Assembly (NCBI GenBank): GCA_029243145.1 | Contig: JAQWSQ010000019.1 | Span: 62,001 to 126,000, forward strand | From: Planctomycetaceae bacterium | GTDB lineage: Bacteria > Planctomycetota > Planctomycetia > Planctomycetales > Planctomycetaceae | DNA: 64,000 nt | Direction: 5' to 3' | Shown here: positions 1 to 64,000 of the stretch, in pieces | Position numbering within the stretch: the stretch's first letter is position 1 | How the letters are laid out: every line of letters begins with the position of its first letter | Program-made: the position numbers and the translations under genes | The notes under the pieces: model-generated | Databases searched by the model: none | What the model was told of the DNA's origin: nothing | Seen by the model: the letters and a program-made list of their open reading frames with translations, nothing else

Positions 1-410
1 AGTGCAGAAATCAATGACTCGACAAGCGAGTCCTCGGAGACCATGAGTTCACATTCAGGCTCCACAAACGTCACGGCGAAGACAGATCCCGTCAGCGCCA
101 AAATCTGGCAGGACTGACAATCCTCAGAATCATGAGGACAGGTTGGACAAGGATCGTTCGTCTTGTTTGACGAGGTATTATTTTCCGGGCCTGTATCGTG
201 CGAGTGTGAATGATTGTGGTGTGAATGCCCATGATGAGAATGTGTGTGACCATGATGGGTATGCTCAAGATGAGACAGCTCTTGTTGGCACTCTTCACTC
301 TCGCAATTCACTTCGTGACTGTGTACGTGCCAACCAGTCGCCAGCCCGATCATTGTCGGCCAGGCTGCCAATAGCAGGTAAGCAGTGGATTTGTGAAAAC
401 GCGAGAACAT
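1..410 (-). CDS. His-rich, Cys-motif exported/membrane protein (3' end beyond window)
   Basis: The reading frame opens with ATG at 410-408 and runs off the left edge, giving 136 visible residues. A hydrophobic segment at about residues 9-27 looks like a signal anchor or uncleaved signal peptide. Residues 50-71 hold 13 histidines in 22 positions. Two CxxC pairs follow (C88/C91 and C98/C101), the second in a CQSCQILAL context. His-rich stretches with CxxC pairs usually bind Zn, Ni or Co in proteins linked to metal uptake or storage; that is inference, as I cannot name the family. A 23-bp palindrome lies just upstream and could be the operator of a metal-responsive regulator. The gene is divergent from the DUF1501 gene. 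Confidence 0.75.
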   Translation of the reverse strand, partial: MFSRFHKSTAYLLLAAWPTMIGLATGWHVHSHEVNCESEECQQELSHLEHTHHGHTHSHHGHSHHNHSHSHDTGPENNTSSNKTNDPCPTCPHDSEDCQSCQILALTGSVFAVTFVEPECELMVSEDSLVESLISA

Positions 411-437
411 GACAGTTATTCCAAATGTGACGCCTTA

Positions 438-460
438 TTATTGCAGTTGAGTTGCAATAA
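438..460. promoter_or_regulatory. Fur/Zur-like palindromic operator candidate
   Basis: Perfect inverted repeat TTATTGCA-N7-TGCAATAA, 28 bp upstream of the start codon of the His-rich protein. Length and AT-rich half-sites resemble operators of the Fur superfamily (Fur, Zur, Mur), and the target gene looks metal-related. Which regulator binds, and whether any does, is inference. Confidence 0.4.
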
Positions 461-576
461 CGCAAGGTGTGTTATTTGAGAATCGACGAATCTTGTTAAA
501 ATAGAGAGTTTTGCACAAAGAATAAGCTTTCAGGTCGGAAAAGGAATTCCATCAGTATCGTCTGATGTGTTAAGCT

Positions 577-2013
577 GTGAGTCCTGAAATACTAATAGAA
601 TGGCACACTGAAGCTGTGGAAAATCACACCACACCAGAATATGACTTCTCTTCCAACCGGCGTTCTTTTTTGACGGTGGGTGCGACGGCATTCGGTGCGC
701 TCACCTTGCCGGGCCTGCTAAGGGCCGAAGCGTCTTCGCAACGCCGCCAAAAGTCTTTGATCTTCGTTCATCTCGATGGTGGCCCACCACAAATGGACAT
801 GATCGATCCCAAACCAGACGCACCGCTTGAACTGCGAGGCGAGTTTCTTCCGATTGCGACGCAAACTCCCGGAATTCAAATCTGTGAGTTGATGCCAAAA
901 CTGGCGCAGCAAAGTCAGCAGTTTGCATTTGTGAGATCATTAGTCGGTTCGGCAGGCCGACACGATGGGTTCCAATGCCAATCCGGTTTCCACTACAAAG
1001 ATTTAGAATCGATGGGAGGCCGACCGGCCCTCGGTTCGGTCATGTCAAAACTTGTGGGAACTCCAGAGGATGATGCCCCCACCTTCATCGACTTGATGCA
1101 AGGACGGCCTTTGGTTCGTAATAGTGCTCGTCCCGGATTTCTCGGTCCCTCCTTCTCACCCTTCCGACCAGACATCTCTGAGATGTTTGATCGCGAACTT
1201 GAAGCCGGGATGAAAGGTGAACTCGCGCGATTGGGAGCAGACCACAGTACCTCATTGACACTTGACGGTTCACTGACCGTCAACCGTCTTACCTCGCGGA
1301 CTGAACTTTTACGCGGGCTCGATTCCATTCAACGGACAGTCGATTCCAGCGGCATGATGAATGCCATGGATCAATTCACACAGCAGGCGGTCGGCATTTT
1401 GACCTCGGGGCGATTGGCGGATGCTTTGGATCTGACCAAAGAACGCCCGGAAGTGATCGCCCGCTACACGCCCAAAGTGTCGATTGATCAAGACCGTTTT
1501 CGGACGGCAGAAGGTCCAGAATCTGTTTTGAAGTTTCTGCTGGCGCGTCGGCTCATTGAAGCAGGCGTGCGAGTGGTTAGCTTGTCGATCTCGGATTTTG
1601 ATACGCATTCGTCGAACTTTCCGCGTCTGAGAAATTTACTGCCGATTGTCGATCATGGCTTGACGACTCTGGTCGCCGATTTGACCGAACGTGGCCTGAT
1701 TGATGATGTCACGATTGTGGCTTGGGGAGAATTTGGCCGCACACCCCGAATTAATGACAAAGGTGGCCGCGATCATTGGCCCCGCGTAGGACCGGCGATT
1801 CTGGCGGGTGGTGGGATTTCCACCGGACAGGTGATTGGTGCCACTGATCGCACGGCTTCCGCAGTCACACAAAGACCGGTCAGCTATCAGGATGTCTTTG
1901 CCACACTTTATGAATCGTTGGGGATTGATGCCTCGCAGACGACTCTTCTCGATCCGCGCGGCCGTCCTCAATATCTGGTTGATGCGGGCGAACCGATTCG
2001 CGAGCTACTTTAA
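577..2013 (+). CDS. DUF1501 Tat-exported protein
   Basis: 478 residues. The N-terminus carries a twin-arginine signal (NRRSFLTVG at about residues 27-35, hydrophobic stretch, AEA). The DUF1501 landmarks are present: HLDGGPPQMD near residue 64, GEFGRTP near 382 and GRDHWP shortly after. DUF1501 belongs to the alkaline-phosphatase/sulfatase-like fold, abundant in planctomycetes and of unknown reaction. The start used is a GTG at 577 without a clear ribosome site; a GTG at 616 is also possible. Unlike the other two DUF1501 genes here, it has no adjacent DUF1549/DUF1553 partner. Confidence 0.85.
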   Translation: MSPEILIEWHTEAVENHTTPEYDFSSNRRSFLTVGATAFGALTLPGLLRAEASSQRRQKSLIFVHLDGGPPQMDMIDPKPDAPLELRGEFLPIATQTPGIQICELMPKLAQQSQQFAFVRSLVGSAGRHDGFQCQSGFHYKDLESMGGRPALGSVMSKLVGTPEDDAPTFIDLMQGRPLVRNSARPGFLGPSFSPFRPDISEMFDRELEAGMKGELARLGADHSTSLTLDGSLTVNRLTSRTELLRGLDSIQRTVDSSGMMNAMDQFTQQAVGILTSGRLADALDLTKERPEVIARYTPKVSIDQDRFRTAEGPESVLKFLLARRLIEAGVRVVSLSISDFDTHSSNFPRLRNLLPIVDHGLTTLVADLTERGLIDDVTIVAWGEFGRTPRINDKGGRDHWPRVGPAILAGGGISTGQVIGATDRTASAVTQRPVSYQDVFATLYESLGIDASQTTLLDPRGRPQYLVDAGEPIRELL

Positions 2014-2483
2014 GAAGATGGTTTTGGTTCTCTCCATCAAAAAAGAGCCGGGTGCTGAAATCCAAGATGTCCCATCATGACTGCGCCTCCTCGCCTCCGC
2101 GTGAGTTTTTCTTTCACTGCTGTGCTCGTCCAGAAGTGTGAATGAGAAACGCGTCGGGTGGCTGGGGCGCTCTCAAGTTTGCAGTCCAGAATGAGTCAGT
2201 TTTCTGAATTGTTTGCGATCTACTTGATCACGAACATGGCCCCAGATGAGAGAGGTTCCCGCTGGAGTTTCTGGGGCTATGAGTGATGAGACACTTTGGT
2301 CGTTCGAGACACCATCAAACGTCACTCTTGCTTGATAGGCTGTTAACGCCCCAGTCACCCATTACATAAGGTGCACACTGTTGAACTCTTCCACATGCCT
2401 TCGCTGGCGTGGGATGCGGATTTCGTCCGCGACATTTGCGTGATTCAAGGCGAGGGTTTTAGACCCATCGTCTGAAAAATAAA
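2014..2483. other. Intergenic region, no supported gene
   Basis: About 470 bases between the DUF1501 gene and the terminator of the DUF3500 gene. It holds one copy of a short dispersed repeat (2080-2104). The minus-strand frame at 2173-2358 encodes 61 residues ending in IWGHVRDQVDRKQFRKL, which has coding-like composition but no ribosome site or recognisable family. It could be the tail of a decayed gene. Confidence 0.45.
2080..2104 (-). repeat. Dispersed short repeat (ACGCRGAGGCG type), copy 1
   Basis: On the minus strand this reads TCACGCGGAGGCGAGGAGG followed by CGCAGT. It matches the copy at 45501-45525 at 21 of 25 positions, and the flanks of both copies contain GCGTGA and TCACTGC a short distance apart. 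Both copies are intergenic. Confidence 0.5.
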
Positions 2484-2513
2484 AAGAGCGACCACTCGAA
2501 AGTGGTCGCTCTT
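2484..2513 (-). terminator. Rho-independent terminator of the DUF3500 gene
   Basis: Perfect 13-bp stem (AAGAGCGACCACT and its complement) with a 4-nt loop. On the minus strand it is followed by a T-rich tract (TTTATTTTTC), so it ends transcription from the gene at 2565-3545. Confidence 0.85.
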
Positions 2514-2564
2514 GGAAATTCAATTGGTCATGATTGTCTAACAGTCTGTTGATAAACGGGCTGT

Positions 2565-3545
2565 CTAAGTGTTCTTCATGCCAATGTTGATGTAAGCGTG
2601 AACGTGCGGTGCGCCGCGGAAGTGAGTGACAAATGTCGGTCCTTCGATTCGCCAGATGTCCCACACTTTGTCGTTTTTGAGATCGCCATTCTGGTAGAAC
2701 GCCATGTTCAGCTTTTCCAGACCGCCACCCTTTTTGATGAACGCTAATGCTTCATTCACATCGGCTTCTCGGTAAGGCGCGAGAATCGTCTTGATGACCG
2801 ATTCCACCAGTTCCACTTGATCGGAGGAAAGTGAGCCGACAGAAACACCGCCGAATGCCGGTTTGTTACCTTGCAATTGGACCTGTGTTTCTTTGGGAGA
2901 TTTTGGCAGTAAGGCCAGTTTGCGTTGATCGGTATCAAGTGCCTTGAAAACTTCATTGGCTGCTTGCGTTTGATAGTGGAACACATTTTGTGCGGGATCT
3001 TCTTCACCGTGTCCGTAAACGATGGGTCCACCGAACGCGGCTCCCGCGACAGAATCGCCATCGGCACGTAATGTGACATGTCGTCCAGTCAGTTCCCATT
3101 CAAATTTGCCGGTCCCTGGTTCACCGAAGATGGCAATATGATTCAGATCCCAGCCACCGGTATCTTCGTCCATTTGTTTCATGAATCGTTGGAAGCCATC
3201 TTCGCTGGTGATATTCTGAAGGATCTTCTTGATGAGTGTCTGTTGTTCTTTGGTGTAGAACGCTCCGCCGATGGTCGGTTTGGTGATCGCCCAGTTCGCG
3301 TTGATGCGCGTGCGCAACTCGTGATCGAACGAGAAGCACATCGTCTGTTTTTGTTTGTCCGTCAATGTCGAGTAAAGTTCGGTGACAGCCGTCTCGGCAA
3401 CCGCCTTTTTCTTGTCACCAGCCGCAAGCAAACTGCCTGTATTGAGCATGGCGCTGCCGGCAATGGCTGCCGTTCCGAGTGTCTGAACAAATTGACGGCG
3501 TGAGACGCCATCGCCGCAGTCGGAGCAATTGTCTTGATTTTGCAT
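2565..3545 (-). CDS. DUF3500 Tat-exported protein
   Basis: 326 residues. The N-terminus has a Tat motif (SRRQFVQTLG at residues 15-24) and a hydrophobic segment, so export in folded form is expected. The body matches the planctomycete DUF3500 pattern: NANWAITKPTIGG, the FGEPGTGKFEWELTGRH block, FGGPIVYGHG, and a C-terminal VWDIWRIEGP...RGAPHVHAY block. The function of DUF3500 is unknown to me. The GKF motif resembles a P-loop only superficially, because it lies in an exported protein. The gene is monocistronic with its own terminator at 2484-2513 and an upstream gap of 255 bp shared with the divergent TPR/VCBS gene. Confidence 0.85.
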   Translation of the reverse strand: MQNQDNCSDCGDGVSRRQFVQTLGTAAIAGSAMLNTGSLLAAGDKKKAVAETAVTELYSTLTDKQKQTMCFSFDHELRTRINANWAITKPTIGGAFYTKEQQTLIKKILQNITSEDGFQRFMKQMDEDTGGWDLNHIAIFGEPGTGKFEWELTGRHVTLRADGDSVAGAAFGGPIVYGHGEEDPAQNVFHYQTQAANEVFKALDTDQRKLALLPKSPKETQVQLQGNKPAFGGVSVGSLSSDQVELVESVIKTILAPYREADVNEALAFIKKGGGLEKLNMAFYQNGDLKNDKVWDIWRIEGPTFVTHFRGAPHVHAYINIGMKNT

Positions 3546-3800
3546 GAATGGAACTTTCTTCTGGCGGGTGTGTTGGCAGGATGGCTATTGGTGAATCGAG
3601 AACTGTCGACATTCGACCTAAACCCCATAAGAACCGATTTGGGCCGAAATTAACAGAATTATTTCCTTAACTGTCTGTTAAAATGTGGATTCTCGATGCC
3701 TCCGGCCTCTGATCGCTGAATGACAGTTCCATCGATCAACGGACTCGATCATAATCATAATTGACCTACTTTCTGATCATTTTACCCGAACTTAATCGCC

Positions 3801-6800
3801 ATGACCGATCGCTCTCCCGAACACAATTCGACCTCTTTGATACCTTGGCTGCTCGGGGTGGTGGTGTTGATTGGTGCCGTGGTCGCGTTCTTCTTGATTC
3901 CTAGCGAGACCCCACAACCAGAACCCACATCGACGGCCAATTTGCTCGAAATCGTCGATCTGAAAAACCAGGCCATCGCACAATTGGAAAATAACCAACT
4001 GGACGAAGCGACAACAGGGTTTCGGACGATCATTGAATTAACGCCCAACGAATCGTTGGGCTACCAAAATTTGACAATCACCGCGTTATTAAAATTGGCC
4101 GCGTTGAACAAAGCACAAGAACCAGACGCGTACAGTTCCACGCAAGCAGGACTTGCCGAAACGCTCACGTCGTGGGCTTCCATTCATGGGGAGTCTCCGC
4201 AACAAGTGATTCTCTCCGCACGAATGTACGAAGCGATTGAAGACCGCGCCGCAGCCATCGCTGCCTACTTGCGAGCGGCCGAACTCAGCAAGACTGACCC
4301 CGTGTTACCTTATCAAGCGTTCCAACTGATGCAGCAGCGCGCCGACGAATACGATGTCTCGGAAAAGAAGGCCGCCATTGCTGAGACTTATCAACGGTCT
4401 CCCGAAAACATTGCCGTCGTGGTGGCTTATCTGCGTTTTCTGGCAGAGACTCAAGACGACTTGTTTCTTGAAATTCTGGAGCAAGCGCGGGACTTGTTCA
4501 TACCTCTTTCTGTTCGCGTGCGTGAGACACTTCCCAAGTTGCTAGACAAAGCCGCCAGCGCAGTGAAAGGGGGAGATTGGAAGATCGCCCAGACTCAAAT
4601 CGGATTCACGGGCAACCTGTTGCTGGCCGAAATCGCCTACACGAATGATTTGAATCGTCTGAATCCGCATCCCCTCGAATACGTCGCGATGGACTTCTCG
4701 GAGGATTTTTACAGTCTTTCCGCGGAACCGTTGTTTCAGTCTCCCGCTCCGATTGATGTGGCCTTTCAAACGAAGACATTAGAACTCGGCGGCATCGAAT
4801 CCAGCCTCACTACCTTCTTAACTACCGACCTCACACTCGACGGCGAACCGGAACTCATAATTGGTGCCGGCAATCGTTTAGTTGTGTATGCACTTCCTCA
4901 GTCGAAAGAACCTCTCTTCCAATTGGACCTGCCGTTTGAAATTTTGGGTATTGTGGCCGCCGATCTCGACCGCGATTATCAATCAACACGGGACGAAGCA
5001 CTCAAAAAAGTCAATGAGGGGTTGTTTGATACCGATCTTGATCTGATCGTGTGGGGGAAAGAGGGACTACTACTGATCCAAAACGAATTTCAACAAGCAG
5101 ACACAGCAGTGAAACTTTCGCTCGTCGAACTTCCAGACGAGTTACAAGAGTTGCAGCAGATCAACGATGCGCATGTTGCCGACATCGATCATGATGGAGA
5201 CCTCGACTTTACAGTGCTCTCTCAAGTCGGCATGACATTATGGTCGAATAACGGAAACTGGAGCTTCACCAATTTTACTCCGTTTTCACATCTTACCGCA
5301 CCCGATCAACGCTTGCAAAAAATTGTCGCCACCGACATTGACCGTAACCTGCTCAACGACTTTGTCGTGGCCGCCAACTCTGAGCCGGGCGTCTTTCTCT
5401 TGGAGAACAATCTGCATGGCCGATATGTGTCACGTCCGCTCAATGTTGCGATGGAGACCGCTTCTGCGATCGCGGTTGTCGATGTGAATCGGGATGCTTC
5501 GTGGGATCTTTTGTCGGTCGGAGAAACCGGCCTGACTTTCATTCCCGGCACAACTCTGCAATCAGGAGGCTGGAAGCCGGGTGCGACGGAGCAGATTTCG
5601 GACATTGCGGGAGATGGCTTGTCTGCTTGGGATTACAACAACGATGGCCTTCTCGATGTGATCACGTGGAATGCTGAAGGGCTCCAGATTTATGAGGGGG
5701 ATCTCAATAAGGGTTTGAAACATCAGGCAGAACTCACTGACTCCATGCCGGGGGCAGAGCAGTTGGAAGTGATCGACTTTGATGGCGATGGTGATCAGGA
5801 TTTAGTTTTGCTCTCGAAGGGGAAAGTCCATTTGGTGATCAACGAAGGCGGCAACAAAAACAACTGGATCAATGTCCGACTGCGAGCAGAAGAAATCGCT
5901 CAAACTCCTCGTGAACGCTGCAATATGCACGGTGTGGGGAGCCTGCTGGAAGTGAAGGCGGGAGGACTGTATCAGGCCCGAATCGTCAACGGCCCTCTGA
6001 CACATTTTGGCCTCGGTCAACAATCGGATGCGGATATTTTGCGAGTGCTATGGACGAATGGAATCCCCCACAACGTGCTCTCCCCCAAAACGAACGGCAT
6101 GATCTTTGAGCAACAGCAACTCAAAGGCTCTTGCCCCTATCTTTACACTTGGGACGGCGAGAAATTTGTGTTTGCGACTGATTGTTTGTGGGCGTCACCG
6201 ATCGGTTTGCAATTCGCACAAGGGATTCTGGCACCCGCGCGCGATTGGGAATATTTGAAGATCTCCGAAGACTTGCTTGTCCCAAAAGATGGCGAGTATG
6301 TTCTGCAAATGACCGAAGAGCTTTGGGAAGCCGCCTATTATGATTCGGTCAAACTGATGACCGTCGATCATCCCTCAGAAGTCGATATCTTCACCAACGA
6401 AAAAGTGGGCCCCGCCGAGATTGCGGAGTTCCAAGTACACACTGCCCGCAAACCGCTGACCCCCGAAGTTGTCGTCGATCAACAGAACCGAGATTTGTTA
6501 TCTCAGGTCCGTGATGCGGATGGAATCTATACCAAGTCTTGGGGCGATTCCTACACGCAAGGACTGACCGAAACGCATTGGCTGGAATTCAGCGTGGGTG
6601 AATACGACGATGCGCCGTCAAATCTCAAACTGTTCCTCACAGGTTGGGTCTTTCCCACCGATACGTCACTGAATATTGCGATCTCGCAGAACCCCGAGAT
6701 GCCTCGGCCTCAACCGCCTATGCTGCAAGTTCCCGACGAAAATGGAGAATGGCAGACAGTCTCACCGTACATTGGTTTTCCCGGCGGGAAGACCAAAACG

Positions 6801-7427
6801 ATTGTCGTGGATTTAACCGACAAATTTTTGACCGATGATTACCGCGTTCGTATCGTGACCAACATGGAAATTCGGTGGGATCATCTCTTCTATACCGTGG
6901 ACGAAACACCGGCTCAGTTCGACCTGACCGAACTAAATCTACTGGGAGCAGATTTGCATGACCGAGGCTTCTCAAAACGCATTCCTCAACCACACAATCA
7001 ATCCGAATCTTTTGACTATCAGAGTGTCACCACGCAGCCACTTTGGCCACCGATGGGAGGAGATTTTACCCGTTATGGCGACGTGACAGAATTGATTGAA
7101 GAGGGAGACGACTTACAAGTGGTGATGGGGGCGGGCGACGAAATGACAGTTCGTTTTGCCGTCCCTCAGAAAAAACTTCCCGAAGGCTGGGTGAGAGACT
7201 TTATCTTGTACAATATTGGTTGGGATAAAGATGCCGACTTGAACACAGTGCAAGGGCAACAAGTCGAACCGTTGCCTTTCAGAGGTATGAAAGCGTATCC
7301 TTATGAGCCGGAACAATCGTTTCCCAACACACCCAAGCATCGTGACTATTTGCAAGAGTATCAGACTCGTCGTCAACCGCGTCCGTCGTTCCGTACGGAA
7401 ATTCGAGATTGGAACTCGGTACGGTAG
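3801..7427 (+). CDS. Large membrane-anchored TPR / VCBS (FG-GAP) / ASPIC-UnbV protein
   Basis: 1208 residues. A single transmembrane anchor lies at about residues 13-33. TPR-like helical repeats follow (about 45-230). A propeller region (about 335-675) has repeated Asp-rich VCBS/FG-GAP loops such as DIDHDGDLDF, DYNNDGLLDV and DFDGDGDQDL. An ASPIC/UnbV-type module follows (about 680-750, NNWINVRL...GVGSLLEV...HFGLGQ). The last 430 residues form an uncharacterised domain beginning CPYLYTWDGEKFVFATDCLW. The Asp loops are typical Ca-binding sites of integrin-like propellers. An extracytoplasmic binding or scaffold role is inference. The next gene starts 48 bp downstream, so co-transcription is likely. 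Confidence 0.85.
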   Translation: MTDRSPEHNSTSLIPWLLGVVVLIGAVVAFFLIPSETPQPEPTSTANLLEIVDLKNQAIAQLENNQLDEATTGFRTIIELTPNESLGYQNLTITALLKLAALNKAQEPDAYSSTQAGLAETLTSWASIHGESPQQVILSARMYEAIEDRAAAIAAYLRAAELSKTDPVLPYQAFQLMQQRADEYDVSEKKAAIAETYQRSPENIAVVVAYLRFLAETQDDLFLEILEQARDLFIPLSVRVRETLPKLLDKAASAVKGGDWKIAQTQIGFTGNLLLAEIAYTNDLNRLNPHPLEYVAMDFSEDFYSLSAEPLFQSPAPIDVAFQTKTLELGGIESSLTTFLTTDLTLDGEPELIIGAGNRLVVYALPQSKEPLFQLDLPFEILGIVAADLDRDYQSTRDEALKKVNEGLFDTDLDLIVWGKEGLLLIQNEFQQADTAVKLSLVELPDELQELQQINDAHVADIDHDGDLDFTVLSQVGMTLWSNNGNWSFTNFTPFSHLTAPDQRLQKIVATDIDRNLLNDFVVAANSEPGVFLLENNLHGRYVSRPLNVAMETASAIAVVDVNRDASWDLLSVGETGLTFIPGTTLQSGGWKPGATEQISDIAGDGLSAWDYNNDGLLDVITWNAEGLQIYEGDLNKGLKHQAELTDSMPGAEQLEVIDFDGDGDQDLVLLSKGKVHLVINEGGNKNNWINVRLRAEEIAQTPRERCNMHGVGSLLEVKAGGLYQARIVNGPLTHFGLGQQSDADILRVLWTNGIPHNVLSPKTNGMIFEQQQLKGSCPYLYTWDGEKFVFATDCLWASPIGLQFAQGILAPARDWEYLKISEDLLVPKDGEYVLQMTEELWEAAYYDSVKLMTVDHPSEVDIFTNEKVGPAEIAEFQVHTARKPLTPEVVVDQQNRDLLSQVRDADGIYTKSWGDSYTQGLTETHWLEFSVGEYDDAPSNLKLFLTGWVFPTDTSLNIAISQNPEMPRPQPPMLQVPDENGEWQTVSPYIGFPGGKTKTIVVDLTDKFLTDDYRVRIVTNMEIRWDHLFYTVDETPAQFDLTELNLLGADLHDRGFSKRIPQPHNQSESFDYQSVTTQPLWPPMGGDFTRYGDVTELIEEGDDLQVVMGAGDEMTVRFAVPQKKLPEGWVRDFILYNIGWDKDADLNTVQGQQVEPLPFRGMKAYPYEPEQSFPNTPKHRDYLQEYQTRRQPRPSFRTEIRDWNSVR

Positions 7428-7475
7428 TCGCCTTTGAACTCATTGATTTCACAGTTCGTTTTGATTGAGAGACTT

Positions 7476-8297
7476 ATGAAACTCCCTTTGTACTGCCTGA
7501 CATTTTTGATCGTCTGTACCTCGATGCTCTCCGCTCAAGAGATGCAATATCCTTTGGATGTCATCGAAGCCGACAAGCAGACGGCGTATGTCGCCGACCG
7601 AAACTTGCCCGGCGTCTGGAAAATCACAGATGGTCACGCCGAGATCTTCTTTCAAGGATCGAAGAAGTTTCGCACGCCACTGAATGCCATTCGCTGTCTG
7701 GCGATTGATCACAAAGGACGACTGTTGGCCGGCGATTCTTCGACACGCGAGATATTTCGTTTCGATGAAAACAACAAACCAGTCCCCTTAACGAACGGCG
7801 GGATCGGTATTCCAATGGCGATGGCGGTTGCCAAGTCGGGTGAGATTTATGTGGCCGACCTGGAACTCCACCGCATTTGGAAAGTTCCTGCGGAGGGAGG
7901 AAAGCCGGAAGAAGTGGCCGTGGTTCGCGCTCCTCGTGGTATGACCATCGATTCGACCGGAATGCTTTGGATTGTCTCCCACGGTCCCGATCATCTGCTC
8001 AAACTGAATCCAGCAGACGGGAAAGTCGAAACCGTCGTCAAAGGAATGGCATTTCAATTCGGACATGACATCGTGTTGAAAGATGACACGACCGCATTTG
8101 TTGTCGATGGGTACGCCAAGACTGTCTGGAAAATCGAATCAGGAAACGCACCCGTCGCATTTGCCCAAGGGGAGCCGTTCAAAAATCCAGTCGGCCTATC
8201 ACTCTCGGAGAACGGTTTACTGGTCGCCGATCCTCACAAAAAAGCCATTTATCAAATCTCGGAAGAGGGCAAGATCTCACCTTATTCTCCGAAATGA
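7476..8297 (+). CDS. Exported NHL/SMP-30-like beta-propeller protein
   Basis: 273 residues from the ATG at 7476, which gives a clean signal peptide (MKLPLYCLTFLIVCTSMLSA). An earlier in-frame ATG at 7434 would spoil it. The mature part has repeated propeller blades of the NHL/SMP-30-gluconolactonase type (DVIEADKQTAYVADRNLPGVWKI, GEIYVADLELHRIWKV, NGLLVADPHKKAIYQI). Metal-dependent lactonase activity is not evident from the repeats. The gene follows the TPR/VCBS gene by 48 bp and ends exactly next to the stop codon of the convergent oxidoreductase, with no terminator between. Confidence 0.75.
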   Translation: MKLPLYCLTFLIVCTSMLSAQEMQYPLDVIEADKQTAYVADRNLPGVWKITDGHAEIFFQGSKKFRTPLNAIRCLAIDHKGRLLAGDSSTREIFRFDENNKPVPLTNGGIGIPMAMAVAKSGEIYVADLELHRIWKVPAEGGKPEEVAVVRAPRGMTIDSTGMLWIVSHGPDHLLKLNPADGKVETVVKGMAFQFGHDIVLKDDTTAFVVDGYAKTVWKIESGNAPVAFAQGEPFKNPVGLSLSENGLLVADPHKKAIYQISEEGKISPYSPK

Positions 8298-9290
8298 TCA
8301 CCCAACGGCTTCCCACTGTTCGCTCTCGCCGCTCGCAAAGACGGCTTCGATCACCTGCATATTTTGGACAGCATCAAACAGCGGTGTTGGGACTTCGGTG
8401 TCTTCCAGGATCGCACGAGCAAACAAGTCTCCCTGTATCGTGTATTGATCACAGAGATCGAACGTGATTTCTTCCGTTCCTGCAGAGGTCGTGTGCCAAA
8501 GTCTGGTCGGACGATTGGGCGGTGCATTGAACGGAATCTCAATCTCGATGCGACCGTCTGTGCCGAAAATGGTCACTCGTTGACTGAGAAATGTCTGTGT
8601 CGAACAGGTGAATGTGGACGTTCCCGCTGAAAATTCGAGAATGCCCGAAGTTAGCTTGTCGGTCCCGAAATCCGAATCGCGTTCCACCCGCGCACTCACT
8701 CGCTGTGGCTCTGCATCAAATAGAAATCTCGAAAGCGAGATGCAGTAACAACCGATGTCCATCAGCGCGCCACCACCCGCTTCCACTTTGTTGCGAATAT
8801 CATTTCCCTTGCGATTGAAAAATGCAAAGTAAGATTGAATGGTGGTCAGTGTTCCAATGGCTCCCGAGGTGACGAGTTCTTTCGTCTTCTGCCACTGCGG
8901 ATGATGGCGATACATGAACGCCTCCATCACTTTGAGGTCAGGGTATTGTTGGGCGGCATCAACCAGCTTTTGTCCCTCAGCAGAACTCAAGCCAATCGGT
9001 TTTTCGCACAACACATGCTTGCCCGCTTCGAGCGCTTTCATCGACCATTCCACGTGCATGTCGTTCGGTAGCGGATTGTAAATGGCGTCAATATCCGGGT
9101 CGGCCAGAATTTCTTCATAAGTTCCGTAAGCCTTGGGGATTTTCAATTCATCAGCCGCAGCTTGAGCTTTGTCCAACCCACGTGACGAAATCGCCGTGAC
9201 TTCCGTGAACTCTCCCTGTTGCATGGCGGGGATCACTTTTGCGGTGCCGATGTTGGCGGTACTCAAGATGCCGAATCGTATTTTGCTCAT
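8298..9290 (-). CDS. Gfo/Idh/MocA family NAD(P)-dependent oxidoreductase
   Basis: 330 residues. The N-terminal Rossmann fold starts IRFGILSTANIG (residues 4-15) and carries the family signature CEKPIGLSS near residue 95, where the Lys is the usual catalytic residue of EKP. The C-terminal alpha/beta half has GALMDIGCYCISLSRFLF, with the conserved D..CY element. Such enzymes oxidise or reduce sugars, sugar acids or related polyols with NAD(P); the substrate cannot be deduced. The start ATG at 9290 follows an upstream gap of 65 bp after trmB on the same strand, so it may be read through from the trmB cluster. Confidence 0.88.
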   Translation of the reverse strand: MSKIRFGILSTANIGTAKVIPAMQQGEFTEVTAISSRGLDKAQAAADELKIPKAYGTYEEILADPDIDAIYNPLPNDMHVEWSMKALEAGKHVLCEKPIGLSSAEGQKLVDAAQQYPDLKVMEAFMYRHHPQWQKTKELVTSGAIGTLTTIQSYFAFFNRKGNDIRNKVEAGGGALMDIGCYCISLSRFLFDAEPQRVSARVERDSDFGTDKLTSGILEFSAGTSTFTCSTQTFLSQRVTIFGTDGRIEIEIPFNAPPNRPTRLWHTTSAGTEEITFDLCDQYTIQGDLFARAILEDTEVPTPLFDAVQNMQVIEAVFASGESEQWEAVG

Positions 9291-9355
9291 CAGAATGTCA
9301 CTTTATGATTGAGTGGGGTGTCTTGAGTATTTTGCAGAAAGCTTCTTGTCACTTA

Positions 9356-9997
9356 TCAGGTAGTGCGCTCTGCAATTTTCTTCCATTGACCGCGGTAAAT
9401 CGTTTCGCCCTCTTTTCGCTTCTTCCGCTCGAAGCTTGTTCGATAATCAAAGTCGTGATCGGGCGTTTGTTCTGCCGGACGAGGAAGAGTCTCGAACTGT
9501 GTGTGATGTTCTAATAACGCCGAGATGACCTCGAAGTAATCTTCCACATCGGTCCAGGAATGCAGGATCCCTCCCATTTGCAGCACTTCGGCGATCTGAT
9601 CGGCAAAGTCGTCGGTAAACAGTCGTCGCCATTTGTGCCTGCGTTTCCACCATGGATCGGGAAAGTAAAAATGGACCGCTTGAACTGAACCGTTCACGAT
9701 TAGCTTGTCGAGAATCTCCCGTGCATCCCCCGAGATAATGCGCGCGTTGGGGATCTCTCGTTTATACAACTTGCCCGCGGCGCGTCGTGCCGTTTTGTAA
9801 TCGAGTTCGATCCCCAGATAGTTAATCTCTGGGTTGGCTTCGCTGGCCTTCCAAGTGTAGAGACCGCGACCACAACCGATATCGAGTTCGACCGGATTGT
9901 CGTTCCCGAAGAACTCGGCCCAATCGAGGGGTGTGACTTCCATCTCATGACTGCGTCGCAGCCACGGAAACATGATCTCGCCAGGAGGTGCTCTCAT
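9356..9997 (-). CDS. trmB: tRNA (guanine-N7-)-methyltransferase
   Basis: 213 residues from the ATG at 9997; a TTG at 10012 is an alternative. It transfers a methyl group from S-adenosylmethionine to N7 of G46 in tRNA. The SAM-binding motif ELDIGCGRGLYTW, the acidic GIELDYK strand, the conserved HFYFPDPWWKRRHKWRRL block and the C-terminal TSFERKK element are all visible and diagnostic for TrmB. It is slightly short at the N-terminus, as usual for the family. It sits downstream of the FabZ-like gene (43 bp gap) in a minus-strand cluster. Confidence 0.93.
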   Translation of the reverse strand: MRAPPGEIMFPWLRRSHEMEVTPLDWAEFFGNDNPVELDIGCGRGLYTWKASEANPEINYLGIELDYKTARRAAGKLYKREIPNARIISGDAREILDKLIVNGSVQAVHFYFPDPWWKRRHKWRRLFTDDFADQIAEVLQMGGILHSWTDVEDYFEVISALLEHHTQFETLPRPAEQTPDHDFDYRTSFERKKRKEGETIYRGQWKKIAERTT

Positions 9998-10039
9998 CGC
10001 AATAGGAATCAATACAATCGTGTTTTGAGAATCGATAAA

Positions 10040-10552
10040 TTAGTTTTCGTCGCCCAGAGAACTGGTTCGATTAATGGGTACACCAATCATGTGACCATTG
10101 AAGACCATTTTTTTGCCCACAAATCCTTGGAAGCAAAATTCGGCACGACGTTTCGGTTTCACTTTCAAAACCTTGGCCATGACCACTAATCGGTTGCCGG
10201 GATAGACGGGGGCTCGGAAGCGAACATTTTCCATCCCTCCGAATCCGAGAAAATCTCCACCACCAAGAATATCGTACTTGCGAGCATAAAAGCCCGCGAG
10301 TTGTGCCGCACACTCGCAAAGAATTACACCGGGCATGAGAGGGAAACCGGGCATATGACCAGTACACCAAAATTCGTCGTCGGTGACATCTTTGTATCCC
10401 ACCAGAGAATTGCTCTCGCAGTCAACCATTAATATCGCCGACAGTTGCTCCATGGCATGTCGTTGCGGATTGATTTTACGAATTTCGTCCAGGTCGAACA
10501 TGGGTTCTGTGTCCTGGAATTGTTCGGGATCGAAAAACGGTGCTTCAGGCAT
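10040..10552 (-). CDS. 3-hydroxyacyl-ACP dehydratase FabZ-like (hotdog fold)
   Basis: 170 residues from the ATG at 10552 (MPEAPFFD); an upstream ATG at 10615 would overlap the HAD gene by 20 bp. The active-site block GHMPGFPLMPGVILCECAAQ matches the FabZ pattern, in which the His and the Glu of the E-x-x-AQ helix form the dehydratase site; here Glu is followed by Cys. It contains PVYPGNRLVVMAKVLK and RAEFCFQGFVGKKMV, typical of the second hotdog strand. Planctomycetes carry several FabZ paralogues, so a role in fatty-acid elongation or a specialised acyl pathway remains open. No other fatty-acid gene is adjacent. Confidence 0.85.
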   Translation of the reverse strand: MPEAPFFDPEQFQDTEPMFDLDEIRKINPQRHAMEQLSAILMVDCESNSLVGYKDVTDDEFWCTGHMPGFPLMPGVILCECAAQLAGFYARKYDILGGGDFLGFGGMENVRFRAPVYPGNRLVVMAKVLKVKPKRRAEFCFQGFVGKKMVFNGHMIGVPINRTSSLGDEN

Positions 10553-10595
10553 CTTCGATACACTTTCTGTCAGTCTGAATCTATCGCTTGGCAAT

Positions 10596-11552
10596 TTATG
10601 GGGAGAGGAGATCAATGACTTGTTTAAGAGAAGTTAATAGCCGATCTGGCTTCAAATGTTCTTCTTTCAATTGTGAGGAACTTGCACGCAGAGACAATCG
10701 GTCATTGGCCAAGAGTGCCGTTTTCCAACCGTGCTGTTTGGCAAGTTCCAGATCTCCTTCTAACCGTGTCGAAACGGAAAGCACTTGATGAGGTTGAATT
10801 CTTTGTTCCGACAGTTGTTTCTCTACTGTTTTATAAAAGGTTTGTGACGATTTGCGAAGCCCCAGATTGTGTGACATTACAGAGAGGGACGAATCAAACA
10901 GTCCGACGGGAACCTCGTGATCGGTCTTTTTCCGTATCATCCACAGAAAATGAGGCAGTGAAAACTCTTCTGTCTCTCCGAAAACTGCCTGACGGACACC
11001 TCGATTGTTGAGCGTCAGCAAGGTATCGCAAATTTCAGGAGAAGTCTCAACCCCTTGCAGAGAAAGATGATAGAGGAATCCGATGTGTTGGGCAAGGCGT
11101 TCTTGATCTCCATGAATCGTTCTGTCCCAATGATATTCTTTCTTCATTAAGCGGTCCAGAATTCGAGACCAGATTTCGCTCAATCGAACGAGCGGGGTGT
11201 CTCCCGGACTGCAACTTCTGGTCATTGTTAGTTGATCGAGCAATTCCTGGTACTGATTTAGCAGGTATTTCCAGGGTGCTCCCGGTTTTCGCGTCATGCT
11301 TTGCCACATTGAGAACTCTTCCAGAGTCTTCTCGATGGCAATTTGCATGCGAAAATCGTCGTTCACAAGTCTGACTAATTGCCCGTCACTGATACGAACC
11401 AAAGTCCCATAAAAATCCCAGAAAACGACTTTGATATCAGGCAAAGGCTGAATCGAAGCTTGTGCTGTAACCGGCTGAACGGGTGGTGGAGTTGGCCATT
11501 TCAGTGGTTTTTCATGGAGCCAGTCGAAATATTCGGCCCAAGTGTAAGTCAT
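10596..11552 (-). CDS. HAD-superfamily hydrolase-like protein
   Basis: 318 residues from the ATG at 11552; an ATG at 11609 is also possible. Motif I is VVFWDFYGTLV (about residues 42-52), with the nucleophile Asp but Tyr in place of the second Asp of DxD, as seen in haloacid-dehalogenase-like members. Motif II/III and IV candidates are VLSVSTRLEGDLELAKQHG and the following WKTALLAND. An N-terminal extension of about 40 residues (YTWAEYFDWLHEKPLKWP) precedes the domain. The substrate is unknown. The gene is divergent from the leuA leader, and its start region abuts the proposed leu promoter. Confidence 0.7.
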   Translation of the reverse strand: MTYTWAEYFDWLHEKPLKWPTPPPVQPVTAQASIQPLPDIKVVFWDFYGTLVRISDGQLVRLVNDDFRMQIAIEKTLEEFSMWQSMTRKPGAPWKYLLNQYQELLDQLTMTRSCSPGDTPLVRLSEIWSRILDRLMKKEYHWDRTIHGDQERLAQHIGFLYHLSLQGVETSPEICDTLLTLNNRGVRQAVFGETEEFSLPHFLWMIRKKTDHEVPVGLFDSSLSVMSHNLGLRKSSQTFYKTVEKQLSEQRIQPHQVLSVSTRLEGDLELAKQHGWKTALLANDRLSLRASSSQLKEEHLKPDRLLTSLKQVIDLLSP

Positions 11553-11612
11553 GATATCCGGTCTATTTCGAGTGAGATTTGTCGCGAGTTGAGGATGGAT
11601 CTGATTCATGAC

Positions 11613-11641
11613 TTGACCAAGATCGAACCCGACGTTAATTT
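11613..11641 (+). promoter_or_regulatory. Sigma70-like promoter upstream of the leu leader
   Basis: TTGACC at 11613-11618, a 17-nt spacer and TAATTT at 11636-11641. Transcription would start near 11648, about 20 nt before the leader-peptide ATG. Planctomycete promoters are poorly characterised, so this is a tentative match. Confidence 0.45.
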
Positions 11642-11668
11642 TAGTGTCTCAAACGAACAGTCTCAATT

Positions 11669-11731
11669 ATGCAATCTATAAATCTCCTGAACTTGCTCCT
11701 ACCGAGCCTGCTACTTTGCGGGAGAGCTTAG
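11669..11731 (+). CDS. leuL: Leucine-rich leader peptide of the leuA attenuator
   Basis: A 20-codon frame ATG (11669) to TAG (11729-11731). Eight of its residues 6-16 are leucine (LL-N-LLL-PS-LLL), using CTC, CTG, TTG, CTA and CTT codons. It lies 118 bp before leuA and directly upstream of a terminator, as expected for a control peptide whose translation senses charged leucyl-tRNA. The stop codon overlaps the 5' arm of the proposed antiterminator. No strong ribosome site is visible. The name leuL is used by analogy with proteobacterial leader peptides. Confidence 0.75.
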   Translation: MQSINLLNLLLPSLLLCGRA

Positions 11732-11773
11732 GGTTTGCACTGAGACAATTCAAAACGAATCGATCAAAACCCT
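11730..11773 (+). promoter_or_regulatory. Antiterminator of the leucine attenuator
   Basis: AGGGTTT at 11730-11736 can pair with AAACCCT at 11767-11773. This pairing uses the same bases as the 5' arm of the terminator stem, so the two structures exclude each other. A ribosome stalled at the Leu codons leaves 11730-11736 free; a ribosome at the leader stop covers it. Confidence 0.6.
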
Positions 11774-11804
11774 GCGGTCTCTCATAAGACTTCAGGGTTT
11801 TTTT
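11766..11804 (+). terminator. Attenuator terminator upstream of leuA
   Basis: Stem AAAACCCTG (11766-11774) with CAGGGTTTT (11793-11801), plus an inner GTCT/AGAC stem (11777-11780 with 11787-11790). The run of seven T ends at 11804. It lies 45 bp before the leuA start codon, so it must be conditional for leuA to be expressed. Confidence 0.85.
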
Positions 11805-11849
11805 GTTGCTTCTTACTGACACGACAGGCATTGAACACAGGTAATTACG

Positions 11850-13409
11850 ATGTCCACCAACAACGAGACAGTCATCATTTTCGACACCACGCTGCGTGAC
11901 GGGGAGCAATCTCCCGGTTGCAGCATGAACACCGATGAGAAAATTGAAGTGGCCAAGGCACTCGTGGAGCTGGGAGTCGATATTATCGAAGCCGGATTCC
12001 CGATTGCTTCGCCGGGTGACTTTGAAGCCGTTCAACGGATCGCTCGTGAATGTGGTGCCCAAACGACGATCTGCGGCTTGGCTCGCAGTCGTAAGGATGA
12101 TATCGACCGGGCGCGCGATGCACTGATGGATGCCGAGAAAAAACGGATTCACGTTTTCTTGGCAACCAGTTCGATTCATCGCGAACACAAATTGGGAATG
12201 GATAAGGCGCAAATCGTCGATACGGCTGTCGAGATGGTCGCTCGTGCAAAAGAGTATTGCGACGACATCGAATTCTCACCCGAAGATGCGGCCCGCACCG
12301 AACTCGATTTTCTTTGTGAAGTTGTCGAGAAAACAATTGCCGCCGGTGCAACCACCGTCAATATCCCCGATACGGTCGGCTACGCAACGCCATCACATTA
12401 TTACAATGTGATTTCGACTCTCAAAAACGAAGTTCCCAATATCGACCAGGCGATTATCAGTACTCATTGCCATAACGATTTGGGACTTGCCGTCGCAAAT
12501 AGTTTGTCTGCCGTCGAAGCGGGGGCTCGACAGATTGAATGCACGATGAACGGATTAGGGGAACGTGCGGGAAACGCAGCGTTGGAAGAAGTGGTGATGG
12601 CGCTGCGCACTCGTCATGACTATTATGGCATCAATACCAATATCAATACCCAGCGATTGCATCCTGTGAGCCAGCTTGTTTCGCGAATCACGGGAATGAA
12701 AGTGCAACGCAATAAGGCCATCGTCGGGCAAAATGCCTTCGCTCACGAAGCCGGCATTCATCAGCACGGCATGCTGAAAGAACGCACGACCTACGAGATC
12801 ATGCGGCCGCAGGATATCGGTTTGACGGGCACGAATCTTGTGTTGGGTAAACACAGCGGTCGACACGCCTTCCGAGACCGTGTGGATCAGCTTGGCTATA
12901 AAATCGATGACGAGACTTTCCAAAAAGTCTTCGATGGGTTTATTACGTTGGCTGACAAAAAGAAGGAAATTTTCGATTCGGATATCACCGCGTTAATCGA
13001 GTCGCAAAAGACCGACTTCGAAGCGCATTGGGTGCTCAACAGCTTTCATACGTCTGCCGGGACTGGCATGATTCCGACCGCGACCGTCGAACTTCAACAC
13101 GATGAAGAAGAACCGGTTTCCGATGCGGCAACGGGAGACGGTCCGGTCGATGCGGTTTTCCGTGCATTGGAACGCATCGTGGGGATTGAAGCCCGTTTGG
13201 AAGATTACGATGTCCGCAGTATTTCCAGTGGAAAAGACGCACAGGGAGAAGTGATCGTCGAAATTAGTTATCTCGGACGCAAATATCACGGTCGTGCTAT
13301 CAGCACCGATATCATCGAAGCCTCCACGCGGGCCTATTTGCACGCATTGAATCGTGCCTGGTCTGATCGAGATTCAAAGCCTGCTGAAAGAGAAAAAGCC
13401 AACCTATAA
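11850..13409 (+). CDS. leuA: 2-isopropylmalate synthase
   Basis: 519 residues. It condenses acetyl-CoA with 2-oxoisovalerate, the first committed step of leucine synthesis. Signature blocks are [12 protein letters not shown] (residues 11-22), the metal-binding [13 protein letters not shown] region, [14 protein letters not shown] and GKHSGRHAF. The C-terminal 130 residues (FHTSAGTGM..., [14 protein letters not shown]) form the leucine-binding regulatory domain, so feedback inhibition is expected in addition to the transcriptional attenuator. Length and domain order match the standard LeuA1 type. Downstream genes at 13437 and 14024 follow closely and may share the transcript. Confidence 0.96.
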
Positions 13410-13436
13410 TGGGCGATCTGCCTATAATCAATTGTT

Positions 13437-14027
13437 ATGGATAAACGAATCCTCGTCATTTTGTTCGCAGGTGGCCTCATTGGGGGAGCTTGCGTCTGGA
13501 AAGTGACCAAAAAATATCCACCTCAACCGCGCGCCGAGGATTTGGTTTTCAAACAACCGGCTCCTCGAATCCCTCCGTTGTATAATCAGGAATCGAAGAT
13601 GGTGAGGTTTGATTCCTATTTGTCGCGGCATGATATTTTCGTTGTTTTTTACAATGGAGATAAGGGAGTCGATAATTCCGAGATCATGCAGTTTCTGAAA
13701 CAACGAAAAGATGCGTTTGATCGCAAAGGAGCGAAGGTCTTCGGCATCAGTGGAGCATTGCCGCAACAAAATATTGGCACGACTGAAGTCATCGAAAAGG
13801 ATGGCCAACGAATCAACAAACGGAATAAGTATCCATATCCGTTGTTGACAGATCTTGGTTACGCCGTCCATCAAAATTGGGGCCGCTACGATCTGGAAAT
13901 CAATCAACCACAACCCGGTCTCATTTTTGTGGATCGAGCCGGGAATGTCGATTTCAAAAACAGCAAGCCGAAGCCAATTGCGAATCCGCAACAATTCATT
14001 CGTGAGTACCTGGGAGAAACGCCGTGA
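13437..14027 (+). CDS. Membrane-anchored peroxiredoxin/thioredoxin-fold protein lacking the catalytic Cys
   Basis: 196 residues. An N-terminal anchor (ILVILFAGGLIGGACVW, residues 4-20) is followed by an AhpC/TSA-like fold: FKQPAPRIPPLYNQESKMVRF, IFVVFYNGDKGVDNSE, VFGISGALPQQN, YPLLTDLGYAVHQNWG and PGLIFVDRAGNVDF. Where a peroxidatic Cys would stand (after FYN) there is Gly-Asp-Lys, and no other Cys is seen in the domain, so peroxidase activity is unlikely. It overlaps the next gene by 4 bp (GTGA), implying translational coupling. It begins 27 bp after leuA. Function unknown. Confidence 0.75.
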   Translation: MDKRILVILFAGGLIGGACVWKVTKKYPPQPRAEDLVFKQPAPRIPPLYNQESKMVRFDSYLSRHDIFVVFYNGDKGVDNSEIMQFLKQRKDAFDRKGAKVFGISGALPQQNIGTTEVIEKDGQRINKRNKYPYPLLTDLGYAVHQNWGRYDLEINQPQPGLIFVDRAGNVDFKNSKPKPIANPQQFIREYLGETP

Positions 14028-14461
14028 CGAGCAGTTCTGAAACCAAAGAGCCCGTGTTTATCTCTGGTAAACTTGTCGTCGTGGGAATGTTCGCATTTGC
14101 CATCATGATGACAGGCTGCATGTGGTTTTATTGGAAATTGAATCTGGCTCCTTTCCTGCCATTACAACAAGCGATTATCGCCACCGAAGAACTGGCAGAA
14201 AGTCGGCCCGTTGTTGAAGGTGGCCGAGCAAAAGGGCAAGAGAATGCTCCGAATACATTGCGGGTGACAATGAAAATCGATTATGACCCCGTGGAAAATG
14301 TAGACCGGGTCATCGTCATCGAACAAAAAATTCTCGAACTCGCCAAAACTTCACTGCCGCATTACGAGGAATTCGACCAATTGGAATTTAATCTCTATTG
14401 GCCGAAACAAGAGACCGAACTGAAACCAATCGCCATTCAGCGGATTACACAACTTAAATAA
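14024..14461 (+). CDS. Small single-pass membrane protein of unknown function
   Basis: 145 residues from a GTG that overlaps the preceding stop by 4 bp. One transmembrane segment (LVVVGMFAFAIMMTGCMWFYW, about residues 17-37) precedes an extracytoplasmic domain of about 100 residues with an alternating beta/alpha pattern. No family is recognised. Coupling to the Cys-less peroxiredoxin-fold protein suggests the two proteins work together in the membrane, but this is inference from overlap only. Confidence 0.65.
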   Translation: MTSSSETKEPVFISGKLVVVGMFAFAIMMTGCMWFYWKLNLAPFLPLQQAIIATEELAESRPVVEGGRAKGQENAPNTLRVTMKIDYDPVENVDRVIVIEQKILELAKTSLPHYEEFDQLEFNLYWPKQETELKPIAIQRITQLK

Positions 14462-14493
14462 CGATTCGACGTCATGTCGATGGAATTCTCATC

Positions 14494-15777
14494 ATGACAG
14501 CCATCCCCGGTCTTCAACTCAGCAATCGCAGCCAGCGGGCGTCGCGTGGTGCCATTAGTTTCCTGATGCAGCAGGGAGTCGAAAACCCTGGTGTGCTGTC
14601 ACTGGCGGCTGGATTGGTCGATCCCTCCACTTTGCCCGTCGAACTGGCTCAACAGCAACTTACGGAGTTGTTAGGTGACGACAGTCGGGCGCGAGAATGT
14701 CTGCAATACGGCACGACCCCCGGTTCAGAACATCTAAGACAAGAGATGCTGCCGTTTTTCGCAACGCTCGAAAAAACGACTTCCGAAGAATTGGGTTTGT
14801 CATCCGATGACATTGTATTGACGACCGGCTCTCAGCAGTTACTCGCTTTGACTTGTGACGCATTGTTTGATCCGGGAGATATTTGCCTGGTCGCCGCACC
14901 GACGTACTTTGTCTTTCTCGGTGCTCTCGAAGCAGTCGGAGCACGAGCCATTTCAGTCAAGACAGATGGCGACGGCATGTGTCCCGAGGCTCTGAACGAG
15001 ACTTTGGCTGATCTCGAACAAAAAGGTGAACTGGGACGTGTTAAACTAATTTATCTCGTCAGTTATTATGAGAATCCGAGCGGCGTGAGCCTCGCAACAG
15101 ATCGCCGAAAGCGGATCGTTGAACTGGCAAAAGAATGGTCGAAGTCTCATCGATTGATGATTCTCGAAGATGCTGCCTATCGAGAATTGCAATATGATGG
15201 CGAAGTTTACCCGTCAATTTGGAGCTTTGATGCTGATCGACAACATGTCATTTACACGCAGACATTCTCGAAAAGTTTTTCCCCCGGTGTCCGTGTTGGC
15301 TTCGGAATATTGCCTGAAGAACTCAAGAAACCATTTTCGGACCTGAAGGGAAATGATGATTTTGGTTCGGCCCACCTTAATCAACGCTTGATGGCCAACG
15401 TGCTACTTTCCGGTCAATACGGCGAGCACGTCAATCAGGTGAAAGATTCTTACACCGCGAAGCGTGATGCGATGCTTGCCGCTGCGGACAAATATTTCAG
15501 CGATATCGAGGGTGTGACTTGGGAACATCCACACGGCGGATTGTATGTCTGGATGTCTCTCCCGGAAAATATTCCAACCGGATTCGATTCGCGTCTGTTT
15601 GAAGAAGCCGTGCAGCGTCATAATGTCATGTACGTTCCCGGAGAACTTTGTTTTGCGGCCGACGCCGTGGAACGTAACCACATGCGGCTCAGTTACGGCA
15701 TGTTGCCTCCCGACCGAATTGACGAAGGGATGCGAAGTCTGGCGGACGCGATTCGGGTGATTGCCTCCCAGATTTGA
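14494..15777 (+). CDS. PLP-dependent class I/II aminotransferase
   Basis: 427 residues. The PLP Schiff-base lysine is K260 in TQTFSKSFSPGVRVGF, with the partner Asp in ILEDAAYREL (D226) and the substrate-side YYENPSG (about 191-197). The architecture resembles 2-aminoadipate/aromatic aminotransferases of the LysN/ARO8-like group, which transaminate bulky or branched 2-oxo acids. Because leuA lies upstream on the same strand, a role in branched-chain amino acid metabolism is possible but not shown. It starts 32 bp after the preceding membrane-protein gene. Confidence 0.88.
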   Translation: MTAIPGLQLSNRSQRASRGAISFLMQQGVENPGVLSLAAGLVDPSTLPVELAQQQLTELLGDDSRARECLQYGTTPGSEHLRQEMLPFFATLEKTTSEELGLSSDDIVLTTGSQQLLALTCDALFDPGDICLVAAPTYFVFLGALEAVGARAISVKTDGDGMCPEALNETLADLEQKGELGRVKLIYLVSYYENPSGVSLATDRRKRIVELAKEWSKSHRLMILEDAAYRELQYDGEVYPSIWSFDADRQHVIYTQTFSKSFSPGVRVGFGILPEELKKPFSDLKGNDDFGSAHLNQRLMANVLLSGQYGEHVNQVKDSYTAKRDAMLAAADKYFSDIEGVTWEHPHGGLYVWMSLPENIPTGFDSRLFEEAVQRHNVMYVPGELCFAADAVERNHMRLSYGMLPPDRIDEGMRSLADAIRVIASQI

Positions 15778-16171
15778 AGTTCATTTCTGACGAAAAACCG
15801 AGAGAACAAAAACAGTCTCGTTTCGTCGATGAATGCGCTTTACAATCGAGGGCATGTCCTCTGGAACTCCACATCACGCTGATTTGTCTCAAAACCGCTC
15901 ATTTGCCACAACGCGATGGAGCATGGTTGTTGCGGCGGCTGAACGGAGTGAGCCGGAATCCACTCGGTCAACCGCCAGTCGCTAAACTCTGCTTATTGTT
16001 CTCTTCAATGAAGTTGTCAATCGATGGACAGTTCCGCTTCCGAAATGAGCCCCACGTCCCGGCGTCCTGTACCGTTGCAGAGGAGGTCGGATTTGAAGAC
16101 GGAACGGATGAGCATGAAATTGGAAGGGACAGGAAACCTCCAATACAGAGAAATATCAGAAAGAGGGTGGC
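15778..16171. other. Gap with a sigma-factor remnant, otherwise no supported gene
   Basis: About 390 bases between the aminotransferase and phoU. The left part carries the sigma remnant listed separately. A plus-strand frame from the ATG at 16023 (about 50 codons, Arg-rich) runs into the 3' end of phoU and is not recognisable, so I do not call it. Confidence 0.5.
15854..16010 (+). pseudogene. Remnant of an ECF sigma factor gene (planctomycete FPTTRWS type)
   Basis: An ATG frame of 43 codons reads FATTRWSMVVAAAERSEPES, the characteristic start of a planctomycete sigma-70-like family (F-x-TTRWS-x-V). It ends with TAA at 15983-15985. In the +1-shifted frame the sequence continues AKLCLLF, matching the expected LC-x-x-YW block of the same family. 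After that similarity is lost. So both a frameshift and a truncation are present; the rest of the sigma factor (regions 2-4) is missing. Family recognition is from memory of the motif. Confidence 0.5.
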
Positions 16172-16855
16172 TTACTTTGTTGTGAGAGAGTCAAAATACT
16201 CTTCATGACGATGTCGAATCAATTCGCCATCCACCATGTAAACCACGTCTTGCACTATATTTGTGGCAAGGTCTGCAATTCTTTCCAAATGGCGTGATGC
16301 GGAAAGCATATGAACGGCTCGTTCGATGGTTTGGTTATCCTGGTGCATCAGTTCTTGTAGAGCATTGAACATCTCTCGGTTGGCGGCATCGATTTCGTCA
16401 TCCTGTGCCAGGACGTCTCTGGCCAATTTGGTGTCGAGAGTGGTCAATGAATCGAGAGAGTTCCGGACCATTCTCTGAACTCCTCGAGTCATAGAGGGAA
16501 AATCGAGGCTGATGTCAAGGGGTGAGTGAACCGACAAATACGATGCGCGCTCTGCAATATTCACGCACAGATCGCCCATTCTCTCCAGATCATTGGTCAC
16601 TTTGAGGACAGAAATAATAAAACGTAAATCACCAGCGACTGGTTGATGCAAGGCCAGAATTTTCAAGCATTCTTCTTCCACAAGCACTTCTTTTTCATCG
16701 ATCAATCGATCAGCCTGGATGATTTCTTCCGCCAGTTCACTGCGGCGATCAATAAGCGCGAGGATCGCCTTGCTGAGAGCGGCTTCAACCAAAGAAGCAA
16801 TCGAAAGGACTTCTTTCTTAAGGTGTTCCAAATCGCGTTGCAAATGTTTTGACAT
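16172..16855 (-). CDS. phoU: Phosphate transport regulator PhoU
   Basis: 227 residues from the ATG at 16855 (MSKHLQRDLEHL); an ATG 12 bp upstream is possible. Two PhoU three-helix repeats are visible, each with its metal-binding motif: DLERMGDLCVNIAE in the first and HLERIADLATNIVQDVVYMVDGE in the second. PhoU signals phosphate status from the Pst transporter to the PhoR/PhoB system and restrains uptake. It lies 47 bp downstream of pstB on the same strand, the usual operon order. pstS, pstC, pstA and phoB/R are not in the window. Confidence 0.93.
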   Translation of the reverse strand: MSKHLQRDLEHLKKEVLSIASLVEAALSKAILALIDRRSELAEEIIQADRLIDEKEVLVEEECLKILALHQPVAGDLRFIISVLKVTNDLERMGDLCVNIAERASYLSVHSPLDISLDFPSMTRGVQRMVRNSLDSLTTLDTKLARDVLAQDDEIDAANREMFNALQELMHQDNQTIERAVHMLSASRHLERIADLATNIVQDVVYMVDGELIRHRHEEYFDSLTTK

Positions 16856-16902
16856 GTTGTATTCCATTTCTCATGACAAATGATTGAATCATTTTGACCT
16901 GA

Positions 16903-17767
16903 TCAACCAAAACGTCCTGTCACATACTCTTCTGTTCTTTGTTGTTTTGGTTTAGTGAAAACCTGGTCAGTGATGCCGTATTCAATAAGACATCCATTTT
17001 CCAGGAACGCTGTATTATCTGAAACACGCGCTGCCTGTTGCATATTGTGAGTGACGATGACAATGGAGTATTCGCCCTTGAGTTCAAACATCAAATCTTC
17101 GATGCTGGCCGTGGAAACAGGATCGAGTGCAGAACAGGGTTCATCCATGAGGATGATTTCTGGTTCTATCGCTAATGCTCGAGCGATGCAGAGCCGTTGT
17201 TGCTGCCCCCCCCGATAATCCTAAAGCAGACTGATACAGTCGGTCTTTAACTTCATCCCATAACGCTGCTTGACGTAAAGACTTTTCCACCAGTTCGTGC
17301 AGGTCTCCCTTGTATCCATTGATTTTGGGGCCCCACGACACGTTGTTGAAAATGGATTTTGGGAAGGGATTCGGTTTCTGGAAAACCATCCCCACACGAC
17401 GACGCACCTCGACTGGATCAGTTGCGGGAGCGTAAAGATCTTCACCATGGAATAGAATTTGACCTTCCATAGTTACATTGGGGACATACTCATTCATGCG
17501 ATTGAAGGCACGCAGCAATGTACTTTTTCCACATCCTGAGGGGCCGATGATCGCTGTAATCTTTCGATATTGAATATCGAGAGAAACATGTTTGATCGCA
17601 GGTTGCCCTCCATAAGAAATGACGACATCAATGGCCTGCAATGCCAAGGGGGCTGGTTCTTGAGGGAGTGGTGTGGCTTCGTGTTTTCCAATCAATTGCT
17701 CATTCAAGGTATTCCCCGCTGGGCGAACCTTCCCGGCGAATTTTGGCTCTTCAAGTTCATTTGTCAT
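16903..17767 (-). pseudogene. pstB: Phosphate ABC transporter ATPase PstB, frameshifted in G8
   Basis: Two overlapping frames together give a full PstB. The first (17767 to 17141) holds Walker [12 protein letters not shown], the Q-loop [14 protein letters not shown] and the start of the ABC signature LSGG. The second (to 16903) holds the Walker B continuation [10 protein letters not shown] and the H-loop VTHN. The break lies at a run of eight G on the minus strand (17216-17223); seven G would restore LSGGQQQR. This is either an assembly error, a recent null mutation or slippage. The start codon is only 3 bp from the divergent ATG at 17771. PstB energises phosphate uptake with PstS, PstC and PstA, which are absent here. 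Confidence 0.88.
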
Positions 17768-17770
17768 TGC

Positions 17771-18139
17771 ATGTTTCTGTTAACCGTGATTCCTTCTTCC
17801 CGAGAACATTTTCTGATCCCTTTTGCTCTGCCGGGGTTACTGGCTTCGGTGTTGATCTTCATTGGTGGCATTCAATTCAAAAGTATAAATTCCACATTCT
17901 GGAGTAGGTTCGGTTTGTATGCGGGCCTTTTTCCGGGAACACCCGCATGGATTCTGACCGCGCCCATTTGCTTGTGGTGTTTGTCAGTGATCAAACAACC
18001 AAGTATTCAACGTGCCTTTCGATCCCAAAGACGGTCTGGATATGCAATTCTGGCTGACATCTTGGAACAAAATCCGGGATTAAAATCTTCAACCGCGCAA
18101 CGTAAAGCGGTTGAGAAAAAGACGCGACGAACTCGGTAA
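17771..18139 (+). CDS. Small two-helix membrane protein
   Basis: 122 residues from the ATG at 17771, which excludes an upstream extension overlapping pstB. Two hydrophobic segments lie near residues 15-34 and 44-65 ([34 protein letters not shown]). The [16 protein letters not shown] motif after the second segment resembles a motif I associate with small planctomycete membrane proteins (WALVVLNRPEVKAAF). The tail is basic (KKTRRTR). Function unknown. The stop is 12 bp from the end of the convergent ceramidase-fold gene. Confidence 0.6.
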
Positions 18140-18151
18140 AAAAAGGGATCT

Positions 18152-19501
18152 CTAAAGCGAGTTCAGCAAATCGCTCATCGCGGCTACCATCACCGGTCCT
18201 GATTCTGCCGTGAACGGAAATTGATTGCAGTATTTGGGGGATTGATAGGCGGCATACGTCTTTCGCTCGACATCATAGGCATCGGGCAGGTAACCGATCC
18301 GGCCATTGGAATAACAGGCCAGCATAACGTGTGGCAGGTGGACACGTTCGCGAATCTCCAACGCCAGCGATGTGAAAAACTCGGAGGAGTTACCGATGAT
18401 ACCGAACTCACCCATCCGCATCGCCTGGATTTCGGTCTCCAACCACTCGTGGCGTGTCTCATAATCGACCAGCATGCGGTCGGTCCACTCCACATTAAAT
18501 CGGCACATCGCGGCGACCGCTTTCCATTCATCTCCCCCGTGGCGTGCGATCATTTCGTGAGGACGAGTCGTCATCACACGACCGATGGTTTCTTTCCAGC
18601 CGGAGAGATCACGATCATTCAGACGTTGCTCGGCTTCCCGGCGATCGTGTTGGATTTCTTCGAGCGTCCATCGACGGGTGGGAAGTTGCACAATTTCCGA
18701 ATGGGCGGCGATCTGAGATGCATCCAATGAATCTCGTTTGAGGAGCGATTCGATCACTGCAAAACAAAGTGACCGGGCGGGAATAGAGGCCGAAGCTTCT
18801 GAGTCGCCATAAAAATGGTGAAAATTCACATCGCCGCATGCCCCTTGCAGATAGATGGCTGTTGAACCTGGAAAGACTCGCTCCAGATGGTCGCAGAGTT
18901 CTCCAGGAACATCTCGACTGATTGAAGAGGGACGGAGATTTGTCGTAATCGTGGGGTGTCCCTGAAAGCCGACCACGAAAGCCAACGTCGAATCATCGCC
19001 GCGTTGAATTTGCAGCGTGGTCAATGTGGGATCAATGGGGCCAGCGAGACGAGTTCGATTGAATGTGAGATCGGCGACTTCCGTCGTTGCGATTGAGAGA
19101 GAGACCGGCTCTCGTGATTTCCAGGCATTGACGGTTGCAACAATCGCCTGATCGGCGGCCCACTCTTCGTAGTCAGGATCAACTTCACCCACTCCAAGTA
19201 ATCCGCCGGAAGCGGGCGCGTTGTGCGTGTGAGTGGCGGTCACAAGAATATTGGCGGCGGGAATACTGGTCTCTTGGGAAACACCCGCACGAATCTGCTG
19301 GGTGAAGTCAGAGCTGATCACCATTAAATCGACGGAAACTATGGCGAGAAGTGTCTCGGCGTTCTCGATGACGATGGCCGTTGCGTTTAATGAGTCATGG
19401 ACGTCCAACCAGAATCGTTTGAGATAATACCCCCAGCCGGTCAATTCAACCGGTTTGGTCGGAGTGATCGAAGATCTGGAAACTCCTGCTTGAGGTTTCA
19501 T
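18152..19501 (-). CDS. Neutral/alkaline ceramidase-fold protein
   Basis: 449 residues from the ATG at 19501. The N-terminal ceramidase-type fold is seen in VSVDLMVISSDF, the metal-site THTHNAPASGG (about residues 90-100), GFQGHPTI and the region QGACGDVNFHHF. In true neutral ceramidases the nucleophile Ser sits in GDVSPN; here the Ser is Asn, so amide hydrolysis of ceramide is doubtful. No signal peptide is seen, so the protein is probably cytoplasmic. Many planctomycetes carry such members with unknown substrates. The gene is divergent from the enolase-superfamily gene (78 bp gap), suggesting shared control. Confidence 0.75.
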   Translation of the reverse strand: MKPQAGVSRSSITPTKPVELTGWGYYLKRFWLDVHDSLNATAIVIENAETLLAIVSVDLMVISSDFTQQIRAGVSQETSIPAANILVTATHTHNAPASGGLLGVGEVDPDYEEWAADQAIVATVNAWKSREPVSLSIATTEVADLTFNRTRLAGPIDPTLTTLQIQRGDDSTLAFVVGFQGHPTITTNLRPSSISRDVPGELCDHLERVFPGSTAIYLQGACGDVNFHHFYGDSEASASIPARSLCFAVIESLLKRDSLDASQIAAHSEIVQLPTRRWTLEEIQHDRREAEQRLNDRDLSGWKETIGRVMTTRPHEMIARHGGDEWKAVAAMCRFNVEWTDRMLVDYETRHEWLETEIQAMRMGEFGIIGNSSEFFTSLALEIRERVHLPHVMLACYSNGRIGYLPDAYDVERKTYAAYQSPKYCNQFPFTAESGPVMVAAMSDLLNSL

Positions 19502-19579
19502 GACGGACTCCACACACTTGGTAGACATCACATCGAGCGGTGACGCTCCCGGACGTGATCTATTCTACAGGGAAAAACG

Positions 19580-20695
19580 ATGAAAATCACAAAGATCATC
19601 AGCTATCCGGTCAGGATTCCGCTGAAACCCGAATACCATATGATCTCGGCTCTCGGCCACCATCAGGTTTCTGAGTATCTGATTGTTCGTGTGGAGACGG
19701 ACGCTGATATTGATGGCGTGGGCGAAGCAACCGTTATGCCGCGTTGGAGTGGTGAAACGGTTTGGAGTGTTCAGGCAATCGTTGACCGCGCTTTTGCGCC
19801 GGCCTTGATTGGTTGTGACCCCTGCGATGTCGAAAGAATCGATACACTCATGGATCAATGTGCTGTGGGGAATTGGTTTGCCAAGTCGGCGATAGAGATG
19901 GCGTTGTGGGACATTCAAGGGAAAGATCGTGGACAGCCGGTCTATCAACTTCTCGGGGGGCCCGCGCGATCCCACACCATTAAGTGTCGATTTTCGATGG
20001 GCGCTTATGCTCCCGACCGTGCCCGAGAGCGAGCCCGTCAGTTGATCGAAAACGGATTCACGACCATCAAGGTGAAAGTCGGTACAAAACTCGAAGAAGA
20101 TGTGGAACGAGTTCGTATCGTCCGGGAAACCATCGGCCTCGATTACGAAATGGTGATCGATGCGAATTGTGGCTTTGATGTCGCGACGGCGATTGAGATG
20201 GCTCAACAAGTGGCTGATTGCAACGTAGGCTTGTTTGAACAGCCGACTCCGAGAGACGATTACGCCGGGTTGGCAGAAGTTCGCCGATCTATCAAACCCG
20301 AAGTGATGGCGGATGACATCTGTTTCGATCTCAATCACGCCCGGGAATGCCTTCGGCACGATGCGTGTGACGTGATTAGCGTTTACCCCGGCAAAAACGG
20401 GGGACTGCGAAAATCGTTGGAGATTGTTGCCTTAGCCGCACAGCACAATGTCGCCTGTTCGATTGGATCCAATCTGGAACTCGACATTGCCTCGGCAGCC
20501 ATGTGTCACTTGGTACTGGCTCATGACAACATGAACGTGGAAAAATATCCGGGCGACATTATGGGCCCCGATTATCATTCGGTCAGCGTGGTGAAAGAAC
20601 CGCTTGTGATCGACGGACCAACGATCACCATCAGCGACCGCCCCGGATTGGGCGTCGAAGTCGATTGGAATACGGTTGAGGAACTTAGATTGTGA
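19580..20695 (+). CDS. Enolase-superfamily enzyme, muconate lactonising/dipeptide epimerase-like
   Basis: 371 residues. The catalytic acid-base Lys is in TTIKVKVG (K164-x-K166), metal ligands are D194 (IDAN), E220 (FEQP) and D245 (MADD), and the opposite Lys is K272 in PGKNGG. This is the MLE-subgroup arrangement with a Lys on each side of the active site, found in muconate lactonising enzymes, o-succinylbenzoate synthases and L-Ala-D/L-Glu or other dipeptide epimerases. The substrate cannot be assigned. A clear AGGGA ribosome site precedes the ATG. Confidence 0.88.
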   Translation: MKITKIISYPVRIPLKPEYHMISALGHHQVSEYLIVRVETDADIDGVGEATVMPRWSGETVWSVQAIVDRAFAPALIGCDPCDVERIDTLMDQCAVGNWFAKSAIEMALWDIQGKDRGQPVYQLLGGPARSHTIKCRFSMGAYAPDRARERARQLIENGFTTIKVKVGTKLEEDVERVRIVRETIGLDYEMVIDANCGFDVATAIEMAQQVADCNVGLFEQPTPRDDYAGLAEVRRSIKPEVMADDICFDLNHARECLRHDACDVISVYPGKNGGLRKSLEIVALAAQHNVACSIGSNLELDIASAAMCHLVLAHDNMNVEKYPGDIMGPDYHSVSVVKEPLVIDGPTITISDRPGLGVEVDWNTVEELRL

Positions 20696-20713
20696 GTTCT
20701 TTGCTCTAGCAGA

Positions 20714-21070
20714 TCACGGTTCCGAAGCTCTCGAATTTCCATTGCGGGAAACGCCGTGTCCCTCCGCGTCGGCGGGGACTTCAAAATTCTGCTCAGGAGG
20801 AGTCAGCTCGGCTTCGATTTCATAATCAATAAATAACGGGTTCGGTCCTGCTGCAGCACTCTCTGCAGTTTCATCTTCATTTTCGACTTCGGCAAACTTC
20901 CCATCATAGGCGGAAATTCGCAGCGTATATTTTCCCGGAGCGATACCTTGACCCGTTTCCACGGTGGTGTATTTTCCGTCAATGATTTCGGCGAATCCTG
21001 ATGGTGGTGAGCTATCTTGACCCGGCTGGGCCAAAAATTGAATCTCGCCATAAACAATGGGTTTGCCATG
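20714..21070 (-). pseudogene. 3' fragment of a transthyretin-like/carboxypeptidase-regulatory-type lipoprotein gene
   Basis: Frame open from just after a TAA at 21073-21071, reading [40 protein letters not shown] and ending near EQNFEVPA. This is the pattern of the small planctomycete beta-sandwich proteins (V-T-x-x-GKP-x-x-x-G-x-I-x-F) that commonly follow DUF1559 genes. The N-terminal signal peptide and lipobox are missing. The upstream sequence is the 5' half of a DUF1559 gene, so a deletion appears to have joined two neighbours. Confidence 0.55.
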
Positions 21071-21422
21071 TTACCCGGATCTCGGGGGACTCGAGAAGGT
21101 GTTCCGATACCGATCTATGGAGCGGTGCTTGATCGATGTAGGGCAACAAACGTAAAGACCAACCCCAAGCATCGACTCGGTCCATATTATTTCCGACTCC
21201 ATCCGCAGAACTGGCCGGAGGAAACATGGTGAAGGTATCGTGATAGTTGTGAAACTCGAGCCCCAACTGCTTCATATTGTTTTTGCAGGTACTGCGGCGA
21301 GCCGCTTCTCGCGCCTGTTGAACGGCGGGGAGTAACAAAGCGACCAAGACGGCAATGATGGCAATGACCACTAATAATTCGATCAGCGTGAAGCCACGCT
21401 TCATCTTTCGATGAGTGAGCAT
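21071..21422 (-). pseudogene. 5' fragment of a DUF1559 type II/IV pseudopilin-like gene
   Basis: Starts at the ATG at 21422 behind a GAGGAT ribosome site. Residues 9-30 are the prepilin motif [24 protein letters not shown] followed by [29 protein letters not shown] and [16 protein letters not shown], all diagnostic for DUF1559. After about 105 residues similarity stops and the frame runs to a stop inside the next gene's sequence. Full-length DUF1559 proteins have roughly 250-400 residues. A product, if made, could still be processed by prepilin peptidase (cleavage after Gly). Confidence 0.65.
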
Positions 21423-21757
21423 GAAAACGATCCTCAGATGTGTGTGTGAATAAGGAATAGAAATCGCTTAAGATATGGATAAATCTTAATACACAGGCAT
21501 GAGCAAGGACTGAGCAGTTTCGTGAGTATGACGTCCGAGAGATCTCCATTCGGTAGAGAACTCATTTTCACTGATTTCCGTTTTCCATGACTTCTGGAGT
21601 TTGCTGATCACCTCAGAATGAAGCGTGACCTGAGAGCGACATGTTCGGTGAAAGACGGTCTGTTTATGACCGGGAAAGTATTTTGCTGAAGTGTGAGTGC
21701 TGTGGCCGATGATTGAGCCGTGCCGAGAGTCATCACAAAACGAGGATCATCAAATAG

Positions 21758-21791
21758 AAGAAGCGATCGCAAAAAATTGCGATCGCTTCTT
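21758..21791 (-). terminator. Terminator after the Lys/Ala-rich gene
   Basis: A 15-bp stem around GAAGCGATCGCAA with a 4-nt A/T loop. On the minus strand it follows the stop codon of the gene at 21847 by 56 bp and has a short T/C-rich tail. The stem contains two GCGATCGC octamers. It could act in both directions. Confidence 0.7.
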
Positions 21792-21846
21792 TCTCGTTGT
21801 AACAATGATGGCTGGTAATTGAATGACCAAGCCAGCAGAAAGCGGA

Positions 21847-21978
21847 CTACTTCTTCTTCGCAGTAGCTTTCTTCTTAGCAGGAGCTTTTTTCTTGGCTGC
21901 CTTCTTCTTAGCAGGAGCCTTTTTCTTAGCTGCTTTTTTCTTCGTTGCTTTTTTCTTGGCTGCTTTCTTCTTAGCCAC
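21847..21978 (-). CDS. 43-residue Lys/Ala-rich histone H1-like protein
   Basis: A GTG at 21978-21976 preceded by an AAGGAGAT ribosome site (21984-21991) fixes the start. A longer in-frame ATG at 22074 lacks such a site. The product consists almost only of AKKKA, TKKKA and APAKKK repeats, as in the C-terminal tails of eukaryotic H1 and bacterial Hc1/Hc2 or AlgP proteins, which bind DNA non-specifically and compact it. A nucleoid role is inference from composition. It has its own terminator at 21758-21791. Confidence 0.75.
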   Translation of the reverse strand: MAKKKAAKKKATKKKAAKKKAPAKKKAAKKKAPAKKKATAKKK

Positions 21979-22533
21979 CTTAAATCTCCTTAAAATTCTA
22001 TCCGGTGACTTTTGAACCGCCGGCAAACCGGAAGCTGAACGGTTTCTGTCGTCACCCAAACGTGTCCAATTCACATCTTGTCAACCGTGACAAGTTGGGC
22101 TGAGTGAACGATGAAGTTTGTCGAGCGCGAATCAAAGCTGACTTGTCTCTTTCAACACTCCATCGTTTCATCAGCAACGTGATCATTATGCTAATTTTTT
22201 TCTCGAAATCTGCAAGCCCTTTGTTTTCATTCACAGGCATCTCAACACGTTTCTCACAAATCGAAACGAAGACGTTTTTGTAAGCAATCGTTTTGTTGAT
22301 GGAACGTTGCGACTCACGTTTGGGATTCCTTCTTCCACTGCAAAAAAACGAACACAAATAAAAACAGCATGAATTACAGTGTTATATTGCCATTGATCAA
22401 AATGAAATCGAAATAATCCTCAATGCCAACATTGTCAACGAGTCGCGCGTTGTTGTTTTGTGAGAGACTCCACAAGAGCCAAAAGAGCGGAAAAAATATT
22501 TCGAGTTTTTTTTGAAAAACTATGCGACAAAGG
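21979..22533. other. Intergenic region, no supported gene
   Basis: About 550 bases, AT-rich toward 22180-22530. It must hold the promoter of the Lys/Ala-rich gene. A 101-codon minus-strand frame at 22052-22357 has no ribosome site or family resemblance. No riboswitch or terminator recognised. Confidence 0.5.
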
Positions 22534-23358
22534 TCACTTCAACGAATTTAAGACCCCTTTGAGATACTCAATGCTCTCGCGCGCGATCTTTTCACAACCG
22601 GGTGAGTAGTCAAATACTTCCACAGACACCCATCCCGAGTAACCACTTTCGACCAGAGCTTTCATGATTGGTTCATACTTTGTCTCTCCCATACCCGGTC
22701 CCAACAAATTGGTATCGTTCACATGAAAGTGGCCAGTGATCTCTGCATGACGATGGATTAAATCGGGAAGAGTATCGGTTTCAGCCCCCAGCATGGCTTT
22801 CACATCCTGGTGCAGAACAAACAAAGGATGATCCACCATTTCGATCAACCGTACTCCATTCGCACATGTGTTGACAAAATCGGTTTCTTTGGGAGTTAAC
22901 GGCTCCATGCAAATTCGCACATTTCGTTCTGCAATGATCGGCATCACTTTTCGGAAGACTTCTGCCGCGTTCTCGTACGCTTGGTCCTCCCTGAGACCCT
23001 CTTCCAGGTTTCGTTGAAACGGTGAGCCGAAGACCATCAAGTCTCCACCGAAGTCAGCACAGGCTTCTCCCAGTTCAATTAGATAGTCGGCGGTTGCATC
23101 GCGGACCGATTGATGGGCCGTCGTTAGATGTAATCCTTCCGTCTTAGCGAGCAACCAATGTAAACCGATAATTTGCAGGCCATGATCTTCGGCCACTTTT
23201 CGTAATTGCTGGCGCTCTGCCGCTGAAACATCGGAAATCTTTTCTGCCAGAGTGAACGGGGCAAGCTCTAGCCCAGTGTATCCCAGCTCTGCGGAAAATT
23301 GACATTGCCGTTCCCACGCCCAGTCTTCGTAGAGTTCCTGACAGATGGCGAATTTCAT
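22534..23358 (-). CDS. Sugar phosphate isomerase/epimerase-like TIM-barrel protein
   Basis: 274 residues with a good AGGACA ribosome site before the ATG. The xylose-isomerase-like TIM barrel (AP_endonuc_2 family) is indicated by the pattern GYTGLELAPF, IIGLHWLLAKTEG, NVRICMEPLTPKETDF, the metal ligand region GHFHVNDTN and the C-terminal GWVSVEVFDYSPG. Glu and His residues at the barrel ends would bind a divalent metal. Such enzymes epimerise or isomerise ketoses, hydroxypyruvate or inositol derivatives; the substrate is open. Monocistronic as far as can be seen. Confidence 0.83.
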   Translation of the reverse strand: MKFAICQELYEDWAWERQCQFSAELGYTGLELAPFTLAEKISDVSAAERQQLRKVAEDHGLQIIGLHWLLAKTEGLHLTTAHQSVRDATADYLIELGEACADFGGDLMVFGSPFQRNLEEGLREDQAYENAAEVFRKVMPIIAERNVRICMEPLTPKETDFVNTCANGVRLIEMVDHPLFVLHQDVKAMLGAETDTLPDLIHRHAEITGHFHVNDTNLLGPGMGETKYEPIMKALVESGYSGWVSVEVFDYSPGCEKIARESIEYLKGVLNSLK

Positions 23359-23738
23359 AATTGATGTCCTGATGAAAAATACTCAGCGCGCTGAGGGATA
23401 GAAATGACGAGACCGGCAACCTTTGCCGATGATCCAAAGAGTATCACGAATCAATTGTGCTTTCGAGGTCGCCGAGTTTGCCGCATAGTAATTGTGATCG
23501 TTAAAGACTCTCTATTTTGACACCAGAGACTGGGATGAGTGTAACGGTTGTGCCGTACCTGTCACTCAGGGGTTTGAGAGAATTTCGGTGAAGTCGTTCT
23601 TTATTTTCGGAATCAATAGAGATAAGTGTGTCAGACTGCCGAGTACAGATAATGTTGGGGACTCTACACACGTGGAGATATTCCGTCATGAATCGGTCAA
23701 CACCATCGATGGACTCAGAGGAGCTGGGGAACTTGGCT
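23359..23738. other. Divergent intergenic region, no gene
   Basis: 380 bases between two divergent genes; presumably holds both promoters. No palindromic operator or structured RNA recognised. An in-frame ATG at 23688 could extend the YTV protein but would put a polar stretch before its signal peptide. Confidence 0.5.
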
Positions 23739-25058
23739 ATGAATCGCCTTATTGGAATGACGTTTGTTTTGACCCTGCTGGCCTCTTTCGGGATGTCTCA
23801 GGCAGACGCCGGTTACTGCGGCGCGGCCAGTTACAACAACTGTCCCGACCAAGAGATCATGCCTTGCGGATTGTTCTGCGAAGCGCGCGATTGCTGTGTC
23901 GAATACAAAGTCGTCAAAGAGACCGTCTGGGAAACTGAGCACTACACTTGCAAAGAGAAGGTGTTCGACACCATCTACGAGCAAGTTCCCGTCTGTTGCG
24001 AGAAGAAGGTGTACGAGACGTGCTATCGTCCTGAAACCTACACCGCGAAACGCAAAGTCTACCAGACGTGCTACAAAGAAAAGTGCGTCAAGACAAAACG
24101 CCCCATCTATCAGACTTGCTATCGCGAAAAGTGTGTCAAAACGAAAAAGCCGTGTTACAAGACAACCTACAAAGATGTTTGTTATACCGTCAGAAAACCA
24201 GTCTACCAAACTTGCTACAAAGAGAAGTGTGTGAAGACCAAGCGTCCTTGCTACAAGACGACGTATTGTGATGTGTCATGCACCACTTACAAGAATCAAT
24301 ATGAAACTTGCTACAAAGATGTCTGTTACACGACTTGCAAGCCGGTTCATTACACCAAAGAGGTCGATGTTTGCTGCGGTGAATGGAATACCGTCATGGA
24401 ACCTTGTGCGGTCGATCCCGGCTGTGCCGCTCCGACAGAATGTGCTGATGCTGGTCACGTCGCTGCTGACTGTTGTGCTCCACAACCCAAAATGATTTGC
24501 CGCAAAGTGTGGGTTCCCAAAGTGGTCAAGAAAACGGTTTGTTGCACTCGCTACGAACAGCAAGTCTGTCACAAGAAAGTTCCTTACACGGTTTGCAAAA
24601 AGGTTCCTTGCACCATCACCAAGAAAGTTCCTAAAACGTGTTGCACTTGGATCGAAGAGTGCAAAACAGTCAAAGTGCCTTACACCACCTGCAAATGGGT
24701 GGAAGAATGTTGCACGAAGAAAGTTCCCAAAACGACCTGTACCTGGGTCGAAGAGTGCAAGACTGTCAGAATTCCTCACACCACCTGCACCTGGGTCGAA
24801 GAATGTAAGACTGTCAAAGTTCCTTACACGACTTGTCAGGTTGTCAAAGAGTGCAAAACACGAATGGTTCCTTACACCAAATGCCGCACCGTCTGCGAAA
24901 CGAAATTCAAAACCGTGTGCAAGAAAGTGTGTCGCGAAGTGTGTGTGACCAAAACTCGCTGTGTGCCCCGCACCGTTTGCCGCAAAATTCCCGTTGATCC
25001 AGGTTGTTGCCCACAAGAAAAAACGTGTGCCGCACCGGCTCAAGGTTGCGTGCAATAA
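23739..25058 (+). CDS. Cysteine-rich YTV-repeat cell-surface protein
   Basis: 439 residues from the ATG at 23739. Signal peptide MNRLIGMTFVLTLLASFG...ADA, then a mature protein with about 60 Cys. The N-terminal half is built from units like VYQTCYKEKCVKTKRP with a period of about 14; the C-terminal half from units like ECKTVKVPYTTCTWVE with a period of about 15. A Pro/Ala spacer (PCAVDPGCAAPTEC) separates the halves. This matches the planctomycete-specific YTV-type proteins reported from the proteinaceous wall of Rhodopirellula baltica, where disulphide cross-links are thought to stiffen the envelope. Repeats differ at the DNA level, so they are old. A strong terminator follows. Confidence 0.85.
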   Translation: MNRLIGMTFVLTLLASFGMSQADAGYCGAASYNNCPDQEIMPCGLFCEARDCCVEYKVVKETVWETEHYTCKEKVFDTIYEQVPVCCEKKVYETCYRPETYTAKRKVYQTCYKEKCVKTKRPIYQTCYREKCVKTKKPCYKTTYKDVCYTVRKPVYQTCYKEKCVKTKRPCYKTTYCDVSCTTYKNQYETCYKDVCYTTCKPVHYTKEVDVCCGEWNTVMEPCAVDPGCAAPTECADAGHVAADCCAPQPKMICRKVWVPKVVKKTVCCTRYEQQVCHKKVPYTVCKKVPCTITKKVPKTCCTWIEECKTVKVPYTTCKWVEECCTKKVPKTTCTWVEECKTVRIPHTTCTWVEECKTVKVPYTTCQVVKECKTRMVPYTKCRTVCETKFKTVCKKVCREVCVTKTRCVPRTVCRKIPVDPGCCPQEKTCAAPAQGCVQ

Positions 25059-25079
25059 TCGAATCTTAGTTTGAATATC

Positions 25080-25114
25080 AAAACCGGACGGCTCAAATTT
25101 CGTCCGGTTTTTTT
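25080..25114 (+). terminator. Rho-independent terminator of the YTV gene
   Basis: Stem AAAACCGGACG (25080-25090) with CGTCCGGTTTT (25101-25111), 10-nt loop, and seven T to 25114. It ends the transcript 21 bp after the YTV stop codon. Confidence 0.92.
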
Positions 25115-25214
25115 ATGCGCCCTGCCGAGTTAAAGAGAGGATCCTCGACCTCGCAGATGCTATACTGTGAGACAGTAGATCCCACACACGAATGACTTGC
25201 AGGAGACGACTTCA

Positions 25215-26747
25215 ATGGGTGTTTATCTCGGCGTTGATATCGGTACCAGCGGAACCAAAACGCTCGCCATTCAAGAGGACGGCACGATCCTCGCATCGGC
25301 GACGGAAGAGTACCCACTTTCGAGCCCCAAACCAGGTTGGTCAGAGCAAGAGCCCGAACATTGGTGGAAGGCGACCATCGACAGCATCAATGCCGTCATG
25401 AAGGCTGGGAAAATCAAATCCGACGACGTGAAAGGGATCGGGCTTTCCGGTCAGATGCACGGTTCGGTTTTTCTCGATAAAAAGAACGAAGTGATTCGCC
25501 CTGCTCTCTTATGGAACGACCAACGGACCGCCGCACAGTGCAACGAGATCGAAAAGCTCGCCGGCGGACGCAAGAAGCTGATTCAAATGGTCGCCAATCC
25601 CGCGCTGACTGGATTCACGGCTCCTAAGATTCTCTGGTTGCGTAACAACGAACCGAAAAACTTCGACAAGACCACTCAGGTTCTCCTGCCTAAAGATTAT
25701 GTCCGCTTTCGACTCACGGGTGAATTCGCGACCGAGGTCAGCGACGCCTCGGGAACGCTGCTACTGAATGTCAAAAAACGGAACTGGTCCAAGAAACTGC
25801 TCGGCAAACTCGATCTTTCTCGCGACCTGCTTCCCAAAGTCTTTGAGTCTGAGGAAGTCTCGGGCGAATTGACCACCGAAAGTGCCAAGCTGCTCGGCTT
25901 GAACGCGGGAACTCCCGTCGTCGGTGGCGGTGGAGATCAAGCGGCATCGGCCATCGGGAATGGTATCGTGAGAAAAGGAATCATCTCGGCCACGATGGGG
26001 ACAAGTGGAGTCGTCTTCGCGCATAGCGATGAGATTCAATATGATCCCTCCGGGCGAGTACATACCTTCTGCCATGCGGTTCGCGACAAATGGCACATCA
26101 TGGGAGTCGTCTTGTCGGCGGGGGGTTCGTTGCAATGGTATCGCAATCAATTGTGTCAGGAAGAAGTCGCGCAGGCGAAGAAACAAAAAGTCGATCCGTA
26201 CGAATTGATCACTCAATCTGCCGCCGAGTGTCCTGCCGGTTCGGAAGGTCTCTACTTCTTGCCGTACTTGACCGGTGAACGAACACCTCACGCAGACCCG
26301 AACGCGCATGGAGCGTGGGTCGGTCTCTCTCTGCGACATGGCAAAGGACACATGGGACGTGCCGTCATGGAAGGTGCCACCTACGCGATGCGGGATTCGC
26401 TGGAGATCATTAAAGGGCTCGATGTTCCCGTCAAAGAGATTCGACTTTCGGGTGGTGGAGCCCGTTCGGAGTTCTGGCGTCAGATGCAAGCCGACATTTA
26501 TGGACACAAGTGTGTCACCATCAATGCCGAGGAAGGCCCGGCCTTCGGTGTCGCTCTGCTCGCCGCTGCGGGAACGGGCGCCTATAAAGATGTCGTTGAA
26601 GCCTGCAATGCGACGATTGAAACCGTCACCGAAACAAAACCGATTGCAAAAACGAAGAAGACCTACAACAAACATTACCCAATCTACGGCGATCTGTATC
26701 AATCGCTGAAAGGCGATTACGCCAAGATTGCCAAGCTGGTGGAATGA
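25215..26747 (+). CDS. xylB: Xylulokinase
   Basis: 510 residues from the ATG at 25215, with a CAGGAGACG ribosome site. It phosphorylates D-xylulose to xylulose 5-phosphate with ATP. FGGY-kinase features are all present: VDIGTSGTK phosphate loop (residues 6-14), [10 protein letters not shown] (about 83-92) typical of Xyl[23 protein letters not shown], and the second phosphate region [19 protein letters not shown]. The length is standard. No xylose isomerase gene is adjacent. The broken ornithine cyclodeaminase gene begins 52 bp downstream on the same strand. Confidence 0.92.
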
Positions 26748-26799
26748 CTATTCTGAGCCGCGTAAGCACGCACGCCGGGCAAACACAAAGTTGGTTCCT

Positions 26800-27306
26800 A
26801 TGACCGCATTATTTCTCATCGAGCAAAATGTCAAATCTCTCGTTGATATGTCGACCGCCGTCGATGTGGTCCAAGAAGCATTCCTGCAATGGGCGGACGG
26901 CAGAGCAATGAATGTCTCTCGCCGACGCGCCAAAGCGCCCGGGATCGTGCTGCATTCGCTCTGTGCGGGAGCCGAGTATCTCGGATACGTCGGCTGGAAG
27001 AATTACACGACCACAAAACATGGGGCCAAGTTTCACGTCGCGATCTACGATAACGAAACCGGCGAGATGGCCGCGTTCATCAAAGCCGACTATCTGGGAC
27101 AATTGCGCACCGGTGCTGCGAGTGGAGTCGCGACGGCTGCCATGGCCCGTCCCGAAAGTCGCACGGTCGGTTTGTTCGGGACGGGCGGTCAAGCTCGGAC
27201 AATAACGTTGATTGCGTCGAAGCTTAGAGACGGAGGTTCGACGATTTTGAGGAGTATGCCGATCTTCAGAACAATTATCGCTGTCCATCACTTTGTTCCT
27301 TTTTAA
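26800..27306 (+). pseudogene. Truncated ornithine cyclodeaminase/mu-crystallin family gene
   Basis: 168 codons, about half the usual length of about 320 residues. The N-terminal part is clear: MSTAVDVVQEAFLQWADGRA, YVGWKNYTT, FHVAIYDNETGEMAAFIKADYLGQLRTGAASGVAT (the catalytic K and R-T-G-A region) and the Rossmann start VGLFGTGGQAR. After GGQAR the remaining 35 residues are unrelated, and a stop follows. The missing part holds most of the NAD-binding domain, so activity is very unlikely. Neither of the other forward frames continues the family downstream, so a deletion or rearrangement rather than a single frameshift is inferred. Confidence 0.75.
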
Positions 27307-27338
27307 TCAACCCTAAACTCTCTCTCTGATTAACCAAC

Positions 27339-27878
27339 TCACTCGCGTTCTTTCACATGTGATTGAATGATGGCGAGTACCCGCTGGCAATCTGCATCGG
27401 TATCGAAGAACTCCTGTTTCAGAGTTCCCGGCTTGTATGAGTTCTGATTAAAAAGAAGTAATAAATCATCGTCGATCAGCAGTTCGGCAAATGAGTCCCA
27501 AGCAACAAATCCTTCCACTCGCCAATGCTCTTCATGATACCGATACGAAAGCCCCTCTTCACTAATATTTCCTTCTTCCAATACGAACCAGCTTTTTTGT
27601 TCCTTCGCATTTTGTGTCCGCTGCTGGTGGTTCCAAATGATCCATTTGAAATGCCAGCCAGTGATGAAAAAAGCTCCCAAAGAACTTAAAAACGCGAGCA
27701 TGAATTCGAGCGTATAGTCAGACTCACGATTCAGGTACATCAAAGTTGCCGTACTGAAGGCGATGACGAGAAGGATGAGGTAATAGATACGATCGACTCG
27801 CCGTTCACCGGTAAGTCTCTGACTGCGATGCCAGTCTTCCAGAGTTCGATGCCCACAATAGGGAATTGGATCGTTCAT
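27339..27878 (-). CDS. YcxB-like membrane protein
   Basis: 179 residues from the ATG at 27878; an ATG at 27926 is possible. Two transmembrane helices (about residues 34-52 and 58-80) are followed by a soluble domain with the pattern SWFVLEEGNISEEGLSYRY, WDSFAELLIDDDLLLLFN and a final helix ACQ/CQRVLAIIQSHV. This two-helix plus small-PH-like arrangement resembles YcxB-type proteins, which are of unknown function. The assignment rests on architecture, not on a motif. It is convergent with the broken cyclodeaminase gene. Confidence 0.55.
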   Translation of the reverse strand: MNDPIPYCGHRTLEDWHRSQRLTGERRVDRIYYLILLVIAFSTATLMYLNRESDYTLEFMLAFLSSLGAFFITGWHFKWIIWNHQQRTQNAKEQKSWFVLEEGNISEEGLSYRYHEEHWRVEGFVAWDSFAELLIDDDLLLLFNQNSYKPGTLKQEFFDTDADCQRVLAIIQSHVKERE

Positions 27879-28714
27879 GGGATTGGCGTTTCTTCTTTCC
27901 GTAGTGATTGACTGAAGAAGTTGCACTCATGATATCTGACACGTCAATATTGAAACCGTTCGCAAAAATGTTCGATCATCTTCACTCATTGAGCGACGAT
28001 CATGTTTCATCAAACGCATTTATCAGAGAATGATTTGATGTTAGGGAGACCGCGGAAAAGAGTGGCTTGCTCTTATCGACTGGCGCACGAGGCTGATATC
28101 GATTCGCTCAATTCGTTTCCAAAATAGCCTCTTGTGACTGTTTGGCACCATTGCGTCAAAAAATTGATCGGGCATAACTCATCTTGCAAATTCGTTCGTA
28201 CCAGAGTTAGCGTTCGTGGTTCGAATAGTGACATTGCCCGGCCAGCTTGCGCTGGCGGCTCAAAAACGAATAGAATGTTGAAGAATGACGAGTGCTGCAA
28301 CGTGAGAAAGGAAGCGATCTCGCGTGACGTGGAAGGTACGCACCCAGAAAAAGCAGTATCTCTTCAATACAATTGACACAAATCGAAGGGGGTCAACAAC
28401 TTGCTCAAGAGTATGGAAGATGCCGGGTCAAGATTTGGTCAAGGTGTGTCCCCGAATCCCCGAATCTTGACATCTTGAAACGGGTGTTGAGTGTTCTGAA
28501 ATGAAAGTCGTCTGGACATTCGTTTCAGGTTGGTCCGCAGAAGCAAAGCCGATATATCTTTGACAATTTGATATGACATCGCAACAAGCATGAACTCATT
28601 CCGCATGAGACGAAAAACTGAAGAGTGATCACCATTCGCTTATGGTTTTTCGACAACGCCTTAACTAAAATTAATCTCGACGCCTTCACTCTCTCTTTGA
28701 TCAGGAAATCTGAC
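27879..28714. other. Long intergenic region with one REP-like palindrome
   Basis: About 835 bases without a supported gene; frames found on both strands are short and unlike any family. It holds REP-like element D (28237-28260) and must carry the promoter of the substrate-binding lipoprotein. No terminator, tRNA or riboswitch is evident. Confidence 0.5.
28237..28260 (+). repeat. REP-like palindrome with GCTTGCGC loop, copy D
   Basis: GCCAGC / GCTGGC arms enclose TTGC, so that the conserved core GCTTGCGC (28245-28252) spans the loop. Shares the core with copies at 43868, 45652 and 47155, with different arm bases that still pair. Confidence 0.55.
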
Positions 28715-29713
28715 GTGTCATTATTTTCTCAGAACTATTATCGGTCCACTCTGTTGGGATTGTTGTTAGCCCTTGTTTGCTTGAGCGGTTGCAACTCGGA
28801 TGAACAGGCCGCCAATCAAACGACTGCAGACGGACTCACCAAAGTCACGCTCATGCTTAACTGGTTTCCCGAAGCCGAGCATGGTGGATTTTACGCGGCT
28901 CTCAAGCACGGCTACTACAAAGAAGCCGGTCTTGAAGTCGAAATTATTCCCGGCGGTCCGGGATCTCCCGTACAACAAAAAGTGGCTCGCGGAGATGTCA
29001 CCTTCGGCGTAACGAATGCCGATGATGTGTTGTTGGCGCGTGCTCAGGATGCTGATGTCGTTGCGGTGATGGCACCTCTGCAAACATCGCCGCGCTGTGT
29101 GATGGTGCATAAGTCGTCGGGAATTGAAAACTTTGATCAGCTCAAAAATGTCACGCTGGCGATGAGTGGTGGCAAGGCTTGGGCACAGTTTCTCAAACAA
29201 ACATTGCCTCTCGACGGCGTCGAGTTACAGGAAGGTGCCGCCGTTGCCAAGTTTCTCGTTGATGAAAACTATGCACAGCAGGCGTACATTTTCAGCGAGC
29301 CATTTGTCGCCGAGCAGGAAGGAGGCGACCCGGTCAGCTTGCTTGTTTCCGAACTCGGCTTCAACCCATATACGAGCTTGCTAATTACGAAACAATCCCT
29401 CATTGACGAACAACCAGAACTGGTTCAGAAAATGGTGACTGCATCGATCAAAGGGTGGGACAAGTATCTCGCCGAACCGGAAGAGACCAACGCCCATATT
29501 CACGAGCAGAATGAAGAGATGGGGCTCGAAATTCTTGCCTACGGAGTCGAAGCGATGAAGCCACTGTGTATCGTCGAAGAAGAGGACGGCAGCACCGGAC
29601 ATATGACCGTCGAGCGGTGGAAGACATTGCATCAGCAGATGATCGACGTTGACGCGATTGAGCCGGACTCAGTCGATCCGAAGAAGGCGTTTACGACACA
29701 ATTCCTGCAATAG
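28715..29713 (+). CDS. NMT1/THI5-like ABC substrate-binding lipoprotein
   Basis: 332 residues from a GTG at 28715 with a CAGGAAA ribosome site; upstream start codons give an improbable leader. The lipoprotein signal is LLGLLLALVCLSGC with the lipobox LSGC. The mature part follows the SsuA/THI5/NMT1 binding-protein pattern: TLMLNWFPEAEHGGFYAALKHGYYKEAGLEVEIIPGG, VTFGVTNADDVLLARA, YIFSEPFVAEQEG and a helical C-terminus. Such proteins deliver pyrimidine precursors of thiamine, sulfonates or related small molecules to an ABC permease. No permease or ATPase gene is adjacent. Confidence 0.85.
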   Translation: MSLFSQNYYRSTLLGLLLALVCLSGCNSDEQAANQTTADGLTKVTLMLNWFPEAEHGGFYAALKHGYYKEAGLEVEIIPGGPGSPVQQKVARGDVTFGVTNADDVLLARAQDADVVAVMAPLQTSPRCVMVHKSSGIENFDQLKNVTLAMSGGKAWAQFLKQTLPLDGVELQEGAAVAKFLVDENYAQQAYIFSEPFVAEQEGGDPVSLLVSELGFNPYTSLLITKQSLIDEQPELVQKMVTASIKGWDKYLAEPEETNAHIHEQNEEMGLEILAYGVEAMKPLCIVEEEDGSTGHMTVERWKTLHQQMIDVDAIEPDSVDPKKAFTTQFLQ

Positions 29714-29810
29714 ATGGAACTATGTCAGAAGATCTTCGTATTTCGTCCAACGAATGAACCATTTTTGATGTAGATAGCTACATCCACACTCTCTGCAGGG
29801 AGAACGACTC

Positions 29811-30304
29811 ATGTTGCCGCGTTTCGGATTACTTTGCGTTTGTCTCGTCATGGCGTTGACCGGAGCACTGGTCGCCTCTTCTTCGGATTCCGTTTCTGAG
29901 CATAAGTTTACAGAGATTCAAGGACCTGTCTGGATTGACCACGGGCTGGGTGCTTTCCGGGCAGAAATTCTGGAATTTCGAGAACTGAGACAAAGTGATC
30001 GAGCTGTTTCCATCTCAGACAAACCGCGCTACCTCTTGAAGCTGCGTATGATCGAGAAGAATAATAGTCCAATTCCGCTCAGAACACCCATGAAAATCGT
30101 CACACTGGCAGTGGGTGCGGATCTGGAATATTTGAAGGTCAAGGATCAGCAAAAAATAACGTTGATGTACACCTCAGTTCATGGAATGTTGAAGTCACTC
30201 TTCTACCTGGGGTGCTGATCACCCCATTTGTGAATGTCCGAGAAGTGAGCGAGCTTTGGCCGTTCTGTCTACGAAAACTGCGAATCATTCTTGATCCTGC
30301 TTGA
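29811..30304 (+). pseudogene. Small exported protein of unknown family, frameshifted in an A6 run
   Basis: Starts at the ATG at 29811 with a GGGAGA ribosome site and a signal peptide (LLCVCLVMALTGALVASSS). The listed frame ends at 30218 after an abrupt change of composition. If the run of six A at 30151-30156 had one more A, the frame would continue as NNVDVHLSSWNVEVTLLPGV through ITPFVNVREVSELWPFCL to a TGA at 30302-30304, giving about 164 residues with consistent beta-strand character. I therefore treat it as one frameshifted gene. Function unknown. Confidence 0.6.
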
Positions 30305-30351
30305 CCTCTCTCAGTAAACTGAAAGAGTCTCATCATTAAAGGATTGATCTT

Positions 30352-30684
30352 ATGCGTTCGCTTTTGCTGGAACGTCACTTGAAAATTGTTGTGCTGATTT
30401 GTTTAGTTTCTCTCACCGCAGGATGTGGAGAACAAGATGCGTCAGTGACTGTCACTCTTGAAATTTCGGGGATTAGCGATCAAGCCGACCGTGAACAAGT
30501 GCAGGAAAAATTAAAAGGCATGACGGACGGCAACAGCCATTCCATGAGGTCCAATTACTCCGGCAATCAAATGTCGATCACTTTGTCACCCGTGACCGAT
30601 GTGGATGCGTTTGCTCAGAAGATTGACTTCGGCAACGTGACCGATGTTTCTGATCGAACGGTCAAAGTTGATTTTGTTCCGTGA
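30352..30684 (+). CDS. Small lipoprotein of unknown function
   Basis: 110 residues with an AAAGGA ribosome site. Signal peptide with lipobox LTAGC (Cys at residue 25). The short mature domain is beta-rich and shows no recognised motif; its TVTLEISGISDQADREQVQEKLKGM start resembles heavy-metal-associated-like or secretin-like small ferredoxin folds only by pattern. Overlaps the next gene by 4 bp (GTGA), so both are probably translated together. Confidence 0.6.
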   Translation: MRSLLLERHLKIVVLICLVSLTAGCGEQDASVTVTLEISGISDQADREQVQEKLKGMTDGNSHSMRSNYSGNQMSITLSPVTDVDAFAQKIDFGNVTDVSDRTVKVDFVP

Positions 30685-31178
30685 ATGAATTTGCTCGATT
30701 CATCTTGCCGTTTATCTCGCTCGTGCTTTTTCTGACAACAGTTGCATTGATCGCAAGACGCTACGCCGGAAATGATTCCGACATTAATGATTCGTACGAA
30801 AAGAAAAATTCGATCGGGTTCTGGGTTCGTTTTTGTTTTATCGCAAGTCTTTCGATTCTGGCTGCGAACTGGTTACTGCCATGGGACAACGTAACGGTAG
30901 AACCTCCATCAGGAGAGGTTAACGCCAACATCAGTAGGATTGGGGCGGCTCTTCAGGATTGTTATTGGGGCACAGGGTCAGCGACTACAAAAGTGACGGA
31001 GTTGCCGCAATTATTTGAAAAATATCTAGAACGAGATCACTCACTCTCGGAGATGATTGACTCCGGGAAAGATATCTGGGGGCATCCGCTGGTCATTTTA
31101 CCGGTGGAAGGAAAATCAGGGCAGTTCACGTTACGCAGTGTTGTGAGGATGGGATCATCGACACCAGTGACGATCTGA
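30681..31178 (+). CDS. Two-helix membrane protein with pseudopilin-like C-terminal domain
   Basis: 165 residues from a GTG overlapping the preceding stop codon. Transmembrane helices lie at about residues 5-25 and 47-67. The C-terminal domain (NANISRIGAALQDCYWG..., DIWGHPLVILPVEGKSGQFTLRSV) resembles the soluble part of type II secretion system pseudopilins such as GspG (D-x-WG-x-P-x-x-Y pattern), here without the N-terminal prepilin motif. This similarity is suggestive only. Convergent with the sulfatase at 31229. Confidence 0.6.
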   Translation: MNEFARFILPFISLVLFLTTVALIARRYAGNDSDINDSYEKKNSIGFWVRFCFIASLSILAANWLLPWDNVTVEPPSGEVNANISRIGAALQDCYWGTGSATTKVTELPQLFEKYLERDHSLSEMIDSGKDIWGHPLVILPVEGKSGQFTLRSVVRMGSSTPVTI

Positions 31179-31228
31179 TTGTCGCTTATACTGCTATGAG
31201 TTCTGATTGATCAGCACATCAGCAACCA

Positions 31229-32617
31229 CTACTTTCCCAGCACCAACGGAACTGCCTCTTTCACGATCCCGGCGGGACGTTGCAGTTCTCCTGTTTGATC
31301 CTTGTCGCCGTAATGCTGGCGGGCTCGCTCTGCGTAAGCTAAGAGCAACTTCACAACTTCAGGATGATCTTTTGCCACATCGTTCGCTTCCGTAATGTCG
31401 TCTTCCAGATTATAGAGTTTCATAGGAATTTGTTGTGCTGGCTTATTTCTTGGTTTGACGGTTTTTGCCAAATGCAGTTTCCATGGACCAGAACGGACGG
31501 CTTGCAACGTATCGCGAAAGTAATAGTAGTAAGCTTCGTGAGGTGACTTCTTCGACGTGCCCAGAAAAACCTCGGCGATTGATCGACCGTCGATATGACT
31601 TTCGGCCGGTGCGTCTGCTGACGAGAGTTCTGCAAACGTCGGCAGTAAATCGATGGTCGAGGCGACTTGGTCAAACTCCGACCCGGCTGGGATATGTCCC
31701 GGCCAGCGAACAACGCACGGCACTCGCATGCCCCCTTCCATCGTGCTGCCTTTGAAGCCAGAAAGCGGTTTGTTACTGCCTCCCCAACGGCTGGCGGCAC
31801 CGTTGTCGGAGGTGAATAAAACCAGCGTTCGCTCATCGAGATTGAGCTTTGCGAGTGTCTTCAAGATCTCGCCGGTCGACCAATCAATCTCTTCCACGCA
31901 GTCTCCGTAGCCTCCATTCACACTTTGTCCGGCGAACTCTTTGCTGGAATGAACCGGGTTATGGGGCATGGTGTGAGGGAGATAGATGAAGAAGGGTTTG
32001 TCTTTGTTTTGGGTGATGAACTTGACGGCGTGTTCGGTATAGCGTTTCGTGATCGTGTTTTGATTGACGGGTGCTTCAATGACTGTCTTATCCACCAACA
32101 GAGGCAAGGGAGGATTCTGTTTGCGCTGTTTCGATCCCATGTCATTGCTGTAGGGAATTCCGAAGTATTGATCGAATCCCTGTTCGGTGGGCAGAAACTC
32201 TTTTTGATCACCCAGATGCCATTTGCCAATGCAGGCAGTGGCGTAGCCTTTGGTTTTCAAAACTTCCGCAATAGTGGTTTCTTGAGGATTCAATCCTTTT
32301 CGTGCGAGTGGAAATAGCACCCATTCACCGCGTGCCGATTCGTGCATGTTGACACGCCGGGGGTAACAACCGGTCATTAAGCTAGATCGTGAAGGCGTAC
32401 AGACGCCGCAAGTGGAATAAAAACTCGTTAGCTTCATGCCTTCCGCAGCCAGGCGATCAATGTTGGGTGTACGATGTTTTTCAGAACCGAAACAGCCAAT
32501 ATCACCGTAACCAAGATCGTCACAGAAGATGAGAATGATGTTGGGTGGTGCGGCCGAGAGAGGGGATGAGACGAATATTGTCAGACCAGTCAACAGCAGT
32601 GCGAGGCGCAGACGCAT
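31229..32617 (-). CDS. Exported formylglycine-dependent sulfatase (copy 1)
   Basis: 462 residues. The AAGGAA ribosome site fixes the ATG at 32617, giving a signal peptide ending SPLSA. The sulfatase signature is C73-T-P-S-R77, where the Cys is converted to formylglycine. Metal ligands are visible in FCDDLGYGD (D33, D34) and LFTSDNGA, and the GKWHLG motif is present. It hydrolyses sulfate esters, probably of algal or other polysaccharides, in the periplasm (family knowledge). It lies 30 bp downstream of the CinA-type gene on the same strand. Confidence 0.92.
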   Translation of the reverse strand: MRLRLALLLTGLTIFVSSPLSAAPPNIILIFCDDLGYGDIGCFGSEKHRTPNIDRLAAEGMKLTSFYSTCGVCTPSRSSLMTGCYPRRVNMHESARGEWVLFPLARKGLNPQETTIAEVLKTKGYATACIGKWHLGDQKEFLPTEQGFDQYFGIPYSNDMGSKQRKQNPPLPLLVDKTVIEAPVNQNTITKRYTEHAVKFITQNKDKPFFIYLPHTMPHNPVHSSKEFAGQSVNGGYGDCVEEIDWSTGEILKTLAKLNLDERTLVLFTSDNGAASRWGGSNKPLSGFKGSTMEGGMRVPCVVRWPGHIPAGSEFDQVASTIDLLPTFAELSSADAPAESHIDGRSIAEVFLGTSKKSPHEAYYYYFRDTLQAVRSGPWKLHLAKTVKPRNKPAQQIPMKLYNLEDDITEANDVAKDHPEVVKLLLAYAERARQHYGDKDQTGELQRPAGIVKEAVPLVLGK

Positions 32618-32646
32618 TAAAATGTTCCTTTTGAAAAAAGGGGGGT

Positions 32647-33159
32647 TCAAGTCTCCAGAAATTCAATCACAGTTTGTAACAACAATTCGACAGCAGCCCG
32701 TTGTCGATAGAGTCGTAGAGTAATCCCGTCTTCGGCTTGATTGTCGGGAATCGTAGCCGGTAATTCAACAAGTTTTGTCAGTCGTCGATGGTCACGAGAG
32801 ATGATGGCGATCCAGGCGGTGCCGTCCGTTCGGGGAGAGGCGTTCGGTCCCAGGTCACCCGTAATGGCGGCGGCGATCGTCGCATGAGAGGTCAGATCTA
32901 AGACGCCTTCAGACATCGCGATGGCGACTTCCTCGCTAACGTAACCATGTTGGTCAATCAAAGCGGGAGCAATATTGAGCCACGCCACTTTGGTCGGTAT
33001 CTGGTACACAACCGCCGATCCACAAAGATGTTGCGAAATTCCAGCAACACTGGCCAGTCTCGCCGAAGCCAGTCCTGCCGTGCAGCTTTCCGCAAAAACC
33101 AATTGTTCTCCACTTTGTTGAAGATGTGTCGCGAGCGATTGTGGAGTGTCTGTGTGCAT
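32647..33159 (-). CDS. pncC: CinA C-terminal domain protein, nicotinamide-nucleotide amidase
   Basis: 170 residues from the ATG at 33159 with an AGCAGG site. Stand-alone PncC-type domain: FAESCTAGLASARLASVAG, VVYQIPTKVAWL, AIAMSEGVL and AAITGDLGP blocks. It deamidates nicotinamide mononucleotide to nicotinate mononucleotide in pyridine-nucleotide recycling. The usual GxxGP block is ITGDLGP here. Next to a sulfatase by chance or shared transcript; no functional link is apparent. Confidence 0.9.
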   Translation of the reverse strand: MHTDTPQSLATHLQQSGEQLVFAESCTAGLASARLASVAGISQHLCGSAVVYQIPTKVAWLNIAPALIDQHGYVSEEVAIAMSEGVLDLTSHATIAAAITGDLGPNASPRTDGTAWIAIISRDHRRLTKLVELPATIPDNQAEDGITLRLYRQRAAVELLLQTVIEFLET

Positions 33160-33340
33160 TATTGGCCTGCTCGATGGATCCTGATTATCGATAGATAAGT
33201 CGTTTCTCATATCAGCATATCAGGAAAGGTGTTATTTTTTCCGACTTTATCATCTGATTTCTCGTATAATCGATCTTCAACGATTCATCATGCGGCTGTC
33301 GTTCTGGCAACATGTCGTTTCAATTCGACGAGGTTATATT

Positions 33341-34237
33341 ATGTCGCTCTCTACGTTTCGACCGTCGTTTATGGCCTGCTTGGTCTGTCTGCTCTTCCTG
33401 GCCCTTTCTCATGCTGTATCCGTACAAAATCTCTACGGACAACCTGTCGTCACGGAAGAATCTGAGAAGGCGAAAGAGAAAGAAACCGATGACCCCGCGG
33501 TTGATCAGAAAGACAAAAAACCAAAATCCGAATTTCGCAAAGAGTCTCCCGAAGAACGACGACGACGGATTCGGGAACGTGCGCAAAATAGCATGGGATC
33601 TGTGACGAATTTGGTCGGCATCCCGCAAATTCAGAAAGAGCTCGATCTCTCTGACGATCAACGCAAACAGATTGCGGACCAGGTAAAGTCAATGCAGCTC
33701 TATCTGCGTCAGCAGTTTACGGATGTTCGCAAATTACCCCGCGCGGAACAGTCAGCTAAGATACGAGAATTAAAAGTTGCCACGTCTCCGTTCGTCAATG
33801 AACAACAAGCGAAAATTCTCGAAGTGTTAACACCCTCACAGAGAAATCGACTCACAGGAATTTCCATGCAGTACCGGGGAGTCGAATCCCTTCTGGATGA
33901 TCAAATTGCTGATCTGTTGGGGCTTACCAAAGAACAACGCGAAGAAATATTGATGATTACTGAGGATCTCGATATCACCTTGGCTACCGAACGTCAAAAA
34001 ATGGTGAGTCAACAGTTCGAGGAACGCCAGAAAGGACGAAATGAGTTCTTAAAGAAGATGCAGCGTCTTCGCAAGCAGGCCGAGGAGAAAATGCTTGCCG
34101 TCTTGACCGAGGAACAACGCGAAAGATTTGAACTGCTACAGGGAGAGAAATTCCGAGTTCGTCGACCGAAAGGTCCGACATTGATTCAGTCTCCAGAGAC
34201 AGACTCTGCACCCGTGCCGCTCAAAAAGCTCGATTGA
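33341..34237 (+). CDS. Exported CpxP/Spy-like helical protein
   Basis: 298 residues from the ATG at 33341; earlier ATG at 33290 is less likely. Signal peptide (FMACLVCLLFLALSHAVS), a charged Lys/Glu/Arg-rich linker (about residues 45-90), then repeated helical units with L-x-L-(S/T)-x-(D/E)-QR: LDLSDDQRKQIADQV, LTPSQRNRLTGIS, LGLTKEQREEILM and LTEEQRERFELLQG. Such LTxxQ repeats occur in CpxP/Spy-type periplasmic chaperones and in many planctomycete hypotheticals. The role is inference. Length is two to three times that of Spy. Confidence 0.65.
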   Translation: MSLSTFRPSFMACLVCLLFLALSHAVSVQNLYGQPVVTEESEKAKEKETDDPAVDQKDKKPKSEFRKESPEERRRRIRERAQNSMGSVTNLVGIPQIQKELDLSDDQRKQIADQVKSMQLYLRQQFTDVRKLPRAEQSAKIRELKVATSPFVNEQQAKILEVLTPSQRNRLTGISMQYRGVESLLDDQIADLLGLTKEQREEILMITEDLDITLATERQKMVSQQFEERQKGRNEFLKKMQRLRKQAEEKMLAVLTEEQRERFELLQGEKFRVRRPKGPTLIQSPETDSAPVPLKKLD

Positions 34238-34333
34238 ATCAGTTCTCCGGTCTGGAAGACTCCCTCGTGTCTTGATGAGCCGTTAGGATAGAACGACCCA
34301 TTTGGTCTTAGTTCTTATAGTTGGGCTGTTCTC

Positions 34334-35233
34334 ATGACTGTCTCCTTACCTGCTCCCGGCACTCCTCCGGCTCCTGAAAAAAATCAGGTTGCGTTTCAAA
34401 AGTTTTGCGAAGTGGTCGCCAAGTTGCGTTCGCCGGAAGGTTGTCCGTGGGATCGCAAGCAGACACTCGAAACCATCAAGCCCCACACACTCGAAGAAAC
34501 TTACGAATTGCTGGAAGCCATCGATTCGGGTGACGATGCCCATATTGTCGAAGAGTTGGGAGACGTTTTGTTACAAGTCGTGCTCGATGCTCAGATTGGA
34601 GCGGATGAGGGGCGATTTGAAATTGTGGAAGTAATCGAAGGGATCACTGCGAAGATGATACGCAGGCATCCGCACGTTTTTGGTGATGCCATCGCCAAAA
34701 CTACCGACGATGTTCGTCGAAACTGGGACGCTGCAAAGAACTCAGAAGCCGAGAAGAAGGATCGTGAATCTCTGCTCGATGGATTACCAACCGCACTCCC
34801 GCAACTGGCGCGTGCCTCCAGACTCGCATCCAAGGCGGCCCGTGTTGGTTATGATTTTCCCCAACGAGAGATGTTGTTTGCCAAGCTGCAGGAAGAACTC
34901 TCGGAACTCGCTGACGAACTGTTCCCGAACGGAGAGATCCCCAATGTTCCCGCAGAAGTCGATGCCGAGATGGTTCCCGATGAACCAATTGATGATAGGG
35001 CTTTGAAGTCGCGTGTGGAAAGCGAACTCGGAGATGTCTTATTTGTCTTGGCGAACGTCGCTCGGCGTTGGGGCATCAACCCGGAAGAAGCGCTGCGACA
35101 AAGCAACGAAAAGTTCGAACGTCGCTTTCGCTACATCGAAGATCGCGTCCGCGAAGAGGGCAAAACCATGACGGAAGTTTCACTCATCGAGATGGAAACA
35201 CATTATCAGGACGGAAAATCGAAAGAGGACTGA
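34334..35233 (+). CDS. mazG: Nucleoside triphosphate pyrophosphohydrolase MazG
   Basis: 299 residues with two MazG domains. The first has [27 protein letters not shown] and [11 protein letters not shown], giving the metal-binding ExxE...ExxD pattern. The second has [13 protein letters not shown] and [19 protein letters not shown]. It hydrolyses NTPs to NMP and pyrophosphate, removing aberrant or excess nucleotides. A linker of about 25 residues rich in Pro and acidic residues within the second domain is longer than in E. coli. Confidence 0.95.
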
Positions 35234-35341
35234 TAGGACAGTTTTTTGCGGATGACATCATTCACTGCTTGACCTCATGGTGGCATAGGAGTGAAGATAG
35301 AAGCGTCGCAATCTTCTTCATACTCCGAGAAAGTCGCTCAA

Positions 35342-36532
35342 ATGCCATCGCACCGCCACAAATATGTTCTGCTACTGATATCGATTACCGCAATCATGGT
35401 GTGTGATATCTCTTTCGCACAACGCAAATCGTGCGATTCGCAAACGGTGAGTCTCGATGCTCCCAAGTTCGCTCAGATCGCCGAAGTCCTGGAAAAAGAA
35501 CGCGATGCGGGACGAATCAGCGGAGCCGTGACCTTGGTCGCAAAAAACGGCACGGTAGTAGACATCACCAACATCGGGATGGCGGACCTTGAAGCCGAGC
35601 GCAAGATGACGGATGAGTCGTTGTTCTGCATCGCGTCAATGACGAAACCAATCACGGCGACCGCCTTGATACTATTGGTCGAAGAAGGAAAAGTCTCTGT
35701 TGATGATCGCGTCTCGAAATACATTCCCGAGTTTGCTGAGATCAAATTGAAATCGGGTGAGGCTCCAGAACCGGTGACGATTCGCCATTGCATGACACAC
35801 ACAGCAGGATTATACGGTGACCAACAAGTGGTGAGTTCTCTGGAAGAACACATGCAAGTTCTCCTAGAACGGGGACTCGCGTTTCCACCCGGCACAAAGT
35901 GGCAATACAGTCCGGGATTGAATGTGTGTGGTCGAATCATTGAGGTCGTCTCGGGAAAACCGTACCACGAATTTCTAAAAGAACGACTCTTTCGTCCTCT
36001 CAAAATGGCCAACACAACATTCTTTCCGACAAAGGCTCAACAGCAAAGAATTGCACGGGTCTATCAACCGGGCGACGAAGAAGGAACTTTGAAGCAAGCC
36101 GATCACTGGTTGACTGATTTTTCCGATGCGCGGGTCGCCAATCCCTCCGGCGGTCTCGTTTCTTCGGCAGCCGATATGGCCAAGTTCTATCAGTTTATTC
36201 TCAATGGAGCGACCATCGGAAATATTCGTTACTTGTCCGAAAAGACTGTCCGCGAGATGACCACAATTCAGACGGAAGATCTCGTAACAGGTTTTACACC
36301 CGGAAACGGTTGGGGGTATGGCTGGTGTGTTGTTCGCGAACCACAAGGGATCACGGCAGCAGTTTCTCCAGGAACCTATGGCCACGGCGGTTTGTTCGGC
36401 ACACAAGGTTGGGTTGATCCCGAACGCCAAATGATTTTTGTCTTAATGATTCAGCGATCAAATTTCGGCAACAGCGATGGTTCGGATTTACGTCGTGACT
36501 TTCAAAAAGCCGCCGTCGATGCTGTGAAGTAA
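35342..36532 (+). CDS. Exported serine hydrolase (beta-lactamase/esterase class C fold)
   Basis: 396 residues from the ATG at 35342; an upstream start at 35291 exists. Signal peptide YVLLLISITAIMVCDISFA. The catalytic Ser-x-x-Lys is S99-M-T-K102, the Tyr motif is YSPG (about residue 180, in place of Y-x-N) and the C-terminal HGG is in YGHGGLFGTQG. This family includes esterases, D-amino peptidases and class C beta-lactamases; true beta-lactamase activity is not implied. It is 66 bp upstream of the sulfatase gene on the same strand and could share its transcript. Confidence 0.88.
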   Translation: MPSHRHKYVLLLISITAIMVCDISFAQRKSCDSQTVSLDAPKFAQIAEVLEKERDAGRISGAVTLVAKNGTVVDITNIGMADLEAERKMTDESLFCIASMTKPITATALILLVEEGKVSVDDRVSKYIPEFAEIKLKSGEAPEPVTIRHCMTHTAGLYGDQQVVSSLEEHMQVLLERGLAFPPGTKWQYSPGLNVCGRIIEVVSGKPYHEFLKERLFRPLKMANTTFFPTKAQQQRIARVYQPGDEEGTLKQADHWLTDFSDARVANPSGGLVSSAADMAKFYQFILNGATIGNIRYLSEKTVREMTTIQTEDLVTGFTPGNGWGYGWCVVREPQGITAAVSPGTYGHGGLFGTQGWVDPERQMIFVLMIQRSNFGNSDGSDLRRDFQKAAVDAVK

Positions 36533-36598
36533 CAGACTTTTCAACGCCACCTCATCTCTGCCGACCTGCGGCTCCATTCTTTGAAGAAGTGAATACTC

Positions 36599-37978
36599 AT
36601 GACTATGCGTGTGCTGCTGCTCGCTGTCTTATCGGTTGTCGCTCCCTATTGCTCGGCATCTGCTGCCGGAAAACCGAATATCATTTTGATCATGGCCGAT
36701 GATTTAGGAATGGAGGGGCTTGGTTGTTACGGAGGAAAATCGTACAAGACACCGCATCTCGACAAGCTGGCAGAACAGGGTTTACGATTCACTCACGCCT
36801 ATTCGCAACCGCTCTGCACACCCACCCGAGTGCAATTCATGACCGGCAAATACAATCAGCGAAACTGGCAATCCTTCGGCATCTTGCCAAAACAAGAGCA
36901 AACGTTCGGACATCTGATGAGCGCGCGAGGTTACCAAACTTTAATCGCCGGTAAGTGGCAGCTCACGTCTTACGATCCCCCCGACTTTCCGGGAGCCGAG
37001 AAACGCCGAGGGACCGGGACGCACCCCAAAGATGCGGGGTTTGACGAGTACATGCTGTTTCATTCCGAAGAAACCGAAGATAAAGGCTCGCGATACGCCA
37101 ATCCGACGTTTATGAGAAATGGAACGCTGCACAAAGAATGGACCGGCAAGTATGGCGAAGATCTTACTGTTGATTACATTCTCGATTTCATGAAACGAAA
37201 TCAGAACGAACCGATGTTTGTCTACTATCCGATGGCGTTACCTCACTGGCCGATGGTGCCCACGCCCATTTCGAAAGTCTGGTCCGATCCCTCACGACGC
37301 CTCGAAGAAAGCACCGAATATTTTCCCGATATGGTTGAGTACATGGATCAATTGGTCGGTCGAGTTGTGGAGGGAGTCGACAAATTGGGACTCCGTAAAA
37401 ATACGCTGATCATCTTCTATTCCGACAATGGGACCGATCTGCGCATCACCTCTCAATTCAAAAACAGATCGATCAAAGGTGGAAAAGGGCAACCGACACA
37501 AACCGGTATTCGTGTTCCCTTGATTGCCAATTGGCCAGGACAAATTGAAGCGGGGATTTGCCGAGATTTGATTGATGCTTCCGACTTCTTTCCGACGCTG
37601 GCAGAACTTGCGGGAGAGAAACTATCCCAAGATTGGTTTACGGATGGCGTCAGTTTTACCCCTCAATTGTTCGGCAACAAAGGAACGCCCCGCGACTCCG
37701 CTTTCTTCTGGTACGACCCACGACCCGGTTGGGACAAAGATCAGTTCCAACGGGATATCTTCGCTCTCGACAAACAGTACAAATTGTTCGCCGACGGACG
37801 GTTGTTTCACATTGGTGGGACCGGCTTTCGCGAGAAGCTGGTTGATCGGGAGCAATCGACTCCTGAGACCAAAGCCGCCCGCATCAAGTTACAAGCGGTC
37901 ATCAATAAGATGATGCAGCCGCCACTCTCTCATGCTGCAACGCATGAAGTCGATGCCTTCGGTAACTCGGTGAAATGA
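36599..37978 (+). CDS. Exported formylglycine-dependent sulfatase (copy 2)
   Basis: 459 residues; an ATG 6 bp further in is also possible. Signal peptide MRVLLLAVLSVVAPYCSASA. Signature C73-T-P-T-R77, metal site MADDLG, AGKWQL in place of the more usual GKWHLG, and YSDNGTD. Because GKWxx Lys is retained while His is replaced by Gln, substrate handling may differ from the other two copies. Probable polysaccharide sulfatase. Ends 8 bp from the convergent ankyrin-repeat gene. Confidence 0.9.
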   Translation: MTMRVLLLAVLSVVAPYCSASAAGKPNIILIMADDLGMEGLGCYGGKSYKTPHLDKLAEQGLRFTHAYSQPLCTPTRVQFMTGKYNQRNWQSFGILPKQEQTFGHLMSARGYQTLIAGKWQLTSYDPPDFPGAEKRRGTGTHPKDAGFDEYMLFHSEETEDKGSRYANPTFMRNGTLHKEWTGKYGEDLTVDYILDFMKRNQNEPMFVYYPMALPHWPMVPTPISKVWSDPSRRLEESTEYFPDMVEYMDQLVGRVVEGVDKLGLRKNTLIIFYSDNGTDLRITSQFKNRSIKGGKGQPTQTGIRVPLIANWPGQIEAGICRDLIDASDFFPTLAELAGEKLSQDWFTDGVSFTPQLFGNKGTPRDSAFFWYDPRPGWDKDQFQRDIFALDKQYKLFADGRLFHIGGTGFREKLVDREQSTPETKAARIKLQAVINKMMQPPLSHAATHEVDAFGNSVK

Positions 37979-37986
37979 GTGAGCAC

Positions 37987-39441
37987 TCATTCTGCAACAG
38001 CTTGCATCACTCTCTCAATCGCAGCGATGGTTTCAGCAGACGGTCGGAAGTTTCCCGGACGATGACCTTGAGCGATTTCGAGTGGTGTGCGTTTGAAGTG
38101 ATTCTTTTGATTCCAGATTTCGATATCGGCACCATGATCGGCAAGCAACTGAACAAGTTTCGTCCAGCTTTTGTAAGCCGCACCATGCATTCCCGAGTGC
38201 CCTCGATCGTCTACGGCATTGACGTCGGCTCCCCGTTTCAATAGCAACTCGACGGTTGCGATGGCTTCTTCTTCGGTCCCCGCAGATTCGTCGCCGTTAC
38301 TTAGAATACCGACTCCTGCCGCCGCCAAGAGCGGAGTGGTGTTGTCTTTGTTCTTCAAACTCGGATCGGCGTCTAATTCCAACAGCAGTTTGAGATAGGG
38401 CAAATCGCCGGTCTCACACGCCAATAGAAACGCGGTGGCATCAGTTTTGTTGAGCCGTTGATTTCCCGCAGAATGTTTTCCGTGCCGGGCGTTCACATCG
38501 GCTCCCCGTTTGATGAGTTCGCGTACGAAATCTAAACTGCCCATTTCTCCAGAGCCGATGGGAGAGGGATCGCCGTCACCACGAACAGGTTTTCGGACCC
38601 AGGTGAGTGCATGCAGCGGAGTGTATCCGGTTCTTTTTTCATTGGGATCGGCTCCCAATTCCAGAAGTTTCGCCGCCAGTTCGAAGTGCCCGTTCTCGAT
38701 GGCGAGCATCAACGGAGTCATTCCGTTGCGAGGGCTCTTCCCGGATTGTCGCTCGATCTGCATGGGCTGATTGACATCCAACCCCTCTTCAAGAAGTCGA
38801 AGAACGACGTTCGTCCGACCTTCACGAATCGCAAAAAATAACGGAGTGAAACCCGATTTTAGAGGTGTTCGATAATCGGCTCCGGCTTCAATTAATAACT
38901 CGACGACTTCTTTGTTCCCGGCGGCTGCTGCCCACATGATGGCAGTCTGCCCTTTGCGATCTTTCTCATTAACTTTCACATCTTTGTCGAGCAGTCGCTT
39001 CACGGGCGTCACTTTTCCCGTACGCGCAGCCGTCATCAGTAAGGTCTCGCCACCGGTCAATTCATGATGAGCGTCAGCGCCTTTTTGGAGCAACTGTTCT
39101 ACGATCCTTCCATTGCCGTTCAAACAGGCTAAGTAAAGCACCGAAACGCCGTAACGGTTTTGAGCATTCACGTCGGCACCAGAATCGATCAGTTTTTTGA
39201 CAACTCCGCCATTGTCGTGAAGCACGGCCCAATGCAGAGCCGTCATCCCGTCAACCTGGGCGACATTCACATCGATCTTTTGCTCTATCAGACCATCGAG
39301 CCGATCCCACTGCTTGTTCTGGACTGCAATCGCCAATACTGATTTTCCTTCTACTGCGAACACAACTTCCGTCGGGAAATCGAGCGCGAAAGTTGTCAGC
39401 AATGACAGGATTGCCAGAAGTCGCTGGGAGCGAATAAACAT
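37987..39441 (-). CDS. Exported ankyrin-repeat protein
   Basis: 484 residues from the ATG at 39441, which gives a signal peptide (MFIRSQRLLAILSLLTTFALDFP); an ATG at 39480 overlaps the upstream gene. At least nine ankyrin repeats follow from residue 50 to the C-terminus, with the consensus G-x-TPL-x-A, VxxLLxxGADVN. Ankyrin proteins act as protein-binding scaffolds. It follows the DUF1552 gene by 7 bp and is probably the last gene of the DUF1592-DUF1552 operon. Confidence 0.9.
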   Translation of the reverse strand: MFIRSQRLLAILSLLTTFALDFPTEVVFAVEGKSVLAIAVQNKQWDRLDGLIEQKIDVNVAQVDGMTALHWAVLHDNGGVVKKLIDSGADVNAQNRYGVSVLYLACLNGNGRIVEQLLQKGADAHHELTGGETLLMTAARTGKVTPVKRLLDKDVKVNEKDRKGQTAIMWAAAAGNKEVVELLIEAGADYRTPLKSGFTPLFFAIREGRTNVVLRLLEEGLDVNQPMQIERQSGKSPRNGMTPLMLAIENGHFELAAKLLELGADPNEKRTGYTPLHALTWVRKPVRGDGDPSPIGSGEMGSLDFVRELIKRGADVNARHGKHSAGNQRLNKTDATAFLLACETGDLPYLKLLLELDADPSLKNKDNTTPLLAAAGVGILSNGDESAGTEEEAIATVELLLKRGADVNAVDDRGHSGMHGAAYKSWTKLVQLLADHGADIEIWNQKNHFKRTPLEIAQGHRPGNFRPSAETIAAIERVMQAVAE

Positions 39442-39448
39442 GAAAATC

Positions 39449-40798
39449 TCAGATATCGAGGGGTTCGAATAATTCATCAACCGTTCCTCGGCTGTCGGCG
39501 AACGACTTTTGTTCGATTCCCATTTTGTTCAGTAGAGTCAGATGCAGATTTGCCAAGGGGGTTGGCTTGTCGAACTTGATATGCCGTCCTCCCTGCATGT
39601 TGCCAGCAGCTCCCCCCGCGACGAGAATCGGAAGATTTGTATGATCGTGGACATTCGGATTCCCCATCCCACTGCCATATAGATAGAGAGAGTGGTCGAG
39701 CAATGATCCCGCTCCTTCGGGAGTCGCTTGAAGCTTCTCCAGGAACTCGGCAAACAAAGAGACATGAAAATGATTGATCTTGGCGACTTTCGCGATCTTT
39801 TCAGGATCATTGCCATGATGAGTCAACGGGTGGTGAGGATCATTCACGCCGATCTCGGGATACGTTCGATTACTGGTCTCACGGGCCAATTGAAACGTGA
39901 TCACTCGTGTGATGTCACCTTGTAAAGCCAACAACTGCAAATCAAACATCAAGCGTGCATGATCGGCGTAAGCAGCCGGCACTCCGACGGGGCGATCCAA
40001 GTCGGGAAGTGAGCTCTCTTTTGTGTCGGTTTCGGCTTGCTGGATTCGTCGTTCCACTTCGCGAATTGATTCCAGATAGTGACTGACCGTCTGGCGATCT
40101 TGTGGGCCAAGATTGCTTTGTAAGCGTTTGATCTCACCGGTCAGTGAATCGAGGAGACTGGCTCGTTTTTTGAGAGCCGCTTTGCGCTCCTCTGCACTCC
40201 CTCCCTCACCAAACAAAGTCTCAAACACAAGCCTCGGATGAGCTTCCGCGGGTAACGGAGTTGTCGGCGTCGACCAGGAAAGATTATTCTGATAGACACA
40301 CGCATAACCATTGTCGCACTGACCCACGACCGACAGCAAATCCATCGACATTTCTAAAGACGGCAATTGTGTGGACTGACCAATTTGTTGTGCGGCGATT
40401 TGATCGACCGTTGTGCCGAGATAATAATCGGTGCTTTCCGTTCGTTTTGCTTTGGCGGCACTCAAGAACGCGGCATTGGAAGTCGCGTGAGTTCCCGGAT
40501 AGGCGTTCTGTAATTCGAGATTCGAAACAGCCGTGACATGCTGCTTCACCTTCTCCAACGATTTCAAAGTCGGAGAAAGCACATCGAGTGTCTTGGCGTT
40601 GGGAGGAGTCCAACTCGAGATGTCTGAGCCCATTGGCATATAGACGAAACCGAGACGCCGAAGCTTCTCAGGGCTGGCGGCAGTTTGAGCCATGGCCGTC
40701 ATCGCAGGAATCATCGCGTCGAGTAACGGTAATGCGAGCGCCGTTCCCGTGCCGCGTAAAAAGGTTCGTCTCGGAAGTGATTTCTTCATGAAGCTCAT
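39449..40798 (-). CDS. DUF1552 Tat-exported protein
   Basis: 449 residues. Tat signal LPRRTFLRGTGTALALPLLDAM (residues 8-29, RRTFL). DUF1552 landmarks are RLGFVYMPMG, TAVSNLELQNAYPGTHATSNAAFLS and the C-terminal LYGSGMGNPNVHDHTNLPILVAGGAAG. DUF1552 proteins form a companion of DUF1592-type cytochrome-like proteins and share the DUF1501-like alkaline phosphatase fold (family habit, function unknown). Overlaps the upstream DUF1592 gene by 4 bp, so translational coupling is likely. Confidence 0.92.
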   Translation of the reverse strand: MSFMKKSLPRRTFLRGTGTALALPLLDAMIPAMTAMAQTAASPEKLRRLGFVYMPMGSDISSWTPPNAKTLDVLSPTLKSLEKVKQHVTAVSNLELQNAYPGTHATSNAAFLSAAKAKRTESTDYYLGTTVDQIAAQQIGQSTQLPSLEMSMDLLSVVGQCDNGYACVYQNNLSWSTPTTPLPAEAHPRLVFETLFGEGGSAEERKAALKKRASLLDSLTGEIKRLQSNLGPQDRQTVSHYLESIREVERRIQQAETDTKESSLPDLDRPVGVPAAYADHARLMFDLQLLALQGDITRVITFQLARETSNRTYPEIGVNDPHHPLTHHGNDPEKIAKVAKINHFHVSLFAEFLEKLQATPEGAGSLLDHSLYLYGSGMGNPNVHDHTNLPILVAGGAAGNMQGGRHIKFDKPTPLANLHLTLLNKMGIEQKSFADSRGTVDELFEPLDI

Positions 40799-43185
40799 GG
40801 AGACATCCTCATTTGAAAAGGAGTGCTTTTGACGATCCCCAAAATCAATGATGAGAATCGATAGTCGGATGGTTTGGCATCACGGACAATTTTGCGAATG
40901 GCAGGTGCATCATTCGATTCTATGCCTCGACCCAAGGCATAGATTAACAGTTTTTCGCTGAGAGTGCCGACGAAAACATCGGACAGTTCCCGGAGACCAA
41001 CTTCCAGACCGTCCACTCCCACAAATCGTCGACCATCTGGCATGCCTCCCGACGCATCCACTGGGCGACCATTCTCCAAATCGCGCCAACGTCCGACCGC
41101 ATCAAAGTTTTCCAACGAAAATCCGACAGGATCAATCAAATTATGACAGCTTGCACAGGCGGCATCGGTTCGGTGTTGTGCCAATCGCTCACGGACCGGA
41201 AGTTTGGCGGAAACAGTGTTGTCTTGAAGGGTTGGCACATCGGGAGGTGGAGGGGGTGGAGGTGTTCCGAGTAAGTTTTCCAGAATCCACTTGCCACGAA
41301 TCACCGGTGAGGTGCGTGTGGCGTACGACGTGACAGTGAGAATGCTGCCGTGTCGCAGCAGCCCCCCACGTTCGCTTGTCTCCGGAAATTCGACTCGACG
41401 AAAGTGAGAACCATACACGTGTGGAATGCCATAATGTTTAGCCAGTCGCTCGTTCAGATAGGTATAATCGGCATCGATCAATTCGAGCACGCTGTGGTCT
41501 TCGCGAATGATCTCTTGAAATAACAGTTCAGTCTCTTGGCGAAAAGCTTGTCGCAAATTGTCTCCGAAGTCGGGGTACAACCGCCCGTCGGGAGTGATAG
41601 ATTCCAAGTTCCGCAAATACAGCCATTGCCCGGCAAAGCTATTGACCAACGATTGCGAGCGTGGATCCTTCAACATGCGCATTGTTTGTTGCGTGAGAAT
41701 ATTTGTGTCAGATAATCGTCCCGCTTCTGCAAGTTGTAGAAGTTCTTCATCAGGAAGACTAATCCAGAGAAAGAACGAGAGTCGCGACGCCAATTCGATG
41801 TCGCTGATTCGATAGGCCGTTTCACTGGGTATCTCTTTCGGGGTTTGTTCGATCCGAAACAGAAATTCGGGATGCATCAGGATCGAACTGAGGGCCATTT
41901 CGATGCCCGCTTCAAAACCCTCTTCTCGCGACGTCTCTCGGAAGAGGTCCAGTGGTCGCTTGAGATCGTCTTGGGTGACCGGTCGTCGCAAAGCCACTCG
42001 CATCAACAATGACAGGTTCTGACGAGCGCAACTTTCATTCTGTGAAGGAGAGTTCGGTTGACACGCAAAAATACGTCTGCGATTGGGGGTCTCGCCGGGA
42101 CCAGAGGTTTCAAATGGTCCATTGATGGACAACTGATAGACGGCTGGACCAAGTCGGGGGTGGCGGTACATATTGTAATGTACGTTGAGCGGTTGACGTT
42201 GCGATTCGAGTAGAGAACTTGGGCTTTTCAGAAATGTCGCCGCCACCTGATGTGCGCCGGCTTTCACTGTGATGCGGGTGACAAGGTGTTGATCGACATT
42301 CGCTTGCGAGGGCTTGCCATACTGTCCCGGCTTGGCTTTTCCACGAGGAGGCTCGATGGTAAACGTCTTCAATTTCTTTCGGTCGAGCAACAACTCTATT
42401 TCGTGCGAACCCGACAACCCTTCGACATGTTCGTTCCGATCACGCGACAAGCGGATACGAATCTCATATTCTCCATCCACGGGAAACGTGTGTGTGACCT
42501 GCGTTCCACCGCGTGTCCCAAAAGGCAAACCGGGCATCCGCTCTTCCTGGGTGACATCCGGGCGGACCCGATAAGTTTTCCCGCCGGGAGAATTGGAAGC
42601 ACGTCCCACAGCCAGTCGGCTGATTTTTTGAGCCGCAGAAATATAACGGTTCAACAAAGTCGGTGAAAGTTCTCCAACCGTGACATTATCAAACCCATGA
42701 CTCACTTCATCGGCCGGCAATAACGATTCCACATCGATATCGAGTGCCAAGAGATCTCGAATTACGTTTTTGTATTCGGTGCGGGTCAGCCTACGAAATG
42801 TTGCCGTTCGTCCCGGTTCGGGATGTTCCTCGGCATGTTGATCGAGTTCCCGTGTTAATGATTTTAGAACGTCGGTGAGTTCCCCGGCTTCAGGCTGTAA
42901 CGCTTCGCTGGGTGGCATCTGCCGAGCTTGCAGCTTTTTGACCACCTTCTCCCAACTCGCCGAGTGAGAGGTGATCGGTTGATCGATCAACGTGGAAAGA
43001 TCCAGGTTGGCGACCGGGTCGTCTCCGCTGTGGCAGTCGATGCAATATTGATTGACGAGCGAAGCGGTCTTAGAATCTTCGGGCTCGTTATTGGAGACCG
43101 TCAAGCCGGACGTTTTGACATCTACTGACAAGCATACTGCCAGCAGTCCGAGCACCAGAGCGATTGATGCAAACCTTTGTTCCAT
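40795..43185 (-). CDS. DUF1587/DUF1592/DUF1588/DUF1585 cytochrome-c-like exported protein
   Basis: 796 residues. Signal peptide in MEQRFASIALVLGLLAVCLS. An N-terminal PSCyt-type haem site is C48-I-D-C51-H52, and a second CxxCH (CASCHN) lies near residue 680 in the DUF1588/1585 part. DUF1587 is seen as FRRLTRTEYKNVIRDLLALD and DUF1592 as LASRLSFFLWISLPDEELL. Two c-type haem sites suggest electron transfer or sensing in the periplasm, but the role is unknown. First gene of an operon with DUF1552 and the ankyrin protein. Confidence 0.92.
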   Translation of the reverse strand: MEQRFASIALVLGLLAVCLSVDVKTSGLTVSNNEPEDSKTASLVNQYCIDCHSGDDPVANLDLSTLIDQPITSHSASWEKVVKKLQARQMPPSEALQPEAGELTDVLKSLTRELDQHAEEHPEPGRTATFRRLTRTEYKNVIRDLLALDIDVESLLPADEVSHGFDNVTVGELSPTLLNRYISAAQKISRLAVGRASNSPGGKTYRVRPDVTQEERMPGLPFGTRGGTQVTHTFPVDGEYEIRIRLSRDRNEHVEGLSGSHEIELLLDRKKLKTFTIEPPRGKAKPGQYGKPSQANVDQHLVTRITVKAGAHQVAATFLKSPSSLLESQRQPLNVHYNMYRHPRLGPAVYQLSINGPFETSGPGETPNRRRIFACQPNSPSQNESCARQNLSLLMRVALRRPVTQDDLKRPLDLFRETSREEGFEAGIEMALSSILMHPEFLFRIEQTPKEIPSETAYRISDIELASRLSFFLWISLPDEELLQLAEAGRLSDTNILTQQTMRMLKDPRSQSLVNSFAGQWLYLRNLESITPDGRLYPDFGDNLRQAFRQETELLFQEIIREDHSVLELIDADYTYLNERLAKHYGIPHVYGSHFRRVEFPETSERGGLLRHGSILTVTSYATRTSPVIRGKWILENLLGTPPPPPPPDVPTLQDNTVSAKLPVRERLAQHRTDAACASCHNLIDPVGFSLENFDAVGRWRDLENGRPVDASGGMPDGRRFVGVDGLEVGLRELSDVFVGTLSEKLLIYALGRGIESNDAPAIRKIVRDAKPSDYRFSSLILGIVKSTPFQMRMSP

Positions 43186-43382
43186 ACGTCGTAGACCTGA
43201 TTAATTCAAATATCTTCACGACTTAAATGCCGTTCTTGAGTATATCACATACGAACAGCCTATGACGGGCGACCTTCACATCGCATCAAAGCCATTGTCT
43301 TCCCCGTTAAATTGATGATATTGCAGTCATTCAGCGCTTGTCTTGATTATCCAAATTTACTCAATTCCTGAGCCAACCCGTA

Positions 43383-43805
43383 TTATTTATTTGTTGGCTT
43401 ACGACAGAGATCGTAATCGACGACAATTTCACCGAGATCAATTTCATACTCGTGATCGGCAATCGCAGTTTGAGTCTTCGAGAGGACGGGTACTTCCCTG
43501 CATCGCCAAGTGCCTGGACGAAACTGAATGTGAATCTCGATCATGGGTGGTAACGGAACACAGTCTATGGGAAGATCTTTCATACCGGTTGTGATGAAGG
43601 TAGCCACGAATCGCCCTCGATCATCTGTGATTCGTTCCCCCGGTTCATGTGGACCGGAAATACCCCATAATTCGAACGGTGAACTCTCGTCGCGAATTCC
43701 AGTTTCTGCAATCGCCAGATAGCCTTCCATTGTTTGTTGACTGGATGCATCTATTAAGACACCGCAGACGTGATAAGTCAGAAAACTCTCATCAACATCA
43801 TTCAT
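43383..43805 (-). CDS. Hypothetical protein with transthyretin-like beta pattern
   Basis: 140 residues from the ATG at 43805; the frame could start at a TTG at 43862, which has no ribosome site. YHVCGVLIDASSQQTMEGYLAIAETGI and ITDDRGRFVATFITTG suggest a carboxypeptidase-regulatory or transthyretin-like fold, ending in Cys/Pro-rich strands (DCVPLPPMIEIHIQFRPGTW). No signal peptide is visible from this start. It lies isolated between the DUF1592 gene and a sulfatase. Existence as a real gene is likely but not certain. Confidence 0.5.
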   Translation of the reverse strand: MNDVDESFLTYHVCGVLIDASSQQTMEGYLAIAETGIRDESSPFELWGISGPHEPGERITDDRGRFVATFITTGMKDLPIDCVPLPPMIEIHIQFRPGTWRCREVPVLSKTQTAIADHEYEIDLGEIVVDYDLCRKPTNK

Positions 43806-43867
43806 CCCTGCGGTTACGCTGGCGGCTTCTTGATAGTAAAATTGACGTGAGAGATAAATCAACGCAT

Positions 43868-43893
43868 CCCGACTGCTTGCGCAGTTGGGCTAT
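43868..43893 (+). repeat. REP-like palindrome with GCTTGCGC loop, copy A
   Basis: CCCGACT-GCTTGCGC-AGTTGGG followed by CTAT. The 7-bp arms pair with one G-U. Flanks GCATCCC and GGGCTAT are shared with copy C at 47151-47180. Confidence 0.6.
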
Positions 43894-43944
43894 CCCTTCG
43901 CGTCATAAGAACTGACTCCTGTTTCCTGACTCCCGATTCCTTCC

Positions 43945-45354
43945 TTATTCCACTCGGCCCGGTTCGCGAACGTTCTTTCCTTTCCGCTTCACCAGCGAAT
44001 CACCCAAGTCTTCGCGGGCCGTTTCCACATGCTTCATCAGCCTTTCAACCACTTCGGGGTACTGATCGGCGACGTTAAACCGCTCGCCGACATCTTCCCG
44101 CAGGTTGAACAACGCCAACCCCGTCTTGTCCTGCGTATATCCATCGGGTACACCGTCTCGTCCGGGTTGTCCTGTGAGCGAGCGATAAGCGTGAGGTAGG
44201 TGCAGTTTCCAGTCGCCGCTGCGGACTGCGTTCAAACCCGCAGCCCAATAAAAATAAAATGCGTCGTGGGGTGACTTGGCCCCTTTCTGGCCACTCATCA
44301 AAGGCCAGATATTCTTACCATCGATGATGTAATCTTCGGGAAGATCGTGGCCAACCAGATTGGCTATCGTCGGCATGATATCGATGGTCGATGCGACTTC
44401 CTGGCAGACGCTTCCTGCGGGAATTTTTCCCGGCCAACGCATGATGCACGGTTCCCGTTGTCCGCCATCCCATGCGGTCCCCTTCCCTTCGCGTAATGGT
44501 CCTGCTGAGCCGGCATGATTTCCATAAGATAACCACGGCCCGTTATCGCAGGTGAAGATGACGAGCGTTTTGTCGTCGAGATTGAGTTTTTTAAGAGTTT
44601 CCAGAATCTGTCCGACCGACCAATCGATCTCCATGATCACATCGCCGTAGAGTCCCTGTTTCGATTTTCCTTTGAACTTGTCACTGACAAAGAGCGGCAC
44701 GTGAGGCATCGAATGGGGGAGATAAACAAAGAACGGTTCGTCTTTGTGCTGGGTGATAAATTCGACGGTTCGTTCGGTGTACCAAGTGGTGAGTTGAGTC
44801 TGTTCCTTGCCGGTCACTTTCGGATTGATGATTTCATTTTTCTCAAACAACGGCAGATCGGGGAATCGTTTGCCGGCAGTCGGATGGAACGGCCACATGT
44901 CGTTGGAATAGGGCAGACCGAAGTAATCATCGAAACCGTGCTGGAGTGGTAAGAACTTTTCATGATGACCGAGATGCCATTTGCCGTAAATCGCGGTGGC
45001 GTACCCTTTGTCTTTAAGGACTTCCGAGATGAGGATGTCATCGGGGTTGATGCCGGTTTTCGATTGTGGCCCCAGTGCGCCGAGAATGCCGACACGATTC
45101 GGATAACAGCCGGTGAGCAAACCGGTTCGCGAAGCCGAACAGACTGCTTGAGCGGCGTAGAAATCAGTGAACTTCATCCCCTCAGCCGCCATCCGGTCGA
45201 GATGGGGCGTTTGGAAATTTGTCTGTCCATAAACGCCAACATCACCGAAGCCTTGATCGTCAGTAAAGACGATGACGACATTGGGTTTGTCTGCCGCGTG
45301 GGTTGCGGAGGAGGCAACGATCAATAATGAGCACAAAGTGAGCAGCAATCGCAT
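43945..45354 (-). CDS. Exported formylglycine-dependent sulfatase (copy 3)
   Basis: 469 residues from the ATG at 45354 with an AGGAA site; the frame's upstream start at 45414 is less likely. Signal peptide [20 protein letters not shown]. Signature C72-S-A-S-R76, metal site [15 protein letters not shown] and [10 protein letters not shown]. The C-x-A-x-R variant is accepted by formylglycine-generating enzyme. It belongs to the arylsulfatase A-like family of planctomycetes. It is 30 bp-plus removed from any neighbour, so probably its own transcript. Confidence 0.93.
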
Positions 45355-45500
45355 GGAATGTTCCTCGCGGATAATGAGAAGATTTGTAAGGCCGGTAGAA
45401 CCAGCCAGAGTCAACGACGAGCTGGATTATTGTAGGTCAGGCTGTGCCTGAAGACTTTAGCTTAACGGTTGCTGAAGAGAGAAGGAAGCAGTGATTTAAA

Positions 45501-45525
45501 TCACGCAGAGGCGCGGAGCCGCAGA
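45501..45525 (+). repeat. Dispersed short repeat (ACGCRGAGGCG type), copy 2
   Basis: TCACGCAGAGGCGCGGAG followed by CCGCAGA. Partner of the copy at 2080-2104 (21 of 25 identical on opposite strands). The preceding GCAGTGATTTAAA also resembles the flank of copy 1. Confidence 0.5.
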
Positions 45526-45561
45526 GAAAACAGAAACGCAAGAGATTCACCAATTCTAGCC

Positions 45562-45577
45562 GCCGACGGAAGTCGGC
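45562..45577. repeat. Small palindrome GCCGAC-GGAA-GTCGGC
   Basis: Six-bp perfect arms around a GGAA loop, in the same intergenic region as repeats at 45501 and 45652. It looks like a REP-type hairpin of a different loop class. Confidence 0.4.
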
Positions 45578-45651
45578 AGGGGAACGCGGCGTGACGCACA
45601 AATCAATTCTCTCGGCAACGAGGCTCTTGCCCTACATCGACATAATTCAGG

Positions 45652-45678
45652 CCCGGATTGCTTGCGCACTCTGGCTAT
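45652..45678 (+). repeat. REP-like palindrome with GCTTGCGC loop, copy B
   Basis: CCCGGATT-GCTTGCGC-ACTCTGG followed by CTAT. The arms pair imperfectly (one G-U, one mismatch). Located just past the 3' end of the DUF1501 gene at 45686. Confidence 0.5.
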
Positions 45679-45685
45679 GAATACT

Positions 45686-47107
45686 TCATGCGATGATATC
45701 GTGGACGACATGGCCGTGGACATCGGTCAGTCGCATGTCGCGACTCGAATAGCGATAAGTCAAGCGTTCGTGGTCGACGCCCAAGAGATGGAGCATGGTC
45801 GCGTGCAGGTCGTGGATTTGCAGTTTGTTTTCGACGGCGTGATAGCCGTATTCGTCGGTGGCTCCGTAAGTGTGTCCGCCCTTCACACCGCCACCCGCCA
45901 TCCAGAGTGAGAAGCCGTATGGATTGTGATCGCGACCGTTGGTGCCTTGTGCCATCGGTGTGCGGCCGAACTCACCCGACCAGATTACCAGCGTTTCGTC
46001 GAGGAGACCGCGCTCTTTGAGGTCTTTCAGTAACGCGGCGATTGGCTTGTCGACGGCCAGGCAGTTGTCCGTGTGACCTTTTTGCAAATTTCCATGTTGA
46101 TCCCAACGGTCGTGGCCGACACCGGGGCAAGTCAACTCGATGAAACGCACGCCGCGTTCAATCAGTCGCCGGGCCACCAAGCATTGGCGACCGTAGCTGG
46201 CGGTCCCTTTTGATTTCTCTTCCAAGCCGTACATCTCTTGAGTCTCTTTGGATTCGGACGAGATATCCATGACTTGAGGCACGGCTGATTGCATTTGAAA
46301 CGCGAGTTCGTAATTGGCAATGGCCGATTCAAGGGCATCGTGTTTACCCGTTTTAGCGACCGTCATTCTGTCGAGCTTGCGCATCAGGTCGAGTTTGCGG
46401 AGTTGGGCCGCGTCTGTTTTTTCGCGACGTTTCAAGTCGGCGACGGGTTCTGCGGCGTTCTTGAAGACTGATCCCTGATAGGTGGCGGGAAGGAAACCGT
46501 TATGGAAACAATCGAGTCCACCGGGGGGGATGAGCCCTCCATTCAAAGCAATAAAGCCGGGGAGATCCTGGCACTCGGAACCGAGACCGTAGGTGACCCA
46601 CGATCCCATGCTCGGTCGGCCTTGTAAACCGTGCCCAGTGTGCAGGAAATAGTTGGCATTGGTGTGTTCGGGAAACTCGGAAGTCATCGAACGGATCACA
46701 CACAGTTCGTCGGCCATCTGTGCCACATTTGGGAACAAGTCGCTGACGGGGAGGCCACTTTCGCCGTAATTGTTGAACTTCCACGGCGAGCCGAGCGTGT
46801 TGCCGATGTTATCAAACTGCGTCGGTTGCACTTTCATCTTGAATTTTTGGCCGTTCTCTTTAGTCAAGAGCGGCTTCGGATCGAAAGTGTCAACCTGTGA
46901 CGGTCCACCATCCATGTAGAGGTAGATGACGTTCTTCGCCTTGGCGGGATGATGGAGTCCGCTGAGCCCTACGGATGGGTTGCTGGAGAGACCGTAAGCG
47001 GGATCATTGAGCAATGATGTGAGTGCGAGGGCACCGAGTCCGCTAGAGGATTGCGCGAGCATCTGCCGACGATTGAGAGGTCGAGATTGAAAGTTGCCAC
47101 AATGCAT
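45686..47107 (-). CDS. DUF1501 Tat-exported protein (pair 1)
   Basis: 473 residues. Tat-like leader LNRRQMLAQSSSGLGALALTSLL (residues 11-33). DUF1501 signature blocks LYMDGGPSQVDTFDPKP (about 63-79), [38 protein letters not shown] and MAGGGVKGG are intact. It is 102 bp downstream of the DUF1549/DUF1553 gene on the same strand, the standard planctomycete pair. The gap between them holds REP-like element C. Unknown function; predicted to be exported folded. Confidence 0.93.
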   Translation of the reverse strand: MHCGNFQSRPLNRRQMLAQSSSGLGALALTSLLNDPAYGLSSNPSVGLSGLHHPAKAKNVIYLYMDGGPSQVDTFDPKPLLTKENGQKFKMKVQPTQFDNIGNTLGSPWKFNNYGESGLPVSDLFPNVAQMADELCVIRSMTSEFPEHTNANYFLHTGHGLQGRPSMGSWVTYGLGSECQDLPGFIALNGGLIPPGGLDCFHNGFLPATYQGSVFKNAAEPVADLKRREKTDAAQLRKLDLMRKLDRMTVAKTGKHDALESAIANYELAFQMQSAVPQVMDISSESKETQEMYGLEEKSKGTASYGRQCLVARRLIERGVRFIELTCPGVGHDRWDQHGNLQKGHTDNCLAVDKPIAALLKDLKERGLLDETLVIWSGEFGRTPMAQGTNGRDHNPYGFSLWMAGGGVKGGHTYGATDEYGYHAVENKLQIHDLHATMLHLLGVDHERLTYRYSSRDMRLTDVHGHVVHDIIA

Positions 47108-47150
47108 GAGAATGCCGTGTTCAGTATAAAGATTTCAGTTTTCAGTGAAC

Positions 47151-47180
47151 GCATCCCTCGTGCTTGCGCCCGAGGGCTAT
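47151..47180 (+). repeat. REP-like palindrome with GCTTGCGC loop, copy C
   Basis: GCATCCCTCGT-GCTTGCGC-CCGA followed by GGGCTAT. CCCTCG and CGAGGG pair perfectly. It lies inside the probable transcript between the DUF1549/1553 and DUF1501 genes. Confidence 0.6.
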
Positions 47181-47209
47181 ATTCTAATTACTAATCGCTA
47201 GTTGCTACA

Positions 47210-50200
47210 TCACCTCACGTAATAAAATTCTTTCAGGTTGAACATGACGTGACACAGGTCGGACCAGGCGTTTGGATGATTGTCGTCCGCGCCGTATTCT
47301 TTTGATTGTGCCGCGATGAATTCTTGAGCGATTTGGATCTCTTGTTCGGTCGGTAATCGTGACAACGCTGTTTCGTAGAGAGTGTTGATTCGTTTGACGG
47401 TTGATTGCTCTGCCTCGTTGGAGGTAGTTTTCAGGACATTGTCGGACCAATGTTTCGCTTGTTGGATCACGAATTCGTTGTTCATCAACGTGAGTGCCTG
47501 TGCCGGCACGTTGGAAACGGATCGGCGTCCCATTGTGGTGAACGGTGTCGGGAAATCGAACGCTAGAAACAACGGCGTCAAAAAATTACGCCGCACATTG
47601 ATGTAAATACTGCGTCGTCCGCCACCATCCAATGGGCCAGAAGCGCCCGGTCGCCCCCGGCCTTCCATAAATGGCGAGAGATGTGGCAGAACACTCGGAC
47701 CGTATTGAGCAGTATTTAAGTGACCCGAGATTTGTAAGATCCCATCACGGATCGCTTCCCCTTCGAGACGTTGCAGGTTCATACGATGCAGTAGAAGATT
47801 TTCGGGGTCGTTTTGTTCGGTCTCAGGATCCGACAAATCGGAATTCATTTGATACGTGTTCGACAACAACATCACACGATGCATGTGTTTCAGTGACCAG
47901 CCGTTGTTGACCAGTTCGGTGGCCAACCAGTCGAGTAATTCTGGATGGGAGGGAGCTTTCCCCATGTGGCCAAAGTCGTCGACCGTGGGGACAATTCCTT
48001 TGCCAAAGTGGTGATGCCAAAGTCGGTTCACAATAACGCGTGCAGTGAGTGGATTATCGCGCGAGGTCAATTTCTGAGCGAGTTCCAACCGTCCACTGGA
48101 CTCTTGAGACAGTGATTCTTCTCCCGGATCGAATGCTTCCAGAAAACGGCGGGGGACAACCTTTCCTTCTTTGGTGTGTTGTCCACGAATGAGGATATGC
48201 TCGTCCTCGGGTGTCCCTTCGGTCATCGTGAGGGCATAGGCGGGAGCCGGGATCTGTGATTGTAACTGGGCAATCGTTTGAAGTGATCGACCGAGTGATG
48301 TCTCTGGTTCGATGGCAACCGGCATGGTCTTTTCGATCAAGTCCGTCTGCAATAACCAGTTGATTGCCGATAGCGGAAGGCGACTTTGTTGACTGTTCGT
48401 CCAGTCTTGCATGGCTTGATTCATACTTTTGGCATAGGCCTGCGCAAGACTCTCGCGATTGATCACAGATTCTTCAAATGCGAGAGCGAACTGCATCGTC
48501 TCGGGAGCATCGGCGGTTGGTCTCTGATTTGTAAACAGGATTTCATCAACGACCAGAGTGCCGTCGTCTTCGTCACCGAGTTCGATGTACGCTTTATGTC
48601 CGGGAAACTTACTGACGTCCTGCCGAAGCCAATGCCAGTTTCCATCATTGGGAACATTGATCGACAACATGCCGTACAAGGGGTTCTGGATCAGTTGGAA
48701 GCCATCGACGATCAAATTGATCTGGCCATTTTTATGACGACGACCAAGATTCGGTTTTCCACCAACACGCTTCACGCGATACCATATTGAGTTGTGACTG
48801 ATTTCAAAGGTGGGTGAGCGGAAGAATCCTTGCCACTGACCGCCGGCTAAGCCGCTGTTGAGTTTTCCAGCGTCCCAGAGATGTGAAACGGGTTGTTCGG
48901 TAGTTCCGGCTGTTAGCTCGTTCGAGGTGGTGATGGCGTTTTGAAATGCTGGGCCTGACGTGAACCAGTCGGTGATCTCGGGGGATGAAAAGTCTTCAAA
49001 GACAACCGCGTCCGCTGGAGCTTTTTTAGAGGCATCCAGTCGTCCTGTCCAATGACGCTGGAAGTGTTCTTTGCGTTTAAGAAATTCTGCTTCGTCGGTG
49101 ATATGGCCGAGTTGCGACCAGAGAAATAACGGATGATGTTCGTTCTTGGCGGCAATTTGTGTGAGATACTTGGGCCAACCCTCTGCCTCCGCGTTCTTCG
49201 TCCAGGCATCGGACGCGGAGAGCAATTGACCCGGTAGGTTGTCGAGAGCCGTCGCTAGAATTTTGGCGGCAGTCTGTCGGAGTTCGACTTTCAGATCGTC
49301 CTGTATCTGTCGAATTTGTTGAGCCAGTGGCCCCATCTTTTCGGGAGCATTGATGATGGCCGTATTGCGGCGGGAACTTTGTAGAAAGCCGGCCATCGAG
49401 TAGTAGTCGCGAGCGGAAATAGGATCGAATTTGTGATCGTGACAGCGCGCACAGGCAATTGACGAGCCGAGAAACGCTCGACCGAGAACGTCGATTTGAT
49501 TATCGACTGTGTCACATTCTTCGCTCCGAATATCCACGGGTGAATGCTTCCCTTGCGCGAACCAATAATACCCGGTGGCGAGAATTGATTCGTTGTTGCC
49601 GGTTTCTGGTTGTCTTCGAGGATTTTCTAACAAATCACCGGCGAGATGTTCGATCAAATATTGATCATAAGGTAGATCGTCATTGAACGCTCGAATTACA
49701 TAATCGCGATAACGCCAAGCGTGCGGGATTTCATAATCGAATTCGTGACCGGCGGTTTCGGCGAAACGAACCAGATCGAGCCAATGTCGTCCCCAGCGTT
49801 CTCCATAAGCGGGATTGGCCAATAAACGATCAACCACCTTCTCGAACGCTTGCGGACTCTCGTCGGCAAGGAACGCATCGAGTTCCTGTTTCGTCGGAGG
49901 AAGACCTATGAGGTCGAAAGTGACACGCCTTAGAAGAGTTCGCATGTCGGTTTGCGCCGCGGGAGATAACTTGTTCTCTTCCAATTTGTTAAGCACAAAC
50001 GCATCGACGGGGGTCTTGACCCATTGAGGGTGATCGACTTCGGGAACGGCGTACTCTTTGACAGGTTGATATGACCAATGTTTTAATCGCTCCGCGATGT
50101 TGAAGTCGTTGGAGGGTCCATCCTCGGTTGATTCTTTATCGGCACCCGGCCAGGGAGCGCCCATTTTGATCCAGGCGATGATGTTGTCGATGTCTTCTTG

Positions 50201-50536
50201 TGGCAACTTGCCATCAGGCGGCATCTGGTAGCCGGTTGGGTCGTACAAAATGGCATCGACGATTTCACTTTTTGAAGTATCTCCCGGCACGACTGCGGGG
50301 CCGGTGTCGCCTCCTTTGATCACGAACGCATATTTATCGAGACGCAGGCTCCCTTCCTGTTCTTTCGTGCTATGGCATTCGTAGCAGTTGTTGGCAAAGA
50401 CTGGCCGGATTTTCTTCTCGAAGAACTCGGCCTCTTCGGGTGTAATGTCGGCTTTCTTTTCGTCGGCAGACACCGAAAGAGCGAGAACACTGAGCAGAAT
50501 GGCAAAACTTGAAATCAGTCGATGAACGCAAAGCAC
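47210..50536 (-). CDS. PSCyt1/DUF1549/DUF1553 cytochrome-like exported protein (pair 1)
   Basis: 1108 residues. The start is a GTG at 50536 with an AGGAG site; it gives a signal peptide ending ALSVSA, while the ATG at 50608 does not. PSCyt1 holds the haem site C51-Y-E-C54-H55 and MPPDGKLP. DUF1549 follows (GLPPTKQELDAFL, WGRHWLDLVRFAETAG) with a second CxxCH-type site CARCHDHKFDPI. A beta-sandwich insertion of about 200 residues (carbohydrate-binding-like, IWYRVKRVGG...LIVDGFQL) precedes DUF1553 (LTSRDNPLTARVIVNRLWHHHFGKG, QALTLMNNEFVIQQA). Function unknown; probably a periplasmic redox or polysaccharide-linked protein. Confidence 0.93.
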   Translation of the reverse strand: MLCVHRLISSFAILLSVLALSVSADEKKADITPEEAEFFEKKIRPVFANNCYECHSTKEQEGSLRLDKYAFVIKGGDTGPAVVPGDTSKSEIVDAILYDPTGYQMPPDGKLPQEDIDNIIAWIKMGAPWPGADKESTEDGPSNDFNIAERLKHWSYQPVKEYAVPEVDHPQWVKTPVDAFVLNKLEENKLSPAAQTDMRTLLRRVTFDLIGLPPTKQELDAFLADESPQAFEKVVDRLLANPAYGERWGRHWLDLVRFAETAGHEFDYEIPHAWRYRDYVIRAFNDDLPYDQYLIEHLAGDLLENPRRQPETGNNESILATGYYWFAQGKHSPVDIRSEECDTVDNQIDVLGRAFLGSSIACARCHDHKFDPISARDYYSMAGFLQSSRRNTAIINAPEKMGPLAQQIRQIQDDLKVELRQTAAKILATALDNLPGQLLSASDAWTKNAEAEGWPKYLTQIAAKNEHHPLFLWSQLGHITDEAEFLKRKEHFQRHWTGRLDASKKAPADAVVFEDFSSPEITDWFTSGPAFQNAITTSNELTAGTTEQPVSHLWDAGKLNSGLAGGQWQGFFRSPTFEISHNSIWYRVKRVGGKPNLGRRHKNGQINLIVDGFQLIQNPLYGMLSINVPNDGNWHWLRQDVSKFPGHKAYIELGDEDDGTLVVDEILFTNQRPTADAPETMQFALAFEESVINRESLAQAYAKSMNQAMQDWTNSQQSRLPLSAINWLLQTDLIEKTMPVAIEPETSLGRSLQTIAQLQSQIPAPAYALTMTEGTPEDEHILIRGQHTKEGKVVPRRFLEAFDPGEESLSQESSGRLELAQKLTSRDNPLTARVIVNRLWHHHFGKGIVPTVDDFGHMGKAPSHPELLDWLATELVNNGWSLKHMHRVMLLSNTYQMNSDLSDPETEQNDPENLLLHRMNLQRLEGEAIRDGILQISGHLNTAQYGPSVLPHLSPFMEGRGRPGASGPLDGGGRRSIYINVRRNFLTPLFLAFDFPTPFTTMGRRSVSNVPAQALTLMNNEFVIQQAKHWSDNVLKTTSNEAEQSTVKRINTLYETALSRLPTEQEIQIAQEFIAAQSKEYGADDNHPNAWSDLCHVMFNLKEFYYVR

Positions 50537-50757
50537 GAGGCTGCTCCTGTCGTCAGGGATGTATCGGCAATGAGGCGGGTCTTTGATCAATGAGGTAGGA
50601 ACCACCATTATATGCCCAGATCACCCATAATGGGAGGGAAAATTTCGGCAATCGGTAACAACGAAGTCTCTCCCCCCATTGTTGGTCTACTGCCAAGATG
50701 GAGATTAAGAGAGAGACGAGTATTCACATCGTTTATGCCGACAATATTTTGACGCGC

Positions 50758-51636
50758 TCATTTCTTTTTACGTGGGATGAACTCGAGTGATTCAGGTTCG
50801 AATTGTTTGATGTCTGCGAGGGAGGTTTCCACACCCTGTTTGGGAATCTCCCGCTGGGCGGTCCAGATGATGGCGTTCAAAATGAACTTGCGGAGTTCGT
50901 CCTGTTTCCAGTTTTTGTAGAAGTGAGGCATCACGATACCAAATCCCCGGCCTCCTTCTTTTCGATCCACACACCACGCAACCGATTCCAGTTTGGGATC
51001 CTGGGGTGGCAGCATTGATGTGGCAAGAATCGTGACATTGGGTGCGGGTTGGTTCTTGTCGGGGCCGAAGTAATTATTGGTGTACGGTTCGTCGTTTAAC
51101 GTGAACGGTTTCCAGCCTCGGGAGATTGGATGATCGGGAGCAGACGGCGTAATGGTCGCTGCCGGATAGATGCGGGCGAACGATTCGTGATGCGGACAGG
51201 AACGGTTGGCAAAATAGCCGCCCATCCAAAGGAGGAGTGGATGATCGCCGTCCTTGGTGACATCTTGTCCCAGTAATCCTGTTGCGTAATGGAGACAGAC
51301 GATGCCGCAACCGCGATCCATCATTTTCGACAAGTCGGCCAGGTTTTGTTGCGGATCGGGAAATCGGTTAGCGGGGAACGTATCACCGATGAAGACAACG
51401 GTTGATGCCTGTTTCCTCAGCTTTTCATTCGGCCACTCGTCAACCAAATCAATTATTAAGTGGTCAACATTTTCGGTTTCTTCGAGCAGGTGCTTAAGGA
51501 CACGACCACCAGCCGCCACTTCATGCGATCCGGGTGGATGATTGCTCGGTCCGACCACGATGAGAATATGGGACTCTTCAGCGAAAATGGATGCGACAGT
51601 CAAAGGGAGAAGGCAGAGCGCAAAGAGAAATTTCAT
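50758..51636 (-). CDS. Exported ThuA-like protein
   Basis: 292 residues from the ATG at 51636, which gives a signal peptide (MKFLFALCLLPLTVASIFA). ThuA-type glutamine-amidotransferase-like fold: HILIVVGPSNHPPGSHE, VVFIGDTFPANRF, GCGIVCLHYATG (the position of the class I amidotransferase Cys, here in IVCLHY), GGYFANRSCPH and the end motif RGFGIVMPHFYKNW. ThuA of rhizobia is linked to trehalose utilisation; the exported planctomycete members are unassigned. Stands alone between the two DUF1549 regions. Confidence 0.83.
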   Translation of the reverse strand: MKFLFALCLLPLTVASIFAEESHILIVVGPSNHPPGSHEVAAGGRVLKHLLEETENVDHLIIDLVDEWPNEKLRKQASTVVFIGDTFPANRFPDPQQNLADLSKMMDRGCGIVCLHYATGLLGQDVTKDGDHPLLLWMGGYFANRSCPHHESFARIYPAATITPSAPDHPISRGWKPFTLNDEPYTNNYFGPDKNQPAPNVTILATSMLPPQDPKLESVAWCVDRKEGGRGFGIVMPHFYKNWKQDELRKFILNAIIWTAQREIPKQGVETSLADIKQFEPESLEFIPRKKK

Positions 51637-51872
51637 GGCGATAATTCCGAGTGAGTGGGTCAGTCCCTCAGAATAATGGAACAAGATCGCAAGTGCGAAT
51701 GTTTGTTGCGCCTTTGTGATTAATCGCTTCCCCATAGTTGGAAAACGCTAAGGCCACTACCAGGGTGATTGTTCAAATTTTAGCCGGGTTGCCTACCTCT
51801 AACCGTTGGGCGAGCAACCGTGACAACTCAAATAACCACTGAGTCCCTTGGTACTATTCTGTGGGACGAATG

Positions 51873-53237
51873 TCACGATTTCGATTTCAGCGCACTTTCT
51901 ACACGCCTGCCGACGTATTCCACATGTAGACGCAAATTGTAGAACTCTTCCATGTAGGACAACGGGACAGACGTAATTTCATCCAACTCGCCATGCATCT
52001 CCCGGAGAGCCGCTTGGTGTTGTCCGAGGGAATCTTCAGTCGATCCGTCGCGCAAGTCTGCTTCGATCTCGCGCAGTAATCGATACCAACGATAAATGCG
52101 AGAGCGAATCCGCCAACGATAGATGGGCGGCGCAATTTTGAATAATGGAAATAATAACGTCAGCACGGGGATTAGCAATATTTTACCCCGATTGATGTTC
52201 GAGGCCACCCAGAACGGCAAATGTTTCTGAAGAACGGGAGGCCCAGAGACGAAATAGTTTCTCGCCAGATCGTTGAGAGGAAACTCGATCAATCGTTGCG
52301 AGGGAAAAATTCCTTCGGGAACAAGTTCGTTTCCTCGTTCATGACTCTGTTCGGCGGCCTGCATGAACAATGGAACAAACGCCTGATGCAAGTCGGTAGT
52401 TGCCACCAGATTGGCGGCCGGTGCAATCAACTCAATATCGTGTTTTGGAATATCTTTTTGAAGATCGATCACTCCGCGAAAAAGAGTGACGTCGCTTAAA
52501 TAAGACAAAGAACGCGACCAAGCTCCATGTCGATCAAAGTCCATCAAGCGGATGTTTTCGTTGCGCAATAGCTCTTGAATGGTTCGCGAACGGGGAAGCC
52601 CGACAAGAATGGCCGCGTCAATCTCTCCCGACTTCAGTTTTGTCACTGCTACCTCATTGCCAAGGTCGAGGAACGTCGTGGTGGTTTCTGCTTCAACGCC
52701 GCTGATAGATAACAGCCGGTCGGCAATCGCCTGAGTCCCACTTCCATCCGCTCCGATAGAGACCGTCATCCCGCGAAGATCGCGGAGATCATTGATTTCC
52801 TGTTCGTTTCGATAAAACACCCAGACCGGTTCCAGGTACAAACTTGCCAAAGATTCCAAGCCGGCCTGAAATTCAATTCCTTCCGGTGCAGTCCCTCCTT
52901 GCACGATGGCAATATTGATCTCGGGATCTGATTTCAGTAATTGATAGTTCTCGACTGAGCCGGCTGTTTCACGAACGATCAATTCGATGCCATGTTTGGC
53001 GAAGTATTCCGCGTACTCTTCAGCAATCTGATAGTAAGCCCCATCCGCGGGGCCGGCAGCTATTATGATGGTATGTGGAGGCGCTGGCTCCACAAAAAAC
53101 CAGGCAATGCCGAAGGCGAAGATCGTAAACAGTAATCCACCTCCCCACATTTTCAGCCACAAGCTACGCAATTGTCGTCGCGTGTGATTCAATTTTTTCG
53201 TCAATACGCCCTTGGGTTGGGGGGGGGCCGCTACCAT
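51873..53237 (-). CDS. TAXI-family solute-binding protein, membrane-anchored, orphan
   Basis: 454 residues. A signal anchor (LWLKMWGGGLLFTIFAFGIAWFFV, about residues 26-49) is followed by the TAXI binding fold (IIIAAGPADGAYYQIAEEYAEYFAKHGIEL, RDLRGMTVSIGADGSGTQAIADRLL, DAAILVGLPRSRTIQELL). A C-terminal hydrophobic helix (GKILLIPVLTLLFPLFKIAPPIYRW) and a basic helical tail complete it. It resembles TRAP-TAXI binding proteins that are tethered rather than free. No TRAP permease genes are adjacent. The first codons contain a run of nine C (53219-53227), so the start is sensitive to an indel; a TTG at 53204 is an alternative start. Confidence 0.85.
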   Translation of the reverse strand: MVAAPPQPKGVLTKKLNHTRRQLRSLWLKMWGGGLLFTIFAFGIAWFFVEPAPPHTIIIAAGPADGAYYQIAEEYAEYFAKHGIELIVRETAGSVENYQLLKSDPEINIAIVQGGTAPEGIEFQAGLESLASLYLEPVWVFYRNEQEINDLRDLRGMTVSIGADGSGTQAIADRLLSISGVEAETTTTFLDLGNEVAVTKLKSGEIDAAILVGLPRSRTIQELLRNENIRLMDFDRHGAWSRSLSYLSDVTLFRGVIDLQKDIPKHDIELIAPAANLVATTDLHQAFVPLFMQAAEQSHERGNELVPEGIFPSQRLIEFPLNDLARNYFVSGPPVLQKHLPFWVASNINRGKILLIPVLTLLFPLFKIAPPIYRWRIRSRIYRWYRLLREIEADLRDGSTEDSLGQHQAALREMHGELDEITSVPLSYMEEFYNLRLHVEYVGRRVESALKSKS

Positions 53238-53254
53238 GCGGTCTCTTCCTTGAA

Positions 53255-53449
53255 CTACGAACTCGTGGATTTCTTGCTGAACTGCGCGGGGATTCTAGCC
53301 CAGATCTCCAATTCGTACAGCGTCATTTTTGACGAACGATGCTTCGCGCGGAGGAATTCAAAAACCTCCCAAATCGCCCAAACACACAAATTAGTCACAA
53401 TCCCAAAATATTGACCAGTTCGTACCACTGATTCAATAAATCCAATCAT
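53255..53449 (-). CDS. Possible 64-residue membrane-associated protein
   Basis: From the ATG at 53449 (GGGAT site). One hydrophobic stretch (TGQYFGIVTNLCVWAIWEVF) and a basic, polar tail. No family is recognised. Codon choice looks gene-like but the evidence is thin; it lies immediately upstream of the TAXI gene on the same strand and could be co-transcribed with it. Confidence 0.35.
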   Translation of the reverse strand: MIGFIESVVRTGQYFGIVTNLCVWAIWEVFEFLRAKHRSSKMTLYELEIWARIPAQFSKKSTSS

Positions 53450-53535
53450 TATATCCCGACTGCTTTTCCGATAGTGAGTTAACTGAAGCAATGACCTGAC
53501 AACAGACGGATATCTTCGCGCTGGAGACTGCACAA

Positions 53536-54645
53536 TTGAGGTGTTTTACACGTCAAATCATCAATTTCACCTTGTTAATGTTTCTGGTCAGCCCAGTGAC
53601 ATCAACGGTGATTTATGCGCAGCACGCAGGGCCAAAGACGCGGTACGTGAGCCCGACTTACTCGGTCACGCCACAATTCAAGTCGGTGAGACAAACCCAA
53701 ATACCCGCACCTCGTGGTCAGAGATTTGATTCCTATCCCCAGTCGATGCTTTTCTCGGAACCCAGTCCACCGCTCCAACTTCCAGAGCCTGAAGCGATTC
53801 TCGCCGGTCACAATGTTTCGACACGACCGACAACCGTGGACACTGTGAATTTCCAAAGCAGTCTGGATTCCTGCAACAGCGATTGCTGGACGCTTCAACG
53901 CCTCCCAGACGGCTTGGTGTATAAGTCTTATCTCGCGGGTGAAAAAGAACCCCGCTTCGCGAGTTTCTGGGCGGAACTCGCTGGTCATGGATATGTCTGG
54001 GATTCCACGCTCGGCGGAAGAGTCGGCTTACTTCGTTACGGAACCACGGACAACATCAAGCCGCAAGGTTGGCAACTCGATATGGAAGGGGCCGCCATGC
54101 CTCGTCTGGATATGGAAAGTAAGAACGACTTGGTCGCAGTCGACTTTCGATTCGGCGCCCCGATCACGTATCGTAACGGGCCAACTTCCTATAAGTTTGG
54201 CTATTACCATATCAGCTCACATGTTGGGGATGAGTTTATGGAAAACAACCCAGCATTTGTGAGAGACCATTTCGTGCGTGAGGCGCTCGTTGCCGCCATC
54301 AGCCATGAACCGAGCGACTTCGTCAGGCTTTATGGTGAGATTGGATATTCTGTCATTGCCAAAGGAAGTGCCGAACCCATCGAGTTACAGTTTGGTGCTG
54401 AGTATTCAGCTCAGGCCGCGACCGGCATCTATTCTTCACCCTTTGCTGCCGTGAATGCACATTTGCGACAAGAGGCCAACTATGGCGGGAATGTCACTGT
54501 GCAAGCCGGTTGGCAATGGCGGGGTGTAACCTCCGACCGGTTATGGCGAATGGGATTCCAGTATTACAACGGAGCGACCAGCCAATATGTTCTTGGTCTC
54601 GATGACGAAGAACTCTACGGCTTCGGCATGTGGTTCGATTATTGA
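53536..54645 (+). CDS. Exported DUF1207 protein
   Basis: 369 residues from a TTG at 53536; the next in-frame ATG at 53578 would shorten the signal peptide. Signal region TLLMFLVSPVTSTVIYA. DUF1207 landmarks: YKSYLAGEKEPRFASFW, WDSTLGGRVGLLRYGT, PQGWQLDMEGAAMPRLDMES, VDFRFGAPITYRNGP...KFGYYHISSHVGDEF and FVRLYGEIGYSVIAKGSAEPIELQFG. The alternating pattern is that of an outer-membrane beta-barrel. Function unknown. Its stop lies 10 bp from the end of the convergent DUF1501 gene. Confidence 0.88.
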   Translation: MRCFTRQIINFTLLMFLVSPVTSTVIYAQHAGPKTRYVSPTYSVTPQFKSVRQTQIPAPRGQRFDSYPQSMLFSEPSPPLQLPEPEAILAGHNVSTRPTTVDTVNFQSSLDSCNSDCWTLQRLPDGLVYKSYLAGEKEPRFASFWAELAGHGYVWDSTLGGRVGLLRYGTTDNIKPQGWQLDMEGAAMPRLDMESKNDLVAVDFRFGAPITYRNGPTSYKFGYYHISSHVGDEFMENNPAFVRDHFVREALVAAISHEPSDFVRLYGEIGYSVIAKGSAEPIELQFGAEYSAQAATGIYSSPFAAVNAHLRQEANYGGNVTVQAGWQWRGVTSDRLWRMGFQYYNGATSQYVLGLDDEELYGFGMWFDY

Positions 54646-54655
54646 GCCAAGTTGC

Positions 54656-56032
54656 TCACACCATCACTTCGTGGACCACGCGGCCCGCGACATCAGTCAA
54701 ACGGAAATCGCGACCGGCAAACCGGTACGTTAGTTTCTCGTGATCGATCCCCAATAGATGCAGAATGGTTGCGTGCAAGTCGTGCATATGAACGCGGTCA
54801 ACCGCGGCATGATATCCGAAGTCATCTGTCTCACCGTATGAGATGCCCGACTGAACTCCACCGCCCGCCATCCAGCAACAAAACCCTTGTGGATTATGGT
54901 CGCGGCCGTTTGATCCCTGTACGGTCGGTGTGCGACCAAACTCACCACTCCAGACAACCAGCGTATCGTCCAGCAAGCCGCGCGCTTTCAGATCGGCCAA
55001 TAAGCCAGCGATTGGCTTATCGGTCGCCAGTGAGTTCTTTTCGTGCCCGGCTTTGAGTCCACCATGTTGGTCCCAGACGTTACCCGTGGAAAGTTCGACA
55101 TAGCGGACGCCCGCTTCCAACAAACGCCGACCGAGTAAACATTGTCGTCCGAAGTTGTCGGTCTCTTTCGTGCCGATGCCGTACCGTTTTTGAGTCTCTG
55201 CATTCTCTTTGGACAAGTCGAGAACTTCCGGTGCGACACGTTGCATGCGGCTGGCAAGATCGTACGCTTCCATCATCCCTTTAATACGACCATCGGGACC
55301 GAACCGGTCGAGATGCGATTGATTAAATGATTGAATCAAAGACAACCTGCGCTCTTCGCGTTCCGGTTGTTTCTCTGCCGGGTTCAAAAATTCGATTCGT
55401 CCATCGCCAAACTTTCCCTGCCGACCGATGGCGGTCGCCTGATGCTCGGCGGGAAGAAATGCGGAGCCGTAATTACGAGGCCCGCCATGTCCGCTGGAAG
55501 GACCAATCGAGACAAACGCGGGGAGATCGTTGTTTTCTTTGCCGAGTCCGTAAGAGACCCACGCACCAACCGACGGGCGGACCAGATTATCGCTGCCGGT
55601 GTGTAGCATCGAAACCGCTTGACCGTGTGATTGACCGCGACTGTGCATCGATTTGATGACGCATAAGTCGTCCGCCATCTCGGCAATGTTCGGCAACAAT
55701 TCGGAGACCCAGTGCCCCGATTCGCCATGCCGGGCAAACTTCCATGGCGACCCCATTAATTTTCGCTGCGCGTCAATATTGTCAGGAGTTTCAAAAGGTA
55801 ATTCCCCGCCATCCCGTTTCTGAAGTTCTGTTTTATAATCAAAAGTATCGACGTGACTCGGTCCGCCGTGCATGAACAGAAAAATGACCCGCTTCGCGCG
55901 AGCCGGATGATGGACGATCTGAGGTTGAGACCCACCCGCCGCTTCGAGCGTGCTACCCGTAAGCCCGGACATCGAGAGCCCGACTCCACCAAGAGCCAAT
56001 TGTTTGAGATGATCTCGTCGATTGATAGTCAT
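54656..56032 (-). CDS. DUF1501 Tat-exported protein (pair 2)
   Basis: 458 residues. Leader [24 protein letters not shown] with the twin-Arg pattern (RRDHL). Signature blocks are [17 protein letters not shown] (His for Asp in the usual D-G-G-P), [42 protein letters not shown] and MAGGGVQSG. Paired with the DUF1549/DUF1553 gene 106 bp upstream on the same strand, as in pair 1. Unknown function. Confidence 0.92.
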
Positions 56033-56138
56033 GGTGAAATTCCAAAAATGATAGCCCTGTAACGCAAGCTCTGGGGATGGGTTGTCTGTCTAAAAAGGTC
56101 ACGCCGCACTCGTGTACAACGGCGATCTGTCACGTTCA

Positions 56139-59000
56139 TCAATCCAGCATCCGAAATGCCGACGACGCTAAGAGTGCGTGAGCCAAGTCGGCCCAATTTG
56201 TTTTCGCGTCTGTTTCGTTCGCTTGCAGAAACTGAGTCGAGAGTTCAATTTCAGGATCAGTGGGTGGTCGACCAATCGTGATCAGATAGAGGTATTCCAG
56301 AGATTCACTTTCGGTCGAATACTTTTTATCGATGACTTGCTGACTGACTTTCTGCGCTTGTTTCGAGAGAAACGGACTATTCAACATCCAAAGCGCTTGT
56401 GTCGGGACGGTTGTTTCAGGACGGTCTCCCGTGACAAAATCCGGGTCGGCAAAATCGAACACGCGCATCATGGTCGGTAATTCGTTACGAATGACCGGCT
56501 GATACAGTGTGCGAATATTGGTCGATTCAATTTTGACTTGTTGATCGTTCGGATTGTTCTGAGACACTAATGTTCCCAGATTACTCACAGGGGCAATCCC
56601 TTGCTCAAATTGCAATTCACCAGTGGCCAGTAATAACGTGTCGCGTATGGCTTCTGCCGGGAGTGGTTTGCGATGCATGCGCCAGAGTAACCGGTTCTCG
56701 GGATCAGCCTGCCATTGTGCTTCCACATGTTTCGTGGATTGCTGATAAGTGCTACTGAGAACGATTTCTCGTACCAGCCATTTGGTGGACCAATTGTGTT
56801 CAATGAATTCGACTGCCAATTGATCCAGCAACAATGGATGAGTGGGACGTTCGCCCAGCTTGCCGAAGTTATCAACTGATCGAACAATTCCTGCTCCTAC
56901 CAAATGATGCCAGATACGATTGACATAAACTCGTGCGGTAAGCGGGTGTCGAGCATCGGCAATCCACTTGGCGAGCTCTAATCGCCCACTTCGATCTTTG
57001 GTGACTTGGGGGGCACCTTCGTAGTTTGCGACTGTCAGAAAACCGCGAGAAACTTTATTCCCCAAATTGCGATGTTCACCACGAATACAAACAAAGTAAT
57101 CGTCTGGCTTCTCACGCTCGATCACCGCCAACGCTTTCGGAGCGGGCAGGGGAGCCTCTTTTTCGACAGCTTTTAATTGTGATTTGAGTTCTTCGATTTC
57201 TTTTTTGAGTGTTTCGACCTCTGCCAATACGCCTGTGCCATCGGTTTCGGCTTCCTGTTTCAACTCCTCAACCGAAACGATCTGCAAGGCATCGACGATC
57301 ACATAGCCATTGGCCTTGTTGTTGGAGATTTCGACGACCAAATCCTGCTCGGCATTCAAATCATATTGGCCTAACGGTTTGAGCATCGTCAGAATCGGTG
57401 CCTGTTTCGATTCATCAACGGTGACTGTTTTTTCAAAGTCACCCTGAGTAATTTTCACCGGCACGTTCGTAGCACGACCACCCGAGCCGGGAAATGCCAG
57501 ACGAATTTCATACTTGCCGGCTTTCGGCACTTTGGTGGTGAAGATCACTTTCTTCTTGCCAAGATCCTGTTTGTCGTCGTGAATGTATCCTTTGCCGATG
57601 TAATTCTTGGAGAACGTGGATGCTTTCCAGAACCCTACTTTTTCTGCGACTTCATCGTCCAGCACGATTCCCTGTTTCAACACCTGCGACTTCGACGACA
57701 TTGAATCGTGAGTCTTTAAGCGTGTTTCGCCCTCTTTGATCTTCTTCTTCAACTCGCCGGTCGTTTTCTGGTACTTCGCCAATGCCGTTTGATGTTCTTC
57801 CGTCATCGGTAGTGGTTGGCGGGTCCAGTTTGAGACGTATTTTTGAATTTCACCATCGAGAGTTTGTGTACTGCGAAAGATTCCCGCCAATGCGTAATAA
57901 TCGGTCGTGGGAATCGGATCGAACTTGTGATCGTGACAGCGGGCGCAACCCAATGTCATCCCCATGAAAACTTTGCCAACGGATGTGATCTGTTCATCGA
58001 CGACATCCATGCGCAGCTTTTCTTTATCACGCTCGCTCAGCATCTTCGCTCCGAACATCAAAAATCCGGTCGCGACGAGATTTTGTTCCTGTTCGTCCAT
58101 CGTGGAGGAATCGAGTAGGTCACCAGCAATCTGCTCGACGACAAAGTCGTTATAAGGTCGATCTTGATTGAACGTATCAATCACGTAGTTGCGATAACGC
58201 CACGCGTTGTGAAATGTTGCGTTGAAATCACCGCCATTGGAGTCAGCGTATCGTGCCACGTCGAGCCAATGACGACCCCAATGTTCACCGAACTGCTGCG
58301 AATCGAGAAGCTGATCGACGTACTCGGCGATTTGTGCGGGGTCATCGCTGTAAGCATATTTTTCCACGACTTCGGGACGAGGTGGTAAGCCGGTGAGATC
58401 GTAGGCAATGCGACGCAACAAGGTTGCTCGGTCAGCGCGCTGCGAAGGCACTCGCTGGTTCTCTTCGAGTTTTGCCAGCACAAAATGATCGATCCAGTTG
58501 TTTGGCCAATCAGATTGTTTGACTTGAGGCACCGCGTGCGCTTCGGGAGGTTGGAACGCCCAGAACTGTCGTCCCGCTTCCAGGTCGATTCCTTGGGCCG
58601 CGTGCTTGGGCTGAACCATCTCTGTCCGTGGATCGGGAGCGCCCATTGCGATCCATTTTTCAAAGTCGGAGATCACATTGTCGGGCAATTTCCCAGCAGG
58701 AGGCATCTCGAATGAATCGTACTTCATCGCTTCCAGCAACAAACTCTCTGCCGGCTTTCCTTTCACTAAAGAAGGACCGGAATCACCCCCCATCATCAAG
58801 GCGGGAGCCGAATCAACCAACAATCCTCCCTTGAGAGCTTCACTGTCAGCAGAGTGACATTCGTAACAATGCTTGACCAAGACCGGACGGATCTTGTTTT
58901 CAAAAAAGACATGACCCTCGTCATCAGCAGCAAAGGCTGGTAACGCGGCACAGAGCAAGCCAGAGAGGGCAAGAGGCAATCTCACGATAGTAGACCTCAT
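56139..59000 (-). CDS. PSCyt1/DUF1549/DUF1553 cytochrome-like exported protein (pair 2)
   Basis: 953 residues from the ATG at 59000; the frame extends upstream to 59174 without a sensible signal. Signal peptide MRSTIVRLPLALSGLLC...AFA. Haem site C45-Y-E-C48-H49 in PSCyt1 and CARCHDHKFDPIPT in DUF1549. Between DUF1549 and DUF1553 lies a golvesin C-terminal-like beta-sandwich (KAGKYEIRLAFPGSGGRATN...GYVIVDALQIV) and then a coiled coil (LKKEIEELKSQLKAVEKE). This insert differs from that of pair 1, suggesting that the pairs recognise different ligands (inference). Confidence 0.93.
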   Translation of the reverse strand: MRSTIVRLPLALSGLLCAALPAFAADDEGHVFFENKIRPVLVKHCYECHSADSEALKGGLLVDSAPALMMGGDSGPSLVKGKPAESLLLEAMKYDSFEMPPAGKLPDNVISDFEKWIAMGAPDPRTEMVQPKHAAQGIDLEAGRQFWAFQPPEAHAVPQVKQSDWPNNWIDHFVLAKLEENQRVPSQRADRATLLRRIAYDLTGLPPRPEVVEKYAYSDDPAQIAEYVDQLLDSQQFGEHWGRHWLDVARYADSNGGDFNATFHNAWRYRNYVIDTFNQDRPYNDFVVEQIAGDLLDSSTMDEQEQNLVATGFLMFGAKMLSERDKEKLRMDVVDEQITSVGKVFMGMTLGCARCHDHKFDPIPTTDYYALAGIFRSTQTLDGEIQKYVSNWTRQPLPMTEEHQTALAKYQKTTGELKKKIKEGETRLKTHDSMSSKSQVLKQGIVLDDEVAEKVGFWKASTFSKNYIGKGYIHDDKQDLGKKKVIFTTKVPKAGKYEIRLAFPGSGGRATNVPVKITQGDFEKTVTVDESKQAPILTMLKPLGQYDLNAEQDLVVEISNNKANGYVIVDALQIVSVEELKQEAETDGTGVLAEVETLKKEIEELKSQLKAVEKEAPLPAPKALAVIEREKPDDYFVCIRGEHRNLGNKVSRGFLTVANYEGAPQVTKDRSGRLELAKWIADARHPLTARVYVNRIWHHLVGAGIVRSVDNFGKLGERPTHPLLLDQLAVEFIEHNWSTKWLVREIVLSSTYQQSTKHVEAQWQADPENRLLWRMHRKPLPAEAIRDTLLLATGELQFEQGIAPVSNLGTLVSQNNPNDQQVKIESTNIRTLYQPVIRNELPTMMRVFDFADPDFVTGDRPETTVPTQALWMLNSPFLSKQAQKVSQQVIDKKYSTESESLEYLYLITIGRPPTDPEIELSTQFLQANETDAKTNWADLAHALLASSAFRMLD

Positions 59001-59461
59001 TCGCAACGGAATTTGTGTGTGGAGAACAATCAGGTGGGATGGCCAATGGCCATACCTCTTTATACACCATTTTCGCAGGCAAATGAAACAAGCAGTTTGC
59101 GAGGGGTGATTTATTACGAAGAAAATGGACAGGATTGTAGGGATTAACGTGAACAGGCAGCAGGTCGTAAACAACTATACAAAAACGGCTTATGTATCAT
59201 TCTGTTTCGGCCAATGATTCGCGTTCACGAAAACAGTTCTCACTAGAACCAGCCTAAGAGATAAAGGTCCAAAAAGCAGACTAATCATGATGGCATCGAG
59301 GCGATCTTGTTTTACAATCCCTGTGATTCTCCCAAAATTTCCTTTTGCATCATTCTCCACGCAGGATTAGTGTCAGATTACAAAATGTTGAGATGTTCCG
59401 TATTCACGGTTCCGCTCAGTCCTGTCCTGATCAGCTCTTTTTCGTACCTTGTGAGATTAGA
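59001..59461. other. Divergent intergenic region, no gene
   Basis: 460 bases, AT-rich; presumably contains promoters for the DUF1549 gene and for the zinc-ribbon propeller gene. No conserved structure noticed. Confidence 0.5.
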
Positions 59462-62400
59462 ATGCCGATACCCGTTACTTGTCCCTTGTGTGGCGTCAAA
59501 TACCGAGTGGCCGATCGTCTCAATGGCAAAACGATCACCTGTAAAGAATGTAATGAGGTGATTTCAGTCGGCGGCGGTCAGGGTCGCTCGTTGCCGCCAC
59601 GCAGAAATTCTTCCAGCGATGGAAACGCACCTCGACCAAGACAGACATCGTCTTCAAACAGTTCGAACAAAGGAGTTATCGCTGGTGGAATCGTTGGAGG
59701 TGTGGTGCTGTTGATTGGCGTTGCTCTCTATTTCGTAATGGGCTGGGACAACAAAGAGAATGAAACAACAGTCGCCAAAACTCCTGTAGATGTCCAAACA
59801 TCACCACCAACGACCGGTCCAGTTACGACACCTCCCTCCTCTTCCCAGGCGAGCAGTGAGACCGCGACCCGTCCCCAACCGTCATCCGGTTCTGGATTCT
59901 CCAAATCTTCCACCCCAGAAAAACCATCTCTCTCGTTTTCGAAATCTGAAAACTGGACGGTCAAAGCGGATCCCGCTCCGGAAGTCGTCACTGACTCCAG
60001 CAGTTCTGCGCAAGCAATCAAGCTCGATCAAAAAAACCTGTCCTCCAATGGAGGTGGGTTGGCATTTCCGATCTCGGCAAGTCCCTTCGTGGCTGTCAAA
60101 ACAGGGGCCATTCTCAAAGAGTCTTATGAGATTTATGAAGCTCACACAGGACGTCGAATCGCAGAAGTGAAAGCTCCGAGTTCCGTACAGGATGTCGGAT
60201 TATCTGCCGATGGGGCATATCTGGCAATCGCTTATAGTGCCGGACAAAAGGTCGATGTGTGGGATTTGCCGAACGAGAAAAGTCTGGGGACTTTATCAAC
60301 GGGAGATCTCAGTACCAAAACTTATCTGTCCGACGTGTATGTGGCCGGGGGGCGATTGATTGGCGTTTCGAGCATCGGCCGAATGTTTAAAGTCTGGGAA
60401 TTGCCCTCGGGAAAACTGCTTCGCGAAATTCAAGGGCCGGAAAAATGTCGCTCCACTTACGGTCATGCCGTCAGTCCGGGCGGAAATTATCTAGCAGTCG
60501 TTAGTAACTTTCTAACACACGAAGTGGAAATTTTTGATCTTATGACAGGAAAATCCGCCGGGGCGTTGTCGATGAATAACAAGCCGAGTTCGTCATCGTT
60601 GAGTGCATTGGGTTTCTCGCGCGATGGCAGCCAAATCGCCATCGTTTATGATCTGGGGCCTAAGTCTCACATGGTGGTTTGGTCGCTCGAAGCGGGAACG
60701 CAAGTTGCAAATTTTGAGGTTGGTGCCAGTCTCAAAGATCAATTGGACCCGGTTTATCAATCCAAAACGCTTGAATCGTTTCCCGATAATCAACACTGGC
60801 TTGTTCACTCCCTCGGCATTATTGATATCAATACCAAAAACCTGGTTTACAGTTTCCCAAAACAAGATAAAGTCTCGATTTTTCCCTCCCGCAAAATACT
60901 CGGGAACGAGCAACTGATTGCCATCGATGTCGATGGAGGTGATCCACGCCTCAAACAGATCACTTTGACTGAAGAAGAGCTTCAAGCAGGTGCCACTATC
61001 GCCGCTTCGGGAGGAATGGCCAGTGATCTGAAACTTCCCCCCCTGCAATCAGTGCATTTCACGAAGGCACAACCAGCTCTTACGAATACCGATTGGAAGA
61101 TCACTCTCAAACCGTTGGCACATCAAACGACCCCAGACTCAATTACGATCAAAAGTAAGGGGACTGTTCGGGATGTTGCCGCGTCTCGTAGCGCGACGCC
61201 CATCTTGACTGTTCGCAGTGGATTAAGCGAAGACTTGGAAGACTCGGGTTACACCTATTACCAATCGGCAAAGAATAAGCCTCATAGTTTCTATTTAAAT
61301 GTCAAACCGATTCAACCGGTCTGTGAGCAATCGGAGATCATCACCTATAACACTCAAGGTGATGAACTCACGAGGTTCGTAATCCCCTATTCCGTACATT
61401 TGTATGGAATCTCTCCCGACGGCAAATGGGGACTCTTCGAACATCATCGCTCGGCAGGTCGTCTCGATCTTTTCGAACTCGCGGGAGAGGGCAAACATAT
61501 TGCTGGTTGGAGACCCTATCAAGTCGCAGAAAAAAAAGCAGATCGCGACATTCTCACGGCAGCCGTCATCGATGACCAACACATTCTGACTCATTCCATG
61601 AATGACCATCTCGTCGTCTGGAAAGTACCTGAACTGACTCCCGTATGGAGATTGGAAAAGGTCGAAACTTTTGCATTATCTCCCCAAGGCGACACGATTC
61701 TGGTCGCACAAGGCAATGAGCTCCTCGATCAGTCTTTCTCTGCTTTCGATAGCCGAACGGGTGAAGGCCAAGGTCATCTCAAACTCGAAGAAGCAGCCAG
61801 CGCAATCGCCATTCATCCCAATGGAAAATGGGCGGGACTGGTTCTGCAATCGTCTTCGGGCAACTCGCTCGCAGTCATGGATTTATCCAATGGAGAATTT
61901 ATCGATCAATTTCCAGTGCCGGGAACGGCGACAGAACTCGTATGGGCAGGTGATGACTATCTGCTCATGGATCAATCGCAGTTAATCAGTCGCCCGTTAC
62001 AAACCATCGTCTGGAAGTACGATACCGCAAACACTGATCTTTCTCCTGTTCAGCTGAATTCCAAGTTACTAACGGTCGCACGCGGGAAGCGACTCACGAA
62101 AATTAGATCGGTGGACGTCCCTTCTGCGGAAATTGCTCGCAAATTGGATCCCAAACAATTGGAAAAGTTGTCTGTGTTGAAGCCGGGTGATCAGGTGCAG
62201 TTGCAGATCAATATGGGCCCCGAATCAATTTTAGAGCCATTAAAATCTGAAGCTCAAACTGCGATTGCAGAAAAACTGAAAGATTCAAACATCACAATTA
62301 ATGCAAACAGCCCGGTCAGTTTAACGGTTCAGATGAGTCTGAAAAACCAAGGGAACAAAGAGCTTTCAAAAATTGGAAATCGCAATGAAAAAGAAACGGT

Positions 62401-62650
62401 CACGCAGAAAGAAATCGTGGTTGATATGTCTTACAAATCCCAGGGTAAAAACCTCTGGGGAACAAAGCGTGGGTTCAATAATCTGAAAATCGGTCTTATC
62501 CGGACCAAACAAGGCCAATCGACGCAACTGTCAATTGACGAGAACATGATCGATTCGACGAAAAGCTTCTTTCAGAAATTAAGCCTTCCTGCGTTTCTAT
62601 TCAAAGCAGAAGCGCTAGAAGGGCTAGGCTCGTCATCACTCGCGAATTAG
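59462..62650 (+). CDS. Zinc-ribbon, single-pass membrane, WD40-like propeller protein
   Basis: 1062 residues from the ATG at 59462; the frame runs further upstream without a suitable start. A zinc ribbon with Cys at 7, 10, 27 and 30 (CPLC...CKEC) is followed by a low-complexity Ser/Arg linker, a transmembrane helix (71-93) and a Ser/Thr/Pro-rich stalk to about 180. Then come two blocks of WD40-like blades (GAYLAIAYSAGQKVDVWDLPN, HILTHSMNDHLVVWKVPE). The C-terminus (about 920-1062) is an unrecognised domain. The ribbon would be cytoplasmic and the propeller outside, if the helix is a simple anchor. It is convergent with the ECF sigma gene. Confidence 0.82.
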   Translation: MPIPVTCPLCGVKYRVADRLNGKTITCKECNEVISVGGGQGRSLPPRRNSSSDGNAPRPRQTSSSNSSNKGVIAGGIVGGVVLLIGVALYFVMGWDNKENETTVAKTPVDVQTSPPTTGPVTTPPSSSQASSETATRPQPSSGSGFSKSSTPEKPSLSFSKSENWTVKADPAPEVVTDSSSSAQAIKLDQKNLSSNGGGLAFPISASPFVAVKTGAILKESYEIYEAHTGRRIAEVKAPSSVQDVGLSADGAYLAIAYSAGQKVDVWDLPNEKSLGTLSTGDLSTKTYLSDVYVAGGRLIGVSSIGRMFKVWELPSGKLLREIQGPEKCRSTYGHAVSPGGNYLAVVSNFLTHEVEIFDLMTGKSAGALSMNNKPSSSSLSALGFSRDGSQIAIVYDLGPKSHMVVWSLEAGTQVANFEVGASLKDQLDPVYQSKTLESFPDNQHWLVHSLGIIDINTKNLVYSFPKQDKVSIFPSRKILGNEQLIAIDVDGGDPRLKQITLTEEELQAGATIAASGGMASDLKLPPLQSVHFTKAQPALTNTDWKITLKPLAHQTTPDSITIKSKGTVRDVAASRSATPILTVRSGLSEDLEDSGYTYYQSAKNKPHSFYLNVKPIQPVCEQSEIITYNTQGDELTRFVIPYSVHLYGISPDGKWGLFEHHRSAGRLDLFELAGEGKHIAGWRPYQVAEKKADRDILTAAVIDDQHILTHSMNDHLVVWKVPELTPVWRLEKVETFALSPQGDTILVAQGNELLDQSFSAFDSRTGEGQGHLKLEEAASAIAIHPNGKWAGLVLQSSSGNSLAVMDLSNGEFIDQFPVPGTATELVWAGDDYLLMDQSQLISRPLQTIVWKYDTANTDLSPVQLNSKLLTVARGKRLTKIRSVDVPSAEIARKLDPKQLEKLSVLKPGDQVQLQINMGPESILEPLKSEAQTAIAEKLKDSNITINANSPVSLTVQMSLKNQGNKELSKIGNRNEKETVTQKEIVVDMSYKSQGKNLWGTKRGFNNLKIGLIRTKQGQSTQLSIDENMIDSTKSFFQKLSLPAFLFKAEALEGLGSSSLAN

Positions 62651-62680
62651 TGATGGCCGAGCGATTCGTGTGAGAACTCT

Positions 62681-63267
62681 TTACTCACGCCCTTCCTCTT
62701 CCAGGTACTTCCTCAGAAACTCTTTGATGAGTTCAAGCTTGCGGGAAACTGTTCTACGGGAACACTCCAGACTTTTTGCAATCTCTTCTTGTGTCACTCC
62801 TTGCAGCATCAGGAGGGCAAAGGGTTGTAACGATGCCTCAAGCTTAGCGACGGCAGTCGTAATCCATTCATCAAATTCACTCGCAGAGACCTCTCCCAAT
62901 ATTTGTTTTTCGGGCCAATCTTCCGCTCGCATTTCGAGATCTGTCATGGCTTCCAAGTCGGCCTTGGGATCTCCATGAGTGCGCTTGCGGCGATTTTGCA
63001 AAGAATCCGCCAAACATCATCGCGGTGCTTCTGGTTGGGTTGATCCAGTTTCCGCATGTATCGGCAGAAGCTTTTGATGGCGCTTTGTGCCGCGTCTTCG
63101 GCATCGATACTAGCACCGGGAAGACCGCCCAAAACTCGACGAGCCAAAACCTGAAGTTTCGGGAAATAGTCGAGATAGATCCGTTCGACTGCCGGGCTTT
63201 CCTGAGCCTCCCATTGCTGGACAAGCTGGCTAACAGAACCGACTTCGGAGTCTTCGCAGGAGTTCAA
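62681..63267 (-). pseudogene. ECF RNA polymerase sigma factor, split by a frameshift
   Basis: The first frame (63267 to 62944, TTG start with GAGGAG site) gives sigma region 2: VERIYLDYFPKLQVLARRVLGG, IDAEDAAQSAIKSFCRYM, DDVWRILCKIA. The second frame (to 62681) gives the linker RKRTHGDPKADLEAM and region 4: LLMLQGVTQEEIAKSLECSRRTVSRKLELIKEFL, a helix-turn-helix. At 62987-62992 the minus strand reads GCCGC; one extra C (GCCCGC) would join the halves as KIA-A-RKR. So the ancestral gene was a planctomycete ECF sigma factor of about 190 residues. It is either broken or mis-assembled. Confidence 0.85.
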
Positions 63268-63275
63268 ACCGGTCT

Positions 63276-63317
63276 CCTCACTCTAGATACCAGAATCCTC
63301 ACTCTAGATACCAGAAT
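63276..63317. repeat. Perfect 21-bp tandem duplication in the sigma leader
   Basis: CCTCACTCTAGATACCAGAAT occurs twice, at 63276-63296 and 63297-63317, without mismatch. Its right edge in mRNA orientation adjoins the GAGGAG ribosome site of the sigma gene. Confidence 0.95.
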
Positions 63318-63477
63318 GCTGTAAACATCGACATTGTTTTAGTTTACAGCAGTGATGCTGCTAAATATCCAAGAAATTATCAAAAACTTGTCACATCCAG
63401 TCCGCTCCCTCGACATGTTATCTATGGAAGCGGATGTTTTTCACTGAATCAAGAGTTTCTCACCATCAGGAGCAGCC

Positions 63478-63666
63478 ATGAACGTGGAAGTCCAGTGTCC
63501 TTATTGCGATAAGAAATATGACTTAGAAGATTCGATGGTCGGTCGAAAAGTCCGCTGCGGGAAATGTAAAGAACAATTCTCTCGGCAAAACATTCTGGTG
63601 GATCATCAATGGCTTAATGCTGGCCATATTGTTGGGATGTGCCGGCATGTGTACGGGAGTCGGTAA
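63478..63666 (+). CDS. Zinc-ribbon protein, possibly the N-terminus of a frameshifted longer protein
   Basis: 62 codons with a strong AGGAG site. Cys at 7, 10, 27 and 30 (CPYC...CGKC), the same spacing as the propeller protein at 59462, and the same MJ0042-like pattern. After residue 36 the frame turns atypical and stops at 63664. In the neighbouring frame a hydrophobic stretch (TFWWIINGLMLAILLGCAG) begins just here without its own start codon upstream of 63617. The two may be one gene: zinc ribbon, membrane helix or lipobox, helical domain. Confidence 0.65.
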   Translation: MNVEVQCPYCDKKYDLEDSMVGRKVRCGKCKEQFSRQNILVDHQWLNAGHIVGMCRHVYGSR

Positions 63667-64000
63667 CCAAACGGGAACGCAGAATATCGAAGCCGCCGTC
63701 AAACGTCATCTCCCCGAATTATGGCAATTGGGAGAAGACGCCCAAGATGATTATGCAGACGTGGTTCAGTCGGCAAATGACTTGAAAGTCGCACTCGGTC
63801 CTCAAAAAGCGGCCCGCGATGATGAATACAAGTTTCGAGTACGCCGCGCGGAGCGAATGAACGAAGTCCTGCTTGATCTCCAACGAGCGAGCAAAATTAT
63901 TTTTGAAGCCGACGCAAAATTTCAAACCGGTTCGAGTGGTGTCAGCGGTCGCGATGAGCTTCAGGATGAAATGACCCGTGCCGTGGAGCGCGCCCGCGCC
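63617..64000 (+). CDS. Helical exported or membrane protein (partial, right edge)
   Basis: From the ATG at 63617 the frame stays open to the end of the window (128 codons). It begins MLAILLGCAGMCTGVG, too short for a normal lipoprotein signal unless joined to the preceding TFWWIINGL in the same frame. The rest is charged and helical (AAVKRHLPELWQLGEDAQDDY, LLDLQRASKIIFEADAKFQ). No family recognised. If joined to the zinc ribbon at 63478 by correcting a one-base shift between about 63578 and 63592, the protein would repeat the ribbon-plus-anchor layout of the 59462 gene. Confidence 0.55.
   Translation, partial: MLAILLGCAGMCTGVGNQTGTQNIEAAVKRHLPELWQLGEDAQDDYADVVQSANDLKVALGPQKAARDDEYKFRVRRAERMNEVLLDLQRASKIIFEADAKFQTGSSGVSGRDELQDEMTRAVERARA

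Follow-up and report, generated by a model that had tools for sequence, protein, structure and literature searches.

The occurrence of a leucine-rich reading frame and a strong hairpin in front of a leucine synthesis gene raises the question of whether a translating ribosome decides if that gene is transcribed. Such an arrangement is found in the window, which here denotes the whole analyzed stretch of 64,000 nucleotides from a Planctomycetaceae bacterium. In this stretch, leuA (11850-13409, plus strand) is preceded by a leader frame rich in Leu codons, an antiterminator arm and a strong intrinsic terminator. Control by leader peptides of this kind is an established mechanism in proteobacteria and actinobacteria. 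The first-pass annotation of the window proposed the classical leuL/trpL type of control and regarded it as little described in planctomycetes. This agrees with the open-access literature searched, in which no account of leader-peptide attenuation in planctomycetes was found. The mechanism is known, and it is its setting in the planctomycete phylum that is apparently undescribed.

Parts of the leader region

The following elements were mapped around the start of leuA.

11613..11641, plus strand: predicted sigma-70-type promoter of the leader transcript, read from the sequence, with -35 TTGACC (11613-11618), a 17-nt spacer and -10-like TAATTT (11636-11641)
11660-11665 with 11741-11746 and 11670-11674 with 11735-11739, plus strand: base helices that extend the region 1 pairing in the window fold
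11669..11731, plus strand: leader ORF MQSINLLNLLLPSLLLCGRA, 20 codons with stop TAG at 11729-11731, from translation; conserved in relatives
11683..11689, plus strand: region 1 (TCTCCTG), which can pair with 11719-11725 and thereby protect the terminator
11684..11716, plus strand: putative control codons from translation, eight Leu in residues 6-16, two of them the rare CTA
11720..11736, plus strand: region 2, the antiterminator 5' arm GGGAGAGCTTAGGGTTT, with the leader stop codon inside the arm
11766..11783, plus strand: region 3, both antiterminator 3' arm and terminator 5' arm AAAACCCTGCGGTCTCTC, from the window fold and covariation
11766..11804, plus strand: intrinsic terminator, with a hairpin at 11766-11801 (-17.9 kcal/mol) and seven T at 11798-11804
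11850..13409, plus strand: leuA, 2-isopropylmalate synthase, the presumed regulated gene; its product is over the cut-off of the NCBIfam equivalogs NF002086 (788 bits) and TIGR00973 (753 bits)

The leader frame corresponds exactly, by sequence and translation, to the one noticed in the first-pass annotation, and its Leu residues are numbers 6, 7, 9, 10, 11, 14, 15 and 16. As had been claimed, the TAG stop overlaps the motif AGGGTTT (11730-11736), and this motif can pair with AAACCCT (11767-11773) in the 5' arm of the terminator. The antiterminator turned out to be longer than this pairing. It joins 11720-11736 with 11766-11783, with GGGAGA (11720-11725) pairing with TCTCTC (11778-11783) in addition to the stretch of TAGGGTTT (11729-11736) with AAAACCCT. 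The terminator lies where it had been placed, 45 bp before the leuA ATG (11850). On the 5' side of the leader, the neighboring gene runs divergently (10596-11609, minus strand), which means that the hairpin does not mark the end of an upstream gene, and leuB, leuC and leuD do not come after leuA within the window. Promoter-like motifs are common in the family of the window: 81 of 98 members have TTGAC no more than 110 nt 5' of the point where the leader begins, and 61 of the 98 have a -35/-10 pair with a spacing of 16-18 nt.

Terminator and antiterminator, the two alternative structures proposed earlier, can both be folded from the leader RNA, the latter on a shorter transcript. The fold of the 211-nt leader is more stable than all but one of 200 dinucleotide shuffles (z -3.0), and the fold of the transcript before the terminator reaches -28.4 kcal/mol (z -3.0). 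The 1:2 helix is also well formed, and the stretch containing the antiterminator has an energy of about -23 kcal/mol. Even when a ribosome is stalled, the full window RNA favors the terminator conformer (-26.9 kcal/mol versus -23.1 kcal/mol for the antiterminator on a shorter transcript). For this reason, the switch must act kinetically, with 2:3 forming before region 4 is transcribed. The same order of events is known for the trp attenuator.

Conservation and covariation in relatives

Relatives of the window's LeuA were sought at the levels of genus, family, class and phylum, and the DNA upstream of the matches was analyzed. A strict script, which called for a Leu-rich ORF of 8-45 codons followed by a hairpin of -9 kcal/mol or lower with at least five T in eight nucleotides, was positive for 98/110 regions in the family, 26/44 in the rest of the class and 8/29 in the others. 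With a relaxed test, these numbers became 101/110 in the family, 34/44 in other families of the class and 7/29 in other classes, for a total of 142/183 real regions; among 183 dinucleotide shuffles, 2 were positive. The leader frame and the alternative pairing, on whose presence in related species the first-pass annotation had let its reading depend, recur in the majority of the family's 58 sampled genera and of the other families in the class. Such conservation argues that the leuA attenuator, as predicted from these genomes, is old in the class and is not a one-species curiosity.

The regions that failed the strict test are of several kinds. One is masked with N (L064), and in another (L382) the leader lies farther upstream. 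Several show the same architecture by eye with a weaker T tract, especially in family f93, and the tract after the hairpin is weak in parts of both f93 and f94. In f93 (L160, L165, L166, L170 and L172), the same leader and competing hairpins are followed by a short, interrupted T tract, e.g., GGGGCTTCTTCG, and termination may be weaker there or different in kind. An assignment of f94 to Gemmataceae by means of squalene epoxidase was rejected, since the model also matches the E. coli and Caulobacter controls. None of the six f44 family members, among them one corresponding to a Candidatus Brocadia genome, yielded the leader arrangement; it is present at L206, in a genome of the window's family that matches Thalassoglobus neptunius. 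Of the 80 named relatives, those that carry the label of another phylum are almost all without it. The clear exception is L228 (QIGP01000223.1), a metagenome-assembled genome labelled Gammaproteobacteria, where a leuA relative of 56% identity has a Leu-rich leader and a terminator. It may be due to transfer or misbinning, or be an independent case.

The leucine content of the leader is far beyond chance. Among the leader-bearing family members, 81% of the real upstream regions contain six Leu in 12 codons, as compared with 1% of shuffles, and 57% contain seven, a density reached by no shuffle. The choice of codon is also unusual. CTA accounts for 21% of the leader Leu codons (126 distinct peptides) versus 4% in the long ORFs of the window, where it is the least used Leu codon, although the two samples come from different genome sets. 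This enrichment agrees with tRNA sensing. The peptides share a common Leu-rich core, and one clade has a shared C-terminal GRS/ARS end. Their sequences diverge widely among families, and what is kept is the Leu content and the distance to region 2.

Competition between the hairpins can be followed in the changes of their arms. For each leader, the best pairing between the stop-codon stretch and the terminator 5' arm was computed. Family leaders reach a median of -15 kcal/mol and the others one of -18.7 kcal/mol, and the median z against shuffles is about -2. Because such a search picks the optimum, the comparison was repeated with the register held constant relative to the stop codon, with 72 distinct UAG leaders and an offset of +4 taken from an offset scan on the same data. 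In this register, 76% of the 2:3 cells are paired versus 25-58% when the arms are slid by 1-3 nt. The arm-swap test does not depend on the choice of offset: none of 3000 whole-arm swaps among the sequences reached the observed 2:3 pairing, a figure that is not a probability, since the control leaves shared ancestry in. The leaders of relatives, compared as the first-pass annotation had proposed, have conserved Leu codons, and compensatory cells number 40 against a swap mean of 14.6 and a swap maximum of 32. Across families, region 3 pairs with both region 2 and region 4 through changes of the A-U-A, G-C-G and C-G-C type, i.e., the terminator 5' arm covaries with both of its partners.

The signal comes from the comparison across families. 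In an alignment of 27 sequences from the family, the arms are nearly invariant and 2:3 covariation is uninformative. The counterpart of the 1:2 helix is 74% paired in the family versus 26-55% when slid, and its covariation is not decisive because the arms hardly vary. In leaders ending with TGA or TAA (e.g., L021, L024 and L029), the antiterminator arm lies about 7-16 nt past the stop codon rather than across it. The swap test in one fixed register is not significant for this UGA/UAA clade, perhaps because the position of the arm is not fixed there; nevertheless, a duplex search still finds the arm in most members.

Ribosome position, proposed mechanism and alternatives

The position of the Leu codons relative to the arms was analyzed by simulating a ribosome: all RNA as far as 15 nt past the first A-site base was removed, and the transcript made before region 4 was folded. 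In the family, the probability that region 3 pairs upstream is approximately 0.7-0.76 with most Leu codons in the A site, about 0.2 with the stop codon there and 0.4-0.5 without a ribosome. In the window, the corresponding values are 0.54-0.93, 0.01 and 0.07. In UAG leaders, a stall between codons -13 and -7 gives a pairing probability of about 0.75, and one between codon -3 and the stop gives about 0.2; the Leu frequency is high over the former codons and near zero over the latter. In TGA/TAA leaders, this boundary is displaced by three to four codons, as are the Leu codons, which reach codon -3 as compared with about -6, so that the spacing to region 2 is roughly kept. In these simulations, a stall on the Leu codons would leave the antiterminator free, and a ribosome at the stop codon would mask it.

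Of the elements by which a classical attenuator is recognized, these are present: a leader ORF, codons for the end product, a terminator, a mutually exclusive antiterminator, and a matching placement of the codons. The 1:2 protector hairpin is strong in the window and can usually be folded, but its covariation is not decisive. The locus is thus very probably a classical, ribosome-mediated leucine transcription attenuator of leuA, and the leuL/trpL-type logic first suggested for it gains support from the relatives, the three-way covariation across families and the simulated stall geometry. The course of events below, from translation of the leader and the order of folding to termination and the leucine response, is what would be expected from these observed parts, their conservation, covariation and geometry. 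RNA polymerase would start near 11648, with a ribosome trailing it on the leader frame. With ample leucyl-tRNA, the ribosome would reach the stop codon and cover region 2, the terminator 3:4 would form, and the transcript would end approximately 45 nt before leuA. Without a ribosome, region 1 would hold region 2, and the terminator would form as well. When leucyl-tRNA is scarce, the ribosome would stall on the Leu codons and cover region 1, so that 2:3 could pair before region 4 is made and the polymerase could read into leuA. In this way, leuA would be induced by a shortage of charged leucyl-tRNA.

The same parts could, in principle, be read differently. Taken alone, the hairpin is an ordinary intrinsic terminator, and it could be constitutive or the 3' end of another transcript, next to a Leu-rich ORF that arose by chance. 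The divergent upstream gene, the recurrence of the leader across the class, which shuffles reproduce in only 2 of 183 cases, and the absence of such leaders from leuA paralogues and other biosynthetic genes leave this reading scarcely credible, and conservation has largely refuted it. A T-box or a small-molecule riboswitch could sense uncharged tRNA or leucine directly, and T-boxes often control genes of amino acid synthesis. This is highly improbable here: no Rfam family reached its gathering score in the window, a relaxed scan of the leader gave no credible match, the T-box core had no Rfam match at either the gathering or a relaxed threshold, and conservation falls on the leader codons and the two hairpins.

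Two further explanations accept the leader and change what it does. Control could be translational or mediated by a protein, as for the actinobacterial LEU element, and not exerted through transcription termination. The Leu-rich leader before leuA of Streptomyces coelicolor did not show classical attenuator behavior when mutated (PMC1262725), which means that a Leu leader alone is no proof of attenuation, and the weak T tracts of some f93 relatives point in the same direction. Against this stand the strong hairpin and T tract that follow the leader in almost all family members and the covariation of the terminator 5' arm with both partners, an arrangement that the actinobacterial element, as described, does not have; this alternative is distinctly unlikely. 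It is also conceivable that the Leu-rich nascent peptide arrests the ribosome in the manner of TnaC or SecM, in which case the switch would read the arrest rather than the supply of charged leucyl-tRNA. The shared Leu-rich core and the GRS/ARS end of one clade would fit an arrest peptide. However, the peptides differ widely between families while Leu content and distance to region 2 persist, the enriched rare CTA fits tRNA sensing, and the GRS end follows from the antiterminator sequence GGNAGGTCTTAG, by which it is encoded. Nascent-peptide arrest is therefore very unlikely.

A classical attenuator at leuA would bear on a wider debate. Planctomycete cells have been argued to be compartmentalized, and it has been debated if those with internal membranes retain the coupling of translation to transcription. 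Attenuation depends on this coupling, since it needs a ribosome close behind RNA polymerase, and its use at several pathways across the class, considered below, would be genomic evidence of coupled transcription and translation in such cells.

Other biosynthetic genes and known systems

Leaders of this kind are selective in the genes that they precede. No Leu leader was found before two kinds of LeuA paralogue in the genus (LeuA-like and CimA-type), and none of the genes ilvB, trpE and hisG, each taken from about 21-23 relatives, has a convincing leader with a terminator in front. With a covariance model of the leuA leaders, the leuA site was the best match in most family genomes with a placeable leuA. 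Secondary matches of the model led to the genes for citramalate synthase (cimA, isoleucine route) and DAHP synthase. Other secondary matches (G000 C204 and G002 C12) lie, by eye, behind a gene resembling a B12-dependent ribonucleotide reductase and were taken as chance.

Before cimA, the leaders include MILNSIVIINILVGIIVPSEKMRL (own genome, contig C95) and MYSQLSGPEIANAPLGISISIIAIIRQNLR, with a terminator after them, and at least four Ile in 12 codons occur in 17 of 30 regions versus 2% of shuffles. The leader of the own genome (L409, on contig C95 of G000) is about 450 nt upstream of cimA, and Ile-rich leaders with terminators also precede cimA at L007, L380, L386, L400, L406, L411, L413, L414 and L416. 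The Ile-rich leader is likely an isoleucine attenuator in the own genome and in relatives and is treated as a candidate lead. Before DAHP synthase, the leaders include MTLSTLYKWTLSQPKFGFAELFYFGGYPMK (own genome, contig C165), MRSHEDRRFSWWWFYFSPAGSQGSAGSSVD and MIVTNSYFWQFFTYFTGGPGGTA, again with a terminator after them, and at least six aromatic residues in 12 codons occur in 13/30 regions versus 0.3% of shuffles. In the own genome, the leader (L446, on contig C165 of G000) precedes the matched start by about 394 nt; further Phe/Tyr/Trp-rich leaders (e.g., FSWWWFYF) are found at L388/L423, L425, L428, L431, L433, L435, L438 and L441-L445. This leader is, as a second candidate lead, likely an aromatic amino acid attenuator. 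It is somewhat probable that attenuation is a standing strategy, across at least the class, at first committed steps (leuA for Leu, cimA for Ile and DAHP synthase for Phe/Tyr/Trp) and is not used at ilvB, trpE or hisG. The apparent extension to cimA and DAHP synthase offers definite predictions on regulation in a group about whose gene control little is known.

A parallel for the aromatic leader exists in Corynebacterium glutamicum, in which leaders have been reported before leuA and before aroF (Phe-Tyr-Phe) (PMC4046766); none was found for the cimA leader in the papers searched. The Corynebacterium ilvBNC attenuator (ilvB motif uORF) also has a leader peptide rich in branched-chain residues together with terminator and antiterminator hairpins (PMC10272879, PMC11857589, PMC11109978), but it serves another gene and has mixed Ile/Val/Leu codons, and the planctomycete ilvB genes examined are without such a leader. 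In Firmicutes, a Leu-rich attenuator peptide of Staphylococcus aureus is described as governing branched-chain amino acid synthesis (PMC5794164), a likeness at the level of description. The actinobacterial LEU element shares the Leu-rich leader peptide before leuA. It is, however, described as a pseudoknot, one stem of which joins the Shine-Dalgarno box of leuA to the Leu codons, and other attenuator parts are missing (PMC1262725); the planctomycete leader is set apart from this description by its covarying terminator and antiterminator.

The gammaproteobacterial leu attenuator (leuL) likewise combines a Leu-codon leader, competing hairpins and an intrinsic terminator before leuA. The E. coli leu leader uses rare CTA control codons, and CTA is likewise prominent in the planctomycete leaders as measured here. 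Nevertheless, the covariance model of the Rfam Leu leader (presumably RF00512), which represents gammaproteobacterial leuL, gave no match to the planctomycete leader at the gathering or a relaxed threshold. The leader of the window also differs in that its stop codon lies within the antiterminator arm and that none of leuB, leuC and leuD comes after leuA in the window.
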